A stretch of 64,000 bases of DNA from Yoonia sp. SS1-5 (lineage in GTDB: Bacteria > Pseudomonadota > Alphaproteobacteria > Rhodobacterales > Rhodobacteraceae), in NCBI RefSeq assembly GCF_038443705.2, contig NZ_CP151767.2, positions 2,232,001 through 2,296,000 of the forward strand, in the 5' to 3' direction. The stretch's first letter is position 1. Each line of letters opens with the position of its first letter. The notes under the pieces are model-generated. The model saw only the letters and a list, made by a program, of their open reading frames with translations. It had not been told where the DNA came from and searched no databases. The translations under genes were made by a program, and so were the position numbers. Shown here piece by piece: positions 1 through 64,000 of the stretch.

Positions 1-2
1 AG

Positions 3-176
3 GCCCGCGGGACGCTACCGCCAGACTTCCCGTCTTCAGATCAGGCGAAGCTGCTGTTTGACCTGCGCCAGGGTCTGGTCTTTCGCGCACGCGCCGGGTT
101 CGGTGAAGACGCGCTGCGCGCCGATATCGGCAAAGCCGTCAACGCGGTCCTGGCCCCGGCCATCGCCCAGACCTGA
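3..176 (+). CDS. C-terminal end of a TetR-like transcriptional regulator (partial)
   Basis: Only the last 57 codons lie in the window; the gene starts upstream of base 1 and ends at a TGA at 174-176. The readable end contains a stretch like AKLLFDLRQGLVFRARAG, which resembles the ligand-binding C-terminal helices of some TetR/AcrR regulators. The DNA-binding domain is outside the window, so the family call rests on a short helical tail alone. It converges on the iorB-like gene with about 32 bases between the stops. What it regulates cannot be said. Confidence 0.45.
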   Translation, partial: ARGTLPPDFPSSDQAKLLFDLRQGLVFRARAGFGEDALRADIGKAVNAVLAPAIAQT

Positions 177-208
177 ACCGCGCTGCTTATTTCGCCCGAC
201 GAGGTGCG

Positions 209-2389
209 TTAGACAAACTTTACACCGTTTTCATTCATCGGCAGCGATGCGATATGCAGACCACTGGCCACAGAAATTGCATTGGCCAATGCGGGGGCAG
301 CAGGTGGTGTTCCGGGTTCGCCGACCCCGCTGGGGGCTTCCGTCGAGGGCATGATATGCACGTCGATTGCCCCGATATCACCGATACGCAGCGGTTCGTA
401 ATCAGGAAAATTGTACTGATCGACCGCCCCGCCTGACAACGTGATCTGATCCCGCATGTTATGCCCGATCCCGTAGCCGATTGCCCCCTCCATCTGTGCC
501 TTGATCACATCGGGGTTGACCGCAATGCCGCAATCCACCGCGCAGGTAACCTTCTCGATCCGGATGCCCTCGCTGGCATTGCCGGAAATCTCGACCACCT
601 CTGCGACATAGCTGCCAAAGGATTTGTGCACCGCAATACCTTGCGCGTTTCCGGACGCAGGCGCCCCCCATCCGGCCTTTTCCGCAGCCAGCCTGAGAAC
701 GCCAGCCATGCGGGCCTGGTCCGCGCCGTCCTGCAGATATTGCAGCCGGTAGTCCACCGGGTCCTGCCCGGCAGCCTTGGCGGCCTTGTCCATCATCACT
801 TCCATCACATAGGCCGTGTGCGTGTGCCCGACGGCCCGCCACCACAGGGTGCTTGTGGCCTTCTCGGTATCGGTCAGGCCAAAGAAGGTGGCCGGTATGC
901 GATATGGGCTGTCTGCGGCCCCTTCAACAGAGCTGTGATCAACACCGTCCTTCACAATCGCCGCCTCGAATGGCGTTCCCTTCATGATGGATTGGCCGGC
1001 AATCCGGTGATCCCAGCCGACGATCTGCCCGGCAGCATCCAATCCAACGCGCACCCTATGCCCAAAGGCCGGGCGGTAATAGCCACTGCGCAGATCATCC
1101 TCGCGCGACCAGACCAGTTTCACCGGGCGGCTGCGATCCGTCATGACAAAGGCCAGCGCCGCTTCGACCTGATAATCCGCATCCGGGGTGGCGCGTCTGC
1201 CAAAGGATCCCCCTGCCAGCATCGTCTTGATCTGGATCTTTTCCATCGGAAGTTCGAAAATCTGCGCCAGCGCCATATGCGGACCTGTCGGCATTTGCGC
1301 GCCATCATGCAGGATGATCCCACCATCATCACTCGCTGCAATGGTGCAGTTCAGCGGCTCCATCGGCGCGTGCGCGAGCAGTGGGAAATAGAATGTCTCT
1401 TCAATCACCTGTTCGGCCCCGTCAATCGCGGCCTGCGTGACTGACTGATCGGTCTGTTGCACGTTGTAGGTTGGTGCGGCCTCCAATGCGGCCATGATTT
1501 CGGCCTTGATCTCGTCCGAGCCACGGGTTTCGGCAGCCGACAAATCCCATTCAACCGTGATCGCATCCCGGGCCTGCATCGCAGCCCATGTATTTTCCGC
1601 ATAGACCGCAACACCGGCCTTGTTGGGCAGAATGGCCGCCCGAATAAAACCGGTGACATCTTTGGCAGCACTGTCGTCAAAACCGGTCGCAAGGCCGCCG
1701 CGTTGTTCAGGGCGGGCGATCATGGCGACCATCTGGTTTGGCAGGTGCAGATCCATCGCAAACATCGCCGATCCATTGACCTTGATCGGGCTGTCCAGAC
1801 GACGCGTGTCAGGATTGCCGATCAGCCGGAATTCCGACGGGTCTTTCAAAGTCGGCGCCTCGGGCGGGGTGACAAGGGCCGCAGCTTCGACGAACTCGCC
1901 CAAAGGCGCAGATTGATCTGCCCCGATCACAACACCGTCCTCGATGCGCAGGGAAGACGGATCAACGGCCCAACTGTCGGCAGCAGCGGTCAGGATCATC
2001 TCGCGCGCGGCTGCTCCGGCTGTCCGGTATTGCATGAAGGAATTGGCCATCGCGGTTGAGCCGCCGGTCCCCTGAAACCCGCCAAAGAACAGGTTGGCGT
2101 AAATCTCGGGGTTCGAGGGCGCAAATTCATAGGCGATCTGATCCATGCGCAGGCCGATTTCCTCGGCGATCAGTGTCGACAGGCCGGTGGCCGGGCCCTG
2201 CCCCATTTCGAAATGCTTGATCATCGCCGTGACAGTGCCATCAGCCCCGATTTTGACGAAGGGGTTCAGCATCGGATCCGGCGATCCGGTAGCGGCAATC
2301 GCCCCATCGGGCCGGACGCCAACAAGCAGGATTGCCCCGGCAGAGGCGGCGGTTTTCAGAAAATTGCGGCGTGATGTTGTCAGGGTCAT
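209..2389 (-). CDS. iorB: Molybdopterin-binding large subunit of an isoquinoline 1-oxidoreductase-like / xanthine dehydrogenase-family hydroxylase
   Basis: A 726-residue catalytic subunit of a two-subunit molybdenum hydroxylase, which hydroxylates N-heterocycles or oxidises aldehydes using water. The N-terminus carries a twin-arginine signal (SRRNFLK at about residues 6-12) followed by a hydrophobic stretch, so periplasmic export by Tat is expected, as for IorB-type enzymes. The motifs GGSFGRR and GVGEPGTPP are typical of molybdopterin-binding subunits. I chose the ATG at 2389 because it gives the Tat signal at the N-terminus and lies one base after the stop of the iron-sulphur subunit gene; a longer frame reading into that gene is not credible. 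The substrate is unknown. Confidence 0.88.
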   Translation of the reverse strand: MTLTTSRRNFLKTAASAGAILLVGVRPDGAIAATGSPDPMLNPFVKIGADGTVTAMIKHFEMGQGPATGLSTLIAEEIGLRMDQIAYEFAPSNPEIYANLFFGGFQGTGGSTAMANSFMQYRTAGAAAREMILTAAADSWAVDPSSLRIEDGVVIGADQSAPLGEFVEAAALVTPPEAPTLKDPSEFRLIGNPDTRRLDSPIKVNGSAMFAMDLHLPNQMVAMIARPEQRGGLATGFDDSAAKDVTGFIRAAILPNKAGVAVYAENTWAAMQARDAITVEWDLSAAETRGSDEIKAEIMAALEAAPTYNVQQTDQSVTQAAIDGAEQVIEETFYFPLLAHAPMEPLNCTIAASDDGGIILHDGAQMPTGPHMALAQIFELPMEKIQIKTMLAGGSFGRRATPDADYQVEAALAFVMTDRSRPVKLVWSREDDLRSGYYRPAFGHRVRVGLDAAGQIVGWDHRIAGQSIMKGTPFEAAIVKDGVDHSSVEGAADSPYRIPATFFGLTDTEKATSTLWWRAVGHTHTAYVMEVMMDKAAKAAGQDPVDYRLQYLQDGADQARMAGVLRLAAEKAGWGAPASGNAQGIAVHKSFGSYVAEVVEISGNASEGIRIEKVTCAVDCGIAVNPDVIKAQMEGAIGYGIGHNMRDQITLSGGAVDQYNFPDYEPLRIGDIGAIDVHIMPSTEAPSGVGEPGTPPAAPALANAISVASGLHIASLPMNENGVKFV

Positions 2390-2390
2390 C

Positions 2391-2855
2391 TTAAGCCTCC
2401 AGAATTTCTGCGGCGCGCTGGATGCCCGCCCGGATACGTTGATAGGTCGCGCAGCGACAGGCGTTGCCATACATGTAGCTGTCAATTTCATCCGCCGTGG
2501 GCTTGGGGTTTTCCGATAGCAGCCCCACCGCCGACATGATCTGCCCGGACTGGCAATACCCGCATTGGACAACGTCCAACTCGACCCAAGCCTGCTGTAC
2601 CGCCGCCCCTATCGTGTTGTCCTGCATGGCTTCGATTGTGGTGATCTCGGCGCCATCCACGTCCTCGATATAGGTCTGGCAGGATCGCACGGGCGCCCCA
2701 TCGACATGCACTGTGCATGCGCCGCACGATGCCACGCCACATCCGAATTTCGTGCCCGTCATTTGCAGCTCGTCACGGATCACCCATAATAGCGGCGTGC
2801 CTGCGTCTGACTGAACCTCGCGGTCCTTTCCGTTCAATTTCAGTGAATATGCCAT
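2391..2855 (-). CDS. iorA: [2Fe-2S] small subunit of the isoquinoline 1-oxidoreductase-like enzyme
   Basis: A 154-residue protein with the two iron-sulphur modules of molybdenum hydroxylase small subunits: an N-terminal plant-ferredoxin-like cluster (CGVASCGAC then a later Cys) and a C-terminal helical cluster (CGYCQSGQ and CRCATYQ). It passes electrons from the molybdenum subunit encoded immediately downstream, and the two genes form one transcription unit. The ATG at 2855 has GGGAG about ten bases upstream; an in-frame ATG at 2864 would add three residues but sits almost on top of that GGGAG. Lacking its own signal peptide, the subunit is probably carried across the membrane with the Tat-signal-bearing partner. 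Confidence 0.9.
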   Translation of the reverse strand: MAYSLKLNGKDREVQSDAGTPLLWVIRDELQMTGTKFGCGVASCGACTVHVDGAPVRSCQTYIEDVDGAEITTIEAMQDNTIGAAVQQAWVELDVVQCGYCQSGQIMSAVGLLSENPKPTADEIDSYMYGNACRCATYQRIRAGIQRAAEILEA

Positions 2856-3177
2856 GGTCGTCATGCTCCCATTGTTATGTCTGCGCACAACTTAAGATAG
2901 CGCGGTTTCACGATGCGACCATGCGCGAAAACCGATTGCTCAAGGCACTGCCGATATGTTGGACCGCGACAGCCTGCCGCGCAAAAAACTGCCGCTAGGT
3001 CAAGACAGGCCTGACAAGCGCAGCCCAAATTGCTATCAAGTCACCAGAATCATGACGGAGAGATGATGATGGAGCATTTTGGGATCCCGCAACTACGATC
3101 GTAGGCCGGCCCTGAAATGGTGGCCACGTGCCACTTAATTCCATCATTTTTATTTCTTTTGCCCGTTGGAGGGCACC
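2856..3177. other. Divergent intergenic region between iorAB and the ABC exporter gene
   Basis: About 320 bases with no credible gene. It should hold the promoters of iorAB (leftward) and of the ABC exporter (rightward). Two perfect palindromes stand out: GGGATCCC at 3081-3088 and CTACGATCGTAG at 3093-3104. A further GGCCACGTGCC-like symmetric patch is near 3122. Any of these could be an operator, but I recognise none as a known site. Confidence 0.4.
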
Positions 3178-5010
3178 ATGTTTCGCAAATTCGAAAACCT
3201 CGTCAATCCTTTCCCCGTCCTGTCGCATGACACACCGCCTGCGACTTTGTGGGCCTATATCCGCACCCAGCTGAAACCATTTCACCGGTATCTGCCCTGG
3301 ATGGCCCTGACCGGCTTTCTGGTCGCGCTTATGGAAAGTGGCCTGATCTTTTATTCAGGCCGCCTGATCGACCTGATGAACCAGACCGGCCCTGCGGTCT
3401 TTTGGCAGACACACAGGGTCGAGGTGATCCTGATCGTGCTGTTTGTCCTGTTTTTCAGGCCATTGCTGATCACGTTCAACCACCTGTTTCTGGAACAGAC
3501 CCTTGCATCCAACATGCAGGAACAAGCCCGCTGGCGCGCGCACCGACACCTGTTGGGTCAGTCGTCGTCATTCTTTCAGAATGATTTTGCGGGCCGGTTA
3601 AGCAATCGGGTCATGCAGATCGGCCCGGCCATCGAAGACAGCACATATATGGCATTCGAGGGCATCTGGTTTTCGGTGACCTACATTATCGGGGCGATCC
3701 TTATTCTTAGCCAGATCGACTGGCGTTTGGGACTGCCCCTGACACTCTGGCTGGTGGTTTATATTCTGTATGTCCGCCGGATTGCTGTGCGCGTCGCATC
3801 GGCATCGGAAAAATGGTCAGATGCACGGTCACTGGTGACGGGCCGGATCGTTGACGCCTATGCAAATATCGAGACGGTCAAGCTGTTCTCGCATGGCAAT
3901 CGGGAAGAGGCATATGCCTTGTCTGCCCTGCGCCGGCTACGGCTGCGCTTTCAGCGCTTTCTGCGGCTGATGACCGAACTTGCCTTTGGCCTGAACGCCA
4001 TCAACGGGATGCTGATGGTTGGCGTTGTGGGCCCTGCCGTGTGGCTCTGGACCCAAGGAATCGTCACCGTTGGCGAGGTCGCCGCCGCATCGGCGCTGAC
4101 CATCCGGCTGAACGGGATGAGTGGCTGGATCATGTGGGTCACGATCCGCCTGTTCGAGCATGCCGGCGTGATCCGCGAAGGGCTCCGCTCGATTGCGAAG
4201 CCGCAGAATGTGGTGGATGCGGCAGATGCAGCCCCCTTGGTAGTGCGCGACGCGCAGATCGAAATCCAGGGCCTGACCCACCATTATGGCAAGGGTCACG
4301 GCGGTCTGGACAACGTATCTCTGACGATCCCCGCCGGACAAAAGGTTGGCCTGATCGGCCGGTCGGGTGCGGGCAAGTCAAGTCTGGTGAACCTGTTGCT
4401 GCGCTTTCGCGATGCTGAAAAGGGCCAGATCCTGATTGATGGGCAATCGGTTGGCGACGTCAGTCAGGACAGCCTGCGCAGCCAGATCGGCATGGTCACG
4501 CAGGACAGTTCGCTGCTGCACCGGTCCGTGCGCGCAAACGTCCTTTATGGCAACCCGACCGCCACCGAGGCCGAGATGATCACCGCCGCCAAACGGGCCG
4601 AAGCGCATGAGTTCATTCAGGAACTGCGCGATCCCGAGGGCCGGTCGGGCTATGATGCGCAAGTTGGTGAACGTGGGGTCAAACTGTCGGGTGGTCAACG
4701 TCAGCGGATCGCCATTGCCCGTGTCATCCTGAAAGATGCGCCGATCCTGATACTGGACGAGGCCACATCCGCGCTTGATAGCGAGGTCGAAGCCGCCATC
4801 CAGAAAACCCTGTATGGTGTGATGGAGGGCAAGACCGTCATTGCCATTGCGCACCGGCTGTCCACGATCGCGCAGATGGATCGGATTGTCGTTCTCGATC
4901 AGGGCAAGGTCGTCGAAGACGGCACGCATGCCGACCTGCTGGCACAAGAGGGGCTTTATGCGCAGCTATGGTCGCGCCAATCAGGCGGGTTTTTGGACAC
5001 AACCGATTGA
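3178..5010 (+). CDS. ABC transporter, fused permease and ATP-binding protein (exporter type)
   Basis: A 610-residue half-transporter. The N-terminal half carries about six hydrophobic segments of a type-1 ABC exporter membrane domain. The C-terminal half is a full nucleotide-binding domain with Walker A GRSGAGKSS (Lys near residue 400), signature LSGGQRQR, Walker B ILILDEATSALDSE and the switch His in AHRLS. It probably works as a homodimer exporting a lipid, peptide or drug-like substrate. The ATG at 3178 has GGAGGG just upstream; a TTG four codons earlier is less likely. No partner gene is adjacent and the substrate cannot be told from sequence. Confidence 0.88.
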   Translation: MFRKFENLVNPFPVLSHDTPPATLWAYIRTQLKPFHRYLPWMALTGFLVALMESGLIFYSGRLIDLMNQTGPAVFWQTHRVEVILIVLFVLFFRPLLITFNHLFLEQTLASNMQEQARWRAHRHLLGQSSSFFQNDFAGRLSNRVMQIGPAIEDSTYMAFEGIWFSVTYIIGAILILSQIDWRLGLPLTLWLVVYILYVRRIAVRVASASEKWSDARSLVTGRIVDAYANIETVKLFSHGNREEAYALSALRRLRLRFQRFLRLMTELAFGLNAINGMLMVGVVGPAVWLWTQGIVTVGEVAAASALTIRLNGMSGWIMWVTIRLFEHAGVIREGLRSIAKPQNVVDAADAAPLVVRDAQIEIQGLTHHYGKGHGGLDNVSLTIPAGQKVGLIGRSGAGKSSLVNLLLRFRDAEKGQILIDGQSVGDVSQDSLRSQIGMVTQDSSLLHRSVRANVLYGNPTATEAEMITAAKRAEAHEFIQELRDPEGRSGYDAQVGERGVKLSGGQRQRIAIARVILKDAPILILDEATSALDSEVEAAIQKTLYGVMEGKTVIAIAHRLSTIAQMDRIVVLDQGKVVEDGTHADLLAQEGLYAQLWSRQSGGFLDTTD

Positions 5011-5175
5011 TCCATCCTGGCTGTGGCGATCCGGCAATCACGCCGGGTCGCCTAACGCGGCCTTGAAAGAAGTTGCCCAAAAACTGAACAAGTGTTCTTT
5101 TTTAGCCGCCAATTCGTGCAAAAATGTGCTGACGGGGTTGGTCCCGGTGCAGGCTTCGTGATTGCATAGGCACGG

Positions 5176-6963
5176 ATGATTTTTCATCCCAAGACAGGTA
5201 TCAAGACGCAAATGGACCAACCCTCCCCCTCATTCAGCCGCACCCTGTCCGCACGGGTGGCCCGCATTTACCCCGATCTGGACGCCGATATTCTCGCCAG
5301 CAAGATCATTGATGCGTTCTGGCCCGAGGGGACACATCGCCGCAAACGCGGCCGGACGCCCAGCAACGCCCTGTGGTCGCAGTCAGATGCGCTGTTGATC
5401 ACCTACGGCAATTCCCTGATCGACGGGATGCATAAGCCGCTGGATCTGATGAACGACTTTCTTCGCCGGTATCTGCGCGGATCGCTGAACGGCGTGCATA
5501 TTCTGCCGTTTTTTCCGTTTACCTCTGACGATGGATTTGCGGTTTCGGATTTCCGCGCGGTCAATCCGCAATTGGGCGACTGGCCGGACATCAACCGCAT
5601 CGCGGATGAATTCAAACTGATGTCCGATCTGGTGCTGAACCATGTCTCAAGTCAGGGCAACTGGTTCAACGCCTACCGGCAGGGGCAGCCGCCTTATGAC
5701 AAGTTCTTTTTCGAGGCCTCGCCTGACGATGACCTCAGCATGGTGGTCCGCCCCCGGACCACCCCGCTCTTGCGCGAGGTTGAAACGATCAATGGCCCTC
5801 GTCACGTCTGGTGCACGTTCAGCCATGATCAGATTGATGTTGATTTCCGCAATCCCGAGGTGCTGCTTGAATTCCTGCGGATCATCCGCCTGCATGTCGA
5901 TAACGGGGTCGAAATTATTCGGCTGGATGCGGTCGCATTTGTCTGGAAGGAAGTTGGATCGCCCTCAATCCACCTGCGCCAGACCCATGAAATCGTCAAG
6001 CTGCTCCGCCTGCTGTGCGATTTTGCCCAGGAACCAATCATCCTGCTGACCGAAACCAATGTGCCGAAAGCCGAGAACCTCAGTTATTTCGGCAACCGGG
6101 ACGAAGCCCATGTCATCTACAACTTTCCCCTGCCGCCTCTGATCCTGCACGCGATGATGTCCGGCACCGCCAAACACCTCGCGAAATGGCAGCGCGCAAT
6201 GCCACCTGCGCCGCTGGGATGCGCCTATCTGAATTTCACGGCCAGCCATGACGGGATCGGCATGCGCCCGGCCGAGGGCCTGTTATCGCCTGATGATCAG
6301 GCAGCTGTCATTGCAACGGTTAAGGATGTCGGCGGATTGGTATCCATGCGCGCCCTGCCTGACGGCGGCGAGGCACCGTATGAGCTGAATACAACCTTCT
6401 TTGCCGCGATGAGCCAGACCTTCGCCGGCCCCGATGCCTATCATATCCCCCGTTTCATTTGCTCGCAGACCATCGTGATGTCGCTCGAGGGTATTCCGGC
6501 GTTCTACATCCACTCCCTTCTTGCCACGCCAAACGACCATGACAGCGTCGAAAAGCGCGGCATGAACAGGGCGATCAACCGGCACCGGTGGGATTACCCG
6601 ACGCTCCGCACGCTTTTGGATGACCCGGGCAGTCCGCAATCATCCGTGATGAACGCCCTGCGTGATCTGTTGCGCATTCGCAAGGCGCAACCGGCCTTTC
6701 ACCCCAATGCCACCCAATTTACCGTGCGCACCGGCGATGAACGCGTCTTTGCCTTATGGCGGCAAAGCCTTGATCGCCGCCAGTCCATCTTTGCCCTGCA
6801 CAATGTCAGCGCAGAAGAGGTCATAATTCCGGTGGTCAGCCTGAACCTGATCGCGGATGAACATTGGGCTGATTTGCTATCTGACGATCAGGGCTGGTCA
6901 GAAGACGATGACATTGTTCTGGCGCCCTACCAATGCCGCTGGATCAGCAACATGCCAGGGTAG
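5176..6963 (+). CDS. ggaP: GH13_18 sugar phosphorylase, probable glucosylglycerate phosphorylase
   Basis: A 595-residue (beta/alpha)8 glycoside phosphorylase of the sucrose-phosphorylase subfamily. The expected nucleophile is Asp 251 in IIRLDAV, the acid/base Glu 293 in LLTETNVP, and the stabilising Asp 359 in TASHDGIG. It resembles E. coli YcjM and the glucosylglycerate phosphorylases, sharing blocks such as LLPF-P-SSDDGF, VRPR and HLW-TFS-DQID, more than true sucrose phosphorylases. It converges, with a seven-base gap, on genes for glucosyl-3-phosphoglycerate synthase and phosphatase, which strongly favours glucosylglycerate plus phosphate giving glucose-1-phosphate and glycerate. Start 5176 is uncertain; ATG 5212 is the alternative and neither has a strong ribosome binding site. 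Confidence 0.82.
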   Translation: MIFHPKTGIKTQMDQPSPSFSRTLSARVARIYPDLDADILASKIIDAFWPEGTHRRKRGRTPSNALWSQSDALLITYGNSLIDGMHKPLDLMNDFLRRYLRGSLNGVHILPFFPFTSDDGFAVSDFRAVNPQLGDWPDINRIADEFKLMSDLVLNHVSSQGNWFNAYRQGQPPYDKFFFEASPDDDLSMVVRPRTTPLLREVETINGPRHVWCTFSHDQIDVDFRNPEVLLEFLRIIRLHVDNGVEIIRLDAVAFVWKEVGSPSIHLRQTHEIVKLLRLLCDFAQEPIILLTETNVPKAENLSYFGNRDEAHVIYNFPLPPLILHAMMSGTAKHLAKWQRAMPPAPLGCAYLNFTASHDGIGMRPAEGLLSPDDQAAVIATVKDVGGLVSMRALPDGGEAPYELNTTFFAAMSQTFAGPDAYHIPRFICSQTIVMSLEGIPAFYIHSLLATPNDHDSVEKRGMNRAINRHRWDYPTLRTLLDDPGSPQSSVMNALRDLLRIRKAQPAFHPNATQFTVRTGDERVFALWRQSLDRRQSIFALHNVSAEEVIIPVVSLNLIADEHWADLLSDDQGWSEDDDIVLAPYQCRWISNMPG

Positions 6964-6970
6964 TCGCCCC

Positions 6971-8191
6971 TTACGCAAATTCTTCGGCATCGGCCGCCGC
7001 CGCCTTTTGCATATCCTGCATGAATGACGGATCGGCCGCGTGGACGCGGTTCCATGTGGGAATGAACGGCGTTTCGTGCGGGTTCTCCAGAAAGAACTGA
7101 CCGGCGCGCATGATGTTGTTTGCAAACAGCTCGATAGATGCCTCCTCGGAGTGCCGGTCAATTGTCAGCCCGTTCATCTTGGCGTCGCTGTAATAGGCTT
7201 CGAGCAAATCAAGCGCGCTGCGGTAATAGGTGGCTTTGAGGGTTCGGAAGACGTTGTTGGTAAAGACCGTCCCATCCGCTGCCAGCTTGCGAAAGATCGC
7301 CTTGCAGATATCCGTCGACATCCGGTTCAGACCAGTTTGCGCATCCTCGGGGCTAAGCGTCTGGTGCTTGTGGTCATAGGCATCCGCGATCTCGACCTGA
7401 CACACGGCCTTTGGGGCCAGATTGCGCCAGGCCTCTGACAGAACCCCGATTTCCAGCCCCCAATCAGAGGGGATCCGCAGGTCCGGCAGGATATTGGTAC
7501 GCATCGCAAATTCGCCCGATAGCGGATACCTGAAACTGCGCAGATAATCGAGATAGTCGCGATCCCCCACCACACGTTTCAGCGCAATCAAGAGCGGGCT
7601 GACCAGCAGCCGGGTCACTCGCCCGTTCAACTGCGCGCCGCCGATCCGGGCATAATACCCCTTGGCCACCTGATAGGGGAATGTCGGGTTGGCCACGGGA
7701 TAGATCAGCCGCGCCAGCATCTCGTTGGTATAGGTGAGGATATCACAATCATGGATCGCCATCACCGCGCTGTCCTGGCAGCCAATCAGGTATCCCAGCG
7801 AGGACCAGACATTCTTGCCCTTCCCCTGTTCGCTGGGCGCCAACCCCATATCCACCAGCCGGGCCTCAAGCGTTTTCATCCGCGGGCTGTCATTCCAGAT
7901 AACGATATGGTTCTGCCCCAGCTCGGAAAAGAACGCCTTTGCATGGCGAAACTGGGCTTCATCCGCCCGGTCCAGACCGATGATAATGCGATGCAGATAG
8001 GTGACCTTGGCCAGCTCTGCCAGAATGTTCGGCATCGCCTCTGTTTCCAGCTCGGAATAAAGACAGGGCAGGATCAATGACATCTTGCGGGTCTGTGCGA
8101 AGGTTTCCAACTCGTAGGTCATCTCGGCATGAGATCGCGTGCGCAGATTATGCAGGGTCGCAATGTTTCCGTTCTGGTGAAAATCAACCAT
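6971..8191 (-). CDS. gpgS: Glucosyl-3-phosphoglycerate synthase (GT81-type glycosyltransferase)
   Basis: A 406-residue GT-A glycosyltransferase expected to transfer glucose from a nucleotide sugar to 3-phosphoglycerate, the first step of glucosylglycerate synthesis. Visible features are the N-terminal nucleotide-binding segment (SLILPCLYSE), a DCD metal motif in AIHDCDILT, and the blocks GRVTRLLVSPLL, PLSGEFAMR and WGLEIGVL, which mirror mycobacterial GpgS. AGGAACGG lies about nine bases before the ATG. Its start overlaps the stop of the upstream phosphatase gene by eight bases, so the two are translationally coupled. Glucosylglycerate is a compatible solute made under salt stress or nitrogen limitation. 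Confidence 0.85.
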   Translation of the reverse strand: MVDFHQNGNIATLHNLRTRSHAEMTYELETFAQTRKMSLILPCLYSELETEAMPNILAELAKVTYLHRIIIGLDRADEAQFRHAKAFFSELGQNHIVIWNDSPRMKTLEARLVDMGLAPSEQGKGKNVWSSLGYLIGCQDSAVMAIHDCDILTYTNEMLARLIYPVANPTFPYQVAKGYYARIGGAQLNGRVTRLLVSPLLIALKRVVGDRDYLDYLRSFRYPLSGEFAMRTNILPDLRIPSDWGLEIGVLSEAWRNLAPKAVCQVEIADAYDHKHQTLSPEDAQTGLNRMSTDICKAIFRKLAADGTVFTNNVFRTLKATYYRSALDLLEAYYSDAKMNGLTIDRHSEEASIELFANNIMRAGQFFLENPHETPFIPTWNRVHAADPSFMQDMQKAAAADAEEFA

Positions 8192-8987
8192 GATTGTCCG
8201 TTCCTGTCTGTATCTCTAATTCTGCCAGTAAGCCGCGCATCGCTGTATTCCAGCCGCGCGGGCCCGTTTCGATGGTGCGGCGGATGCGGCCCTCGGCCTC
8301 GCCCCGCAAAGGGGGAAGTGGCGGGCGATGCGGGTTTGCAACCACGATACCGATATCTGCCGTTTCCAGCATCTCGATATCATTGGGCGCATCGCCCAGT
8401 GCGATAGTGCGATGCGGTTTGTACTGCGCGATGACCGCCGCCATTTGGTCCGCCTTTGTCTTGCCGAAAGACAGGGTCAGAAAACGGCCACCCTCCCGGC
8501 CCTGGATATCATGCGCAGCCAGCGTCTTCAGAAAACGACTATGGGCTGTCGTGTCGCCCGTCCAAAGGCCCGGCTCTGAATGGCGCCGGTCCTTTGCTTG
8601 GGCTGCCGCCGCCGCCGCAAGCCCCGTTATATCCTGCACCTCAGCCACGCTCATATCGCCAAAGCCGCGAAACCCTGCGCGCAGATCATCTGGCAATTTG
8701 TCAAGGACGGCACGAATTTCATCATATGGCGATGACCCAGCATTGTCAGACATCGCCGACAGCAGGCCAGCCCCGTTTTCGACAATGGCCGGCCAATCCC
8801 CCAACCCCATATCGGCCTGCAAAACGCCGATCTCGGCCGCCGTTTTGCTGCTGGCCAGAATGACACCTGCACCACAATCACTCAACGCTTGCAACGCGGG
8901 CCGCGCAGCGGACCAATCATAGGTATCATGATCAAGCAATGTCCCGTCCAGATCGCTGAAAACAAGAAGAGGGGGACGTTTCTGCAT
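8184..8987 (-). CDS. HAD-IIB phosphatase, glucosyl-/mannosyl-3-phosphoglycerate phosphatase family
   Basis: A 267-residue HAD hydrolase. Motif I is FSDLDGTLLD near the N-terminus, motif II is a Ser in ILASSKT, and the C-terminal Asp cluster is ALGDAPNDIEML. This matches the mannosyl-3-phosphoglycerate phosphatase family, which also dephosphorylates glucosyl-3-phosphoglycerate. As the gene ahead of gpgS it should carry out the second step of glucosylglycerate formation. The ATG at 8987 puts motif I about ten residues from the N-terminus as in homologues; a longer frame to 9035 only adds unrelated residues. The sugar (glucosyl rather than mannosyl) is inferred from the GT81 partner. Confidence 0.85.
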   Translation of the reverse strand: MQKRPPLLVFSDLDGTLLDHDTYDWSAARPALQALSDCGAGVILASSKTAAEIGVLQADMGLGDWPAIVENGAGLLSAMSDNAGSSPYDEIRAVLDKLPDDLRAGFRGFGDMSVAEVQDITGLAAAAAAQAKDRRHSEPGLWTGDTTAHSRFLKTLAAHDIQGREGGRFLTLSFGKTKADQMAAVIAQYKPHRTIALGDAPNDIEMLETADIGIVVANPHRPPLPPLRGEAEGRIRRTIETGPRGWNTAMRGLLAELEIQTGTDNHG

Positions 8988-9101
8988 GGCCCCAGTGTCC
9001 TGCGCCTGCGGGTCGGCTGCAAGGCCGAAAATCAAATACGGATCAAGGATGTTTTAACTTCGAACAATTATGGAATTGGCGAGCTTCAAACAGGATCCGG
9101 C

Positions 9102-11411
9102 ATGAACAGACTTTCGATTTCGCACCGCATTACGCTTGGCTTTGCATTGCTGACATTGATGGTGCTGATGATGGGTGTCGTCGCCTATTATTCAGTCAAC
9201 GCACTTGGCGGCGGCTATGAAAGATACCGCAACAAGACCGGCCAGATGTCGTTTATTCAAGCACTTGCTGCGGATTTGTCCAAGGCACGGCTGGTCGAAT
9301 CGCAATATCGCGTGTCACCCACAGACGAAAAGGCTGCCATCGTCGCGGATCGCATTGCCACGTTGATCGCGGACATCAATATCGCGCGAGACAACAATGC
9401 AGACGATGCGGCAATTCAGACTTTCCTGACCGATATGACCGCCCTGACCGATAGTTATGCCAGCAGTTTCCAAAACCTGGTCAGTCAGGACAAGGATCTC
9501 AATATCAAGATTGATGCTTTGGAAGCGGCCGTTGCCGAAGCGATGCAAGAACTACGGACGGTGCTCGACGGTACCGCACAAGGTGGCAATACCGAGGTGA
9601 CAAATCTGACGGCCAAGGCGCAGGAGCGTCTGCTTCTGGCCGAGATTTATGCCGAAAAGCTGACTTTTACCGACAATCCCGAATATGCCGCGTTGATGAA
9701 AGAGAATATCCAACAATCCGTAGCCCACCTTGCCGATGTGAAAGCCCGCCTTGCCGATGGAAATGCGGCAAGCCGGCCAACCGCGATCGAGGGCGTGGTT
9801 GAGACGGCTATCGGAATGGTCGCTGCAATCGAAGACCGGTTGGACGCAATCAGCAGCAGCGTCGCCGAACGGGTCGCGTTGAAGGATGGCATCTTGCGCA
9901 CCATCGGTCCGGACATCCAGTCGCGGTTGGATGATTGGGCGCAAAACGTGGTCAACCGCCAGGGTGTGCTTGGCGCGCAAGGTCAGCAACTTGTCGACCG
10001 GGCATCAATCATGACGCCGGTCCTCAGCGGCGTGATTCTGTTGGTTTCGTTGCTGACAGCGCTGTTTATCACGCGATGGGTCACGTCCCCCTTGCGCCGT
10101 TTGACCCAGACGACCGGCGAACTGGCAAACGGGAACACAGATGTTCAAATTGATGGAACGTCGGAAAATCACGAAATCGGCAAGATGGCGCAGGCATTGG
10201 AGGTGTTCCGCGTTGCACAAATCGAGCGCGACAAGGGCGTGGCCGAACGCGAGAAACATCGTGATGAGCAGGCAAAGGTCTTTGCCGCAATCTCGCAAGG
10301 GTTGAAGGCATTGGCAGCCGGCCAGCTGGACGCCCGGATCAATGAAAATGTCAGTGCAGAATATCAGGCCCTATGTGATGATTTCAACAATGCGCTGGCG
10401 CAATTGGAAAGAACCATGGCCGGCGTCATCGAGGCCGCCCTGACAATCGAGGCAAGCGCCAATGGGGTCAGCAATGCCTCGACCGACTTGTCGCGGCGAA
10501 CCGAAAATCAGGCAGCAACGCTTGAGCAGACCGCCGCCGCACTAGACCAGTTGACGGCCAGTGTCAGGTCATCGGCTGATCGCGCAGCAGAGGTCGCATC
10601 AACCGTGGACGCGACCCGAACCGAAGCAAAAGGCAGCGGCGCGGTCGTGGGCGAGGCCGTCAAGGCGATGGGACAGATCGAAGCATCCTCCCAGCAAATC
10701 TCGCAGATCACCGAGGTGATCTCTGACATTTCGTTCCAGACCAATCTGCTGGCATTGAATGCCGGGGTGGAAGCTGCCCGCGCAGGCGATGCCGGTCGGG
10801 GTTTTGCGGTGGTCGCCTCGGAAGTGCGCGCATTGGCGCAACGGTCGTCGCAAGCGGCCAGTGAGGTATCTGACCTGATATCGACCAGTTCGACACATGT
10901 GCGCGAGGGGACCAAACTTGTGAACAGTGCGGGTGAGGCGCTTGTGGCCTTTGTTGATAAGGTTGATCAAATTTCGCAATTTATCAGCGAAATTGCATCG
11001 CACACGGCCGAGCAGGCTTCGGGCATCTCGGAAATCAATGTTGGCGTGAACGAGCTGGACAAGGTGACCCAACAAAATGCCGCTATGGTGGAATCCTCCA
11101 ACCAGCAGGGTCAGGCGCTGGTACATGAAGCCGCGCAGCTGGACAAATTGGTCAAGGCGTTCAAATTGACCGCAGGAATCGTCCAGTCACCGCAAAACGT
11201 AACTATGGCGTCGACGGCGAAACCGTTGGATGCCCGCATGCTCGCTAACGATCTGGCGGAAGATCAGGCCGACGCCCCGGCGACTTTTTCCACAGCGCGC
11301 CGGTCAGGCACAGCACAGGTTGTCGCTTTTGATGATGCAAAGCGGCCCCCAGAAGCACCCGCGCCAAAGGCAAAGGCCGTCGGTGACAGCAATATCTGGG
11401 AGGATTTTTAG
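9102..11411 (+). CDS. Methyl-accepting chemotaxis protein with CheR-docking tail
   Basis: A 769-residue transmembrane chemoreceptor. The first membrane helix lies at about residues 10-33, a helical periplasmic sensor domain runs to about residue 305, and the second membrane helix follows (PVLSGVILLVSLLTALFI). A HAMP domain and the long signalling coiled coil come next, with the conserved tip around FQTNLLALNAGVEAARAG. The C-terminus ends in IWEDF, fitting the xWxxF pentapeptide that tethers CheR/CheB. I chose ATG 9102 because AGGATCC lies just upstream and the membrane helix then falls at the N-terminus; a longer frame from 8889 is a read-through into the neighbouring promoter. The ligand is unknown. 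Confidence 0.9.
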   Translation: MNRLSISHRITLGFALLTLMVLMMGVVAYYSVNALGGGYERYRNKTGQMSFIQALAADLSKARLVESQYRVSPTDEKAAIVADRIATLIADINIARDNNADDAAIQTFLTDMTALTDSYASSFQNLVSQDKDLNIKIDALEAAVAEAMQELRTVLDGTAQGGNTEVTNLTAKAQERLLLAEIYAEKLTFTDNPEYAALMKENIQQSVAHLADVKARLADGNAASRPTAIEGVVETAIGMVAAIEDRLDAISSSVAERVALKDGILRTIGPDIQSRLDDWAQNVVNRQGVLGAQGQQLVDRASIMTPVLSGVILLVSLLTALFITRWVTSPLRRLTQTTGELANGNTDVQIDGTSENHEIGKMAQALEVFRVAQIERDKGVAEREKHRDEQAKVFAAISQGLKALAAGQLDARINENVSAEYQALCDDFNNALAQLERTMAGVIEAALTIEASANGVSNASTDLSRRTENQAATLEQTAAALDQLTASVRSSADRAAEVASTVDATRTEAKGSGAVVGEAVKAMGQIEASSQQISQITEVISDISFQTNLLALNAGVEAARAGDAGRGFAVVASEVRALAQRSSQAASEVSDLISTSSTHVREGTKLVNSAGEALVAFVDKVDQISQFISEIASHTAEQASGISEINVGVNELDKVTQQNAAMVESSNQQGQALVHEAAQLDKLVKAFKLTAGIVQSPQNVTMASTAKPLDARMLANDLAEDQADAPATFSTARRSGTAQVVAFDDAKRPPEAPAPKAKAVGDSNIWEDF

Positions 11412-11728
11412 CGGCGGGTGCTGCGTCGCCATAACCGGACGTTTGCGTGTCCGATGTTCCAATTGATCCCCGGCTGATCCTCGCACCCCGAATTACCGTC
11501 TGAGCAAAACGAGCTTCTGGAAAATAACGGCAAAGCCTCTCAGGCCAGGTATTGTTGAGATGATCGCCATACCAACAGCTGCGCATTCAGGTTGCAGCGA
11601 AGACAATCTATGGCGAAGTCCCCGCTGCAGCAATTACTGACGGCAGCTTTACGCAGGGTCCCGGGCCTATGAAAGCCTATTTGCGACGACCAGCGCAATC
11701 AGCACCGGTCGTCTCGATGATTTGCAGA
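11412..11728. other. Intergenic stretch between convergent chemoreceptor and sugar-binding protein genes
   Basis: About 317 bases without a credible gene on either strand. A weak hairpin (CGGAC...GTCCG around 11435-11455) follows the chemoreceptor gene but lacks a T tract. The permease genes that normally follow a family-1 solute-binding protein are not here, and no permease-like remnant could be recognised. Confidence 0.4.
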
Positions 11729-12961
11729 TCAGAGGCTGTCCTCGACCGTCTCATCCCAGCGCACCAGAATATCAGCGTTGTCCTGATCCATATCGAGCAG
11801 GAAGCCCGTCAGGCTGTCCCAAAACTCTGGATCGAGGGATGCAGGCCACTGCAGGACGGCAAAGGGATAGTTCACGATCCCGCCCGCTGCGCGGGCTTCG
11901 TCATAGGCTGCGGCCAAGTCCGGAGTACCACTGGCACCGTCGTCAAACGGTGAATAGGCCGATTCCGCGTCTAGCAGGACTTGCAGATTTTCAGGTTGGG
12001 TGAAAAAGGTCACAAACGCATTTGCAGCCTCGGCATTTTCAGTCGCCGCACTGACGGCCCAGGCAATCCCGAACAGATCTGCCGCCACGCCGGAACCTGA
12101 TCGCGACGGGATTGGCCCAAAGACAAAATCCAGATCCTCACTTTCGCTGAAGTTCCCGATATTCCAAGCCCCTTGCGGTAACATGGCAAAGTTGCCAGCC
12201 TTGAATTCGGCCAATGCGGTACTCCACGGGTCAACACCGGCCATGACCTTGGGATCAAAACAATTTGCGGCAGCCAATTCGCGGATGGTGTCCAGCGTCG
12301 CGCTGAAACCTGCGTCATCAACAAATTTCGCCGTCCCATCCCCCAAATCGCCGACGGGGGTGGTTGCAGCCTCAAGCCCATTTGCAATGGTGAACAACGT
12401 GATCGGATAGCCACCTGCCATCAACATGGGGTTGATGCCGGCATCACTTAGCGCGGTGCAGGTTGCCTTGAGGTCGTCGATTGTCAGCGGGGGGCTTTCG
12501 ATTCCTACCTGCCGCAACAGGCCCATATTGGTGTAAAGCCCCATGCCGATCACTTCCAATGGAATTGCAAACACCTTGCCATCCAAGGTAACCGCGTCCC
12601 GCAGGGCGGGCGTCAGCCGCCCATACCATTCAGGGTCAGTGCCAAAATCGGTCAGCAGGCCCGCGTCACCCCATGCACGGCTGAGTGGCATATCAACCAT
12701 CAACACATCGGGTGCATTGCCCCCTTGCAAACGTGGCGGGATAACAATGTCGGTGTCTGATCGGCTGATATAAGACAATTCAACGTCGATACCGGGATTT
12801 TCAGCCTCAAACTTTTCGATCAACTCGGGCAATCCTGCAGGCTCGGCCTCGTTGCCTTTCCAGGCGGACACGTCGAGGACGACATCCTGCGCCGCAGCCC
12901 CTTGTGCAATCGACGCCACAAAAGCCGCCGTGGTCATAAATGTTGTCAGTTTGTTGGTCAT
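11729..12961 (-). CDS. Family-1 extracellular sugar-binding protein of an ABC transporter
   Basis: A 410-residue periplasmic binding protein with a Sec signal (hydrophobic core ending AAAQ at about residue 25) and a maltose-binding-protein-like layout: EKFEAENPGIDVEL, NAPDVLMVDMP, FAIPLEVIGMGLYTNMGLL and MLPQGAWNIG. Such proteins capture mono- or oligosaccharides or sugar alcohols for import. No permease or ATPase gene accompanies it, so either it uses components encoded elsewhere or the rest of its operon has been lost. Its closeness to the glucosylglycerate genes makes a sugar-glycerol or sugar-glycerate ligand possible, but that is only position-based. Confidence 0.83.
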   Translation of the reverse strand: MTNKLTTFMTTAAFVASIAQGAAAQDVVLDVSAWKGNEAEPAGLPELIEKFEAENPGIDVELSYISRSDTDIVIPPRLQGGNAPDVLMVDMPLSRAWGDAGLLTDFGTDPEWYGRLTPALRDAVTLDGKVFAIPLEVIGMGLYTNMGLLRQVGIESPPLTIDDLKATCTALSDAGINPMLMAGGYPITLFTIANGLEAATTPVGDLGDGTAKFVDDAGFSATLDTIRELAAANCFDPKVMAGVDPWSTALAEFKAGNFAMLPQGAWNIGNFSESEDLDFVFGPIPSRSGSGVAADLFGIAWAVSAATENAEAANAFVTFFTQPENLQVLLDAESAYSPFDDGASGTPDLAAAYDEARAAGGIVNYPFAVLQWPASLDPEFWDSLTGFLLDMDQDNADILVRWDETVEDSL

Positions 12962-13474
12962 AGCTTCCTCCGCGCTACTGTTGCTTTCTCAATTTTGGGG
13001 CGCCCAACCGGTGTGATCGCCCCGTTCTCTGATGCTGATGTGAGTTTCAAATACCGGCAGGTCAGTCCCGCCGCCTGCGCGAGCAAGCAGCCCGGCAACA
13101 CCCAATGGTTTTACAGACCGGGTGCCTCTTCGCACGGCTATGCGACCTCTGCGCTGGTCGCCTGCCTCACCCGCAATGGTGAGCAGTCCAAGCGCGCTGA
13201 CGGGTATCATTTCACAGGTCCTCCCAGCGTCTGTGCATCATTGATGCCACGGAGATCGCATTTTAGTCCACTAAAAATGCAAAATCGTACTTTATTTTTG
13301 ATATTGGGTGGATGATGCCCCGCGATTTACCAGCCCACGCAATCCCCGCTTGGGTGAAAAACTGTGCGAATCGGCCGATTTTGCCCCTTTTTTCTGCATC
13401 CCGACGCACCAGCGTCGCAATCGGCACCCGCGCCCCTGTGATTTGCCGTGAAATAGCTCCTAGCCTGAAATCGC
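12962..13474. other. Long intergenic region between the sugar-binding protein gene and the guanidine riboswitch
   Basis: About 510 bases with no gene I can support; the short frames here show no family features. It should contain the leftward promoter of the sugar-binding protein gene and the rightward promoter of the riboswitch-controlled operon. The one clear structural element is the inverted repeat at 13258-13280, listed separately. Confidence 0.4.
13258..13280. promoter_or_regulatory. Inverted repeat, candidate operator
   Basis: The arms TTTTAGT (13261-13267) and ACTAAAA (13270-13276) are perfectly complementary around a CC centre. The symmetry extends outward to GCA and TGC with a one-base offset. 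It lies about 300 bases upstream of the sugar-binding protein gene in the divergent intergenic region. The size and symmetry suit a dimeric repressor, but the regulator is not identified. Confidence 0.45.
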
Positions 13475-13585
13475 AGGGCATTTAGGGTTCCGCCTCACAC
13501 GTTTGAGGGTCTGGTCCGAGAAGTGCCGCCGGCTCGGCAAAATCCGGTCTGGTACACGGCGGGGCAAAATCCCGGGAGAACTCCT
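13475..13585 (+). ncRNA. Guanidine-I (ykkC class) riboswitch
   Basis: The conserved core of the ykkC/guanidine-I aptamer is directly visible and in the right order: AGGGTTCCG at 13484-13492, CTGGTCCGAGA at 13511-13521, a variable GC-rich hairpin (GCCGCCGGCTCGGC), then ACACGGCGGGGCAAAA and TCCCGGGAGA at 13554-13579. This class binds guanidinium and usually switches genes on. It lies about 95 bases ahead of an ABC importer and ureohydrolase operon, exactly the context expected for guanidine uptake and degradation. Confidence 0.95.
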
Positions 13586-13595
13586 GCGCAGGTTT

Positions 13596-13647
13596 CAACC
13601 GCGCCATTCTCTTTTATCCGCCTGCGGTTGGTCTGTTTATTTTCTTG
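13596..13647 (+). terminator. Possible riboswitch expression platform (intrinsic terminator)
   Basis: Just 3' of the guanidine aptamer, CAACCGC (13596-13602) pairs with GCGGTTG (13624-13630), followed by a T-rich run (GTCTGTTTATTTTCTTG). This could be the terminator that the ligand-bound aptamer prevents from acting. The loop is about 21 bases and the T tract is interrupted, so it is a moderate candidate; control at the ribosome binding site (AGGGGGTCCCCC ahead of ATG 13678) is the alternative. Confidence 0.45.
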
Positions 13648-13677
13648 GGCGGAACCGATCAGCACAGGGGGTCCCCC

Positions 13678-14742
13678 ATGAAGAAACGTCACTTTTTGAA
13701 AACTGCCATACTCGCCAGCACCATTCTGGCCAGTACTGCTGCACCCGTCATAGCGCAGGAAAAAACCGAATTCCGCGTGGCCTGGTCGATCTATGTTGGC
13801 TGGATGCCCTGGGGGTATCTCGAAGACAGCGGCATCATGGACAAATGGGCGGACAAATATGGCATTGATGTCGAGATCGTGCAGATCAACGACTATGTGG
13901 AATCCATCAACCAGTACACGGCCGGTGCCTTTGACGGTGTGTCAGCCACCAACATGGATACGTTGTCTATCCCATCGGGCGGCGGCGTTGACACCACAGC
14001 CCTGATCGTCGGCGATTTCTCTAACGGGAATGATGCGGTCATCCTGAAGGGCGAGGGCGATCTGGCATCCCTTGCCGGTGCGCCCGTCAATCTGGTTGAG
14101 CTGTCCGTATCCCATTACCTGCTGGCCCGCGCACTAGACAGCGCCGGATTAAGCGAAGCTGATCTTGACGGTGTCATCAATACCTCTGACGCAGATATGA
14201 TTGCGGCCTATGCGACGGATGATGTGCAGGCTGTTGTCACCTGGAACCCGCTTGTGTCCGCCATCATGGAAGAACCCGGCGCAAACAAGCTGTTCGACAG
14301 TTCGGACATCCCCGGTGAAATCATCGACCTGATGGTCGTGAATACCGAAACACTTGCTGCCAATCCTGACTTTGGCAAGGCCATGGTTGGGGCGTGGTAC
14401 GAGGTCATGGGCCTGATGGCTGCCGGTGATGAAGAGGTGCTGACAGCCATGGCCGAAGCATCGGGCACTGATCTGGACGGCTACAAGGCGCAGCTAGCAT
14501 CGACGCAGATGTTCTACGACCCCGCAGAGGCTGTCAGCTTTACCCAAGGCGCAGATCTGCCGGAAACCATGACCAACGTGGCCGCATTCCTGTTGGATAA
14601 GGGTATTCTGGGCGAAGGCGCCCCCTCGCCCGATTTCGTGGGGGTGGAATACCCCGATGGATCCGTAACCGGTGATCCCAATAACGTCACCTTCCGTTAC
14701 GACACGACCTATATGCAGATGGCCGCAGACGGCGCGCTGTAA
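13678..14742 (+). CDS. Guanidine-operon ABC transporter, periplasmic substrate-binding protein (TauA/SsuA-like)
   Basis: A 354-residue periplasmic binding protein of the NMT1/TauA type with a Sec signal (hydrophobic stretch ending VIAQ near residue 28). It contains the family-like blocks EFRVAWSIYVGWMPWGY and GAFDGVSATNMD. It is the first gene of the riboswitch-controlled operon and is followed by a matching permease and ATPase, like the Synechocystis guanidine importer that sits beside guanidine hydrolase there. The predicted ligand is therefore guanidinium. The ATG at 13678 is preceded by AGGGGG, and a TTG at 13645 is rejected because it delays the signal peptide. Confidence 0.85.
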   Translation: MKKRHFLKTAILASTILASTAAPVIAQEKTEFRVAWSIYVGWMPWGYLEDSGIMDKWADKYGIDVEIVQINDYVESINQYTAGAFDGVSATNMDTLSIPSGGGVDTTALIVGDFSNGNDAVILKGEGDLASLAGAPVNLVELSVSHYLLARALDSAGLSEADLDGVINTSDADMIAAYATDDVQAVVTWNPLVSAIMEEPGANKLFDSSDIPGEIIDLMVVNTETLAANPDFGKAMVGAWYEVMGLMAAGDEEVLTAMAEASGTDLDGYKAQLASTQMFYDPAEAVSFTQGADLPETMTNVAAFLLDKGILGEGAPSPDFVGVEYPDGSVTGDPNNVTFRYDTTYMQMAADGAL

Positions 14743-14753
14743 GTTCTGTTCCG

Positions 14754-15566
14754 ATGCGGTTGATCAACAAAAAGCCGGGGCCGGCCCTGTCGGTGTTCCT
14801 TGCGGCATTGCCCTTTGTGCTGATGTTCGTGGCTTACGCCGTGGCGTCGTATTATCGGCTGTTGGAAAACCCATCGGACAAACTGCTTCCGGCACCCGCC
14901 ACGGTGCTGGAAACCGCCCAGCGCCTCTTCACCGAAGGTGACAGGCGTTCGGGCCGCATTCTGTTATGGCACGATACCGCATCAAGCCTGCGCCGACTGG
15001 CAATCGGCGTCGGGCTATCCGCATTGTTCGGACTGGTCTTTGGTTTGCTGATCGGGCTGATCCCGCTGGCCCGCAACACATTGGCCGGATTTGTCGCGGT
15101 GATCTCAATGATCCCGCCATTGGCCCTGTTGCCGATCCTATTCATTGTCTTCGGCCTTGGCGAATTGTCAAAGGTTGTCCTGATTGTCGTTGGCATCCTG
15201 CCATTTCTGATCCGTGATCTAAGCGGTCGCACCCTCGAGATTCCGCGCGAGCAGATCGTCAAGGCCGAGACTTTGGGCGCGTCAACCTGGGTCATCGTTC
15301 TGCGCGTTGGGCTGCCACAGCTATTGCCCCGCCTGATCCAGGCCATCCGCCTGTCGCTCGGGCCTGCCTGGCTGTTCCTGATCGCGGCAGAGGCGATCGC
15401 CAGCGATCAGGGTCTTGGCTATCGCATCTTTCTGGTGCGCCGCTATTTGGCCATGGATGTCATCCTGACCTATGTGATCTGGATCACCTTCCTTGCATTC
15501 GTCATCGACTGGATGCTGAAAACGCTGTCTCGCAAGGCCTTTCCATGGGCGGAGGCCGGGTTGTGA
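14754..15566 (+). CDS. Guanidine-operon ABC transporter, permease
   Basis: A 270-residue inner-membrane permease of the TauC/SsuC (binding-protein-dependent) family with about six hydrophobic segments. The cytoplasmic coupling loop reads EIPREQIVKAETLGAS, the EAA-type motif that docks on the ATPase. It begins 11 bases after the binding-protein gene and its TGA overlaps the GTG start of the ATPase gene, so the three are co-expressed. The role is import of the ligand of the upstream binding protein, inferred to be guanidine from the riboswitch. Confidence 0.86.
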   Translation: MRLINKKPGPALSVFLAALPFVLMFVAYAVASYYRLLENPSDKLLPAPATVLETAQRLFTEGDRRSGRILLWHDTASSLRRLAIGVGLSALFGLVFGLLIGLIPLARNTLAGFVAVISMIPPLALLPILFIVFGLGELSKVVLIVVGILPFLIRDLSGRTLEIPREQIVKAETLGASTWVIVLRVGLPQLLPRLIQAIRLSLGPAWLFLIAAEAIASDQGLGYRIFLVRRYLAMDVILTYVIWITFLAFVIDWMLKTLSRKAFPWAEAGL

Positions 15567-16330
15567 GCTTTGTCGTCGTCGAGAATATTTTCCAAACCTA
15601 TGGAAAGCGCCCGATCATAGAACGGGTGAACCTTACGGTGGCCGAAGGGGAATTCATCTCAATCGTTGGGGCGTCGGGTTGTGGAAAATCCACATTCCTG
15701 CGCCTGCTTCTGGCGCAGGAAAAGCCCACAAGGGGCAGTATCCGCATCGACGGGAACCCACCAGCAACCGAACCCGGACTGGAACGCGGTGTGGTGTTTC
15801 AGAAGTATTCGGTCTTTCCGCATTTGACAGTGCGGGACAATATTGTTGCCGGCGAGGCCTTTCAACGCCCGTGGGGGCGCTTTTTCGGGGCCCCGGCGAA
15901 AGCCGCCCGCGCCCGTGCCGATGAAACGCTTGCCCGATGTGGCTTGGACCATGTGGCAGACCAGTATCCTGCAACCTTGTCGGGCGGTATGCAGCAACGC
16001 CTTGCCATCGGTCAGGCATTGACGGCCAAGCCGCGTGTGCTGTTGCTGGACGAACCCTTTGGCGCGCTTGATCCCGGCACCCGCCTTGCCATGCATGCGT
16101 TCCTGCTGGAATTGCGGGCCGAGACGGGCATGACCGTATTTATGGTCACGCATGACCTGGAAGAAGGGTTCAAGCTGGGCGACCGCGTCCTTGTCTTTGA
16201 CAAGCCGCGCTGGGACCCGACCGACCCAGAGGCTTACGGCGCCACGATTACTTACGACTTTGACGCCCGCGACGGCGGCATCCCTTTCCAGACACTCAAG
16301 GAGGAAACCCATGTTTTTCGGCCCGCCTGA
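15563..16330 (+). CDS. Guanidine-operon ABC transporter, ATP-binding protein
   Basis: A 255-residue ABC ATPase of the TauB/SsuB group. It has Walker A GASGCGKST, signature LSGGMQQR, Walker B VLLLDEPFGALD and the switch His in MVTHD. I chose the GTG at 15563 because it overlaps the permease TGA as GTGA and has GGAGG seven bases upstream; an ATG at 15545 would add six residues. The 3' end overlaps the ureohydrolase gene by 20 bases, and that gene's AAGGAGG site lies inside this frame, so the cluster is tightly coupled. It powers uptake by the preceding two proteins. Confidence 0.87.
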   Translation: MSFVVVENIFQTYGKRPIIERVNLTVAEGEFISIVGASGCGKSTFLRLLLAQEKPTRGSIRIDGNPPATEPGLERGVVFQKYSVFPHLTVRDNIVAGEAFQRPWGRFFGAPAKAARARADETLARCGLDHVADQYPATLSGGMQQRLAIGQALTAKPRVLLLDEPFGALDPGTRLAMHAFLLELRAETGMTVFMVTHDLEEGFKLGDRVLVFDKPRWDPTDPEAYGATITYDFDARDGGIPFQTLKEETHVFRPA

Positions 16331-17555
16331 GCGCACGCGCTCTCACAACCCGCGCGATATGCGCCATGATGCGGCCCGGCCGCACCACCCTGACCTGACC
16401 AAGCTGCGCGGCTGGAAGGCAATGCAGGCCGAGGCGGATATCCCCGAGGGTCGCTGGGATGAAGAACGCCGCTGGGCCCTGCGCATGGGTTTGACCGGCG
16501 CAGACACAATCGAAGACAAGTCTATCCCGACCTTCGCGCGCGGTGAGCTGCCGCATTATGCGGGCATCAACACCTTTCTCAAGGCGCCTTACGCCGAAGA
16601 CGTGACAGAGGTGAAAGACTATGACGCAACCGTCCTTGGCATTCCTTTTGACGGCGGGACAACCTACCGCCCGGGCACCCGCTTTGGCCCGCAGGGGCTG
16701 CGCAAGATCAGCGCGCTTTATACCCCGTATAATTACGAGCTGGGTGTGGATTTGCGCGAGCAGATGACACTCTGCGACGCGGGCGACGTGTTCACCATCC
16801 CGGCCAATATCGAAAAAAGCTTTGATCAGATCAGCCGCGCCGTCAGCCACGTGTTTTCTTCGGGCTCGCTGCCGATCATGATTGGCGGGGATCATTCCAT
16901 CGGGTTCCCCTGCGTGCGCGGCATCGCGGAATGCACATCTAAGAAGATCGGCATCGTCCATTTTGACCGCCATGCCGACATTCAGGAAAAGGATCTTGAT
17001 GAACGGATGCACACAACCCCGTGGTTCCATTCGACCAACCTGCCCAATGTGCCAGCCAAGAACCTTGTGCAGGTCGGCATCGGCGGTTGGCAGGTCCCGC
17101 GCGAGGCGGTGAAAGTCGCCCGCGAGCGTGAAACCAACATCATCACCATGGGCGACATGGAAAAGATGGGGATCGACAAGACCGCTGAAATGGCGCTCGA
17201 AATGGCGTGGGACGGCGTCGACATGGTCTATATGTCCTTCGATATCGACAGCATTGATTGCGGATTTGTCCCCGGGACCGGCTGGCCCGAACCCGGTGGC
17301 TTCCTGCCTCGCGAGGCGCTGGCCCTCGCCTCTAAAGTGGCGGCCGAGGGTATCTGCGGCATGGAACTGGTCGAGGTCTCACCCCCCTATGACACGTCGG
17401 ACATTACCGCATTGATGGGCACCCGGGTCATTGTGGATGTGCTGGGCTCCATGGTGGCTGCGGGCAAGCTGGGCGCGCATAAGAAACATATCGACAAGCC
17501 CGTTTCCATTCCGCACGGCGAATTCGAAGGAAAGAGGTGGTCCAATGCCACATGA
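16311..17555 (+). CDS. gdmH: Ureohydrolase-family enzyme, probable nickel-dependent guanidine hydrolase
   Basis: A 414-residue arginase/agmatinase-fold enzyme with a long N-terminal extension (about 105 residues before the fold begins at YDATVLGIPFDGG). The binuclear metal ligands are present: His 195 (GGDHS), Asp 219, His 221 and Asp 223 (DRHAD), and Asp 311 and Asp 313 (SFDIDSID). Two places differ from common agmatinases: DRHAD where DAHxD is usual, and DCGFVPGTGWPEPGG where DPxxAPGTGTPxxGG is usual. With the guanidine-I riboswitch and dedicated importer upstream, guanidine to urea plus ammonia is the best-supported reaction. The ATG at 16311 has a perfect AAGGAGG; a frame reaching back to 16152 overlaps the ATPase gene and is rejected. 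Confidence 0.85.
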   Translation: MFFGPPERTRSHNPRDMRHDAARPHHPDLTKLRGWKAMQAEADIPEGRWDEERRWALRMGLTGADTIEDKSIPTFARGELPHYAGINTFLKAPYAEDVTEVKDYDATVLGIPFDGGTTYRPGTRFGPQGLRKISALYTPYNYELGVDLREQMTLCDAGDVFTIPANIEKSFDQISRAVSHVFSSGSLPIMIGGDHSIGFPCVRGIAECTSKKIGIVHFDRHADIQEKDLDERMHTTPWFHSTNLPNVPAKNLVQVGIGGWQVPREAVKVARERETNIITMGDMEKMGIDKTAEMALEMAWDGVDMVYMSFDIDSIDCGFVPGTGWPEPGGFLPREALALASKVAAEGICGMELVEVSPPYDTSDITALMGTRVIVDVLGSMVAAGKLGAHKKHIDKPVSIPHGEFEGKRWSNAT

Positions 17556-17970
17556 CATTGTCGGTGGCCATATCGGCCACAATCACAGCCACGGCGATCA
17601 CCTGCACAGCCATATGGACGCCGCCGACGAGGCCGCCGCCATTCAGGTGCTTGCGACCCAGTTCATTGACGGTTTCGTGCAGGCCGCGGATAAAACCGCC
17701 TATCTGCGTCTTGCCGGTGTGCCGTTCGAGAAACCCGGCAAGGCCGGTCCAAAGGCGCTGAAGCTGGTTGATGTCCAACTGGCGACGGATTGGCAGGTCG
17801 GCACGGCCTCGCCATCATTTGGGTCCCGCGAGCTAAGCTATCTGCCGTTCCCCGGCGAGATGGTTTCAGAGCGGACCAACATGTCACTCGTCTATGTGTC
17901 GCTGGACGAGAAATCATCGACGGATATTCGCGACTTTCTTTTGGCCAAAAAATCGGAGCTCGACCAATGA
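17545..17970 (+). CDS. Histidine-rich, cysteine-free protein of the guanidine operon (candidate metal-handling accessory)
   Basis: A 141-residue soluble protein of a family I do not recognise. Its N-terminus is strikingly histidine-rich: eight His within residues 3-23, in HIGHNHSHGDHLHSH and the preceding PHD. The remainder is a compact alpha/beta-looking domain ending in a basic/acidic helix (FLLAKKSELDQ). It overlaps the guanidine hydrolase gene by 11 bases and has GAGGTGG before its ATG. Guanidine hydrolase is a nickel enzyme that in Synechocystis needs HypA/HypB-like helpers; this protein has no cysteine and so no HypA zinc site, and no P-loop as in HypB. A nickel-storage or delivery role is inferred from the His tail and context. 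Confidence 0.75.
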   Translation: MPHDIVGGHIGHNHSHGDHLHSHMDAADEAAAIQVLATQFIDGFVQAADKTAYLRLAGVPFEKPGKAGPKALKLVDVQLATDWQVGTASPSFGSRELSYLPFPGEMVSERTNMSLVYVSLDEKSSTDIRDFLLAKKSELDQ

Positions 17971-18131
17971 TCAAGACTGCAATTGCCCTTCTGCTTGCAA
18001 CCACAATGCCCGCATGGGCCCATCACAGCGCGCCCGAGGCACATATGCCGACAGCCGCGCCTGCGTTGGCCATTGTCGTCCTTGTCGCGATGGTGTGCGC
18101 CGCCTTCTATCAGCGGCACAAGGCCCGCTAG
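17967..18131 (+). CDS. Small exported/membrane protein with histidine motif, last gene of the guanidine operon
   Basis: A 54-residue protein. It starts with a signal-peptide-like segment (residues 1-18, ending PAWA) and is followed by HHSAPEAHMP. One further hydrophobic helix (LAIVVLVAMVCAAFY) and a basic tail (QRHKAR) complete it. Its ATG overlaps the stop of the His-rich gene (ATGA), with GGAG about nine bases upstream, and its stop overlaps the convergent bhcD stop by four bases. The layout suggests an inner-membrane protein presenting a periplasmic His cluster, perhaps for metal capture, but no family is recognised. Confidence 0.6.
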   Translation: MIKTAIALLLATTMPAWAHHSAPEAHMPTAAPALAIVVLVAMVCAAFYQRHKAR

Positions 18132-19093
18132 ATATCCACCTTGATCGCAACCCCTTTGGCCGCGGCAAGTGCGACGACAGCAGCCGCGACCGCAAGGTCC
18201 TGCAAGCCAACACCGGTGCCGTCAAACAGCGTGATCTGATCGGGGCTGATCCGCCCCGGATGGGTGCCGTTGATGACGGCACCCAGCTGGTTGATGTCGC
18301 CTTCGCTGATCAACCCAGCCGCGATGGCGTGCTGTGCCTCACCGAGGCTGATCGCCTGTGCAACCTCATCGGTGAAGACGCCGGATCGCGCCAGCAACGC
18401 GGCCTCGACCTCTTGCTTGCCCTTCGTGTCGGTGCCCATGCAGGCAATATGCGTCCCGGGTGATACGTGACCGGCCATCAGTGACGGCGCGAAGGCCGAG
18501 GTGATAGAGATGATAACGTCCGCCTCGACCATCCCGTCTAGCTGCACAGCTTCGAAGGGCAGGCCTGCTTCCTGCGCCACTTTCGCGATGTTGGGCAGCA
18601 TTTCGGGGTGATAGTTCCAGCCGATGACCTTTTCAAAGCGCCGTTGTTCCAATGCAGCGCGCAGCTGGAATGTCGCCTGATGGCCGGCCCCGATCATCCC
18701 GATCACCTTTGCGTCTGGCGGGGCCAGATGCTTGATGGACACCGAGGATGCAGCGGCAGTGCGCAGTGCCGTCAAAAGATTGCCGCCCACCATCGCGCTG
18801 GGTTTGCCCGTATCGGGATCGAACAGGAAGACCGTGGATTGGTGGTTGATCAAATCGCGCTTTTCAAGGTTGTGGGGCCAGTAGCCGCCAGCCTTCAGGC
18901 CCAGTGTCAGCCCCGCCTGATCAAACCCCCCTTTGAAACCATAAAGCGCTTCTTCATGGCCAATCGCCTCGCGCACGACCGGAAAGTTGTAGGCGTCACC
19001 GGCGGCCATGGCCGCAAAGACCTGTTCGACCGCATCAAAGGCCGCCGCCCGGGTCATCAGATTGGCGATTTCACGTTCAGGGACGATCAACAT
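18128..19093 (-). CDS. bhcD: Iminosuccinate reductase of the beta-hydroxyaspartate cycle (ornithine cyclodeaminase/mu-crystallin family)
   Basis: A 321-residue Rossmann-fold enzyme of the ornithine cyclodeaminase family (dinucleotide motif GMIGAGHQA near residue 130). In the beta-hydroxyaspartate cycle BhcD reduces iminosuccinate to aspartate with NAD(P)H, regenerating the amino donor for BhcA. Assignment as BhcD rather than ornithine cyclodeaminase rests on its place as the last gene of bhcABCD. An 86-base gap separates it from bhcC. No clear ribosome binding site is visible before ATG 19093, so the start is moderately certain. Confidence 0.88.
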   Translation of the reverse strand: MLIVPEREIANLMTRAAAFDAVEQVFAAMAAGDAYNFPVVREAIGHEEALYGFKGGFDQAGLTLGLKAGGYWPHNLEKRDLINHQSTVFLFDPDTGKPSAMVGGNLLTALRTAAASSVSIKHLAPPDAKVIGMIGAGHQATFQLRAALEQRRFEKVIGWNYHPEMLPNIAKVAQEAGLPFEAVQLDGMVEADVIISITSAFAPSLMAGHVSPGTHIACMGTDTKGKQEVEAALLARSGVFTDEVAQAISLGEAQHAIAAGLISEGDINQLGAVINGTHPGRISPDQITLFDGTGVGLQDLAVAAAVVALAAAKGVAIKVDI

Positions 19094-19179
19094 AAGGAAA
19101 GCTTTCGAACAAGGGGATGGCGGCCCGCATTTTCAGCGGGCGTCCAGAAGTTTGCGATTAACGGCAGCACGGGCAGATA

Positions 19180-20343
19180 TCAGTACGCTTTGCCACGCGC
19201 CGACACCGGCCAAAGCGTCTCGACCTTGCCGTTGCGCACGCCCACATACCAATCATGCACGTTGCAGGTCGGGTCGCAGTGACCCGGCACCAGTTTCAGC
19301 CGGTCATTCACTTTCAGAACGCCATCGGGGTCACCGACCACCCCATGCTCGTCTGAGCATTTCAGATATGCCACATCGTCGCGCCCGAAAATGGTGGGCA
19401 GGCCGCTATCGACCGATTGCGCCTTGAGCCCCGCATCGACAATCGCTTTGTCGGCCTTTGCATGGCTCATCACGGTGGTCAGGATAAACAGCGCATTTTC
19501 CCATTCGGCCTGATCAATCCGCTGACCATCCTTGTCGAGGATCCGCCCATAATCGGCGTCCATGAACGCATAGGACCCGCATTGCAGTTCATCATAAACG
19601 CCAGAGTTGCTTTCGAAATAGTAAGACCCGGTGCCACCGCCGCCCACGATATCGCAATCCAGCCCAGCGGCTTTCAGCCCGTCGACCGCATCGGCGACCT
19701 GCGCAATCGCCACGTCAATCTTGGCCTTGCGATCATCATAGCTGTCCATGTGCTGCATGGCGCCCTGATAGGCCTGAATGCCTGCGAATTTCAGACCATC
19801 GGCTGCGTCAATCAGTTTCGCAATCTTGACCACATCGGCGGTGGTTGTGACCCCGCACCGCCCTGCACCACAGTCGATTTCCACCAGACATTCGATTTGC
19901 GTGCCATGTTTCGCTGCCGCCGCCGAAAGATCAGCAACATTGGCGGGATCATCGACGCAACACAGCACACGGCAGCCAAGTTTGGGCATCTGCGCCAACC
20001 GGTCAACCTTGGCCGGGGCGGTCACCTGATTGGACACCAAAACATCCTTGATCCCGCCACGGGCAAAAACCTCGGCCTCGGACACTTTCTGACAGCAGAC
20101 CCCGACGGCACCGCCCAAGGTTTCCTGCAACTTGGCCACATCCACCGATTTATGCATCTTGCCGTGGACCCTGTGGCGCATGCCATGGGCCTTTGCATAA
20201 TCGCCCATCTTCTTGATGTTGCGTTCCAGCGCGTCCAGATCAAGCACCAGACAAGGCGTCTGGATGTCGGCCTCGTCCATGCCCGGCAATGCGGGCACGT
20301 CGTAGCCCACCTCAAGCCCGTTCAGATTGACATGCGTGTTCAT
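19180..20343 (-). CDS. bhcC: Beta-hydroxyaspartate aldolase (PLP enzyme, D-threonine aldolase-like)
   Basis: A 387-residue fold-type III PLP enzyme related to D-threonine aldolases and D-serine dehydratases. The N-terminal PQTPCLVLDLDALERN-like segment and the Lys-containing RVHGKMHKS (PLP Lys near residues 59-62) are typical. In the cycle it condenses glyoxylate and glycine to (2R,3S)-beta-hydroxyaspartate. GGGAGAG precedes the ATG, and the gene follows bhcB after 12 bases. Near the C-terminus GHCDPTCN supplies the His/Cys metal-binding residues expected in this family. The call over generic D-threonine aldolase is set by the surrounding bhcA, bhcB, bhcD and bhcR. Confidence 0.92.
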   Translation of the reverse strand: MNTHVNLNGLEVGYDVPALPGMDEADIQTPCLVLDLDALERNIKKMGDYAKAHGMRHRVHGKMHKSVDVAKLQETLGGAVGVCCQKVSEAEVFARGGIKDVLVSNQVTAPAKVDRLAQMPKLGCRVLCCVDDPANVADLSAAAAKHGTQIECLVEIDCGAGRCGVTTTADVVKIAKLIDAADGLKFAGIQAYQGAMQHMDSYDDRKAKIDVAIAQVADAVDGLKAAGLDCDIVGGGGTGSYYFESNSGVYDELQCGSYAFMDADYGRILDKDGQRIDQAEWENALFILTTVMSHAKADKAIVDAGLKAQSVDSGLPTIFGRDDVAYLKCSDEHGVVGDPDGVLKVNDRLKLVPGHCDPTCNVHDWYVGVRNGKVETLWPVSARGKAY

Positions 20344-20355
20344 CTGTCTCTCCCT

Positions 20356-21306
20356 TCATAGCGTCCATGGCAGCGTGTCGAGGTCGACATTGCCACCTGT
20401 TATGATCACACCGACCCGCTTGCCTGCGAACCGGTCCTTGTTCTTGATGATCGTGGCAAGCGGCACCGCGCAGCTGGCCTCGATCACGATTTTCATCCGT
20501 TGCCATGTCAGCTTCATCGCGCTGATGATCTCGGCCTCAGAGGCGGTCAGGATGTCGGTCACGTGGTTGGACACGAAGTGCCATGTCAAATCCTTCAGCG
20601 GCACCTTCAGCCCGTCCGCGATTGTATCGGGCGCATCATCGGCGATGATATGCCCCGCCTTGAAGCTGCGATATGCGTCATCGGCCTGCGCAGGCTCGGC
20701 GGCGATGATCTGCACCTCGGGCGCGATATTGGACAGGGTCAGGCATGTGCCCGAAATCATTCCCCCGCCACCAATCGGGGCGACAACCATATCCAGACCG
20801 TCAGTTTGTTCGATCAGTTCCCGGCTGCAAGTGCCCTGACCCGCGATAACCCGTGGGTCATTATAAGGATGGACGAAGTCCCCCCCTGTCGCAGCCTGAA
20901 CACCAGTAAACACTGCCTCGCGGGAGGTCGTGGATGGATCGCATTCCGTGATGATACCGCCATAGCCCCTCACTGCGTCTTTCTTTGCCTGCGGCGCTGT
21001 GCGCGGCATGACAACATTGCAGGGAATGCCCCTGCGGCCTGCCGCATACGATAATGACAGCGCGTGATTGCCCGATGAATGGGTGCAAACCCCCTTGGCC
21101 GCTGCCGCCTCGTCCAGCCCAAAGACGGCGTTGGACGCGCCACGTACCTTGAACGCGCCCGCCTTCTGGAAGTTCTCGCATTTGAAGAAAAGCTGCGCAC
21201 CGGTCAGATCGTTCAGATAGGCAGAGGTCAGCACCGGCGTCCGGTGAATATACGGGGCGATCCGGCCATGCGCGGCCAGCACATCCGCGAAAGTTGGTAT
21301 TTGCAT
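20356..21306 (-). CDS. bhcB: Beta-hydroxyaspartate dehydratase (PLP enzyme, serine/threonine dehydratase-like)
   Basis: A 316-residue fold-type II PLP enzyme of the serine racemase / threonine dehydratase group. The PLP lysine is in FKCENFQKAGAFKVRGA, the substrate loop is HSSGNHALSL, and the phosphate-binding glycine loop is PIGGGGMISG. BhcB dehydrates beta-hydroxyaspartate to iminosuccinate. The ATG at 21306 has AAGGA seven bases upstream; an ATG at 21321 overlapping the bhcA stop would add five residues, and a longer frame inside bhcA is not credible. Confidence 0.92.
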   Translation of the reverse strand: MQIPTFADVLAAHGRIAPYIHRTPVLTSAYLNDLTGAQLFFKCENFQKAGAFKVRGASNAVFGLDEAAAAKGVCTHSSGNHALSLSYAAGRRGIPCNVVMPRTAPQAKKDAVRGYGGIITECDPSTTSREAVFTGVQAATGGDFVHPYNDPRVIAGQGTCSRELIEQTDGLDMVVAPIGGGGMISGTCLTLSNIAPEVQIIAAEPAQADDAYRSFKAGHIIADDAPDTIADGLKVPLKDLTWHFVSNHVTDILTASEAEIISAMKLTWQRMKIVIEASCAVPLATIIKNKDRFAGKRVGVIITGGNVDLDTLPWTL

Positions 21307-21320
21307 ACTGCTATCCTTCA

Positions 21321-22511
21321 TCAGGCCGCATCCCGTTGTGTGTTGGCAGGGTGCGCGCGGTAGTATTCCTGCGCCGCTGCAACGCCCGAACCCAGCCTGA
21401 TATCCAGACCAAGATCCGCCATACACATCTCGGCCGTTGCGATCCCGCTCAGCATCATGACATCTGTCAGGCTGCCCAGATGGCCGATCCGAAAAACCTT
21501 GCCCGCAACATCACCCAGACCAACGCCAAAGGCCACGCCGTATGTGTCTGCCGCATGGGTGACGATATCTGTCGCATTGAACCCCGCTGGTGTGCAGATT
21601 GCGGTCACCGTGTCGGAGTAAAGATCAGGCGAGGCCGCGCAGAGGCCCAGGCCCCAGGCGTCTGCTGCCGCCCGGACCCCTGTGGCAATACGGGTGTGCC
21701 GGGCAAAGACATTGTCCAACCCTTCGGTCAGCAGCATGTTGCATGCCGTATTCAGCCCGTTCATCAGCCCAACAGCCGGCGTGTAAGGATAGGCCCCCTT
21801 GGCATACCCTGCCGCCATGTCGCGAATATCAAAGAAAGTTCGTGGTAGGGTCGCGTCGTGGGTGGCGGCGATTGCCTTCTGGCTCAGGCCAAGAATAGCA
21901 AGCCCGGCAGGCAGCATGAACCCCTTTTGTGACCCGGTCACCGCAGCATCAACGCCCCATTCGTCAAACCGGAAATCCATCGACCCGATGGACGACACCC
22001 CGTCAACAAAAAGCAGTGCGGGATGCCCTGCTGTATCAAGCGCCCTGCGAATAGCCGCAATATCAGATTTCACACCGGTCGCAGTTTCATTATGGGTCGC
22101 CAGGACAGCCTTGATGGCATGGTCCTTGTCGGCCGTCAGGATGTCCTGATACTGATCGGCAGGTATTCCCGCCCCCCAGGGGACATCGACGATCCGCATA
22201 TCCAACCCATGCCGTTCACACATGTCGATCCAGCGATGCGAAAACATACCGTTGCGCGCCGCCAGAACCGTGTCACCGGCGCTGAGACAATTGGTCAACG
22301 CAGTTTCCCAACCGCCGGTCCCTGTCGCCGGAAAGATGAAAATCTCGGCGTCAGTACTTTTGATGATCCGGCGCACGCCTTCGCGGGCAGGATGCAGGAT
22401 CTGGCCAAACAGGGACGACCGATGATCAATCGTTGGCATGTCACATGCCTTGCGCAGGTTTTCGGGGATATTTGTTGGCCCCGGGATAAATACTGGGTTT
22501 TGAAAGCTCAT
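21321..22511 (-). CDS. bhcA: L-aspartate:glyoxylate aminotransferase of the beta-hydroxyaspartate cycle
   Basis: A 396-residue class V PLP aminotransferase (serine-glyoxylate / alanine-glyoxylate type). The PLP lysine is Lys 196 in VTGSQKGF, the cofactor Asp lies in LLFVDGVSSIG, and the N-terminal FIPGPTNIP is typical of the family. It makes glycine and oxaloacetate from glyoxylate and aspartate, the entry and exit step of the cycle. GAGGAGGAG gives a strong ribosome binding site before the ATG. It is the first gene of the leftward bhc operon, facing the regulator gene across 164 AT-rich bases. Confidence 0.92.
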   Translation of the reverse strand: MSFQNPVFIPGPTNIPENLRKACDMPTIDHRSSLFGQILHPAREGVRRIIKSTDAEIFIFPATGTGGWETALTNCLSAGDTVLAARNGMFSHRWIDMCERHGLDMRIVDVPWGAGIPADQYQDILTADKDHAIKAVLATHNETATGVKSDIAAIRRALDTAGHPALLFVDGVSSIGSMDFRFDEWGVDAAVTGSQKGFMLPAGLAILGLSQKAIAATHDATLPRTFFDIRDMAAGYAKGAYPYTPAVGLMNGLNTACNMLLTEGLDNVFARHTRIATGVRAAADAWGLGLCAASPDLYSDTVTAICTPAGFNATDIVTHAADTYGVAFGVGLGDVAGKVFRIGHLGSLTDVMMLSGIATAEMCMADLGLDIRLGSGVAAAQEYYRAHPANTQRDAA

Positions 22512-22675
22512 CGCTGTCTCCTCCTCGTTGAGGCCGTTTTACATCGAGTCGATGCGGAGTGAAATTTTTTTGAAATTATTTTTCAAAAATGAAAAAACGT
22601 AGAAATTTGTTTGTTGTCAGTGGTTTGATTTTTTCATAATGTGAAAACGAATTTTATTTATTTGCGAGAATACGG
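22512..22675. promoter_or_regulatory. bhcA-bhcR divergent promoter region with two inverted repeats
   Basis: This region is very AT-rich compared with its surroundings. Site 1: TTTTTGAAA (22567-22575) and TTTCAAAAA (22581-22589) are perfect inverted arms with a five-base spacer. Site 2: TTTTCA (22631-22636) and TGAAAA (22642-22647), again with a five-base spacer. The shared TTTTCA/TGAAAA pattern suggests two binding sites for one dimeric protein. BhcR is known to bind the bhc promoter and to respond to glyoxylate, so these are the likely BhcR sites. Confidence 0.65.
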
Positions 22676-23515
22676 ATGGCAACAGCACATGATGAGGCAG
22701 ATGGACCCCGCCGCGCCCGGGGCCGTCCGCGTGACTGGCATGACAAAACGGCCCAAAATACGATCAAATCGCTCGACCGTGCTATGGCGGTGTTGGAATT
22801 CCTGAGCGAGGCGCAGGGCAAGGCGCTGACCACCATATCTGATCAGATGGGCCAATCGCCCGCGACGGTCTATCGCATACTCGTCACGCTGGAAGGTCGG
22901 GGTCTGGTCGAGTTCGATCCGGCCGAACAGGTCTGGCACATCGGGTCACAGGCCTTTGTCATCGGCGCCCGTTTTCTGCGGCGCACCAGCCTTGTGGAAA
23001 GGGCGCGCCCCATCTTGCGCAAGCTGATGGAGGACACTGGCGAAACCGCAAATCTGGGAATTGAAAAGGACGGGTCGGTGCTGTTTGTCAGCCAGGTCGA
23101 GACCCATGCCAGCATTCGCGCCTTCTTTCCGCCCGGCACCATGTCACCGATGCACGCATCAGGCATCGGCAAGGCGCTGCTGGCACATATGGATGACGCC
23201 CGGCTGGCACGCATCTTGGGGGATCGTAGCCTCGACGTGTTCACACCACATACACTGGCTGACATATCGGCGTTGCGCGCTGATCTCGATACAATCCGCA
23301 GTGCCGGGTTTTCGATTGATGGCGAAGAAAAAAACCTTGGGATGCGCTGTATTGCGGCGCCGGTCTTTGACGTCCATGACGAAGCGGTTGCCGGGATCTC
23401 CGTCTCTGGCCCCATCAGCCGCGTCGGCAAGGACGACATTGAACGGCTGAGCCAATCGGTGATGGCTGCAGCGCGATCACTGTCACAAGCGATCGGTGGC
23501 GACGTCCCCGCATAG
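22676..23515 (+). CDS. bhcR: IclR-family regulator of the beta-hydroxyaspartate cycle
   Basis: A 279-residue IclR-type regulator. A basic N-terminal extension (RRARGRPRDWHDK) precedes the winged helix-turn-helix (about residues 30-90, with TTISDQMGQSPATVYRIL). The IclR effector domain follows, including HASGIGKALLAH and IAAPVFDVHDEAVAGISVSGP. It is divergent from bhcA, the arrangement known for BhcR, which controls bhcABCD in response to glyoxylate. ATG 22676 has only a weak ribosome binding site. Confidence 0.9.
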   Translation: MATAHDEADGPRRARGRPRDWHDKTAQNTIKSLDRAMAVLEFLSEAQGKALTTISDQMGQSPATVYRILVTLEGRGLVEFDPAEQVWHIGSQAFVIGARFLRRTSLVERARPILRKLMEDTGETANLGIEKDGSVLFVSQVETHASIRAFFPPGTMSPMHASGIGKALLAHMDDARLARILGDRSLDVFTPHTLADISALRADLDTIRSAGFSIDGEEKNLGMRCIAAPVFDVHDEAVAGISVSGPISRVGKDDIERLSQSVMAAARSLSQAIGGDVPA

Positions 23516-23651
23516 CAGCCACGAACCGGTCAAACTGGGGCGCTGGATCTCAATCATGGGCTTCGCGCCAACCGGGAAATTTTGGGCAAATGCAATGATA
23601 ACTTAAGAGTTTTTGATCATGTTGGAGGCCGAGTTGGAGTGAGAAGTTGGC

Positions 23652-25697
23652 ATGCACCGCATCGGCGCAATGATGAAATGGACGGGGAACCGCATCAACC
23701 CGGCGCGACTGTGGTTCCACTATTCCGCTGCATTATGCCTGATTTTCGGGCTGCTTCTGGTCATCAATCAGGTCAGCAACCGCATTGTTGCCAAGGGGGC
23801 AGAGATCACGCAAGTGGTCGAGGCCAGCGCGAAACAAGCGGTTCTCAGTCAAAGTGTGCTGTTGAAGGCGGCCCAACTGACCGACGGCGCAGGTGCCGAT
23901 ACGCGGCAATTGCTTGACCTCACACATGAATTTGAGACCGCGCATCTGGACCTGATGCAGGGTGGCGTGTGGTCGGACGCGCTCTACCAACATTACTATT
24001 CAGGGCGGGCGCCTTTGAACGGGCAGATGCGGCAATTCGCGGACCTCGCGAATCAATTGGCACTTTTTCCGCCCGACCAGCGGCCCGGTTTGCTGCGCCG
24101 CATGCATCTGTTGCATGATGAAACCGGGCTGTTCGCGGCCCTCAAACAAGCCACAGATCTGTTCGAGCTGGCCGGTCGTCAGGAAACACGGCAATTGAAA
24201 AAGGTATTGCGATCCGTTCTGGCGCTGTCCGCCGGTGGACTGGTTATCATCACGCTTTTCATTTTCCTGCCCGCGCAGTTGACGGCAAAACATGCGATCC
24301 GGCGGCTCGAATCCAGAACCGCAAAACTCACCCGGTCACAGGGCGAGCTGGAGGCCACAAATGCCAAGCTTGAACATCTGGTGAATTACGATGCGTTGAC
24401 AGGTCTGCCCAACCGCAGCCTGGTAGCAGCGCACCTTTGCGAAGGCATCAAATCAGATGCATTGGTCGACATGTCCTTACTGCTGTTGGGCCTTGACGGG
24501 TTCAAGGCGATCAATGATGCCGTCGGGCACGAAGCGGGTGATCTTATTCTTGTTGGCGTTGCCGAATGTCTGAAGACCTGCGTTGATGACGACCAAATTG
24601 TCGGACGCGCCGGTGGGGACAAATTTGTCATTCTGACGAATGAAGCACCAGAGATTGTGGCAAAACGGGCGCTGGCCTGTATTTCAGCCGATCCATATGT
24701 GGCGGGCGGCCGCTGCATCAATGTCGGTGCGGCTGTCGGACATGTGACAATCACGCCAGATATCCAACATCACGAACAGATCCTCACCCATGCGGAAATC
24801 GCACTTCAGACAGCCAAGCAGCATGACTGGCAGCGGGTCGTGGGCTTTTCACAGGAACTGCATGACGAAGTCGCCGCAATGCGACAACTGCAACTGGAAT
24901 TGAGCGACGCCATACAGGACGGCCAGATCGAACCGTGGTTCCAGCCGCAGATTTCACTGGCCGATGGTCGTCTTCGCGGGGCAGAGGTGCTGGCGCGATG
25001 GCGTCACCCCACCCGTGGCCTGCTGACCCCAGACAAATTTCTGCCCGCCGCGGAGCGGGCTGGTCTGATTGTCGATATGGATCATGCAGTCTGGAAGGCG
25101 GCGCTTGAATACGCTCATCAATGGCAGCAGGACAGCGGCTGGCGCCCCTGTATTTCATTAAATGCCGCCCCTGCCACAATCGCCGACCCGCATCTGATTG
25201 AACGGCTGCTGATGCATCTGCACAAAACCGACCTGCAAGTTGACCAGGTGGTGATCGAGGTTCTGGAAACAACGCTTATCGAAGGGTCCGACGATATGGC
25301 GGCGATTAATATTGATGGTCTGGCGGAATGCGGCGTGTCGCTGGAACTGGATGATTTTGGTACCGGATACGCATCGCTTTCCAAGCTGACTCAGTTGCCA
25401 TTGACGGGCATCAAGCTGGATCGGTCCCTCATCGCCCCGCTGCCGGACCCCGGCGCCGACAGTGTTGTGCGCGCCATACTGGCGTTGGCTGTGGAACTGG
25501 GCCTGCTGGTCGTCGCAGAAGGGATCGAGGAAGACGCCCAAGCCACACATCTTGGCAAATGCGGATGTGCCGTGGGGCAAGGCTATGGTTTTGCCAGGCC
25601 AATGGCCGCCAGTGACTTTGATCAGTGGCTTCGGGACTACACTGGCGCACCAATTGGGGACCGCGTTGAAGGTGGTCCATGGCCATTGCGGGCTTGA
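23652..25697 (+). CDS. Membrane-bound GGDEF-EAL protein, probable c-di-GMP phosphodiesterase with degenerate GGDEF
   Basis: A 681-residue two-domain c-di-GMP protein. An N-terminal membrane helix (about residues 22-40), a periplasmic helical sensor of about 140 residues and a second membrane helix (near residues 195-216) lead into GGDEF and EAL domains. The cyclase motif reads GGDKF (residues 321-325) instead of GG(D/E)EF, so cyclase activity is doubtful. The EAL domain has EVL at 445-447, keeping the Glu, with LDDFGTGYASL and EGIE intact, so phosphodiesterase activity is plausible. ATG 23652 is kept, although the GGAG upstream is 13 or more bases away and ATG 23670 is possible. Confidence 0.88.
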   Translation: MHRIGAMMKWTGNRINPARLWFHYSAALCLIFGLLLVINQVSNRIVAKGAEITQVVEASAKQAVLSQSVLLKAAQLTDGAGADTRQLLDLTHEFETAHLDLMQGGVWSDALYQHYYSGRAPLNGQMRQFADLANQLALFPPDQRPGLLRRMHLLHDETGLFAALKQATDLFELAGRQETRQLKKVLRSVLALSAGGLVIITLFIFLPAQLTAKHAIRRLESRTAKLTRSQGELEATNAKLEHLVNYDALTGLPNRSLVAAHLCEGIKSDALVDMSLLLLGLDGFKAINDAVGHEAGDLILVGVAECLKTCVDDDQIVGRAGGDKFVILTNEAPEIVAKRALACISADPYVAGGRCINVGAAVGHVTITPDIQHHEQILTHAEIALQTAKQHDWQRVVGFSQELHDEVAAMRQLQLELSDAIQDGQIEPWFQPQISLADGRLRGAEVLARWRHPTRGLLTPDKFLPAAERAGLIVDMDHAVWKAALEYAHQWQQDSGWRPCISLNAAPATIADPHLIERLLMHLHKTDLQVDQVVIEVLETTLIEGSDDMAAINIDGLAECGVSLELDDFGTGYASLSKLTQLPLTGIKLDRSLIAPLPDPGADSVVRAILALAVELGLLVVAEGIEEDAQATHLGKCGCAVGQGYGFARPMAASDFDQWLRDYTGAPIGDRVEGGPWPLRA

Positions 25698-25754
25698 GCC
25701 TTTTGACCGCAAACCTTATGCCCGGTGGCAACCTTCCAAATCCACAGGCGACAT

Positions 25755-26366
25755 ATGGCAAACCATCTTTATCAAAACGACCTGCCCGATGGGCTGTCAC
25801 TCGGGCCGATTGTCGCCATTGACTGCGAGACGATGGGGCTGAACCCGCATCGCGATCGCCTGTGCCTTATCCAGATGTCCGGTGGGGATGGCGAATGCCA
25901 TCTTGTTCAAATCAGACCCGGACAAACCGAGGCGCCGAACCTCTGCGCCATGCTGGAAGATCCCGCCGTCCTGAAACTTTTTCATTTTGGCCGTTTCGAC
26001 ATCGCCGCGCTCTATAACAGATTTGGCGCGCTGGCGGCACCGGTCTACTGCACCAAGATCGCGTCAAAGCTGGTGCGCACGTTCACCGACCGGCACGGGC
26101 TGAAGACCCTGCTGCAGGATATGGTCGGGGTGGATATTTCCAAGCATCAGCAGCAAAGTGACTGGGGCGCCGAGACACTTACCGACGCGCAGCTGGATTA
26201 TGCGGCCTCCGACGTACTGTACCTGCATCAACTCAAGAACGCGTTTGATGCGCTTCTGGCCCGAGAGGGGCGCATGGACATGGCACAAGCATGCTTTTCC
26301 TTCCTGCCAACACGCGCAAAGCTCGATCTGGCGGGCTGGCCAGATATCGACATCTTTGCACATTGA
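25755..26366 (+). CDS. Ribonuclease D-like 3'-5' exonuclease
   Basis: A 203-residue DEDDy exonuclease domain without the HRDC domains of full RNase D. The catalytic acids are visible in IDCETMGL (D-x-E), HFGRFDIAAL (Asp) and DYAASDVLYL (Tyr and Asp). It trims 3' ends of RNA. The ATG at 25755 has AGGCG upstream; an earlier ATG at 25725 would add ten unconserved residues. Its TGA overlaps the kdsD ATG by one base, tying it to the lipopolysaccharide block, an arrangement common in Rhodobacterales. Confidence 0.87.
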   Translation: MANHLYQNDLPDGLSLGPIVAIDCETMGLNPHRDRLCLIQMSGGDGECHLVQIRPGQTEAPNLCAMLEDPAVLKLFHFGRFDIAALYNRFGALAAPVYCTKIASKLVRTFTDRHGLKTLLQDMVGVDISKHQQQSDWGAETLTDAQLDYAASDVLYLHQLKNAFDALLAREGRMDMAQACFSFLPTRAKLDLAGWPDIDIFAH

Positions 26367-27334
26367 TGGCGACGGATCCCAAATTTCAGGCCGCGGGGCG
26401 ACGCGTCATCGCCACAGAGGCCGAGGCGCTTGTCCAACTCGCCGACACGCTTGACGACGGGTTCGGGCAAGCCGTCGCCTTGCTGCTTGAAACGAATGGG
26501 CGCGTGATTGTGTCGGGCATGGGCAAGTCCGGCCATGTCGCCCGCAAGATGGCGGCGACCTTTGCAAGCACCGGCACGCCCGCGATTTTTGTGCATCCGG
26601 CCGAGGCCAGCCATGGCGATCTTGGCATGATCACCCCGGCTGATGTGGTGATTGCAATTTCGAATTCCGGTGAGGTGCCGGAGCTGGCCAATCTGGTCGC
26701 CTATACCCGGCGCTATAGCATCCCCCTGATCGGGATTTCCAGCCAGCCAGGCAGCAGTCTGGGCACGCAGTCGGATATTTTGCTGCAACTGCCGCAATTG
26801 GGTGAGGCATGTGGCACAGGCATTGTTCCCACAACCTCGACCACAATGACGATGGCACTGGGTGACGCATTGGCCGTCGCCTTGATGGAGCATCGCGCCT
26901 TCACCCCCGAGAACTTTCGCGATTTTCACCCCGGCGGCAAACTTGGGGCAAAACTCGCCAAGGTCGGCGACCTGATGCATCAAGGCGACGCGATCCCACT
27001 TGTCGGCGACGACATGCCGATGGGTGACGTGCTGCTGACCATGAGCCAAAAGGGCTTTGGCGTTGTTGGGGTCGTCAGTACCGGCGGACAGCTTGCAGGG
27101 ATCATCACCGATGGTGATCTGCGGCGCCATATGGATGGCCTGTTGAACATGCGCGCGGCCGAGGTCATGACCCCACATCCGGCAACCATCCCAACGGACG
27201 CGCTGGCCGAGCGCGCCGTTGGCATGATGAATGATCGCAAGATCACCTGCGTTTTTGCGGTTGACCCAGCAACGCCGAATATTGCGGCAGGCATACTGCA
27301 TATCCATGACTGCCTGCGCGCCGGGGTCGTCTGA
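26366..27334 (+). CDS. kdsD: Arabinose-5-phosphate isomerase (KpsF/GutQ family)
   Basis: A 322-residue enzyme with an N-terminal SIS domain (GMGKSGHVARKMAATF, HPAEASHGDLGM, SNSGEVPEL) and two C-terminal CBS repeats. It converts ribulose-5-phosphate to arabinose-5-phosphate, the first step to KDO for lipopolysaccharide. The start overlaps the exonuclease stop as TGATG, and lptC follows after three bases. A kdsB gene for KDO activation is also in the window, at 36782-37582. Confidence 0.93.
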   Translation: MATDPKFQAAGRRVIATEAEALVQLADTLDDGFGQAVALLLETNGRVIVSGMGKSGHVARKMAATFASTGTPAIFVHPAEASHGDLGMITPADVVIAISNSGEVPELANLVAYTRRYSIPLIGISSQPGSSLGTQSDILLQLPQLGEACGTGIVPTTSTTMTMALGDALAVALMEHRAFTPENFRDFHPGGKLGAKLAKVGDLMHQGDAIPLVGDDMPMGDVLLTMSQKGFGVVGVVSTGGQLAGIITDGDLRRHMDGLLNMRAAEVMTPHPATIPTDALAERAVGMMNDRKITCVFAVDPATPNIAAGILHIHDCLRAGVV

Positions 27335-27337
27335 CCC

Positions 27338-27937
27338 ATGGCCGGGGCCGACAATCTGCATTCTCAGCTTGTAGGCTGGTCAAAGATCATCCTGCCCATG
27401 ATTGCGCTTGGCCTGCTGTCGACCCTGTTTCTTCTGGCGCGCGCGCCCGCCGAACCCCCAGACATTTCATTCGCCGAGATCGAGGCCATGGCCCGCGACC
27501 AGCGGATCACCGCGCCGCGATTTTCCGGCGTGACCGATGATGGATCCGTGATTTCCATCGCTGCACGCAGCGCGCAACCGGATATCAACCGGCCCGATAC
27601 GGTGTCTATTCGCGACCTCAGTCTGCAAATGGACAACGCCGATGGCAGTCGCATCGACATCACCGCCATTCGGGGCGAAATTGACGGTCGCACAAGGGTC
27701 GCCCGGTTTCTCGGCCTCGCGCGGCTGGAAACCTCAAGTGGTTATCAGATGGAAACCAACGGATTGATTGCCGAACTCGACAGCGGACTGGTCACCTCGG
27801 ACGGTCTTTTGGAAATTCGCGCACCATTCGGCGAATTGACCGCCGGGCAGGTCACCTTTTTGGTATCAGAAGAGAATACTGGTCAGCAGATGCTTTTCAC
27901 CGAAGGGGTCCGCCTGATATACAGACCGCAAGGTTAA
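27338..27937 (+). CDS. lptC: LptC-like lipopolysaccharide export protein
   Basis: A 199-residue bitopic protein with one N-terminal membrane helix (about residues 16-34) and a periplasmic beta-jellyroll-like domain. LptC receives lipopolysaccharide from the inner-membrane LptB2FG complex and passes it to LptA. The sequence is poorly conserved, but position between kdsD and lptA-lptB and the membrane-helix-plus-beta layout support the call. Confidence 0.85.
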   Translation: MAGADNLHSQLVGWSKIILPMIALGLLSTLFLLARAPAEPPDISFAEIEAMARDQRITAPRFSGVTDDGSVISIAARSAQPDINRPDTVSIRDLSLQMDNADGSRIDITAIRGEIDGRTRVARFLGLARLETSSGYQMETNGLIAELDSGLVTSDGLLEIRAPFGELTAGQVTFLVSEENTGQQMLFTEGVRLIYRPQG

Positions 27938-27969
27938 CGCCGCCATTGTTATCAAAGGATTGTCCCACC

Positions 27970-28455
27970 GTGTTTCGTATTTTCGTTTTCGGCGCTGTCC
28001 TTCACACGGTTTTGGTACTGCCAGCCGCCGCACAAACGGCCATTGATCTGGGTGGGATCACGGTGGATTCTGCTGCTGCAGTCGAGGTTGCAGCCGACAC
28101 GCTATCGGTCGATCAGGATACTGGTAAAGCGGTTTTCACAGGCAACGTCTTGATTGGTCAGGGTGATCTGAAGATGTCAGCCGACAGCGTCGAGGTTGTC
28201 TATACCCAAGCAACCGGCAGCATCGCCCGGTTGCTGGCGTCAGGTGGTGTCACGTTTGTCACCGCCACCGAAGCCGCCGAGGCAGAAAACGCGGACTATA
28301 ATATCGAGGCAGGCACATTGACGTTGACGGGTGACGTTTTGCTGACACAAGGGCCCAGCGCAATCTCGGCCCAGAAGATGACGGTTAATCTCGACGACGG
28401 GTCGGCGGTGATGGAAGGCCGGGTCAGGACCGTTTTGCAACAGGGCGGAAACTGA
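27970..28455 (+). CDS. lptA: LptA-like periplasmic lipopolysaccharide transport protein
   Basis: A 161-residue protein with a Sec signal (ending PAAAQ near residue 22) and an OstA/LptA beta domain (VEVAADTLSVDQDTGKAVF, then GNVLIGQGDLKMSAD). It forms the periplasmic bridge for lipopolysaccharide. I chose GTG 27970 because AAAGGA lies about ten bases upstream and the signal peptide starts right there; a TTG at 27946 would add eight residues before it. The stop overlaps the lptB ATG as TGATG. Confidence 0.87.
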   Translation: MFRIFVFGAVLHTVLVLPAAAQTAIDLGGITVDSAAAVEVAADTLSVDQDTGKAVFTGNVLIGQGDLKMSADSVEVVYTQATGSIARLLASGGVTFVTATEAAEAENADYNIEAGTLTLTGDVLLTQGPSAISAQKMTVNLDDGSAVMEGRVRTVLQQGGN

Positions 28456-29216
28456 TGCCGGATGGCCCCAACCTGACAGTGCAGGACGGCGCCGTTGGGC
28501 TGCAAATCCTGAACCTGCGCAAAAGCTACCGCAAACGGCCCGTCATCCGGGATGTCAGCATGGATCTTGGCCGGGGCGAGGTTGTGGCGCTCTTGGGTCC
28601 AAACGGATCAGGCAAGACGACATGCTTTTATTCCATTGCCGGCCTGGTCACGCCAGAGGGCGGGAAAGTTGTCATTGATGGTCGCGAGATCACGACGCTG
28701 CCCATGTACCGCCGCGCCCGGCTGGGGATTGGATACCTGCCACAGGAAATGTCGATTTTCCGCGGCATGAATGTCGAGGACAACATCATGTCGATCCTCG
28801 AAATCGCGGTTGCGGATCGGCATCGCCGGCGCGAAAGACTGGAAGAATTGCTCTCGGAATTCTCGATCGAGCATCTGCGCCGCGCCTCGGCGCTGTCTCT
28901 GTCCGGTGGTGAACGCCGGCGGGTGGAAATCGCCCGGTGTCTGGCCGCTGGCCCCAAATATGTCCTGCTTGATGAGCCATTTGCAGGCGTCGATCCAATC
29001 GCCGTTGGCGAAATCAGGCATCTGGTCGCGGACCTGAAAAACCGCGGTATTGGTGTGTTGATCACCGATCACAACGTGCAGGAAACCCTGCAGATCGTTG
29101 ACCGCGCCTACATCCTGCATGATGGCAAGGTCCTGATGAGCGGCACCACCGATGAAGTCGTCCAGAACGAGAATGTGCGCCGCGTCTATCTGGGCGATAA
29201 CTTCCGCGTAAACTGA
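28455..29216 (+). CDS. lptB: Lipopolysaccharide export ABC ATPase
   Basis: A 253-residue ABC ATPase. Walker A is GPNGSGKTT, the signature LSGGERRR, Walker B YVLLDEPFAGVDP and the switch His ITDHNV, all typical of LptB, as is the YLPQEMSIFRGM segment at the Q-loop. It drives lipopolysaccharide extraction with LptF/LptG, which are not in this window. Unlike many alphaproteobacteria, no rpoN lies between lptB and hpf. Confidence 0.94.
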   Translation: MPDGPNLTVQDGAVGLQILNLRKSYRKRPVIRDVSMDLGRGEVVALLGPNGSGKTTCFYSIAGLVTPEGGKVVIDGREITTLPMYRRARLGIGYLPQEMSIFRGMNVEDNIMSILEIAVADRHRRRERLEELLSEFSIEHLRRASALSLSGGERRRVEIARCLAAGPKYVLLDEPFAGVDPIAVGEIRHLVADLKNRGIGVLITDHNVQETLQIVDRAYILHDGKVLMSGTTDEVVQNENVRRVYLGDNFRVN

Positions 29217-29455
29217 GTCGGATCAAGCGGTTAACCTTTCATCAATGACTGCATCATTGACAAGTGGGTTCAATCTGACGCCAAATGAAGAAGATGACAG
29301 ACCCGCTTAACTTTTTCCTTAGAGTCGCCCCAGAATTGCCTAGAGGCGCGGTTAAAGTTCAAAGTAAGGGCGTTATCGTTTTCCAATAAGGTGACCGATT
29401 GCCTGCAGAATGTAGGCCAATCATCGCGTCATCAGATCAACTTTAAGGAGAAACG

Positions 29456-30031
29456 ATGCGGTATCAAATCAGTGGCAAACAGATCGACATCGGCGAGGCC
29501 CTGCAAACCCATGTCAAAACGGAACTTGATGATATTCTGGCCAAATATGCTGGCCGGCCCACCGACGCCAATGTCGTTTTTTCCAAGTCCGGGAATGAAT
29601 ATGTCTGCGAATCTATCGTGCATCTTTCAACCGGTTTGACCGCACAGGCCACCGGCCGCGCCCACGAGATTTATGCCGCATTTGATGGCAGTGGCGAAAA
29701 GATGGACAAGCAGCTGCGCCGCTACAAGCGCCGCCTGAAAGACCATCATAAAGAACGTTCACAACCCGTTGAACTTTCAGATGCGGGGTCATATATCCTC
29801 GCTGCACAGGATGAGTCGGAAGAGGCAGATCAAGACACGACAAGCCCGGTGATCGTGGCAGAAATGGAAGCAAAGATTCCAGAACTGTCAGTGGGTGAAG
29901 CGGTGATGCAAATGGAGATCGCAAGCGCCCCGGTGCTTGTCTTCCGAAACGAAAAACACAGCGGAATAAACGTCGTCTACAAACGAGATGATGGAAATAT
30001 TGGCTGGATCGACCCGCGTGATGCCGGCTGA
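29456..30031 (+). CDS. hpf: Long-form ribosome hibernation promoting factor
   Basis: A 191-residue protein with the N-terminal S30AE/HPF domain (residues 1-100, beginning MRYQISGKQIDIGEALQ) and the C-terminal dimerisation tail of long HPF (PVLVFRNEKHSGINVVYKRDDGNIGWIDP). It dimerises inactive 70S ribosomes into 100S particles in stationary phase. AAGGAG lies seven bases before ATG 29456. The 239-base leader upstream suggests its own promoter. Confidence 0.93.
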   Translation: MRYQISGKQIDIGEALQTHVKTELDDILAKYAGRPTDANVVFSKSGNEYVCESIVHLSTGLTAQATGRAHEIYAAFDGSGEKMDKQLRRYKRRLKDHHKERSQPVELSDAGSYILAAQDESEEADQDTTSPVIVAEMEAKIPELSVGEAVMQMEIASAPVLVFRNEKHSGINVVYKRDDGNIGWIDPRDAG

Positions 30032-30060
30032 TCCCTAAAACGTGGTGAGAGAATTCTTAA

Positions 30061-30525
30061 ATGCAACTTGTTGACCTTCTTCATGCTGATGCAGTCAAAT
30101 CCATTGCGTCCTGTACCAGCAAGAAACGCCTGTTTCACGATCTGGGTGAACTGGCCGAAAGTTGCTATGGATTCTCTTCCCCAACCGTCATCGAAGCCTT
30201 GATCGAGCGCGAAGGGCTTGGCCCGACCGGCGTTGGTCAAGGTATCGCCCTGCCCCATGCCCGGTTGCCAGGTATTGATGCGGTGCGCGGGATCTTTCTG
30301 CGCCTTGAAAAGCCGCTGAATTTTGATTCCGTCGATCGGCAACCGGTTGATCTGGTGTTTGCGCTGCTGGCCCCCGAAAATGCTGGTGTTGACCATCTTA
30401 AATCGCTCGCCCTCGTCTCGCGCACACTGCGCGATACCGGCATCTGCGCCAAGTTGCGCGCCAATAGCGATCCGGCGACGCTGCACACCATCCTGACCGA
30501 GGTTCAGGCGATACAGGCTGCCTAA
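30061..30525 (+). CDS. ptsN: PTS IIA-Ntr nitrogen regulatory protein
   Basis: A 154-residue IIA domain of the nitrogen-related phosphotransferase system; the phosphorylated His is in GIALPHARLPG. PtsN takes phosphate from NPr and regulates potassium transport, nitrogen-related and stress functions rather than sugar uptake. It sits 29 bases after hpf, the usual order in proteobacteria. Its stop overlaps by four bases the stop of the convergent sulfotransferase gene. Confidence 0.93.
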   Translation: MQLVDLLHADAVKSIASCTSKKRLFHDLGELAESCYGFSSPTVIEALIEREGLGPTGVGQGIALPHARLPGIDAVRGIFLRLEKPLNFDSVDRQPVDLVFALLAPENAGVDHLKSLALVSRTLRDTGICAKLRANSDPATLHTILTEVQAIQAA

Positions 30526-31955
30526 AGCCAGTCACCGAACCCGAAACCAACATAGTCGCGCAAATACGCATCTTGCGCGGCCTGCTCTACCGTTGGGTCA
30601 TAGATTTCGCGCAATAGACCGCCTTCCATCGCATCGGGCAGCACAAAATCGGGCGCCGTATCCCGGCCCGCATGAGCCGCCAACCGCCCCAATCCAGCCG
30701 GCAATTCGTCTTCGCGCAGAATGACATCCGGCAATCCGAACTGCGCCATCCCCTGCAAAACAGCCAGCTGACTGGCCCAAGCCGGATCGACCCGCACGCT
30801 TGTTTGTGCGGAAAGGTTGTTCTTGAGAAACGCCAGAAATGCCAGAAATGCCGTCTTATGCGCATTGATATCGTACCCTTGAAGGTTGCGTGGCGGCAAA
30901 GGGTCGGCCGGAATGGGCAGTTTGTGAACACGGCGCAAGGTCTGCCTGATTTTTGGCAGAATCTTTGGCCCGTCAAACAGGATATGCGTGCAAAAGGCCT
31001 GATGCGCCCGCACAACCGGATGGCGCAACACCGCAAAGCTGCGGTGGTCGCGATGCCCGCGCTTCCACTGGCGCAAGGTCTTTTGGGTAAAGCCGGTGAT
31101 CGTGTCTTTCTTCTTGCGATCATCCAGCGCGGCCAGCCATTCCGCGATCGCATCATCCAAGCCGCTGCGCAGCGGGAGGTATAGCAAATCGCTTTGTGGT
31201 GCCGCGATATAGGCGGGTATCATTGGCCCGCGGCGCGGTTCGAAATTTGGTGTCCGGTGCAGATTGAACCGGTCAAGCCGGGTCAGCGCCTCTTCCATCG
31301 CGCCCGGGTTCAGCACCCGTTCAATCGCGGGCGTTGGGTTTTGTTTTTTCAGCTTGCGATCCAGCGTTTTCAACCTGTCCGCACAGCCAAGGAACGCCGC
31401 AAGCCCGTTCATCGTGTCCAGATCAGAAAGATCATCATACCCAAGATAGAATGCAGTTTGGCCCGATTTTTGCAGTGTCGTCAGCAGCTTGACCTGAAAA
31501 TCCTGAATGGCTTGCAGATGCGCCGCGAATTCATCCGGATCAAAGACCACATCTTTTGACTTTGCATGGGTTGCATTGGTCAATTTCCACTGACCAGTGG
31601 CCTTTGCAATCTTCCAACTGACGAAACTATCGACAGGATTACGGGTCAGAATGATCTTGGCGCATCGCGGATCTGCAAGACATATTTCCAAAGCGCGCGG
31701 ATCATGATTGTTGAAAAACCGGAACCCGGCCAAGCCATCAGCCGCCTTGATTGCGCTGATCAATGCGCCCGGATCTGCCTCGCGCGTTGCAAGGTCAATG
31801 CCCAGAATATCGGTTGCCTTGGGACCACCGATAAAGCTGGGATTGAAGGCCTCGCCATGACAGGACAGGCCCTCAAAATGATTGATATTCGCTTCCAGAA
31901 AATTCGACCCGGTCCGCATTTCTGCAAACACGACAAAATAGTCAAACCGCCCCAT
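30522..31955 (-). CDS. Sulfotransferase with two sulfotransferase-like domains
   Basis: A 477-residue protein. The N-terminal part is a NodH-like PAPS sulfotransferase: RTGSNFLE near residues 14-21 is the 5'-phosphosulphate loop and LTRNPVDSFVSWK the 3'-phosphate site. A second similar segment appears later (SFAVLRHPVVRAHQAFCTH), suggesting a C-terminal second sulfotransferase-type domain. The likely role is transfer of sulphate from PAPS to a surface glycan. ATG 31955 is chosen; GTG 31961, overlapping the upstream stop as GTGA, is equally possible. It is the last gene of a leftward glycosyltransferase cluster. Confidence 0.8.
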   Translation of the reverse strand: MGRFDYFVVFAEMRTGSNFLEANINHFEGLSCHGEAFNPSFIGGPKATDILGIDLATREADPGALISAIKAADGLAGFRFFNNHDPRALEICLADPRCAKIILTRNPVDSFVSWKIAKATGQWKLTNATHAKSKDVVFDPDEFAAHLQAIQDFQVKLLTTLQKSGQTAFYLGYDDLSDLDTMNGLAAFLGCADRLKTLDRKLKKQNPTPAIERVLNPGAMEEALTRLDRFNLHRTPNFEPRRGPMIPAYIAAPQSDLLYLPLRSGLDDAIAEWLAALDDRKKKDTITGFTQKTLRQWKRGHRDHRSFAVLRHPVVRAHQAFCTHILFDGPKILPKIRQTLRRVHKLPIPADPLPPRNLQGYDINAHKTAFLAFLAFLKNNLSAQTSVRVDPAWASQLAVLQGMAQFGLPDVILREDELPAGLGRLAAHAGRDTAPDFVLPDAMEGGLLREIYDPTVEQAAQDAYLRDYVGFGFGDWL

Positions 31956-31957
31956 GG

Positions 31958-33652
31958 TCACTGGACCAGATAGGGTTTGGGTGGTCTTTCCGCCGATTGT
32001 TCGGTGTCGAGGCTCATCGGGAATTCCCCTGTCAAGAACGGATGCATGCCCTGATTACGCAGATCCTGCAGAAACGCCCCCAGCCCCGTCAGATCAACCA
32101 TCCGGGGGATCTGCGCCAGCGGCGGATGGGGTTGTCCGCTCATCTCATCGACGATGGTCTGCAGGATATCCATCGGCGACCGCACAAATTCAGCCAGGCT
32201 CACCACCCGCACCCGCGCCTTTGCAAATGGGGACCGCAGGATTTTGAGATGCGCATGTTCGATCTGCTGAAGGCGTGCGGCCTCCCCCCGGATGTCCGAA
32301 AATTCCCCCCGCGACTGGAACAGGGGAATGATCCACGCGCCGGAAATCACCGAAATACGCGCGTTGGTATCCTTGGCAATCATCCAGTTGATCGACTGGG
32401 TATCATCCGGCCCAAACTGAAACGCCTGATGCGTCCCCCGCGCATTCCAGATCAGGTTGCTGAGGAACATCTTGGTGTTGTAGTCCCGCAAAACAGGCTG
32501 ATCGGACAGCCCGCCCATATAAACAGCGCTTCCATCGCAGAAATGCGCGCGGTCCGGGGCAAACAGATGCCCGTGTACATCCGCGCCGGTGGCCTGCCCC
32601 AGCCAGGCTTCAAAATCCTCGAATGTCTCGGCAAAGCCCTGCAGGACGGAATAAGGCTCTGCTGTCATCACTGCTTCGCGGTCAATCGTGGGGAACCGGC
32701 TTTGCATATAAAGCCCGGGCCGCCCCAATGTCCGGCGATCTACCGCATTGGCGAAAACGCGATCAATGGCGCTGGGATTGGGCAGGGTCTCTGGCGTTCG
32801 TGCCGGTTCAGGGAACGTATTATAAAGCGCATCCGCCTGCGGCCATATCTTGCGGGCCACAAAGCATTCCGCCCGGCGCAGCAGTTCCTTGTGATCATCG
32901 TAGAAAATATGTGGCTTGCCTTGATAATCGAATTTCGAAAGCGTCAGGGACCGGCTTTCGATCTTGGTGGAATGGCGCCGCGCCATGGTCTGGAAATAGC
33001 TTTCGTCGGGGATCCAGACCCGTTTGAAATACCGATCATAGATCGGGCGCCGGGGGTCGTTCAGGATGGCCATCAAGGTGCGGCGGGTCAGGCACCACCA
33101 TTGCGACCCCATATGCGGCACAAGCCCATCCGGTATGCGCCGCCGAAACCCCGCCAATTGCTGCGCCTTGACGTAAAAATCAAAAATACGCCGATGCCGC
33201 CGCCATGAAAACGGGAAACGCAGGGTGAACCGTTCTTCGTGCAGGCCGCCCACCGTCCAGGGCACATCCGACGTTGTCGAACTTTCGATAAAATCCGTCT
33301 CGGGCCGCGCATCAAGATAAGCGCAGAGCTCTGTCACCGGGCGCATCGGAAGGCATGCACCAGACGCCAGATAGACATGCCGCAAATCGGGGCGCGTATC
33401 GAGAAGCTGCGTCGCCGCATCCTGTGTCGCCTTGACCAGCGCCCAACCACCCCAGTCACAATTGTAGCGCCGCGAAAACTGCACCTCTTTCAGATCGGAC
33501 AGCGATTGCACAAAGCCCGCATGTTCGACCGCGCTGACCTTTTTGTCGATATGCACGATCACCGGGCAACCGCCCTTGACCCAATGTCGGATCGCCTGTT
33601 CGGCCCGATGCAATGCCGTATGCACCAGCATGATGACGCCTGTCTTGCTCAT
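31958..33652 (-). CDS. Core-2/I-branching (GT14) type glycosyltransferase with C-terminal extra domain
   Basis: A 564-residue protein. The N-terminal half resembles beta-1,6-N-acetylglucosaminyltransferases (IMLVHTALHRAEQAI, VHIDKK, YLASGACLPMRPV, GSQWWCLTRRTL, WIPDESYFQTM). The second half, from about residue 300, is a separate domain of unknown function that occurs in similar roseobacter proteins. The enzyme probably adds a branch sugar to a surface polysaccharide. ATG 33652 overlaps the upstream stop as ATGA and puts the first beta strand at residue 5; a longer frame adds 23 residues from the neighbouring gene. Confidence 0.8.
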   Translation of the reverse strand: MSKTGVIMLVHTALHRAEQAIRHWVKGGCPVIVHIDKKVSAVEHAGFVQSLSDLKEVQFSRRYNCDWGGWALVKATQDAATQLLDTRPDLRHVYLASGACLPMRPVTELCAYLDARPETDFIESSTTSDVPWTVGGLHEERFTLRFPFSWRRHRRIFDFYVKAQQLAGFRRRIPDGLVPHMGSQWWCLTRRTLMAILNDPRRPIYDRYFKRVWIPDESYFQTMARRHSTKIESRSLTLSKFDYQGKPHIFYDDHKELLRRAECFVARKIWPQADALYNTFPEPARTPETLPNPSAIDRVFANAVDRRTLGRPGLYMQSRFPTIDREAVMTAEPYSVLQGFAETFEDFEAWLGQATGADVHGHLFAPDRAHFCDGSAVYMGGLSDQPVLRDYNTKMFLSNLIWNARGTHQAFQFGPDDTQSINWMIAKDTNARISVISGAWIIPLFQSRGEFSDIRGEAARLQQIEHAHLKILRSPFAKARVRVVSLAEFVRSPMDILQTIVDEMSGQPHPPLAQIPRMVDLTGLGAFLQDLRNQGMHPFLTGEFPMSLDTEQSAERPPKPYLVQ

Positions 33653-34656
33653 GCCCAGTTCCCTTTTGACATCAGCCCAAGACCTTCCAGCTGCCGCCAG
33701 TTGAGATATTGCGCGCTCCACTTCGTCCAGATGGTCGGGTCATCGGCGGCTGATGCGTAACGCGCATATTCCTGCCCCGACTTGTAGTGCTGCGCGCGCA
33801 TTTCCGCGTCGCCCGCGCGGTCGCTGAACGTGTTCAGGAACTTTGCGTGCAGCAGGATGCCAGAGGTCTTTTCCCCCCCCTGCTGATCATAGACCAGGTT
33901 CAAACCGCGCGGCAAAATCATGTGGGTGGAACTGACATAAGTGTAACGGCGGTTCCATTTCACAAATGGGACCTTGTTCAATGCCGGGGCCTTTGACGGT
34001 TTGGCCCCGAAATAGGCGCGTGCCCGTGGCCCGCCTTGAATCCAGAGATTTCGCATCCGTTTGTTGCGGCTGATCGTGTAGTTGCCCGCATCAAACCAGC
34101 TCGCCACCTCCAGCGGGTCCATCCCGCGATCATAGACCGCCTCGCTGACGGGACCTTTGGGATACATATCCAGCATCAGCGCCCCGAACGATCGCACGTC
34201 CGATGCGTCCAGCCAATCGCCCAGCGCGGACAGCGGTCGGCTGTCGCAGAACGGGTAGACGAAGAATTCATCGACATCGACGGTCAGCGCCCAATGCCCA
34301 TGCGCATAGCGCATTTGCAGATAGGTCAGCCAATCCATCCCATAGCGGGCGCGGCCATATCCCGCCTTGGTCGACCACAATGACACATCCGATTGGGCCG
34401 CAGCGTAATCCCCGCCCCCGTCGCTACTGTCATTGTCGACCATCAGGAAGTGATCGACGCCCAACTTGCGGTAGTATTCGAAGAAATACGGCAGGCGCAC
34501 ATCTTCGTTTCGAAACGTGCAGAACAGCAAAATATCACCAGGCCGGATCCGCCTCGTGCGGTTTTCGACCGATTTCAGTTCACGCCGTTTGCGGAACGCG
34601 CGAAATCGCCAGCGCTTTCGTTGCAACCGCAACCCATATGACGTCAAAAAACTCAA
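33649..34656 (-). CDS. GT2-type glycosyltransferase (paralogue A)
   Basis: A 335-residue glycosyltransferase of the Glyco_tranf_2_4 type. The N-terminal basic segment (RLQRKRWRFRAFRKRREL) could bind membrane or an anionic acceptor. The catalytic part has CTFRNEDVRLPYFFEYY, DHFLMVDNDSSD and the DxD motif TVDVDEFF. It closely resembles the next gene, sharing FGALMLDM-PKG, NLWIQGG and YVSSTH, so they arose by duplication. The start is a TTG at 34656, since no ATG lies in frame nearby. It is likely to act on a surface glycan with its neighbours. Confidence 0.8.
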   Translation of the reverse strand: MSFLTSYGLRLQRKRWRFRAFRKRRELKSVENRTRRIRPGDILLFCTFRNEDVRLPYFFEYYRKLGVDHFLMVDNDSSDGGGDYAAAQSDVSLWSTKAGYGRARYGMDWLTYLQMRYAHGHWALTVDVDEFFVYPFCDSRPLSALGDWLDASDVRSFGALMLDMYPKGPVSEAVYDRGMDPLEVASWFDAGNYTISRNKRMRNLWIQGGPRARAYFGAKPSKAPALNKVPFVKWNRRYTYVSSTHMILPRGLNLVYDQQGGEKTSGILLHAKFLNTFSDRAGDAEMRAQHYKSGQEYARYASAADDPTIWTKWSAQYLNWRQLEGLGLMSKGNWA

Positions 34657-34688
34657 TACCGCGTCCCGTTATTCCCCTGTGGATCGTA

Positions 34689-35726
34689 TCAGACCCACTC
34701 TTCACGACACATTAACCCCAGATCAACCAACTGTCGCCAGTCCTCATAGCGACGCGATTGCGGATTCCACAGATCAGGACCCTGCATCAGTGATCTGTAA
34801 TAACTGTCATAAAGTGCGCTATTTTCAAAGTGTTGTCGCCGGGAAATCGCCTCGCGCGACCTTTCGGCAATATCCGGCAGGAACTTCGTGTGCAAAAGCA
34901 CCCCGGTCATGCGGTTTTGGCCCGGGGGCGCGAACACATCATGCAGACGGGGTGGCACAATCTGGTGCGTTGAACTGACATAGGCGAACCGCCGGTTCCA
35001 ATACACAAATGGGGTCTTGTTCAGCGTTGGCGCGCGTTCCGGCGCTGGCCCAAAAAACACCCGTTCGCGCACACCCCCTTGTATCCACAGATTGCCGTAG
35101 GCCGGATGCCAGCGCGACCGGTAATGCGTGGCATCAAAATAGGGGATCGCATCCAGCGGATTGGTACCCGCGTCAACGTCCGACTGCGTTACCGCACCCT
35201 TGGGACACATGTCGAGCATCAGGGCCCCGAATGACCGCCGCCCCTGTCGGGACAGCCAATCAGCCAGATCGGGCAAGCCCCGGGTGTCGTGTTCGGGGTA
35301 GATCAGCAACTCGTCAGCATCCACTGTCAGGCACCAATGCCCGTGACCAAAGCGCAGGTGTAACCAGCCCAGCCAATCCATCCCGAACCGGGCCAGACGG
35401 TAGCTGGCATCTGTCTGCCACAACGATACGTCAGGTTGATCGCGCAACAGGGCTGCTGTGTCATCATCACTGCTATTGTCGACAAAAAGAAAATGCGCGA
35501 CCCCCAACGCCCGGTAATGCGCCAGGAAATACGGCAGACGCAGCGCCTCGTTATGGACACAGCAGAACGCAAGCACAGCGCCCGGACGGATCAGATGGGT
35601 CCGGTCAGCCGCGGGCCGGATTTCATGCCGCTTGCGCAGGATACGAAACAGCAACCGCCGCCGTTTCCAACGCAGCCGGTAGGCCCGCGCAGCGGCCGCC
35701 CAAAGCGACAGCTGCGGCTTGGGCAT
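34689..35726 (-). CDS. GT2-type glycosyltransferase (paralogue B)
   Basis: A 345-residue paralogue of the downstream enzyme with the same layout: basic N-terminus (YRLRWKRRRLLFRILRKR), CCVHNEALRLPYFLAHY, AHFLFVDNSSDDD, DxD in TVDADELL, and the shared blocks GALMLDMCPKG, NLWIQGG, LNKTPFVYWNRR and YVSSTHQ. ATG 35726 is preferred over TTG 35738. It starts 16 bases after galU ends, which supplies UDP-glucose, but the sugar donor is not known. Confidence 0.8.
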   Translation of the reverse strand: MPKPQLSLWAAAARAYRLRWKRRRLLFRILRKRHEIRPAADRTHLIRPGAVLAFCCVHNEALRLPYFLAHYRALGVAHFLFVDNSSDDDTAALLRDQPDVSLWQTDASYRLARFGMDWLGWLHLRFGHGHWCLTVDADELLIYPEHDTRGLPDLADWLSRQGRRSFGALMLDMCPKGAVTQSDVDAGTNPLDAIPYFDATHYRSRWHPAYGNLWIQGGVRERVFFGPAPERAPTLNKTPFVYWNRRFAYVSSTHQIVPPRLHDVFAPPGQNRMTGVLLHTKFLPDIAERSREAISRRQHFENSALYDSYYRSLMQGPDLWNPQSRRYEDWRQLVDLGLMCREEWV

Positions 35727-35741
35727 GTCTGCGCGCAAGGG

Positions 35742-36635
35742 TTACTCGGCTGCCTTTTTGGCGGACATCATCTCGGTCAGATATTGCTGCAGGTCGTCAC
35801 GCAGCTCGTCTCGCGCCATCGCAAAGGCGACGGTCGCCTGCAAAAAACCGGCCTTGGAGCCACAGTCAAAGCGCTGTCCATCAAAACGGAACCCGAACAC
35901 ATCGCGCCCCTGGCTCAGCTCTGACGCGATGGCGTCGGTCAATTGCAGCTCACCACCGGCGCCCTTGGTGATGTGTTTGAAATTATTCATCACATGCGGG
36001 GTCAAAATATAGCGACCAATCACGGCCAGATTGGACGGTGCTGTGCCGGGGGCAGGTTTTTCGACCATCTTGTTGATCGACATCACGTTGCCGCTGGTAT
36101 CCGCCACATCAAGGATACCGTAGGACGAGGTCTTGTCCGGCGCCACTTCCATCGCGGCCACCATGGCACCGCCAATTTCTTCATAGGCTTCGACCATCTG
36201 CTGCAGGCAGGGTTTTTCCGCCGCAATCACGTCATCGGGCAGGATCACGGCAAATGGTTCATTGCCAATCAGTTTTGCGGCACAGTAAACCGCATGGCCC
36301 AGACCCAATGGCTTGTGCTGCCGGATATAGGCAATTGCACCGCTATCCATGTTTGTGGTGCGCAGAATATCCAGCAATTCTTTCTTGCCTGACGCCTCAA
36401 GCGCGGCTTCCAGATCAGGCGCGAGGTCAAAATAATCCTCCAGCGCCGTCTTTCCGCGTGACGTCACAAAAATAAAGTCCTCGATGCCGGCGGCGCGCGC
36501 CTCGTCAATCGCGTATTGGATCAACGGGCGGTCAACCAGCGTCATGATCTCCTTGGGCACGGATTTGGTCGCGGGCAAGAACCGCGTTCCCAACCCGGCT
36601 ACGGGGAAAATCGCCTTGGTGACTTTTCTACTCAT
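35742..36635 (-). CDS. galU: UTP-glucose-1-phosphate uridylyltransferase
   Basis: A 297-residue nucleotidyltransferase with the signature AIFPVAGLGTRFLPATKSVPKE at the N-terminus and the substrate segments VEKPAPGTAPSNLAVIGRY and LTDAI. It makes UDP-glucose from glucose-1-phosphate and UTP, feeding surface polysaccharide synthesis and possibly glucosylglycerate formation. GAAAGAG precedes ATG 36635. It heads the leftward glycosyltransferase and sulfotransferase genes. Confidence 0.94.
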   Translation of the reverse strand: MSRKVTKAIFPVAGLGTRFLPATKSVPKEIMTLVDRPLIQYAIDEARAAGIEDFIFVTSRGKTALEDYFDLAPDLEAALEASGKKELLDILRTTNMDSGAIAYIRQHKPLGLGHAVYCAAKLIGNEPFAVILPDDVIAAEKPCLQQMVEAYEEIGGAMVAAMEVAPDKTSSYGILDVADTSGNVMSINKMVEKPAPGTAPSNLAVIGRYILTPHVMNNFKHITKGAGGELQLTDAIASELSQGRDVFGFRFDGQRFDCGSKAGFLQATVAFAMARDELRDDLQQYLTEMMSAKKAAE

Positions 36636-36781
36636 TTCAACTCTTTCTGGCTAAATACGCTTTCGATTATGCCGCGTTCTGTAACACGCATCCGTCTGAT
36701 GCAAAAGAAAACTCCGTAAATTCGGCGGAATTGAGGTGATCCTGATCTGCCTGCCGCAAAACTGCAAAGAAATCGTAAGTT

Positions 36782-37582
36782 TCAGGCGAGGTTCATGTCC
36801 AGAAGCATCGCTTCGATTCGCGGAACGTCTTCGGGATTATTCAATTCCCAGAACTGCCTGCCCCGGGCGTCAACCTCGACACAGCGCACCGACGCACCGT
36901 TTTCGAGAAACCGCAACTGCTCTAACCCCTCGAGGTCTTCGAGCGGCCCGACAGCCCACTCTTGATACGCTGCCAGCGCATCCGGACGATACGCATAGAC
37001 GCCCACATGGTGAAAGACGGGCGTCTGTGCATCATCCGCATAGGTCTGGCCGGTGAACGGTATTACCTCTTTCGAGAAATAGAGCGCCTGCCGGTCCACC
37101 CCGAAAACCGCAGTTGTTCCGCCGACCCGTCCGGCGCGCCGGTCCTGCAAGAAACCGTTCAGCGCCCGCCCGTCTGTGCGCAAAACCGGCGTGGCGGCGG
37201 CGGCCTGCGGGTTTTGGCGCAGATCCGCGATCAGGTCTTCGACAAACCAGGCCGGTGTCAGGGGCGCGTCGCCCTGCAGATTGACGACCATGTCGAATGT
37301 GTCGTCAATCCGGCCCAGCGCATCTGCACAACGTTCAGTCCCGTTTTTGCAGGCGGTCGAGGTCATCACCACATCTGCGCCGAAATCCTCTGCCGCCTTC
37401 TGGATGCGCGTGTCATCAGTGGCAACAACCACGCGCGCCACGCCGGAAACGGACATAGCAGCCCGCCACGAACGTTCAATCAGGCTCTGGCTGGTGCCGG
37501 TTGCCCCCCGCAATTGCACAAGCGGCTTGCCCGGATAGCGGGTCGAGGCGTATCGCGCCGGAATGACTATCAGAACGCGCAT
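36782..37582 (-). CDS. kdsB: 3-deoxy-manno-octulosonate cytidylyltransferase
   Basis: A 266-residue enzyme that activates KDO as CMP-KDO for lipopolysaccharide or capsule. Signatures are the N-terminal VIPARYASTRYPGKPL, the segment VNLQGDAPL and FHHVGVYAYRPDAL. Its ATG overlaps the cysQ stop as TGATG. The related kdsD gene is at 26366-27334. Confidence 0.92.
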   Translation of the reverse strand: MRVLIVIPARYASTRYPGKPLVQLRGATGTSQSLIERSWRAAMSVSGVARVVVATDDTRIQKAAEDFGADVVMTSTACKNGTERCADALGRIDDTFDMVVNLQGDAPLTPAWFVEDLIADLRQNPQAAAATPVLRTDGRALNGFLQDRRAGRVGGTTAVFGVDRQALYFSKEVIPFTGQTYADDAQTPVFHHVGVYAYRPDALAAYQEWAVGPLEDLEGLEQLRFLENGASVRCVEVDARGRQFWELNNPEDVPRIEAMLLDMNLA

Positions 37583-38379
37583 CAGGCTTTTTCCAATACA
37601 ACATCGGGACTGGTTGCGATGAAGAACGGGTTTTCAAAGCCGGGCTTGCCGTAAAGCAACGGCTGGTGATTGTCGAAACGCACAACCTTGCCACCGGCGC
37701 CGGACAGAACCGCGTGACCAGCGGCTGTATCCCACTCCATCGTGCGGCCCAGCCGGGGATAAAGATCGGCCTCACCCGCCGCCACAAGGCAGAATTTCAG
37801 GGAGGATCCGGCGCTTTTCATATCTGCGACCCGGTAGCGGTTGATATAATCATCCGTTGCCTGATCCCGGTGCGATTTCGAGGCCACGACAAGCAGGGCT
37901 GCATTGTCAGGATCCGATACGCGCAATGGGGTCTGCTGACCCACCGCGCCGGCGTCAAACGGACCATGTTCCTCGACGGTTTCGCCCGTGGCCGTCGTGT
38001 AGAACATCCGGCCCTTCGCGGGGGCATAGACAATACCACGGATCGGCACACCATCGACAACATAGGCGATATTGACCGTAAAATCGCCGCGCCGTTTGAT
38101 GAATTCCTTGGTGCCATCCAGCGGGTCGACGATCAGGAATGTGGTGACCTGCTGTGTGTGGGTGCTTGCCTGCTCTTCTGTGACAACGGGAGTGTCCGGG
38201 AATGCCGCGGTCAGCCCGGCAAACAAAATCCTGTCTGCAGCCTCGTCCGCAGCGGTGACAGGGCTGTCATCGCTTTTGGAGCGCACGTCGAAATCAGGGG
38301 ATTGATAAATCTCCATGATCTTTTCACCGGCCGCAATCGAAAGGCTGCGCATTTCCTCAACCAGACGATCAAAATCCAT
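37582..38379 (-). CDS. cysQ: 3'(2'),5'-bisphosphate nucleotidase
   Basis: A 265-residue inositol-monophosphatase-fold enzyme with the metal-binding motif DPLDGTKEF and the C-terminal WDTAAGHAV. CysQ hydrolyses PAP to AMP, relieving product inhibition of sulphate-activation and sulfotransferase reactions. That fits the sulfotransferase gene nearby. I chose ATG 38379, which has AAAGGAT seven to eight bases upstream; a longer frame adds a 74-residue unconserved extension. Confidence 0.93.
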   Translation of the reverse strand: MDFDRLVEEMRSLSIAAGEKIMEIYQSPDFDVRSKSDDSPVTAADEAADRILFAGLTAAFPDTPVVTEEQASTHTQQVTTFLIVDPLDGTKEFIKRRGDFTVNIAYVVDGVPIRGIVYAPAKGRMFYTTATGETVEEHGPFDAGAVGQQTPLRVSDPDNAALLVVASKSHRDQATDDYINRYRVADMKSAGSSLKFCLVAAGEADLYPRLGRTMEWDTAAGHAVLSGAGGKVVRFDNHQPLLYGKPGFENPFFIATSPDVVLEKA

Positions 38380-38502
38380 CACACATCCTTTGCATTTGCC
38401 CCCGTGTTCATTGAAAATCAGTGATTTATCCCTTATGCGTTGCGCATTGCCTGACAGCAAGCTGTTGCCGCCCTTCACCGGGCCAAGCGGAAAGAAACCT
38501 GC

Positions 38503-39324
38503 ATGTTCCAGATCAGCGACAGATCGACACGGGTGCGCGGCGCCCTGAGCATGGCAGAGCTTGTCTATCATTCGATTGTACGTGAATTGCGCAAGGGCCA
38601 TCGCAACGCGCTGATCGGGCTGATCCTGAATATGACCCAGGTGATGACGCTGGTCCTTGCATTCTATGTCATGTTCATTCTGATCGGCCTGCGGGGGGTC
38701 CCGTTGCGCGGCGATTTCCTGCTCTACATCATGTCAGGCATCTTTGTTTATATCAGCCATATCAAGGCGCTTAGCGCTGTGCGTGGGTCCGAAGGGCCCG
38801 CGTCGCCGATGATGCAGCATGCGCCGATGAATACGATGATCGCCATTTGCGCGTCGGCGGTGTCATCGCTCTATATCCAGATATTGTCGCTTTTTGTGGT
38901 GCTGGCGATCTACCATATCGCGTTCACGCCGATTTCGATCTACGCCCCGATTGCGGCGATGGGAATGATGTTGCTTGCGTGGTTCTCGGGTGTTGCGGTG
39001 GGCATGGTGTTTCTGGCGATGAATCCCTGGGCGCCCGGATTTGTGACGCTGCTTGCAACGATCTATGTGCGGGTGAACATGTTGGCATCGGGCAAGATGT
39101 TTGTGGCAAATGCATTGCCGGCCTCGCGGCTGGACCTTTTTGACTGGAACCCGCTCTTTCACATCATTGACCAGATGCGCGGGTTCGTGTTCCTGCATTA
39201 CAACCCGCATTATTCGTCGTGGCAGTACGCCTTTTACGTCGCCGTCGTGCTGTTGGTCATCGGTTTGATGGGCGAATTTTTCACCCGCAGACAGGTCTCG
39301 ATCAGCTGGGCTGCCGGACGTTGA
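38503..39324 (+). CDS. ABC-2 type export permease, capsule/polysaccharide exporter-like
   Basis: A 273-residue inner-membrane protein with about six hydrophobic helices and the layout of KpsM/CtrC-type permeases, including an amphipathic N-terminus and GLILNMTQVMTLV for the first helix. These form homodimers with an ABC ATPase to export capsule or O-antigen. No ATPase gene is adjacent, so the partner must be encoded elsewhere. It is divergent from cysQ-kdsB. Confidence 0.78.
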   Translation: MFQISDRSTRVRGALSMAELVYHSIVRELRKGHRNALIGLILNMTQVMTLVLAFYVMFILIGLRGVPLRGDFLLYIMSGIFVYISHIKALSAVRGSEGPASPMMQHAPMNTMIAICASAVSSLYIQILSLFVVLAIYHIAFTPISIYAPIAAMGMMLLAWFSGVAVGMVFLAMNPWAPGFVTLLATIYVRVNMLASGKMFVANALPASRLDLFDWNPLFHIIDQMRGFVFLHYNPHYSSWQYAFYVAVVLLVIGLMGEFFTRRQVSISWAAGR

Positions 39325-39399
39325 GTTCGCGATTAACCGATGCATCGCGCCCAACAGCGGAAATTCCGTTTTTTTCGCGGTTTTCTCACCAGACCGGCG

Positions 39400-39428
39400 G
39401 TTGCAGCCCCTAAATCGCATCCCTATAT
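39400..39428 (+). promoter_or_regulatory. Probable heat-shock (RpoH-type) promoter of dnaK
   Basis: GTTG at 39400-39403 is followed after 18 bases by CCTATAT at 39422-39428, close to the alphaproteobacterial sigma-32 pattern CTTG-N17/18-CYTATNT. It lies about 115 bases ahead of the dnaK start. No CIRCE repeat was seen, in agreement with heat-shock control by RpoH rather than HrcA. Confidence 0.55.
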
Positions 39429-39541
39429 ACGCCAAGATCATTGTTTGGGGCTAATCCCCTGATCAGACTCATAGAAACTGGCGCGGGTGCCTCAAATGGG
39501 TTCGCGCTGCTCAAACCGCCTAAAGTAGAGGGATTTGAAAA

Positions 39542-41461
39542 ATGGCCAAAGTAATTGGTATCGACCTGGGAACGACCAACTCCTGTATCGCCATCATGGA
39601 TGGCTCTAAACCACGCGTTATTGAAAATGCCGAAGGGGCGCGCACAACGCCGTCTATCGTGGCATTCACTGATGACGAACGCCTCGTTGGCCAGCCAGCC
39701 AAGCGTCAGGCCGTCACAAACCCTGAAAACACGATCTTTGCGGTCAAGCGTCTGATCGGTCGCCGGTTCGACGACAAGGACCTTGCCAAAGACAAAAAGA
39801 ACATGCCCTTCGCCGTGATCGACGGCGGCAACGGGGACGCATGGGTTGAAAGCCGGGGCGAGAAATATTCGCCGTCGCAAATCTCGGCCTTCATTCTGGG
39901 CAAGATGAAAGAAACCGCCGAGACATATCTTGGCGAAGACGTGACCCAAGCGGTTATCACCGTACCGGCCTATTTCAACGACGCCCAGCGTCAGGCCACC
40001 AAAGATGCGGGCAAGATCGCTGGTCTTGAAGTTCTGCGGATCATCAACGAGCCGACAGCCGCCGCATTGGCCTACGGCCTCGACAAGAAAGACAGCAAGA
40101 CAATCGCCGTCTATGACCTTGGCGGTGGTACATTCGACGTCACGATCCTGGAAATTGACGATGGTCTGTTCGAAGTGAAATCCACCAACGGGGATACATT
40201 CCTTGGCGGTGAAGATTTTGACATGCGGATCGTCAACTACCTCGCGGATGAGTTCAAGAAAGAGAACTCTGTCGATCTGACCAAGGACAAGATGGCGTTG
40301 CAACGTCTGAAGGAAGCCGCCGAAAAGGCAAAGATCGAGCTTTCGTCCTCGTCCAGCACCGAAATCAACCAACCGTTTATCTCGATGGGATCAAACGGGC
40401 AGCCCCTGCACATGGTCATGAAACTGACCCGCGCCAAGCTGGAAAGCCTGGTTGGTGATCTGATCAAGGCCTCCCTGAAGCCATGCAAGGAAGCCATCAA
40501 GGATGCAGGCCTGTCCACATCCGATATCGACGAGGTTGTTCTGGTCGGTGGTATGACCCGGATGCCAAAGGTGAAGGAAGAAGTTGCCAAGTTCTTTGGC
40601 AAGGAAGCCCACCAGGGTGTGAACCCTGATGAAGTGGTCGCCATGGGTGCTGCCATCCAGGCCGGCGTTCTGCAAGGTGACGTCAAGGACGTTGTTCTGC
40701 TCGACGTGACCCCGCTTTCGCTGGGCATTGAAACCCTTGGTGGTGTATTCACTCGTCTGATCGACCGGAACACAACGATCCCGACGAAGAAGTCTCAGGT
40801 CTTCTCGACCGCCGAAGACAACCAGAACGCAGTGACACTGCGCGTCTTCCAGGGTGAGCGTGAGATGGCCGCCGACAACAAGATGTTGGGCCAGTTCAAC
40901 CTTGAAGACATCCCGCCTGCACCACGCGGCATGCCACAGATCGAGGTGACCTTTGACATCGACGCCAATGGTATCGTCGAGGTCGGCGCCAAGGATAAAG
41001 GCACCGGCAAAGAGCAGAAGATCACGATCCAGGCCTCTGGCGGTCTGTCGGATGACGATATCGACGCAATGGTCAAAGACGCCGAAGAGAACGCGGAAGC
41101 CGATAAAGAGCGCCGCGAGCTTGTGGATGCCCGCAACCAGGCCGAAAGCCTGATCCACTCGACCGAAAAGTCGATGGAAGAGCATGCCGATAAGGTTGAC
41201 CCGACAACCATCGAGGCGATCGAACTTGCGATTGCTGCGCTGAAGGATGATCTGGAAGCAGACGATGCGAAGGCCGAGAAGATCAAGTCTGGCATCCAGA
41301 ACGTGACCGAAGCCGCGATGAAATTGGGTGAGGCGATCTACAAAGCCCAGCAAGAGGAAGAAGGCGAAGCCGAGCCCGAAGCACGTGGGGCTGACCAGGG
41401 CGACGACGACATCCTTGACGCCGATTTCGAAGATCTCGACGACGAAAAGCGTGACAACTAA
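39542..41461 (+). CDS. dnaK: Chaperone DnaK (Hsp70)
   Basis: A 639-residue Hsp70 of normal length. The ATPase domain starts [10 protein letters not shown] and has [14 protein letters not shown] and [12 protein letters not shown]. The linker [15 protein letters not shown] leads to the substrate-binding domain, and the protein ends with an acidic tail ([11 protein letters not shown]). It folds and protects proteins together with DnaJ, encoded 76 bases downstream beyond a terminator hairpin. Confidence 0.97.
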
Positions 41462-41485
41462 GGCTTTGGCCTGCTGAGGAAATTT

Positions 41486-41514
41486 GACCGGCCCGTGATC
41501 CGGGCCGGTCTTTT
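41486..41514 (+). terminator. Intrinsic terminator between dnaK and dnaJ
   Basis: A perfect ten-base stem, GACCGGCCCG (41486-41495) with CGGGCCGGTC (41501-41510), has a five-base loop and is followed by TTTT. It lies in the 76-base gap between dnaK and dnaJ. It probably lets only part of the transcription continue, lowering DnaJ relative to DnaK. Confidence 0.85.
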
Positions 41515-41537
41515 CCGTTCCCAAGGGGAAGAATACC

Positions 41538-42680
41538 ATGGCAAAACGTGACTATTACGATGTGCTTGGCGTCGCGAAAGGTGCAGACGCCGCTGCCATC
41601 AAGAAAGCCTACCGCCAAAAGGCCAAAGAGCTGCACCCGGACCGCAATTCGGACAACCCGAATGCCGAGGCGCAATTCAAAGAGGCCAACGAAGCCTACG
41701 AGGTTCTCAAAGACGCTGACAAGAAAGCGGCCTATGACCGTTACGGACATGCTGCGTTCGAAAATGGCATGGGCGGGGGCGGTCAACGCGGCGCGCATCC
41801 CGGTGATTTCGGCAGCGCCTTTTCCGACGTTTTTGACGACCTGTTCGGCGATTTCATGGGCGGCGGGCGTGGCCGGACTGGCCGCGGCGGCGCCCAGCGC
41901 GGGAACGATCTGCGCTATAATCTGCGCATCAACCTTGAAGACGCCTTTGCGGGGCTTCAAAAGACCATCAACGTGCCCACGGCTGTCGGCTGCGGGTCTT
42001 GCAACGGCACCGGTGCCGAAGGCGGGTCAGAGCCGCAGAACTGCCCCACCTGCAATGGTATGGGCAAGGTACGCGCCCAGCAGGGCTTCTTCACCGTTGA
42101 GCGGACCTGCCCCACCTGTTCCGGGATGGGTCAGACGATCAAGAACCCCTGCAACACCTGCAACGGACAGGGCCGGGTCGAGAAAGAGAAATCGCTGTCA
42201 GTCAATATCCCCGCTGGCGTTGAAACCGGCACACGCATTCGTCTGGCCGGCGAAGGCGAGGCCGGGATGCGCGGCGGTCCTACCGGTGACCTCTATATTT
42301 TCATCGAGGTAAACGATCACCAGCTGTTTGAACGCGACAACACCAACCTCTATTGCCGGGTTCCGGTATCGGTTGCGACAGCCGCCCTTGGTGGCGAGAT
42401 CGAGGTTCCCACGATTGATGGCGGTCGGAGCCGCGTCAAAGTCCCCGAAGGCTCGCAATCGGGTCGTCAGATGCGCCTGCGCGGCAAAGGGATGCCTGCA
42501 CTACGCGGCGGCGGAAGCGGCGATATGTTCATCGAATTGATGGTAGAGACCCCTGTCAAACTGACGACACGTCAGAAAGAGTTGCTGCGCGAGTTCGATA
42601 CGTTGAGCAAGGACAACAACCCGCAGGAATCCAACTTTTTCAGCTCCGTCAAAAGCTTTTGGGATTCGATGAAGGGCTGA
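41538..42680 (+). CDS. dnaJ: Co-chaperone DnaJ (Hsp40)
   Basis: A 380-residue class A J-protein. The J domain (residues 1-70) contains the essential HPD in [12 protein letters not shown] glycine-rich linker follows, then four zinc-binding CxxCxGxG-type repeats ([41 protein letters not shown]) and the C-terminal substrate domains. It stimulates DnaK ATPase and delivers clients. Confidence 0.97.
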
Positions 42681-42719
42681 CGCTCGCCTATGTTTATCGT
42701 TCCTTAACCGGAATCGAAC

Positions 42720-42744
42720 AACGGTTCGGTCATGAACCGTTTTT
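42720..42744 (+). terminator. Terminator-like hairpin spanning the radC start codon
   Basis: AACGGTTC (42720-42727) pairs perfectly with GAACCGTT (42734-42741) around a six-base loop and is followed by TTTT. The radC ATG at 42732 lies at the loop/3'-arm boundary. It may end dnaJ transcription, hide the radC start, or both. No ribosome binding site is visible ahead of that ATG. Confidence 0.6.
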
Positions 42745-43490
42745 CCGAGACCCGCTCGCTCTTTGCGGATAACGACGACGTTGTCGAGGTGGCACCACTC
42801 CCCAAGGGGCGGGTGCCGTCCTATATGCAAGATCACCGAAAACGCCTGCGCGAGCGGTTTCTGGCAGGTGGCGCGACCCCGATGCCGGACTATGAATTGC
42901 TGGAACTTGTTTTGTTTCGCGCAATCCCCCGACAAGATGTGAAACCACTGGCCCGCCTGCTGGTCGATACGTTTGGTGATTTCAACCGCGTTCTGTCAGC
43001 CCCGATCCCACAGCTTCAACAGATCAAGGGGGCCGGTCCTGCCGTTATCACGGAACTCAAGATTGTCGAGGCGGCCGCGCAGCGATTGGCCCGTGCAAAG
43101 GTGATGCAACGCCATGTCATGTCCAGTTGGGATGCTTTGTTGGATTACTGTCACACGGTCATGGCCCACCGCGACACCGAACAGTTCCGGATTCTGTATC
43201 TGGATACCAAGAACGTCCTGATCGCGGATGAGGCACAAGCCCAGGGAACGGTGGACCACGTGCCGGTTTACCCACGCGAGGTTGTCAAACGGGCGTTGGA
43301 ATTGAACGCGGCGGCCATCATTCTGGTGCATAACCACCCATCGGGCGACCCGACCCCATCCGCCGCGGATATCGCGATGACCGAACAGATCAATCAGGCC
43401 GCCAAGTCATTGGCTGTCACCGTTCACGACCACCTGATTATCGGAAAGTCCTGTGAATTAAGCTTTCGGGCCGAGGGGTTGCTGACCTAG
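42732..43490 (+). CDS. radC: RadC family protein (JAB/MPN domain)
   Basis: A 252-residue protein with a helix-hairpin-helix-like N-terminal part (QIKGAGPAVITELKIVEA) and a C-terminal JAMM metalloprotease-like domain with HNHPSGDPTPSAAD. Its biochemical role is unsettled despite the historical DNA-repair name. The start codon at 42732 sits in a hairpin. It converges on the unknown gene at 43501-44493, with the two stop codons inside one inverted repeat. Confidence 0.92.
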   Translation: MNRFSETRSLFADNDDVVEVAPLPKGRVPSYMQDHRKRLRERFLAGGATPMPDYELLELVLFRAIPRQDVKPLARLLVDTFGDFNRVLSAPIPQLQQIKGAGPAVITELKIVEAAAQRLARAKVMQRHVMSSWDALLDYCHTVMAHRDTEQFRILYLDTKNVLIADEAQAQGTVDHVPVYPREVVKRALELNAAAIILVHNHPSGDPTPSAADIAMTEQINQAAKSLAVTVHDHLIIGKSCELSFRAEGLLT

Positions 43491-43504
43491 GGTCCTGACC
43501 CTAG
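43487..43504. repeat. Inverted repeat holding both convergent stop codons
   Basis: CTAGGGTC (43487-43494) and GACCCTAG (43497-43504) are perfect inverted arms around CT. The radC stop TAG (43488-43490) and the facing gene's stop (CTA on this strand, 43501-43503) both fall inside it. There is no T tract on either side, so it is not a standard intrinsic terminator. Confidence 0.6.
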
Positions 43505-44493
43505 CGCGCAGCCAACACGAGATCATCGAAAAGATCGGATCGGAACACGGCCCGGTCAACCTGATCACATCCCGGGATCTCCATCGTCATTCTGGACAAC
43601 GCAAAGGGTTTGTCAGATCCGGTTTGCCCGGTAAACCCCGCAAGACGGTGCCCGCAATTCGCCGCTGTGACTGTCGCCCCGACCTGAAGGACGATTTCAC
43701 CCGCGTCGGTCAAGCGCCCGGACGGGAATGTATAGATTTCCGACCAATAGGGCACGGGCGCATCCGACTGACCCAGCCGAACGACATAGCCGCGTTGACC
43801 GGCCTGCGCCAATTCAGGCGCCTGCGTCGACGCCGACCAGACATGCCCTGGATCGCCAAAACCCGCCCCGAATTCCAGCGCGTGAAGTTGCAGATTATCG
43901 CGACTGCGCCAATGCAGAACGGCGCGGTCATAGCGCCCCATATCCGGCACGTTGATCGCGACGCGTGCTTCCTCCACGTTTTCGTAGGTCACGACAAAAA
44001 CGGCATCCGTGTCCAACGCCGGAACATTGGCGGTCGCTTGGCCGGCGCTGTCGGTCAGAACGGAAAAAGCCATATCCTCGTGCCAGATCACAAGATAGCT
44101 GTCCCGATGACAGGGCGACTGCACATCCAGCGCGACCATCGCGGCCATTTCTGCCGCAGCCTCTATACTTGTTTTGCAACCATCCATGGGTGAACCGGTC
44201 ACGAAATTCATCCGGGGCACGACGACCTCCGTCAGGACTTCATGAATGTCATCCATCGGCACCACGGAACTGGACGCAGGCAGATCGCTATCCCAGACGT
44301 TGCGCGCCCCGAAAACCGGATCACCGGTTGGGTTTTTGGTCATCATCGCGGGGTGAACGATACTGGTCGTGGGCTGTGTCGCCCTGCGCAACGGGTCTTG
44401 CTGGCCAGAGGCCCCGCCCTGCACAAGGTAACCAAGCCCAAGCACGACGCAAACCGATGCTGCAACCCGTCCCGCCTTCTGAAAAATGGCCAT
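43501..44493 (-). CDS. Conserved exported protein of unknown function next to secA
   Basis: A 330-residue protein of a family I do not recognise; it appears Rhodobacterales-specific. One N-terminal hydrophobic helix (about residues 8-25) is a signal anchor or signal peptide, and the rest looks periplasmic, with paired cysteines (MDGCKTS, SPCHRDS, TAANCGH, IPGCDQ) that could form disulphides. I chose ATG 44493, with GGGATTCAGGG upstream, as it puts the helix at the N-terminus. It is transcribed in the same direction as secA, about 100 bases downstream of it. Confidence 0.7.
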   Translation of the reverse strand: MAIFQKAGRVAASVCVVLGLGYLVQGGASGQQDPLRRATQPTTSIVHPAMMTKNPTGDPVFGARNVWDSDLPASSSVVPMDDIHEVLTEVVVPRMNFVTGSPMDGCKTSIEAAAEMAAMVALDVQSPCHRDSYLVIWHEDMAFSVLTDSAGQATANVPALDTDAVFVVTYENVEEARVAINVPDMGRYDRAVLHWRSRDNLQLHALEFGAGFGDPGHVWSASTQAPELAQAGQRGYVVRLGQSDAPVPYWSEIYTFPSGRLTDAGEIVLQVGATVTAANCGHRLAGFTGQTGSDKPFALSRMTMEIPGCDQVDRAVFRSDLFDDLVLAAR

Positions 44494-44596
44494 CCCTGAA
44501 TCCCACACCAACGAACGCTTGCACGCAGCGTAGCCCAAGACGATGTCTTCAGCACGACCTGCGTTGGGTCTTAGCGTGACGCGATTATGTCAAGTC

Positions 44597-47305
44597 TCAG
44601 GCAAGCCTACCATGGCAGTGTTTAAATTTCTTTCCTGATCCGCAGGGGCATTGATCGTTCCGCCCTGGGTTGCCCCAGGTGTCCGGATCATTTTCGTCAA
44701 AGCCTTCCACCGCATCGGCGGTCGCGGCAACGGCAGCACCAGCGGCTGCTGCGGGTGCCGCCGCCTGCATGGCTGCGGCCTGCTGTTCACGCATTTGCGC
44801 AATCAGCGCTGATTGCTCTTCGGCGGACATGGGCCGGATTTGTCCAAGCTTTTGCGACACATCGGCGCGCAACCCATCCAGAAGCCGTTCAAATAACTGA
44901 AAACCTTCGGTTTTATATTCGTTCAGCGGATCACGTTGCGCATAACCGCGGAACCCGACAACAGATCGCAGATGTTCCAGCGTCAGCAGATGCTCGCGCC
45001 ACTTTGCGTCAATAGTCTGCAACAAAATCTGCTTTTCGATATTGCGCATCGTATCTGCGCCGAACGCTTCGGCCTTTTCGGCCATGAACGTGTCAGATGC
45101 CTCTTCCAGCCTTTCGCGGATCACGTCATCATCGACGCCTTCCTCTTCGGCCCAGGCCATCACCGGCACATCCATCCCGATATCGCGAATCACCGCCGCA
45201 TAGAGACCTTCGGTATCCCATTGATCGGCATAGCTTTTGGGCGGCATGAACTCGGCGACCAGATCGTCAATCACCTGATGGCGCATGTCCTGCGCGATCT
45301 CTGACAGGTCCTCTGTTTCCATGATTTCGCGCCGCTGCGAGAAGATGACCTTACGCTGGTCATTCATCACGTCGTCAAACTTCAACAACTGCTTGCGGAT
45401 GTCGAAATTCCGCGCCTCGACCTTGGCCTGCGCCCGCTCTAGCGACTTGTTCACCCAAGGGTGTTCGATCGCCTCGCCTTCCTTCATGCCCAGCCCGGAC
45501 AAGACCTTGTCCAGACGTTCCGACCCAAAGATGCGCATCAAATCGTCTTCCAGCGACAGGAAGAATGATGACCGGCCCGGGTCACCCTGCCGGCCGGAAC
45601 GACCCCGCAACTGGTTGTCGATACGACGGCTTTCGTGGCGTTCGGTTGCCAGAACAAACAGGCCACCGGCTGTCTTGACCTTTTCCTTTTCCTCGGCAAC
45701 TTCGGCCTCGATCCGGGCGCGCAGCGCCTCGGGGTCCGCATCGGGATCGGCAGTCATGGCCTGCAGCACACGCATTTCCACGTTGCCGCCAAGCTGAATG
45801 TCAGTCCCGCGACCGGCCATATTGGTGGCAATCGTGACGGCACCCAATTTGCCCGCATCGGCAATGATCTGGGCCTCTTGTTCGTGCTGGCGCGCGTTCA
45901 GGACATTAAAGGTCAGCCCCGCCTCGCGCAGCAAAGACGCCAGATATTCGGATTTCTCAATCGACGTGGTGCCAACCAATGTTGGTTGCCCCTTTTCATG
46001 CGCAGCCTTGATTTCGGCAACAACCCCGTCGAACTTTTCCTTCGCGGTGCGATAGACCTGATCGTTCTCGTCAATACGGGCAACGGGCCGGTTGGTCGGA
46101 ACCTCGACAACACCAAGGCCGTAGATTTCCTGAAATTCGTCCGCTTCGGTGGCCGCGGTGCCTGTCATCCCGGCCAGTTTTTCATAAAGCCGGAAGTAGT
46201 TCTGGAACGTGACCGAGGCCAGCGTCACATTCTCGGGCTTGATCGAGACATTTTCCTTTGCCTCGATTGCCTGATGCAAGCCTTCGGACAGCCGGCGGCC
46301 TGTCATCATGCGGCCGGTGAATTCATCAATTAGCACGACCTCGTCATCTCTGACGATGTAGTCCTTGTCCTTGGTAAACAGCTTATGGGCACGCAGCGCC
46401 TGATTGACATGGTGGACCAGCGTGGCGCTTTCCGGGTCGTAAAGGGTCTGGCCTTCGGGCAGCAGCCCGGTGGACAGAAGCTGTTGCTCCAGAAAGTCGT
46501 TGCCCTCGTCGGTAAAGGTCACCTGACGGGTCTTTTCGTCCAGGGTAAAGTGGTCGTCAGCGATCTGCGGGACGACGCCATCAATCGTGGCGTACATCTC
46601 GCTGCGGTCCTGGGCTGGGCCGGAAATAATCAACGGCGTCCGGGCTTCGTCGATCAGGATACTGTCGACCTCATCCACAATCGCAAAATTGTGTGGCCGT
46701 TGATACATCTGGCTCAACTCTGACTTCATGTTGTCGCGCAGATAGTCGAAACCCAGCTCGTTATTGGTGGCATAGGTCACGTCGGCGGCGTAGGCCTCTT
46801 TCTTTTCATCATCCGGCTGCTGCGGGTAGATCACGCCGGTTTTCAACCCCAGCGCGCCGTAGACCTTGCTCATCCATTCGGCGTCGCGCTTGGCCAGATA
46901 ATCGTTGACCGTCACGATATGAACGCCCTTGCCCGTCAGCGCGTTCAGGTACGCGGGGAAGGTCGCGACAAGCGTTTTGCCTTCACCTGTTTTCATCTCG
47001 GCGATATTGCCCTGATGCAGGAAAATGCCACCCATCAGCTGTGTATCAAAAGCCCGCAACCCCAGGGCGCGCTTTGCGGCCTCGCGGCAATTGGCAAAGG
47101 CTTCGGGCAGAATGTCGTCAAGGCTTTCGCCGCCCATGGCACGCTGGGCCAACGCCTCGGTCTTGTCCTTGATGCCTTCGTCGGACAAACTCTCGAACTC
47201 GGGCTCTAGCGCATTAATCTTGTCGATCAGCGGACGAACGGATTTGACCTTGCGGTCATTGGCGCTGCCAAAGACCTTTTTTGCAATCGTTCCGATACCC
47301 AGCAT
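44597..47305 (-). CDS. secA: Protein translocase ATPase SecA
   Basis: A 902-residue preprotein translocase motor. The DEAD-like ATPase motifs are visible (MKTGEGKT as Walker [18 protein letters not shown] as Walker B), with [17 protein letters not shown] and the C-terminal zinc-binding [17 protein letters not shown]. It pushes unfolded proteins through SecYEG. ATG 47305 has GGAG seven bases upstream; the 39-residue upstream extension is not part of SecA. It is divergent from a parvulin gene across 185 bases. Confidence 0.97.
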
Positions 47306-47490
47306 GTTTTCTCCGGTGGCGCATATTGCGCCTGTCTGACATCTATTTGAGAGGAGGTCGCTTGTCGGCCCCGCGCGGGCCACATACAAAGGGCCAAAGA
47401 CCTGCCCCCTCGAGGCATCCATGGGATGTAAGGGGCGGGATATGCCGTGTCAACGCCACGCATCTGCGTGGGCAATCAAGGGATCGTTTA

Positions 47491-48333
47491 ATGCTGAAAC
47501 ATGTCACATTTCTGAGCGCCATCGCTCTTTCCACCACGCTGAATGCGGGGGCCATTGCCCAAGAGGTGGACGCGAATACGGTGATCGCGAAAGTTGGTGA
47601 TACCGAGATCACGCTGGGCGAGGTGATTGTCGCCCGCCAGCAACTGCCGCAGCAATATAGTCAGTTCCCGAATTCGGTCCTGTTTGATGGTGTCGTGGAC
47701 CAGCTGATCCAGCAGCAACTGCTTGCGGATGCGTTGGAAAACACCCCGCTTGGTATTGATGTGACGCTTAAGAACGAGCGGCGCGCCCTGATGGCCGGTG
47801 AGGTGATCACCGACATCTCGGCCGAGGCCGTCACAGAAGAGGCCGTGCAAGCCGCCTATGACGCCCGTTTCGCTGACGTCGAAGAGGTCAACCAGTTCAA
47901 CGCCTCCCATCTGCTGGTCGAGACCGAAGAAGAAGCCATCGCCGCCAAGGCCCGCATTGACGAAGGGGCTGCCTTTGCTGATGTGGCCCGTGACGTATCA
48001 ACCGGGCCAACGGGCCCGAATGGCGGCAATCTGGGCTGGTTCGGCACCGGTGCGATGGTGCAAGAATTTGAAGCGGCTATCACCGCATTGGAGGTCGGCG
48101 GGGTCTCTGACCCGTTTGAGACCCAGTTCGGTTGGCATGTTGCAACGCTGAATGAAGTCCGGGTCGAACCGCAACCGACACTTGATAATATCCGCAGCGA
48201 AATCGCCGGCGAGCTGCAAGAGGCTGCCGTCACCGCAAAACTGGAAGAACTGGCTGCGTCAACGACCGTCACCAAACCAGAGGAAGGTGACTTTGATCCC
48301 GATATCATCGGCCAGATTGAGCTGTTGGAATGA
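47491..48333 (+). CDS. Periplasmic parvulin-type peptidyl-prolyl isomerase
   Basis: A 280-residue exported PPIase. A Sec signal ends near AIAQE (residue about 23), a helical N-terminal chaperone region follows, and the parvulin domain is marked by ASHLLVETEEEA, GGNLGWFGTGAMV and TQFGWHVATLNEV. It helps fold exported proteins, which fits its place opposite secA. ATG 47491 has AAGGGA eight bases upstream. The stop overlaps the argJ ATG as ATGA. Confidence 0.9.
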   Translation: MLKHVTFLSAIALSTTLNAGAIAQEVDANTVIAKVGDTEITLGEVIVARQQLPQQYSQFPNSVLFDGVVDQLIQQQLLADALENTPLGIDVTLKNERRALMAGEVITDISAEAVTEEAVQAAYDARFADVEEVNQFNASHLLVETEEEAIAAKARIDEGAAFADVARDVSTGPTGPNGGNLGWFGTGAMVQEFEAAITALEVGGVSDPFETQFGWHVATLNEVRVEPQPTLDNIRSEIAGELQEAAVTAKLEELAASTTVTKPEEGDFDPDIIGQIELLE

Positions 48334-49553
48334 CAAAACTGGCGGTTTCGCCGCTTGCGCCGGATCGCTTTCCCGATCTGCCGGTCATTGAAGGCGTCGC
48401 ATTTGCGACCGTCGCGGCGGGCATCAAATACAGCGGTCGTGATGACGTCATGCTTGCCCGGCTTGCACCGGGCAGCAGTGTTGCGGGCGTCTTCACCCGC
48501 TCGGCCACCCGATCCGCAAATGTACTGGATTGTCAGGCGAAACTCGTCAACAGCCACACGGATGGGGCGGCGATTGTCGTCAACTCGGGCAATTCGAACG
48601 CGTTTACCGGCAAACATGGCGATGGCAGCGTCGCGGCGATCTGCGCCGCCACCGCCGACGCGTTGGGCATGCCACCGGGCAGCGTCTTTACAGCCTCGAC
48701 CGGGGTTATCGGCCAGCGCCTGCCACATGATCGCATCACCTCAAAGCTGAATGATCTGGTAAACGGATTGTCCCCCAACGGGATCGCCGCGGCAGCCAGT
48801 GCGATCAAGACGACAGATACCTTTCCCAAGGGCGCAAGCACACAGCTGGATATTGGCGGCAAGCCCGTCAGGATCGCTGGCATTGCCAAAGGGTCCGGTA
48901 TGATCGCCCCCGATATGGCGACGATGCTGGTTTATATTTTCACGGATGCGCAGATTGGGCAGACGGATCTGCAAGGGTTGATATCCAACCTGAACGACCA
49001 GACATTCAATTGCATCACCGTTGATAGCGACACATCGACGTCAGACAGTCTGATGGTGGCGGCAACCGGCACCTCGGGCGTGGATGTTACCGGGAATGCA
49101 GATTTTGCGGACGCCCTGCACAGGGTGATGCTTGATCTTGCCCACCAGGTTGTCCGGGATGGCGAGGGCGCCACCAAATTTGTGACCGTCCGGGTGACAG
49201 GTGCAACAGATGATGCCGATGCACGGAAAGTCGCCATGGCGACGGCAAATTCCCCCTTGGTCAAAACCGCAATAGCAGGTGAAGACCCCAACTGGGGACG
49301 GATCGTCATGGCCGTTGGAAAGTCTGGCGCGCGCGCTGACCGTGATACATTGTCGATCAGATTTGGCGATATTCTTGTGGCTGAAAACGGATGGGTGTCT
49401 GAAACCTATACCGAGGCCGACGGGGCGGCCTATATGAAACAGCAGGCGCTTGATATCCTCATTGACCTTGGGCTGGGCAATGGCGAAAGCACAGTGTGGA
49501 CCTGTGATCTGACCCATCAATATATCACCATCAATGCGGATTATCGGTCTTGA
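48330..49553 (+). CDS. argJ: Bifunctional ornithine acetyltransferase / N-acetylglutamate synthase
   Basis: A 407-residue Ntn-type enzyme that cleaves itself into alpha and beta chains. The self-cleavage site is DMATML, where Thr becomes the nucleophile. It recycles acetyl groups in arginine synthesis, and in the bifunctional form it also starts the pathway. The start overlaps the parvulin gene, and the TGA overlaps the TTG of the Nudix gene. Confidence 0.94.
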   Translation: MTKLAVSPLAPDRFPDLPVIEGVAFATVAAGIKYSGRDDVMLARLAPGSSVAGVFTRSATRSANVLDCQAKLVNSHTDGAAIVVNSGNSNAFTGKHGDGSVAAICAATADALGMPPGSVFTASTGVIGQRLPHDRITSKLNDLVNGLSPNGIAAAASAIKTTDTFPKGASTQLDIGGKPVRIAGIAKGSGMIAPDMATMLVYIFTDAQIGQTDLQGLISNLNDQTFNCITVDSDTSTSDSLMVAATGTSGVDVTGNADFADALHRVMLDLAHQVVRDGEGATKFVTVRVTGATDDADARKVAMATANSPLVKTAIAGEDPNWGRIVMAVGKSGARADRDTLSIRFGDILVAENGWVSETYTEADGAAYMKQQALDILIDLGLGNGESTVWTCDLTHQYITINADYRS

Positions 49554-49948
49554 AGGTCGTTCTGGTTTCGGCCGTCGCCCTGATTGACCCCGATGGCCGG
49601 GTTTTGCTGGCACAGCGCCCGGCGGGCAAATCCATGGCCGGTCTGTGGGAGTTTCCGGGCGGCAAAGTCGAAGCCGGCGAAACACCAGAGGCTGCGTTGA
49701 TCCGCGAATTGCAAGAAGAGCTTGGGATCGACACCTGGGCGTCCTGTCTGGCCCCGCTCACATTCGCAAGTCATTCCTACGATGATTTCCATTTGCTGAT
49801 GCCGCTTTTTGCATGCCGCAAATGGGATGGCGTCCCGCAGTCGCGTGAAGGTCAGGCATTGAAATGGGTAAAGCCGGCGGAGCTGCGTGACTACCCGATG
49901 CCCGCAGCAGACATTCCGCTGATCCCGATCCTGCGCGATTGGCTCTGA
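49550..49948 (+). CDS. mutT: MutT-like Nudix hydrolase (8-oxo-dGTP diphosphatase)
   Basis: A 132-residue Nudix protein with the full box from GGKVEAGETP through RELQEELGI. It removes oxidised dGTP from the nucleotide pool. The start is a TTG at 49550 that overlaps the argJ TGA as TTGA, so translation is coupled. GLWEFPGGK just before the box is typical of MutT. Confidence 0.9.
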   Translation: MKVVLVSAVALIDPDGRVLLAQRPAGKSMAGLWEFPGGKVEAGETPEAALIRELQEELGIDTWASCLAPLTFASHSYDDFHLLMPLFACRKWDGVPQSREGQALKWVKPAELRDYPMPAADIPLIPILRDWL

Positions 49949-50046
49949 TTATTTTTCCGGATTTTTTTGGAACTCTTTCTGGCGGCGGCCGTTAGTTCAT
50001 CGAAGCAACGCGCAAGTGGCGCTTGCTAAGAAAGAAAGGTAGTACG

Positions 50047-50400
50047 ATGAAAAATATCATGAAAACCACCGCAATTGTTGCCGCACTTGGTATGGGCTCA
50101 GCCGCAGTCGCCGAAGCAAATTTTGGCCTGCAGGCAACCGTCGAAGATGACAGCACAATCACGCTGGATCTGGTCCGTACTTCGGAAAGCGGCATTCTGG
50201 CCATCTATGACTACAGCAAGGGCGAGTTTGGCGACCTGATCGGTACAGCCAGCCTTGACGCTGGTGTGAACACGGACGTCAAAGTATCGCTTGACCCCAA
50301 TGGCGCACAAGACGTGGCCGCTGTGATCTACGAAGGTGAATTGACAACACCGTCAGAAGCATCGAACTGGATTGAGCTGGAAGTCAGCGAAGACAGCTAA
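50047..50400 (+). CDS. Small exported protein (DUF7282-like)
   Basis: A 117-residue protein with a signal peptide (residues 1-23, ending AAVAEA) and a mature beta-rich domain with no cysteine. The pattern SGILAIYDYSKGEFGDLIGTAS resembles DUF7282 domains found in exported bacterial and archaeal proteins, whose function is unknown to me. AAAGG lies seven bases before ATG 50047. A strong bidirectional terminator follows. Confidence 0.72.
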   Translation: MKNIMKTTAIVAALGMGSAAVAEANFGLQATVEDDSTITLDLVRTSESGILAIYDYSKGEFGDLIGTASLDAGVNTDVKVSLDPNGAQDVAAVIYEGELTTPSEASNWIELEVSEDS

Positions 50401-50416
50401 GCGATATTCGCGAATG

Positions 50417-50447
50417 AAGAAGGGGCAGCCGCTGGCTGCCCCTTCTT
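50417..50447. terminator. Bidirectional intrinsic terminator between the small exported protein gene and infB
   Basis: A perfect 14-base stem (arms 50417-50430 and 50434-50447, core AGGGGCAGCC/GGCTGCCCCT) with a three-base loop. A-rich and T-rich flanks suit termination of both the rightward small gene and the leftward infB transcript, which end at 50400 and 50453. Confidence 0.9.
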
Positions 50448-50452
50448 TGTGT

Positions 50453-52936
50453 TTACAATTCCCGCTCGACTTCTTCGCGTTCGAAAATTTCGATCACGTC
50501 ATCGGGGCGAATATCCTCGTAATTCTCAAATGCCATGCCGCACTCCTGGCCGGACTGCACCTCGGGCACCTCGTCCTTGAAGCGCTTGAGCGTTTTCAGC
50601 GTTCCTTCATGGATCACCACGTTGTCACGCAGCAAACGAACACCGGCCGAACGACGCGCCACGCCTTCGGTCACCAGACAACCGGCAACCTTGCCGACAT
50701 TCGAGACCTTGAAGACCTCTTTGATGTTCGCATAACCGATGAAGTTTTCGCGAATCTCGGCAGATAGCAGACCAGAGGCCGCTTTCTTCACGTCATCCAC
50801 CAGATCGTAGATCACCGAATAATAGCGAATTTCGACGCCCTTCTGGTTGGCGGTATTCCGGGCCGTCGCATTGGCGCGGACGTTAAAGCCAAAGACAGGC
50901 GCGCCGGAGGCTTCGGCAAGGCCGATATCGGTTTCCGTGATCGCACCAACACCGGAATGCAAGACGCGGACCCGCACCTCGTCATTGCCGATTTTCTCCA
51001 TCGCCTGGATAATCGCCTCGGCAGAACCTTGCACGTCGGCTTTGACCACAATTGGCAGTTCGCTGACATTCTCGTCGGCCTTGGCATTGGCCATCAGCTG
51101 TTCCAGCGTCGTTGCAGCACCAGCGGCAGCGCGCTTTTCCTTGGCCGCCTTCTCGCGGTATTCGGCGATTTCGCGGGCCTGCGCATCAGTGTCAACAACG
51201 TTCAGAACGTCGCCGGCCTCGGGTGTTCCGTTCAGGCCAAGCACCTCGACGGGCACGGCGGGGCCGGCCTCTTTCACGCGCTCGCCCTTGTCGTTGATCA
51301 GCGCACGGACCTTACCGTATTGCTCGCCGACGACAAAGATATCACCCTGACGCAGCGTCCCTGTCTGCACCAGAACGGTGGCAACGGGGCCGCGACCAAC
51401 GTCAAGCTGTGCCTCGATCACGGCGCCTTCGGCGGCACGATCGGGGTTTGCCTTGAGTTCCAGAATTTCCGCCTGCAGCGCGATGGCTTCCAACAGGTTA
51501 TCGAGGCCCTGACCGGTGATTGCGGACACTTCAACATCCTGCACGTCACCAGACATTTTCTCGACAATGACCTCATGCTGAAGCAGGTCGGTCCGCACTT
51601 TGTCGGGGTTCGCTTCGGGCTTGTCGATTTTGTTGATCGCCACAATCATCGGCACGTCGGCGGCCTTGGCGTGGTTGATGGCCTCGATTGTCTGCGGCAT
51701 GACCGCGTCATCGGCAGCTACAACAAGCACCACGATATCGGTCACCTGCGCCCCGCGGGACCGCATGGACGTAAACGCCGCGTGGCCCGGTGTGTCGAGG
51801 AACGACAGCACAGCGCCGCTATCGGTCTTGACCTGATAGGCCCCGATATGCTGCGTGATCCCACCTGCTTCGCCCGCCACAACCTTGGCGTTCCGGATCG
51901 CATCCAGAAGCGAGGTTTTCCCGTGGTCGACATGGCCCATGATCGTCACAATCGGTGGGCGCGGCTTAAGGTCTTCTTCCTTGTCCTCGACGGCGGCGAT
52001 GACATCTTCAACATCCGCATCCGAGACACGCACAACCGTGTGGCCGAATTCTTCGATAATCAGTTCGGCAGTATCGGCATCAATCGTCTGGTTCTGTGTG
52101 GCCATGATCCCGTTGGTCATCAGGGCCTTCACAACGTCAGCGACGCGTTCGGTCATGCGGTTCGCCAGTTCAGAGACCGTGATCGCCTCGGGCAAGGCCA
52201 CTTCGCGGAACACCTTTTCACGCTCGGCGGATACACCCATGGCCTTGGCCCTGGCGCGGTCCTGCTTGCGCTTCATTGCCGCCATAGACCGCTGCCGGCC
52301 GCCTTCGCGACCTGCCATTGCATCATTCAATGTCAGCTTGCCGGACCGGCGGCCTTCGTCGCCGCGACCAGGCTTGGACTTGTTCTGCTTGTCACGGCTG
52401 TCGGCATTGCGATCAGCCTTGCGCGGGGCCGCAGTCGGGCGGGAGACAGCCGCCTCACCAGGAACGGCCGCTGCCGCCGGTGGGGCATCTGCCGCCGCCT
52501 TCTTGCGGGCTTCCTCGGCGCGCTTGCGCTCTTCCTCTTCGGCCTTGGCCTTGGCGCGTTCCTCGCGCTCGCGGTCTTCGGCTTCTTTGGCCTCAACTTC
52601 GGCACGGCGCGCCTCACGCTCGGCGGCGCGGGCCTTTTCCTCGGCTTCGCGTTTGGCCGCTTCTTCGGCTTCGCGGGCCTTGGCCATCGCCAATGCCTTC
52701 ATCCGGCGTTCCAGCTCGGCATCCGAGATACCGGCAGGCCGTTTTGATGGATCACCGCCGCTGACCGGGGCCGCCCCGCCAGCGGGCTTGGCCGTACCTG
52801 GCTTTGGCACCACGACACGCTTGCGTTTGGTCTCCACCACGACGTTCTTGGTCCGCCCATGGCTAAAGCTTTGCTTCACGTTGCTTGGACGCGAACCACC
52901 GAGACCGAGTGTCTTTTTACCGTCGTTATCGCTCAT
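50453..52936 (-). CDS. infB: Translation initiation factor IF-2
   Basis: An 827-residue GTPase. The N-terminal third is a highly charged Lys/Glu/Ala/Arg-rich coiled region typical of IF-2. The G domain has G1 [13 protein letters not shown]3 DTPGHAAF and G4 NKIDK. It places initiator tRNA on the ribosome. The start overlaps the ylxR-like stop by four bases, keeping the rimP-nusA-ylxR-infB operon order. Confidence 0.97.
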
Positions 52937-53565
52937 CTAGCTTCTTTATCCTTCCCGGAGGCCGCATCGCCACCGTCATTTTCGCGTAATCCGCGCAGCT
53001 TTGTGGCTTCCTCTACAACACGATTGCTGAGTCCACCAGTGGCAAGCGCGCCATGTATCACAGTTTGCCGCCCAAATGCCAAACCCAATTCGGTTGACGT
53101 CAGGCACCCGAAATAACGGGCGCCTTCGGGCGTCCAGAGTTTTGCTTTGCCCCGTTCAGACCCATCATTGGCCTGCAACAGAACACGGACACGCTCACCA
53201 CCGGCAAGCCAGCCCTTGACCTTCTCAAATCCACAGACCGCACGCCCCGATTTCCGGGTCAGTGCGATCAGATCGACGGTGCGGCGCGCCAACTGACGCT
53301 CGACCTCTTCAACAAGGCCATCCGGCACCGTCACCGGCTGCTTGGCAGAGCGCGAGAATTGGCCCTTCTTGGCCGCTTCCAGCGTTTTGCGATCTGCCGT
53401 CACATACATGCCGCGCCCGGGCAGTTTGCCCAGAATATCCGGCACAATCTGGTTGTCCGGCCCGACAACAAAACGGATCAGCCCAGCCTTCGGCTGCACC
53501 TCACCTGTGACGATGCATTTGCGTTCCGCATCGCCGCGTTCCTTGTTATGGCCGCCCCGCGCCAT
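52933..53565 (-). CDS. RNA-binding protein, YlxR-like plus L7Ae-like domain
   Basis: A 210-residue protein with an N-terminal YlxR/DUF448 fold ([30 protein letters not shown]) and a C-terminal domain resembling ribosomal L7Ae/L30e RNA-binding proteins ([19 protein letters not shown]). It is encoded between nusA and infB as in many bacteria and probably acts in transcription or translation. ATG 53565 is used because the upstream extension overlaps nusA and is not conserved; its ribosome binding site is weak. Confidence 0.88.
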
Positions 53566-53590
53566 CTGTTGCGAACCCGAAGGCCTGAAA

Positions 53591-55201
53591 TCAGGCCTCC
53601 GCCTCCTCTTCGGCGTCGGTTTCTTCTGCGTCGGCTTCCAGATCAGCCGGATCAACCCAGCCAAGCATCACCCGGGCCGTCATGACCATATTCTGCGCTT
53701 CCTCAAGCGAGACATCAAATGGTTCCAGAACACCGTCATCTTTGCTGCGCTCGCCATCAACAGTGGTCCAGCCACCGGCCAGCTCCCAGTCGGCGCAGGT
53801 TGCGAAATCTTCCAGCGTCTTGACGCCATCATTGCCCAATGCTTCCAGCATTTGGGGTGTCAGACCCTCAAAATCAATAAGGCTCTGCTCGACCCCGGCC
53901 GCGATGGCGGCTTCCATGGCTTTCTTGGCCTGCGCATCAAGATAATCGCGGGCGCGGGCCTGCAATTCACCGGCGGTGCCTTCGTCGACACCTTCAATGA
54001 CCAGCAGTTCCTCGATTTCGACGTAGGCAACTTCCTCGAGGCTGGTAAATCCTTCGGAGACGATCAACTGCGCAAAGAACTCGTCCAGATCCAATGTTTC
54101 CATGAACATTTTGGTGCGCAGCTCGAATTCGGCCTGACGACGCTTGGATTCTTCTTCCTCGGTCATGATGTCGATGTCGAGGCCGGTCAATTGCGACGCA
54201 AGGCGCACGTTCTGGCCGCGGCGACCGATGGCAAGGCTCAGTTGCTCTTCAGGGACCACAACTTCGATTTTGCCGGCTTCTTCGTCCAGAACAACCTTGC
54301 TGACCTCGGCGGGCTGCAATGCGTTCACAAGGAAGGTCGGCATGTCTTCATTCCATGGAATGATGTCGATCTTTTCGCCCTGCAATTCGTTCACAACCGC
54401 CTGCACGCGGGACCCGCGCATACCGACGCAGGCACCGACAGGGTCGATGGAGTTGTCATAGCTGATCACGGCAATCTTGGCGCGCGAACCCGGGTCGCGG
54501 GCGACGGCCTTGATGTCGATCACGCCTTCGTAGATTTCAGGCACTTCCATCTTGAACAGTTCGGCCATGAATTCCGGCGCCGTGCGGGACAGGAAAATCT
54601 GCGGGCCACGCTGCTCACGGCGGACTTCCTTGATGTAGCAGCGGATACGGTCATTCGGGCGATACGCCTCGCGCCCGATCTTTTCGTTGCGGCGCAGCAC
54701 GGCCTCGCCAGCGCCCACATCAACGATGACATTGCCGTATTCTTCACGCTTGACCAGCGCGTTGATGATCGTGCCTGCCTTGTCCTTGAATTCTTCGTAT
54801 TGCTTGTCACGCTCGGCTTCGCGGACCTTTTGCAAGATCACCTGCTTGGCAGATTGGGCGGCGATCCGGCCCAGTTCAACAGGCGGAACCTCTTCGATCA
54901 GCTGTTGGCCGACCTCGGGGTTTTCCATGTATTGCTTGGCCTGTTCGACGGTGAACTCGGCCTGATAATTCTCAAGCTCTTCATCCTCGACCACGGTGCG
55001 GACGCGGGTGAATGTTGCCTTGCCGGTCTTGCGGTCAATCGCGACGCGAATGTCCATTTCGGCGCCGTAGCGAGACTTGGCAGCCCGTGCGAGCGATTCT
55101 TCCATCGCCTCGACCACCAGATTGGGGTCGATCATCTTTTCGCGGGCCACGGCCTCTGCCGTTTGCAAAAGCTCTAGCTGGTTGGCAGACGTAATCGCCA
55201 T
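53591..55201 (-). CDS. nusA: Transcription elongation/termination factor NusA
   Basis: A 536-residue protein with the N-terminal RNA polymerase-binding domain, S1 domain, two KH domains (CVGMRGSRVQAV, AIGRRGQNVRLA) and C-terminal acidic helix-hairpin-helix repeats (LLVIEGVDEGTAGELQ). It modulates pausing, termination and antitermination. It overlaps the rimP stop by one base. The C-terminal tail is unusually Asp/Glu-rich. Confidence 0.97.
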   Translation of the reverse strand: MAITSANQLELLQTAEAVAREKMIDPNLVVEAMEESLARAAKSRYGAEMDIRVAIDRKTGKATFTRVRTVVEDEELENYQAEFTVEQAKQYMENPEVGQQLIEEVPPVELGRIAAQSAKQVILQKVREAERDKQYEEFKDKAGTIINALVKREEYGNVIVDVGAGEAVLRRNEKIGREAYRPNDRIRCYIKEVRREQRGPQIFLSRTAPEFMAELFKMEVPEIYEGVIDIKAVARDPGSRAKIAVISYDNSIDPVGACVGMRGSRVQAVVNELQGEKIDIIPWNEDMPTFLVNALQPAEVSKVVLDEEAGKIEVVVPEEQLSLAIGRRGQNVRLASQLTGLDIDIMTEEEESKRRQAEFELRTKMFMETLDLDEFFAQLIVSEGFTSLEEVAYVEIEELLVIEGVDEGTAGELQARARDYLDAQAKKAMEAAIAAGVEQSLIDFEGLTPQMLEALGNDGVKTLEDFATCADWELAGGWTTVDGERSKDDGVLEPFDVSLEEAQNMVMTARVMLGWVDPADLEADAEETDAEEEAEA

Positions 55202-55776
55202 CAGGTGTTCTCCTCACCATCTATGATAGTTTCAATCTCATCAAATTGGGCCTCGTCGATCTGGCCCGCATCCTTGCGCCCGCGCAAAACGTCGCGGATC
55301 AATTCATCTGTCAGAACCAGCTTGGCATCCGACAACCATTCAAATTTCAGACCAACGGTGCCTTCGGCGATGTTGATCAGTATCTCGTCACCTTCGGTGC
55401 CGGCCAGTTCCCCTTTGAACCTGCGACGGCCGTCGATCAATTGCTCGGTCTCGACCTTCGCTTCAAACCCGGCCCATTGATCAAAATCCTTCATCCGGGT
55501 CAGCGGGCGATCAATCCCGGGGCTGGAGACCTCAAGGTTATAGACATCCAGAATCGGGTCTTCGACATCCAATACCGCACCCAATGCGGTGGAAATCTGC
55601 CCGCATTCGTCCACCTCGATCTGACCGTCGGGGCGTTGCACCATGATCTGCAGAATGGTTTCCTTGCCCGACATCATCCGGACGCGCACAACCTCAAACC
55701 CCATATCCTCGACAACGGGGGTCACAATCTCTGCAATCCGGCGATCTATCGCCGCTTTCGCGATCAAGTCATTCAT
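55201..55776 (-). CDS. rimP: Ribosome maturation factor RimP
   Basis: A 191-residue protein needed for 30S subunit maturation, with the typical segments [36 protein letters not shown] and FKGEL. I chose ATG 55776 because a GGCGG lies nine bases upstream; ATGs at 55782 and 55785 are alternatives. It is the first gene of the nusA-infB operon and is preceded by a terminator-like hairpin only about 24 bases away. Confidence 0.93.
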
Positions 55777-55800
55777 CAGCATCATCCGCCATTGCGGCAC

Positions 55801-55824
55801 AAAAAAACGGGCGCGCGGCCCGTT
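55801..55824 (-). terminator. Terminator hairpin in the rimP leader (candidate attenuator)
   Basis: Read on the minus strand, AACGGGC and GCCCGTT pair around a five-base loop, followed by an uninterrupted run of seven T (55807-55801 region). It ends about 24 bases before the rimP start. It may terminate panBC read-through or act as a regulated attenuator of the rimP-nusA-infB operon. Confidence 0.75.
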
Positions 55825-55878
55825 GATATTTCCCGGTGGAGCCGTGGGGGTGGAAGCCAAGGCGCCGCTGTTGAGGAT

Positions 55879-55907
55879 GATATACGCCGAGTTCTGCGAG
55901 TCTGCAA
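55879..55907 (-). promoter_or_regulatory. Probable housekeeping promoter of rimP-nusA-ylxR-infB
   Basis: On the minus strand TTGCAG (55907-55902) and TATATC (55884-55879) are separated by exactly 17 bases, a good sigma-70-like promoter. Transcription from here would pass through the terminator hairpin at 55824-55801 before reaching rimP at 55776. Confidence 0.6.
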
Positions 55908-56038
55908 GGGGCACCGGAACCATATCCCGGCTTTGACCCGCGCACCGGCGCGGACCATCCCGCAAGCTATTGGTTTGGCTGCTTATAAGCACCAGCTACG
56001 GGCATCGCATCAATGCCCCCGCCATGACGATGCGTCGT

Positions 56039-56896
56039 TCAATCCGGCGGCGCATCGACCGCAATGTTGTCAATCAACCGTACCCCGGCCAGCCATGCGG
56101 CTGCGAATAGTCGTGCGCCGGGTTTGGTTTGATCCAATAGCGACAAATCCCCCCCGTCGCGCAATTCCAGATAGTCGATCTCGGTGAAGCCCGCATTCAG
56201 AATGCCAGTGCGTGCGTCATCCACGATATCAGACATCGCGGCGCCATCCAAAAGCTGATCACGCAGATCGTTCATGACTTGCGCAAGCATTGGCGCCTTG
56301 ATCCGCGACCGATCCGACAGCAACAGATTGCGCGACGACATCGCGAGACCGTCCTCTTCGCGGATCGTGGGACAGCCCACAACCTCAACCCCCAAATCCA
56401 GATCTGCCGCCATGCGCCGCACGATTTGCAGCTGTTGGTAGTCCTTCTCTCCGAAAAACGCGAAATCCGCTGCTGTCTGGGTGAAAAGCTTGGATACCAC
56501 CGTTGCGACCCCGTCAAAATGCCCCGGACGGGCCTCGCCGCAGAGCATGTCTGTCAGGCCACCAACCGACACGGTCGTCGCAAACCCGTCAGGGTAAATC
56601 TGATCCGGGTCCGGCACGTAAATCAGGTCAACCCCGATGCTTTCCAGCTTGCGTGCGTCTTCCTGCTCTGTCCTTGGGTAGTTCTTGAGGTCGTCGGGAT
56701 CATTGAATTGCTTAGGGTTCACAAAAATAGTCACGATCACCCGATCACATGCAGCCCGCGCCGCACGGGCGAGCGACAGATGACCCTGATGCAATGCCCC
56801 CATGGTCGGCACAACGCCAATCGTCTCGCCCGCCTTGCGCCAGCCACCGGTGAGCACCCGCAGCCCCGCCAGTTGCCGCTCAATCGGGGCGATCAC
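56039..56896 (-). CDS. panC: Pantothenate synthetase
   Basis: A 285-residue ligase joining pantoate and beta-alanine with ATP. The nucleotide-binding motif is [14 protein letters not shown], with further signatures [18 protein letters not shown] and AMSSRN. It overlaps panB by four bases, and the pair supplies vitamin B5 for coenzyme A. Confidence 0.95.
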
Positions 56897-57717
56897 TGTG
56901 GCAGCTCATCAGCAAAGATATGTGCCGCTGCCGGGAAGGTCCGCGCGCGCACCTCGGCGGCATAGGCCGCAATGGCCGCTTCGCCATCATCACCCAGCTG
57001 CGCATAGCGTTTCACGAACTTCGCCTTGAAGGCTGTGAACAGCCCAAGCATGTCGTCAACCACCAGGATCTGCCCGTCGCAGCCGGGACTGGCGCCAATG
57101 CCGATGGTGGGGATGGGGATCATCGCTGTCACCTCATCCGCCAGCGTGGCCGGGATCTTTTCCAGGACCACAGCAAATGCGCCCGCGTCGCTGACCGCCT
57201 GCGCATCTGCAACCAGCGCCGCACGGGCATCACCCCGCCCCTGCACCTTGTAGCCGCCAAGCGTGTTCACCGATTGCGGGGTCAGACCAATATGGGCCAT
57301 CACCGGAATGCCCCGCGCCACCAAGAAAGCAATGGTGTCCGCCATATCCACACCGCCTTCCAGCTTGACGGCGCCTGCCCCGGTTTCGGCCATCAGGCGG
57401 GCGGCATTGCGAAAGGCCTGTGCCGGATTTTCCTCATATGATCCAAAGGGCATATCAATGACCATCATCGCCTGCCGCAAGCCCCGTGCGACGGCCTGAC
57501 CATGCATGATCATCATCTCCATCGTGACACCCAGGGTTGAGGGCAGCCCATGCAGAACCATCCCCACACTGTCGCCGACCAACACAAAATCGCAATGCGC
57601 ATCCATCATCTGGGCCATTGGGGTCGTGTAGGCGGTCAGGCTGACAAGGGGCGTCCCCCCTTTGGCCGCACGAATGTCATCGGGCAGCGGTGCGCGTTTT
57701 TTGGCTGTTGCACTCAT
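56893..57717 (-). CDS. panB: 3-methyl-2-oxobutanoate hydroxymethyltransferase
   Basis: A 274-residue (beta/alpha)8 enzyme making ketopantoate from alpha-ketoisovalerate and methylenetetrahydrofolate. Recognisable segments are [31 protein letters not shown] (read in parts), [20 protein letters not shown] and [14 protein letters not shown]. It is the first gene of a leftward panB-panC unit and divergent from the ABC operon on its right. Confidence 0.95.
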
Positions 57718-57833
57718 GGCGTCTCCTTTTGTGAAATGGGGGATAACGGCCTTGGCAGGGCCTTTCCAGTGCCAAGGGCTTGATTTGGCAATAGACAGTG
57801 TGAAGACTGATCATAACCATGAGGGGGAAGATC

Positions 57834-59309
57834 ATGACAAAATTTGCACCAACCGGGCTGGCAGCAGCCTTGGCCTTTTGCGCCACAACCGGGCTTGCAC
57901 AGGACAGCATAACCGTCGCCATTCAGCTGGAGCCACCAAATCTTGACCCCACAGGCGGGGCGGCACAGGCGATTGACTCTGTTCTTTATGCGAACGTGTT
58001 CGAGGGGCTGACCCGGTTTGATGCAGAGGGGGCGATTATCCGCGGGCTCGCGCAAAGCTGGGACATCTCGGATGACGGGCTTGTCTACACTTTCAACCTA
58101 GCGGCTGGGGTGACTTTTCACGATGGCACCACCATGGACGCAGAGGACGTGAAATTCAGCCTTGATCGCGCCCGGGCCGAGAACAGTATCAATGCCCAAA
58201 AGGGGCTGTTTGCGGGGATCACCGACGTCACCGTGGTTGAGCCCCTGATTGTGCAAGTGACCCTTGACCAGCCAAACGGGAATTTCTTGTTCAACATGGC
58301 TTGGGGGGATGCGGTTATTGTCGCCCCCGAAAGTATCGAGGATATCGCAAGCAATCCTGTTGGCACCGGTCCATTTACCTTTACGGATTGGGTGCAGGGC
58401 GACCGTCTGGAGCTGACCCGCAACCCGGATTACTGGGGGCCTGCGCCCGCGCTGGAAAGTGCCACTTTCCGCTTTATCGCTGACCCCACAGCGGCGTTCG
58501 CGGCCGTGATGGCCGAAGATGTTGATGCCTTCATAGGCTTCCCCGCACCCGAGAACCTGCCGCAATTCGAGGCGGATCCGCGGTTTCAGGTCCTTGTCGG
58601 GAATACCGAAGGCGAGACGATCCTGTCGACCAACAACAAAATGCCCCCCTTTGATGATGTGCTGGTCCGGCAGGCGGTTGCCCATGCAATTGACCGGCAG
58701 GCCATCATTGATGGCGCCATGTTCGGGCTGGGCACGCCCATTGGAACCCATTTTGCACCGCACAACCCCGACTACGTCGATCTATTGGCAAACTCCCCCC
58801 ATGACCCCGACAAGGCCCGCGCACTCTTGGCCGAGGCGGGCTTTCCGGACGGCTTCACCACAACGTTGAAACTGCCGCCCCCATCCTATGCGCGACGCGG
58901 GGGTGAAATCATCGCGGCGCAATTGCGGGCGGTCGGCATTGAAACCGAAATCACCAATCTGGAATGGTCGCAATGGATCGAAGAGGTCTTTACCAACAAG
59001 GATTTCGGCCTGTCTATCGTCAGCCACACAGAGCCGATGGATATCGGGATTTACGCCAATCCTGACTACTACTTCCAATACGACAATCCGGATTTTCAGG
59101 CATTGATGACCGAACTGAATGCGACGACCGACCCCGCCGGCCGCAGTGATATTCTGGCCAAGGCCCAAACGATCATTTCCGAAGACTACGTCAACGGCTA
59201 CCTGTTCGAATTGGCGGTGGCCACTGTGGCCAAGGCCGGTATTCGGGGGCTTTGGCTGAACCAACCGACAGCTGCGGTTGATCTGACCGGCGTCAGCTGG
59301 GCTGAGTAA
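57834..59309 (+). CDS. Family-5 extracellular solute-binding protein (oligopeptide-type ABC importer)
   Basis: A 491-residue periplasmic binding protein with a Sec signal (hydrophobic core ending GLAQD near residue 24). The SBP_bac_5 signature is seen in LEPPNLDPTGG, VYTFNLAAGVTFHDG, VGTGPFTFTDW and RQAVAHAIDRQ. Such proteins bind peptides, opines, glycosides or other amphipathic solutes. ATG 57834 follows GGGGGAAG; an ATG at 57819 would add five residues. It is the first gene of the operon reaching 63404 and probably beyond. Confidence 0.88.
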   Translation: MTKFAPTGLAAALAFCATTGLAQDSITVAIQLEPPNLDPTGGAAQAIDSVLYANVFEGLTRFDAEGAIIRGLAQSWDISDDGLVYTFNLAAGVTFHDGTTMDAEDVKFSLDRARAENSINAQKGLFAGITDVTVVEPLIVQVTLDQPNGNFLFNMAWGDAVIVAPESIEDIASNPVGTGPFTFTDWVQGDRLELTRNPDYWGPAPALESATFRFIADPTAAFAAVMAEDVDAFIGFPAPENLPQFEADPRFQVLVGNTEGETILSTNNKMPPFDDVLVRQAVAHAIDRQAIIDGAMFGLGTPIGTHFAPHNPDYVDLLANSPHDPDKARALLAEAGFPDGFTTTLKLPPPSYARRGGEIIAAQLRAVGIETEITNLEWSQWIEEVFTNKDFGLSIVSHTEPMDIGIYANPDYYFQYDNPDFQALMTELNATTDPAGRSDILAKAQTIISEDYVNGYLFELAVATVAKAGIRGLWLNQPTAAVDLTGVSWAE

Positions 59310-59552
59310 GTGGCAAATGCCAATAAACAAGCGCGTGCCCTGATCGAAGGGCGCGCGGTGCGGTCTATCGACAATATGCAGGGCTACAAAGACCGGATGC
59401 TTTTGGCCCGCCGGGCCATCGACAAGGCCCATGATGTGGGCGCCCCGCTGATTTTCATTCAGGACGTCCACCGCCCCGATCTGGTTGATTTTGGTCCCGA
59501 GCTTAACCGGGTGCGCGCAATGGATCGTACCATGCAACGGGCTGCCGAATAG
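59310..59552 (+). pseudogene. Truncated isochorismatase-like cysteine hydrolase remnant
   Basis: An 80-codon frame starting with GTG directly after the binding-protein stop. Its segments SIDNMQGYKDRM, LARRAIDKAHDVGAPLIF and IQDVHRPDLVDFGPEL match the N-terminal third of isochorismatase-type hydrolases, which are usually near 200 residues. The Lys and nucleophilic Cys parts of the active site are missing, and the tail (VRAMDRTMQRAAE) looks unrelated. It is most likely a decayed gene kept as a spacer in the operon. Confidence 0.55.
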
Positions 59553-59555
59553 TTG

Positions 59556-60059
59556 ATGCAGATCCGTCCAGAGACAGCCAGTGACACAAGGACTATCCGG
59601 GAACTGACCGAAGTTGCCTTTGCCCCCATGCCCTATGGCGACGGGACAGAGGGCGCGTGCATTGATCGGTTGCGCATTGACGGTGACCTGACGCTGTCGC
59701 TGGTCGCGGACGAGGCCGGGGAGATCATCGGCCATGTCGCCTTTTCCCCCGCCCAGATCAGCAAAGCGACCGGCGATTGGTATGGGCTGGGGCCGATATC
59801 CGTGCGGGCGGATCGACAAAAGCAGGGTATCGGCACCATGCTTGCGCAGGCAGGGCTGAAACAGCTCAAAACACGCGGGGCTGCGGGCTGCGTTCTGATC
59901 GGCAGACCCGCAGTCTATGGCCCTATGGGGTTTGTCTCGGACGGGAACCTGACGCATGGCAAGCTCGACACCGCCCTTGTGCAATATATCGGTCTGAATG
60001 GGACACCCCCCAAGGGCGAGGTTACCTTTGCCCCAGCCCTGCAAGAGACAAGCCCGTGA
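59556..60059 (+). CDS. GNAT-family N-acetyltransferase
   Basis: A 167-residue GNAT enzyme with the acetyl-CoA pyrophosphate loop in VRADRQKQGIGTMLAQAGL and a beta-bulge segment before it (GLGPISV). It resembles the YhbS-type subgroup, judged by GHVAFSPAQI and YGPMGF. The acceptor is unknown; its place in the ABC operon suggests it modifies the imported compound. ATG 59556 has no clear ribosome binding site, and TTG 59553 is the alternative. Confidence 0.85.
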   Translation: MQIRPETASDTRTIRELTEVAFAPMPYGDGTEGACIDRLRIDGDLTLSLVADEAGEIIGHVAFSPAQISKATGDWYGLGPISVRADRQKQGIGTMLAQAGLKQLKTRGAAGCVLIGRPAVYGPMGFVSDGNLTHGKLDTALVQYIGLNGTPPKGEVTFAPALQETSP

Positions 60060-61000
60060 TCCGCTATACGCTTGGCCGTCTCACATCGCTGGTGATCAGC
60101 CTGTTTGTCGCATCCATCGTGATTTTTGCGGTGATCGAGGTGATCCCGGGCGACCCTGCAGCCTTCATGCTGGGTGTGAATGCGCGCCCCGACACATTGG
60201 CGGCATTGCGGGCCGAGATGGGGCTGGATCAGCCATTGGTGCTGCGCTACCTCGACTGGGTGACCGGCTTGCTGCGCGGGGATTTCGGCCAATCCTGGAC
60301 CTACAAGACCCCGGTCGCCGAACTGATCGCGGATCGGATATGGGTCTCGCTTCCGCTGGCGATCTACGCGCTGATCCTATCAACGTTGTTGGCTTTTCCT
60401 GCGGGGATATTTGCGGCCAGTCGCCGTGGCAGTGCAGGTGATGTGACCATCATGGGGGCCACCCAACTGGGGGTAGCGATCCCGAATTTCTGGTTTGCGA
60501 TGATCCTTGTGCTGATCTTTGCCATCAATCTGCGCTGGTTCAGTGCGGGCGGGTTTCCGGGCTGGGACAACCCGTTGCTGGCCCTGCAATCACTGACATT
60601 GCCTGCGATTGCGCTGGCCTTGCCGCAAGCCGCAATATTGGCGCGCGTCATGCGCTCGTCCCTGCTGGACATGCTGGGCGAGGACTTTATCCGCACCGCC
60701 CGCGCCAAGGGGCTTACCGCCCGGCAGGCGCTTTGGCGGCATGCGGTGCGGAACGCGCTGATCCCGGTGCTGACCATCATCGGGCTGCAGTTTTCCTTCC
60801 TGCTTGCAGGCGGGATCATCATTGAGCAGGTGTTCTTTCTGCCCGGGCTGGGCCGGTTGATTTTCCAGTCGATCAGCGCGCGTGACCTGATAGTGGTGGA
60901 AAGCGTCGTGATGCTGTTGGTCTTTACCGTGATCATCGTCAACTTTGCCGTTGATCTGGCCTATGCTGCCGTCGACCCAAGATTGCGGCGCAAGGCATGA
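60056..61000 (+). CDS. Oligopeptide-type ABC importer permease 1 (DppB-like)
   Basis: A 314-residue inner-membrane permease of the DppB/OppB type with about six helices. The periplasmic N-terminal segment ends with the typical GDPAAFMLG and GLLRGDFGQSW, and the coupling loop is FIRTARAKGLTARQAL. GTG 60056 overlaps the GNAT stop as GTGA. It forms the channel with the next gene's product. Confidence 0.9.
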   Translation: MIRYTLGRLTSLVISLFVASIVIFAVIEVIPGDPAAFMLGVNARPDTLAALRAEMGLDQPLVLRYLDWVTGLLRGDFGQSWTYKTPVAELIADRIWVSLPLAIYALILSTLLAFPAGIFAASRRGSAGDVTIMGATQLGVAIPNFWFAMILVLIFAINLRWFSAGGFPGWDNPLLALQSLTLPAIALALPQAAILARVMRSSLLDMLGEDFIRTARAKGLTARQALWRHAVRNALIPVLTIIGLQFSFLLAGGIIIEQVFFLPGLGRLIFQSISARDLIVVESVVMLLVFTVIIVNFAVDLAYAAVDPRLRRKA

Positions 61001-61812
61001 GCCGGGGTCTGATCATCGGCATGGTCCTGTCGGTCGTCTTCGTGGGGCTGGCAGCGCTGTCATTCGTCTGGACACCCTATGACATCGAAACGCTCGACAT
61101 CCCGAACAAGTTGAAGGCCGCGGGCGGGTCCAATCTGCTGGGGACAGATCATTTCGGGCGGGACATTCTGTCGATGATCATGATGGGCGCGCGGACCTCG
61201 ATTGCTGTCGCCCTGCTGGCTGTGGGCATTGGCATGGCACTGGGGGTTCCGCTGGGTCTGCTGGCAGCAGCACGGCGGGGGTCGTTGCTGGACGAGCTGA
61301 TCATGCGCGGCAATGATCTTGTTTTTGCATTCCCATCGCTGGTGATTGCGATTCTGATTACGGCTGTTTTTGGGGCGTCTGCGGTCAATGCGATTATTGC
61401 CATCGGCATTTTCAATATTCCGGTCTTTGCGCGCCTGACACGCGGTGCCGCTTTGCCCTTGTGGGAACGTGACTTTGTCCTCGCCGCCCGGGTTTGTGGG
61501 AAATCCGCGACACGCATATCCGTGGAACATATCCTGCCCAATATCACCAACCTGATGATCGTGCAGGGAACGATCCAGTTCTCACTCGGCATTCTTGCCG
61601 AGGCCGCCCTGTCCTATATCGGTCTGGGCGCACAACCACCGACGGCCAGTTGGGGGCGGATGTTGGCGGATGCGCAAACCCTGGTCAGTATTGCGCCGCA
61701 TACCGCACTGGTGCCGGGCTTTGCTATCCTGCTGATGGTGCTGGGCCTGAACCTGTTGGGGGACGGGCTGCGCGACTGGCTGGATCCGCGCATCCGGGTG
61801 GCCCGCACATGA
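60997..61812 (+). CDS. Oligopeptide-type ABC importer permease 2 (DppC-like)
   Basis: A 271-residue permease of the DppC/OppC type. Signatures are LLGTDHFGRDILSMIMMGAR near the N-terminus and the coupling loop FVLAARVCGKSATRI. Both ends overlap neighbouring genes by four bases (ATGA), showing one tightly coupled operon. Confidence 0.9.
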   Translation: MSRGLIIGMVLSVVFVGLAALSFVWTPYDIETLDIPNKLKAAGGSNLLGTDHFGRDILSMIMMGARTSIAVALLAVGIGMALGVPLGLLAAARRGSLLDELIMRGNDLVFAFPSLVIAILITAVFGASAVNAIIAIGIFNIPVFARLTRGAALPLWERDFVLAARVCGKSATRISVEHILPNITNLMIVQGTIQFSLGILAEAALSYIGLGAQPPTASWGRMLADAQTLVSIAPHTALVPGFAILLMVLGLNLLGDGLRDWLDPRIRVART

Positions 61813-63404
61813 GCCTGCTGCATATCAAGGATCTGTCGCTATCAATCGCCGACACGCCAATCCTGCACGGGATCGCGCTTGACATGCAGCGCGGCGAAAT
61901 CGTCGCAATCACCGGCGAAAGCGGCTCGGGCAAGTCGATGACCGCGCTGTCGGTTATGGGGCTGTTGCCGCGCGGAGCTGTCGCACGTGGGCAGATCAGC
62001 CTTGACGGCACGGATATCCTGACAACACCCGAGGCCGCGCTGTGCCAAATGCGCGGCAACGCAATGGGAATGGTGTTTCAGGAACCCATGACCGCGCTGA
62101 ACCCGGTCAAGACCATCGGGGCGCAGGTGGCCGAAACAATCCTGATCCATGAAAAGACCACCAGGGCGGTTGCGCACCAGCGCGCAGCCGACATGCTGAT
62201 CCGGGTCGGGTTGAATGTGTCCCCCTCGCGCTATCCGCATGAATTATCGGGGGGGCAACGCCAGCGGGTTGTCATCGCCATGGCCATCGCCCTGCGCCCC
62301 AAACTGTTGATCGCGGATGAACCGACCACGGCGCTTGACGTCACAACGCAGGCCCGCATTCTTGATCTGCTGCGTGATCTGGTCCGCGAGTTCGATATGG
62401 GGCTCTTGCTGATCACCCATGATCTGGCGGTGGTCGCTGATATCGCGGATCATATTGTCGTCATGCAGCACGGCCGCGTCGTGGAAACAGCCCCGACAGG
62501 GCAGCTGTTGCACAACATGACCCATCCCTACACCAAGGCGCTTTTCGCGGCATCGACACATGCGGTCAGCCTGCCGGATCATCCGCCAAAGGCGCCGCTT
62601 TTGTCTGTTACGGGCGTCACGCGCGATTATGGGCTGCCGCGCGCCCGGGTTCTTGGCCCACGGCCGACCTTCCGGGCGTTGAACAAGGTCAGTTTTGACA
62701 TCGGACAAAGCGAACGTGTCGGGCTGGTGGGCGAAAGCGGGTGCGGAAAATCGACCCTGACCCGCGCCATTCTGGGGCTGGAGCCGGTTCAGGGCGGGCA
62801 GATCACCCTATCCGGTCAGCCCGTCTTTGCCGGGCGCAAACCCAATCTGGCCGTTCGCCGCAAGATGCAGGTTGTTTTCCAGGACCCCTATAGCAGCTTC
62901 AATCCGCGCCATAAGGTTGACCGTTTGATCACCGAACCTTTCCATCTGCTGGAAACCCCGCCCACCAAGGCAGACCGGCGCAACAGAATTGCCAAGGCAC
63001 TGTCCGATGTCGGATTGTCCGAAAGTGATGCGGATAAATATATCCACGAGTTTTCCGGCGGACAGCGGCAGCGTATCGCGATTGCCCGCGCCCTGATCGT
63101 GGAACCGGAACTGATCATCTTTGACGAGGCCGTATCGGCCCTCGATGTCTCCGTGCGGGCGCAGGTTCTGGACCTGATTGCAGCCCTTTGTCACAAGCGG
63201 CCGCTGGCATATCTCTTTATCAGCCACGATCTGTCGGTTGTGCGCAGCATCACCGACCGTGTTATGGTCATGAAATCGGGCGAGATTGTCGAACAGGGCG
63301 ACACAGAGACGATCTTTGCCAATCCAGTGCATGACTACACGAAAAGCCTGATCAACGCCGCCCCCCAACTTCCGGATATCGCGCATGCCACTGTCCCCGT
63401 TTAA
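61809..63404 (+). CDS. Double-domain ABC ATPase (DppD-DppF fusion)
   Basis: A 531-residue protein with two complete ATPase domains, corresponding to DppD and DppF joined in one chain. First domain: Walker A GESGSGKS, signature LSGGQRQR, Walker B LLIADEPTTALD. Second domain: Walker A GESGCGKST, signature FSGGQRQR, Walker B LIIFDEAVSALD. It powers the importer encoded upstream. ATG 61809 overlaps the permease stop; a longer frame back to 61494 lies inside the permease gene. Confidence 0.92.
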   Translation: MSLLHIKDLSLSIADTPILHGIALDMQRGEIVAITGESGSGKSMTALSVMGLLPRGAVARGQISLDGTDILTTPEAALCQMRGNAMGMVFQEPMTALNPVKTIGAQVAETILIHEKTTRAVAHQRAADMLIRVGLNVSPSRYPHELSGGQRQRVVIAMAIALRPKLLIADEPTTALDVTTQARILDLLRDLVREFDMGLLLITHDLAVVADIADHIVVMQHGRVVETAPTGQLLHNMTHPYTKALFAASTHAVSLPDHPPKAPLLSVTGVTRDYGLPRARVLGPRPTFRALNKVSFDIGQSERVGLVGESGCGKSTLTRAILGLEPVQGGQITLSGQPVFAGRKPNLAVRRKMQVVFQDPYSSFNPRHKVDRLITEPFHLLETPPTKADRRNRIAKALSDVGLSESDADKYIHEFSGGQRQRIAIARALIVEPELIIFDEAVSALDVSVRAQVLDLIAALCHKRPLAYLFISHDLSVVRSITDRVMVMKSGEIVEQGDTETIFANPVHDYTKSLINAAPQLPDIAHATVPV

Positions 63405-64000
63405 CATCCCCCCGGGCCATCACTTGATTGACGGCGCCTGGGTGCCGGCAGAGGCGCGTTTACAGGTCAGCGATCCATCCACCGGGGCGCCGATGACCAC
63501 GATTGCCCGTGGCACGGCATCTGACATTGATGCCGCCGTTAGTGCAGCCCAGCGCGCCGGGGCCGGCAGTTGGGGCGCGATGACGGCCCTCGACCGGGGT
63601 CGCATCCTGACCCGGATCGGACAGGCCGTGCAGACCCATATCGACACCCTCGCCCGGATCGAGGCGATGGACGTCGGCAAACCCTTGTCCCAGGCGCGCG
63701 CCGATGCCTTGGCCCTTGCCCGCTACATGGAGTTTTACGGCGGTGCCGCCGACAAGATCACGGGCGAGACGATCCCGTATCTCGACGGCTACACCGTCTA
63801 CACGCTGCGCGAACCACATGGGGTGACGGGGCATATCATCCCCTGGAACTACCCGATGCAGATTATCGGGCGTTCCATCGGGGCGGCCCTGGCCATGGGC
63901 AATGCCTGCGTATTGAAGCCGGCGGAAGAGGCCTGCCTGACCGCGCTGGCCTTTGGTGCCATCGCAACCGAAGCCGGTTTGCCCGACGGCGCCCTGAACA
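63385..64000 (+). CDS. Aldehyde dehydrogenase, N-terminal part (runs off the window)
   Basis: An open frame from ATG 63385 to the window edge, 205 codons, with no stop. It reads as an NAD(P)-dependent aldehyde dehydrogenase: LIDGAWVPA near the N-terminus, GVTGHIIPWNYPMQI in the cofactor-binding region and VLKPAEEACLTAL. The catalytic Glu and Cys lie beyond the window. It overlaps the ATPase gene by 20 bases, so it belongs to the same operon and probably oxidises an aldehyde derived from the imported compound. Confidence 0.9.
   Translation, partial: MPLSPFNIPPGHHLIDGAWVPAEARLQVSDPSTGAPMTTIARGTASDIDAAVSAAQRAGAGSWGAMTALDRGRILTRIGQAVQTHIDTLARIEAMDVGKPLSQARADALALARYMEFYGGAADKITGETIPYLDGYTVYTLREPHGVTGHIIPWNYPMQIIGRSIGAALAMGNACVLKPAEEACLTALAFGAIATEAGLPDGALN

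Follow-up and report, generated by a model that had tools for sequence, protein, structure and literature searches.

How does a nickel-dependent guanidine hydrolase obtain its metal where HypA/HypB-like helpers are missing from its operon? The question is raised by a locus of Yoonia sp. SS1-5, which we analyzed as part of a stretch of 64,000 nucleotides (64 kb; hereafter, the window). The guanidine hydrolase gene (gdmH) of Synechocystis is served by the HypA/HypB-like nickel chaperones GhaA/GhaB, and metformin hydrolase operons carry HypA/HypB. The original prediction for the Yoonia locus was that two small genes at the end of the operon form a nickel storage or insertion pair used in place of such helpers.

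Organization of the gdmH operon

The operon, encoded entirely on the forward strand, is headed by a guanidine-I riboswitch aptamer (RF00442; 13471..13580; cmscan 80 bits, gathering threshold 63, E 1.7e-13), followed by the genes for an ABC substrate-binding protein of the TIGR03427 ('putative urea') type (13672..14742; 521 bits, cut-off 334), for which guanidine is probably the ligand, an ABC permease (14754..15566; PF00528, E 1.6e-19), an ABC ATPase (15545..16330; PF00005, E 4.4e-35), and the 414-aa GdmH of the ureohydrolase family (16311..17555). The two small genes come last. The gene for a 141-aa accessory protein with an MPHD start and a His-rich segment (17545..17970) overlaps gdmH by 11 bases and is in turn overlapped by 4 bases (ATGA) by the gene for a 54-aa, exported-looking peptide with a single transmembrane (TM) helix (17967..18131), in keeping with the coupling to the hydrolase gene originally described. 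The order gdmH, 141-aa gene, 54-aa gene on a common strand recurs in relatives beyond what chance would produce.

The closest PDB matches of the hydrolase are 7esr/7oi1 (E 6.4e-164) and 9fek (E 4.7e-161), deposited as 'probable/putative agmatinase 2', with the next best match at E 8e-51; we take these entries to be the Synechocystis and Nitrospira guanidinases. Aligned to 9fek, the Yoonia protein contains the motifs GTTYRPGTRFGPQG, RMHTTPW, and GTGWPEPGG, which apparently carry the Thr, His, and Trp described as diagnostic of guanidinases in PMC11410670. By this comparison, the enzyme, which probably depends on nickel, is GdmH-like.

The reported lack of HypA/HypB-like helpers extends to the whole Yoonia genome, in which neither HypA (PF01155, no match) nor HypB was found above the cut-off. 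There are six matches to the cobW/HypB/UreG family. Comparison of four of these with NCBIfam models identified UreG, MeaB, a full CobW, and a CobW-like protein below the threshold, and the HypB cut-off was attained by none of the four (73.6 for UreG vs the required 121.2); the other two (L009 and L011) are weak matches of 28 and 20 bits.

The 141-aa gene accompanies one clade of GdmH

To trace the small genes across genomes, we distinguished clade A, comprising gdmH genes of 69-100% identity and including the Yoonia window, from clade B, the more distant ureohydrolases of 52-56% identity; the enzyme tree has 48 rows from clade A, with 7 named ones among them and without L203, L204, and L206, and 4 from clade B, without L205 and L051. 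All 42 clade A enzymes with a readable motif retain the diagnostic Trp. The 141-aa gene was found on the same strand as gdmH and within 550 bases, match to match, in 44 of 44 clade A genomes, namely, 11 from a class sample of 385 genomes, 5 from a phylum sample, and 28 of 32 loci from the order of G532. HypA (PF01155) is missing from 8 of the 11 class-sample clade A genomes and lies on a different contig in the other 3.

In 398 genomes of Pseudomonadota, the 7 that have gdmH are also the 7 that have the 141-aa gene, and a profile of the 141-aa family, built in part from these genomes, had no match in the other 391. Likewise, gdmH is located directly upstream of the 141-aa gene in 79 of 80 named loci (the best 80 of 181), the 80th beginning at a contig end. 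The small gene is thus not widespread without gdmH, and the possibility that it encodes a common His-rich protein that merely happens to be nearby was ruled out by the 391 genomes without a match. Chance reading frames were ruled out as well, for the 141-aa gene by its position 3' of gdmH in the 44 clade A genomes and for the 54-aa gene by the constant 4-base overlap at its slot.

Two genomes of the class sample contain a broken or cut copy of the 141-aa gene and no gdmH match. In G125, the remnant has an in-frame stop, lacks the N-terminal half, and lies beside a DUF3299/ABC/FtsX cluster; in G365, a cut substrate-binding protein gene abuts a fragment of the 141-aa gene near a contig end. We tentatively attribute both copies to decay or misassembly. 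In one locus (L145), which has the riboswitch, the 141-aa gene, and gdmH, nothing matches the binding protein or permease of the operon at 90 bits or more; this indicates that the 141-aa gene goes with gdmH rather than with the transporter. In another clade A locus (L040), no guanidine-I riboswitch scored above the Rfam cut-off.

A conserved core behind a variable His tract

As originally described, the 141-aa protein is Cys-free, and eight His fall within residues 1-23 (at positions 3, 9, 12, 14, 16, 19, 21, and 23). This N-terminal segment (17545..17613), which includes the MPHD start, is predicted to be disordered, with AlphaFold pLDDT below 50 at residues 6-13 and 17-24. Residues 26-140 (17620..17964) are confidently modeled by AlphaFold as a folded core, with helices at 26-46 and 50-56, six strands, and a C-terminal helix; the mean pLDDT is 83.8 for the entire protein and 88-97 in the ten-residue blocks spanning 31-140. 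Comparison of the model with PDB folds yielded no clear match, and no Pfam or NCBIfam family was matched above the cut-off. In particular, the protein had no match up to E 1 to HypA (PF01155) or to the UreE Pfam domains, PF01155 was not among the families matched by 57 members of the 141-aa family, and the two CxxC zinc motifs of HypA are lacking.

At least 1488 relatives are present in the protein database. Among 156 database proteins, the Yoonia protein included, 146 start with MPHD, 132 are Cys-free, and 150 have NH2-X-His at the predicted processed N-terminus, a putative analogue of the MHE motif of HypA in which both Met removal and metal binding are predictions; the background frequency of NH2-X-His is 3 of 63 ATG-initiated reading frames of at least 200 aa within the window. 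In the set of 43 fetched loci, a script assigned NH2-X-His to 32 proteins, one of them (L179) spuriously, given that no start codon of the 141-aa gene was found by the script for L179 and L194; inspection by eye of the 11 failing proteins revealed an in-frame Met-His further in for 6. The His tract varies in length and can be lost: up to 28 His are found in a whole protein, a single His remains within the N-terminal segment of L046 and P0134-P0142, and in P0144 the tract is at the C-terminus. Of 11 relatives with at most two His in the segment, 10 still start with MPHD. The NH2-X-His N-terminus, whether MPHD or MH, is thus more constant than the His tract and recalls HypA, whose MHE motif, according to a section of PMC7055735, coordinates Ni with the N-terminal amine together with His2; the N-terminal amine is also used by RcnR and NmtR. 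The residues invariant across 44 diverse members (F40, D49, L54, L74, P90, P101, and P103) include no His or Cys, so there is no obvious metal site in the core.

A His-bearing peptide in a slot shared with HupE

The 54-aa peptide has the features originally ascribed to it: a signal-like start, the sequence HHSAPEAH (residues 19-26; 18021..18044) directly after a plausible, putative signal-peptidase site (AWA|H, identified by eye), and one hydrophobic stretch, a putative TM helix (18063..18110; 19-residue hydropathy peak 2.44); it contains one Cys. Across 81 loci, 64 reading frames were found at this position. Three of them (L076, L088, and L130) were excluded for lacking the signal/TM make-up and one (L109) for being truncated, leaving peptides of 47-77 aa in 60 of the 81 loci (59 named ones and Yoonia). 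All 60 show the 4-base overlap, an x-x-A/S|H site (by regular expression), and a hydrophobic stretch after it, with L105 falling below the first hydropathy cut-off of 1.6 and passing the cut-off applied after the cleavage site. Of the 80 named loci, 21 have no clear counterpart. The peptide is very divergent (tblastn with the Yoonia sequence found none), and the slot-peptide pattern had no match in most sampled non-Roseobacter loci. The slot peptide is fast-evolving and less constant than the 141-aa gene, and the expectation that both small genes co-occur with gdmH holds for the 141-aa gene (44/44 in clade A) but not throughout for the peptide (60/81 loci).

In 9 of the 44 sampled clade A loci, the gene 3' of the 141-aa gene encodes a HupE permease instead of the peptide, and in 6 of these 9 the 4-base overlap is identical to that of the 54-aa gene. 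This exchange suggests a nickel link of the slot; cobalt transport is also possible for the HupE family, as noted in part of PMC7689651. Anglerases, as portrayed in a portion of PMC12537917, present an N-terminal His after signal removal and adjoin HupE/UreJ-2. The Yoonia peptide contains no HupE domain, no anglerase domain fused to HupE/UreJ-2, and no HPxxGxDH motif, and had no match to PF04955 up to E 1. A related peptide (L202) matched the HupE N-terminus at E 0.023; nevertheless, homology of the 54-aa peptide to HupE is unproven, the hhalign probability being 49% with the signal region alone aligned.

A comparable arrangement involves DUF6732 (PF20506), whose gene in the Yoonia genome overlaps the next gene, encoding a His-tailed CbiX, by 4 bases. 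In all 30 loci examined, from 43 match rows, it adjoins a gene for the CbiX chelatase. Homology between DUF6732 and the 54-aa peptide is likewise unproven, with best E values of 0.0022 (L202) and 0.067 (a Roseobacter member).

Sister clade B has a built-in His-rich insert

The 141-aa gene is missing in 5 of 5 clade B loci with visible downstream DNA; G064 and G007, cut downstream by contig ends, fall outside this count. A His-rich insert lies close to the active site in all six readable members; that of G064 was read from L051, and the insert region of G007 is also cut. The insert is comparable to the 141-aa protein by analogy only. All five members readable at the diagnostic Trp position have Thr or Ser there, and an Rfam search of L205, L207, and L209 yielded no guanidine-I riboswitch above the cut-off; given the absence of both features, the substrate of clade B may be another guanidino compound. 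The ureohydrolase gene of L207, which has no 141-aa gene, is followed on its 3' side by a gene for a peptide built like the 54-aa one; a match to the 141-aa family 4 kb away in this locus (29%, E 0.006) was rejected as a chance hit that was not seen on repeat.

A candidate nickel-supply module and its alternatives

The gene order, overlaps, co-occurrence, HupE exchange, and motif conservation are direct observations, to which the modeled core can be added, and we consider it likely that they reflect a nickel-supply module dedicated to one GdmH clade, with the 141-aa protein as chaperone and the 54-aa peptide as metal catcher. We infer that the metal is nickel. The 141-aa protein would be a cytoplasmic, NTPase-free metallochaperone standing in for the HypA/HypB-like GhaA/GhaB: its disordered N-terminus would hold Ni(II) by means of the variable His tract and of NH2-X-His, which is either Pro-His-Asp, once Met has been removed, or Met-His-, and the conserved core would dock on nascent or apo GdmH so that the metal is passed to the dinuclear site. 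The 54-aa peptide would be a membrane-anchored periplasmic nickel catcher partnered with a separate permease, signal-peptidase cleavage presumably yielding a mature peptide that starts with His and has more His close by, similar to the 'anglerase' domains of HupE/UreJ-2; its place would be taken by a complete HupE permease in other lineages. This is most likely a new nickel-accessory system in place of GhaA/GhaB, and the two small genes probably gather or load the nickel of GdmH together. The original interpretation is thus partly supported, being largely backed by comparative genomics: co-occurrence, the failure to find HypA or above-cut-off HypB in the Yoonia genome, and the HupE exchange speak for a nickel storage or insertion pair. 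Conservation, however, does not extend to the His tract, and the 54-aa peptide is the less constant partner.

An unlikely alternative casts the 141-aa protein as a partner subunit of GdmH with a structural or regulatory role (stabilizer, assembly factor, or gate), its His tract being only a secondary nickel buffer. Conservation does fall on the core and N-terminus rather than on the tract, the strict pairing with one GdmH clade would fit a subunit, and metformin hydrolase requires a second, metal-free subunit, as reported in part of PMC11399263; yet MPHD/NH2-X-His is retained where the tract is lost, and HupE shares the slot of the next gene. Very improbable, in our assessment, is nickel storage or detoxification, whereby the 141-aa protein would soak up nickel upon operon induction and deliver none to GdmH. 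Hpn of Helicobacter is the model for such a nickel-soaking protein, and versions with up to 28 His and a tract of variable length that is also found C-terminally (P0144) would suit it; members in which the segment retains just one His, the folded core with its invariant residues, and genomic linkage to gdmH itself would not.

We also regard it as improbable that the 141-aa gene alone is metal-relevant, with the 54-aa peptide serving the guanidine ABC transporter or being a chance neighbor. The gaps in 21 of 80 named loci, the divergence that left tblastn empty-handed, and the failure of the pattern in most sampled non-Roseobacter loci are in its favor, but His directly follows the predicted cleavage site in all 60 kept peptides, HupE substitutes in the same overlap, the L207 peptide occurs 3' of a clade B gene without the 141-aa gene, and DUF6732, of the same make-up, adjoins the CbiX gene in all 30 examined loci.

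A broader extension of the module reading, which we hold to be possible but doubtful, is that GdmH-type enzymes are loaded with nickel in at least three interchangeable ways, through a HypAB-like pair, an NTPase-free one-protein chaperone of the 141-aa type with its so far unmatched fold and amine-His site, or the built-in His loop of clade B, the last two aided by a 'mini-anglerase' micro-peptide in trans or by HupE, and that DUF6732 and CbiX represent, for cobalt, the same pairing of an exported peptide and a His-rich handler in the cytoplasm. The lack of the diagnostic Trp in clade B and of a riboswitch in the three loci searched makes this less likely.

Neither small gene is described in the open-access literature searched, a scope outside of which the first GdmH paper (Funck 2022) lies. 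The proposed roles concern two kinds of hypothetical protein and predict the gene that should be co-expressed to obtain active guanidinase in recombinant form. The link to one GdmH clade makes nickel loading a testable question in alphaproteobacteria, above all in the marine Roseobacter group, and exported His micro-peptides could be a general element of nickel and cobalt supply that has been overlooked. The 141-aa family alone does not explain the comammox case. The Nitrospira guanidinase is described in part of PMC11410670 as active at low nickel occupancy with no known chaperone, so an accessory is perhaps not strictly required. For metformin hydrolase, HypAB was required for recombinant activity in one study, according to a section of PMC11399263, and was without significant effect in Escherichia coli, yet needed for growth, according to a section of PMC11271267.

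Comparison with known nickel accessory systems

Like GhaA/GhaB, the 141-aa gene shares a guanidine-riboswitch operon with GdmH and the ABC transporter, and its product may resemble HypA (MHE) in a predicted N-terminal His motif, PHD or MH, that could serve to bind nickel. Unlike GhaA/GhaB, it belongs to another sequence family, without the HypA domain and CxxC, and there is no GTPase partner in the Yoonia operon. In UreE, a small protein of the cytoplasm, a His tract that varies is attached to a conserved core, a design that the 141-aa protein shares with it and with other His-tailed urease chaperones; the 141-aa protein differs from UreE in having no UreE Pfam match and a mostly N-terminal tract, and its gene adjoins that of a ureohydrolase, not a urease.

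The make-up of the 54-aa peptide is similar to that of DUF6732, which has a signal-like start, AHPGH...GHDH, and one TM helix, and is tied to the CbiX chelatase instead of gdmH. With its signal-like start, putative mature N-terminal His, and membrane anchor, the peptide also resembles HupE/UreJ and Ang-1/Ang-2 as depicted in part of PMC12537917. It differs from HupE and anglerases in its size of ~36 mature residues, its single TM helix, and its separation from any permease, and, like HupE, it occupies the operon slot that HupE itself holds in other genomes.

The guanidine hydrolase operon and its genomic background

A guanidine-I riboswitch (13471-13580) heads an operon encoding an ABC substrate-binding protein (13672-14742), an ABC permease and ATPase, the ureohydrolase-family enzyme GdmH (16311-17555) and, downstream of it, a 141-residue protein (17545-17970) followed at the operon end by a 54-residue peptide (17967-18131). 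PDB chains 7esr/7oi1 and 9fek match GdmH far above any other ureohydrolase, and all three motifs bearing the guanidinase-diagnostic residues, as defined in PMC11410670, were found in the enzyme. The composition reported in the original prediction, namely, eight His in 23 residues and no Cys in the 141-residue protein, and HHSAPEAH in the peptide, proved exact. The Yoonia genome (4.47 Mb; 99.97% completeness) yielded no HypA match, and among six matches to the cobW/HypB/UreG family, the four put through NCBIfam (UreG, two CobW-like proteins, and MeaB) all fell below the HypB cut-off, the other two being weak matches. The same genome carries a urease cluster (UreG assigned by NCBIfam, ureC by eye) and a single HupE/UreJ gene adjoining CobW.

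The substrate-binding protein belongs to TIGR03427, titled 'putative urea ABC transporter substrate-binding protein', yet it lies in a guanidine-riboswitch gdmH operon. Given this setting and a similar protein at 38 of the 44 loci encoding GdmH at least 69% identical to the window enzyme (hereinafter, clade A; tblastn, 100 bits or more), its ligand is likely guanidine. A convergent gene cluster at 18128-23515 resembles the beta-hydroxyaspartate cycle, with genes that we take to be bhcA-D and an IclR-type regulator.

Linkage of the 141-residue protein to GdmH

Across 385 genomes of the class, a 21-sequence profile detected the 141-residue protein gene in 12; gdmH (E ≤ 1e-60) was present in 14, and 10 genomes had both. 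An 11th genome with both encodes a divergent copy adjoining gdmH (tblastn, 28% identity, E 3e-13). The two genomes with the small gene but no gdmH match both contain broken or cut copies. In one (L043, 7091-7357), a remnant lies beside a DUF3299 gene and an ABC/FtsX pair; in the other (L047, 12256-12932), a cut substrate-binding-protein gene enters, in another frame, a copy of the core (residues 26-140) with a His-rich C-terminal tail, an arrangement that we read as a deletion or misassembly. Conversely, three gdmH-like matches lacked the 141-residue protein gene, all from another clade at 52-56% identity and two of them ending at contig ends. In the order of genome G532 (297 genomes), 34 genomes had a match and 32 new loci were fetched: the gene adjoined gdmH in 28 of 28 loci at least 69% identical to the window enzyme and in none of the four at 53-56%. 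In total, all 44 of 44 clade A genomes, the Yoonia genome among them, encode both genes on one strand, with no more than 550 bases between the two matches.

Broader searches again paired the small gene with gdmH. In phylum samples (398 genomes), both genes occurred in an identical set of seven, the 44-row profile used having been built partly from those same genomes. Among the best 80 of 181 loci found with one peptide pattern, gdmH (86-96% identity) lies directly upstream in 79, and the contig of the 80th begins 16 bases ahead of the match. The titles of these 80 loci name nearly exclusively Rhodobacteraceae or Roseobacter-group genera, two reading only 'Alphaproteobacteria'; every locus seen is alphaproteobacterial, with the GTDB scan contributing its best 80 of 181. 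In a tree of 58 ureohydrolases, a single branch (support 94/83) sets apart all 48 gene-bearing rows, and 96% of 200 bootstrap trees need just one change in gene presence; a single gain therefore fits. The nearest other rows are the Synechocystis and Nitrospira enzymes, whose join is flagged as long-branch in a tree with very long outgroup branches.

The sister ureohydrolases at 52-56% identity (clade B) serve as a control for this linkage, with the caveat that a diagnostic residue differs: Thr or Ser replaces the diagnostic Trp in five of five readable sequences, the Trp being present in 42 of 42 readable clade A enzymes. The 141-residue protein gene is absent from all five clade B loci whose downstream DNA could be seen, and searches of three clade B genomes (G064, G079, and G007) gave no HypA match. 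Six of six readable clade B enzymes (L050, L051, L205, L207, L208, and L209) carry an insert such as HHDHSHMHD directly after RMHTTPW. No guanidine-I riboswitch scored over the cut-off in three clade B loci searched; one was found in the window and in four of five clade A relatives searched (L046, L049, L145, and L147, with L040 the exception). Given the missing Trp and the riboswitch result, clade B may act on another guanidino compound.

Exchange of a His-bearing peptide and HupE downstream

At 64 of 81 loci (the window and the best 80 of 181), the stop codon of the 141-residue protein gene directly overlaps the start codon of an ORF of 35-130 residues, in the form ATGA (58), GTGA (5), or TTGA (1). 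Sixty of these ORFs encode 47-77-residue peptides with x-x-A or x-x-S directly followed by His, a hydrophobic stretch, and, in most cases, a basic end; further His is frequent, with HxH within 16 residues in 43 of the 60. A tblastn search with the window peptide retrieved none of the other peptides at this position, and their sequence is evidently fast-evolving. A clear peptide is missing from 21 of the best 80 of 181 loci. Among other sampled clade A loci, four (L144, L201, L202, and L203) encode such a peptide nearby without the exact overlap, and L040 encodes another.

In nine clade A loci (L147, L178-L184, and L186), the next gene is instead HupE/UreJ, with the same overlap in six. In clade B, one ureohydrolase gene (L205) is followed by HupE, and another (L207) by a 62-residue peptide containing AHGSGVHFHSH. 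HupE identity was confirmed by PF04955 for L147, part of the L178 protein, and L205. HupE is described as a nickel or cobalt permease family (PMC7689651), and in relatives carrying 'anglerase' domains the first residue after the signal peptide is an exposed His that captures metal (PMC12537917). Of the independent evidence, the interchange of peptide and HupE at a single position is the strongest hint of nickel.

A putative nickel-accessory protein

Of 156 database proteins, 146, including that of the window, start with MPHD. Met ahead of Pro is usually removed and Met ahead of His usually kept, so that Pro-His-Asp would be left as the processed end of the MPHD proteins; in distant lineages, many relatives start with Met-His, and single ones with Met-Ala-His or Met-Gly-His. 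Altogether, an NH2-X-His end is predicted for 150 of the 156, versus 3 of 63 long window ORFs, and for 32 of 43 fetched loci by script-chosen starts (one spurious), six more having an internal in-frame Met-His. In a 44-row alignment, His12-Asn13 of the GHN motif is invariant in the 36 rows covering that part. Since the number of His residues ahead of the core ranges from 0 to 22 among the 156 proteins, the His tract, judged from sequence, cannot be the essential part; single-His members exist. The core has invariant F40, D49, L54, L74, P90, P101, and P103, and the alignment contains no conserved core His or Cys, a pattern more in keeping with docking than with holding metal. This core was modelled confidently by AlphaFold (mean pLDDT 83.8 over the whole protein, pTM 0.67); Foldseek and VIA-align returned no clear PDB relative.

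In what we infer as the most likely pathway, the exported peptide, or HupE, would collect nickel at the inner membrane, and the metal would pass inward through a permease. The 141-residue protein may then pick it up by its NH2-X-His end and His tract, dock on GdmH through its core, aided by coupled translation, and hand the metal on. The pathway builds on observed gene order, overlaps, co-occurrence, and motif conservation; the identity of the metal, its binding, the docking, and the delivery are proposed. We consider a nickel-accessory role of this protein probable, and each molecular detail less so; the clade B caveat leaves this estimate unaffected, because the estimate is based on clade A and HupE. 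Against a strict need for such a factor, recombinant Nitrospira guanidinase is described as partly nickel-loaded without chaperones (PMC11410670), and reports on the role of HypAB for metformin hydrolase disagree (PMC11399263 versus PMC11271267). The single-His members, the 21 loci without a clear peptide, and the alphaproteobacterial range also weigh against the proposed model.

Comparison with known metal-delivery systems

Membership of the 141-residue protein in HypA (no PF01155, no Cys) or UreE was rejected, as was that of the peptide in HupE or, by the domain criterion, the anglerases. No Pfam or NCBIfam model covers the window protein, no Pfam model covers 57 of its relatives, and no description was found in the open-access PMC literature searched. 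Most likely, the protein defines a new family and forms a nickel-accessory system dedicated to GdmH.

Elsewhere in the Yoonia genome, a DUF6732 gene (L136, 6946-7155), encoding a signal-like start, AHPGH...GHDH, and one transmembrane segment, overlaps by four bases a gene for a CbiX chelatase with a His-rich C terminus (7152-8348). CbiX adjoins DUF6732 in 30 of 30 loci examined (L133 and L217-L245, of 43 match rows), and by analogy the two look like a cobalt counterpart of the 141- and 54-residue pair. HypA is described as binding nickel via its N-terminal amine and His2, and RcnR and NmtR likewise use the N-terminal amine for metal (PMC7055735); the predicted NH2-X-His end of the 141-residue family would be analogous to the nickel-binding N terminus of HypA.
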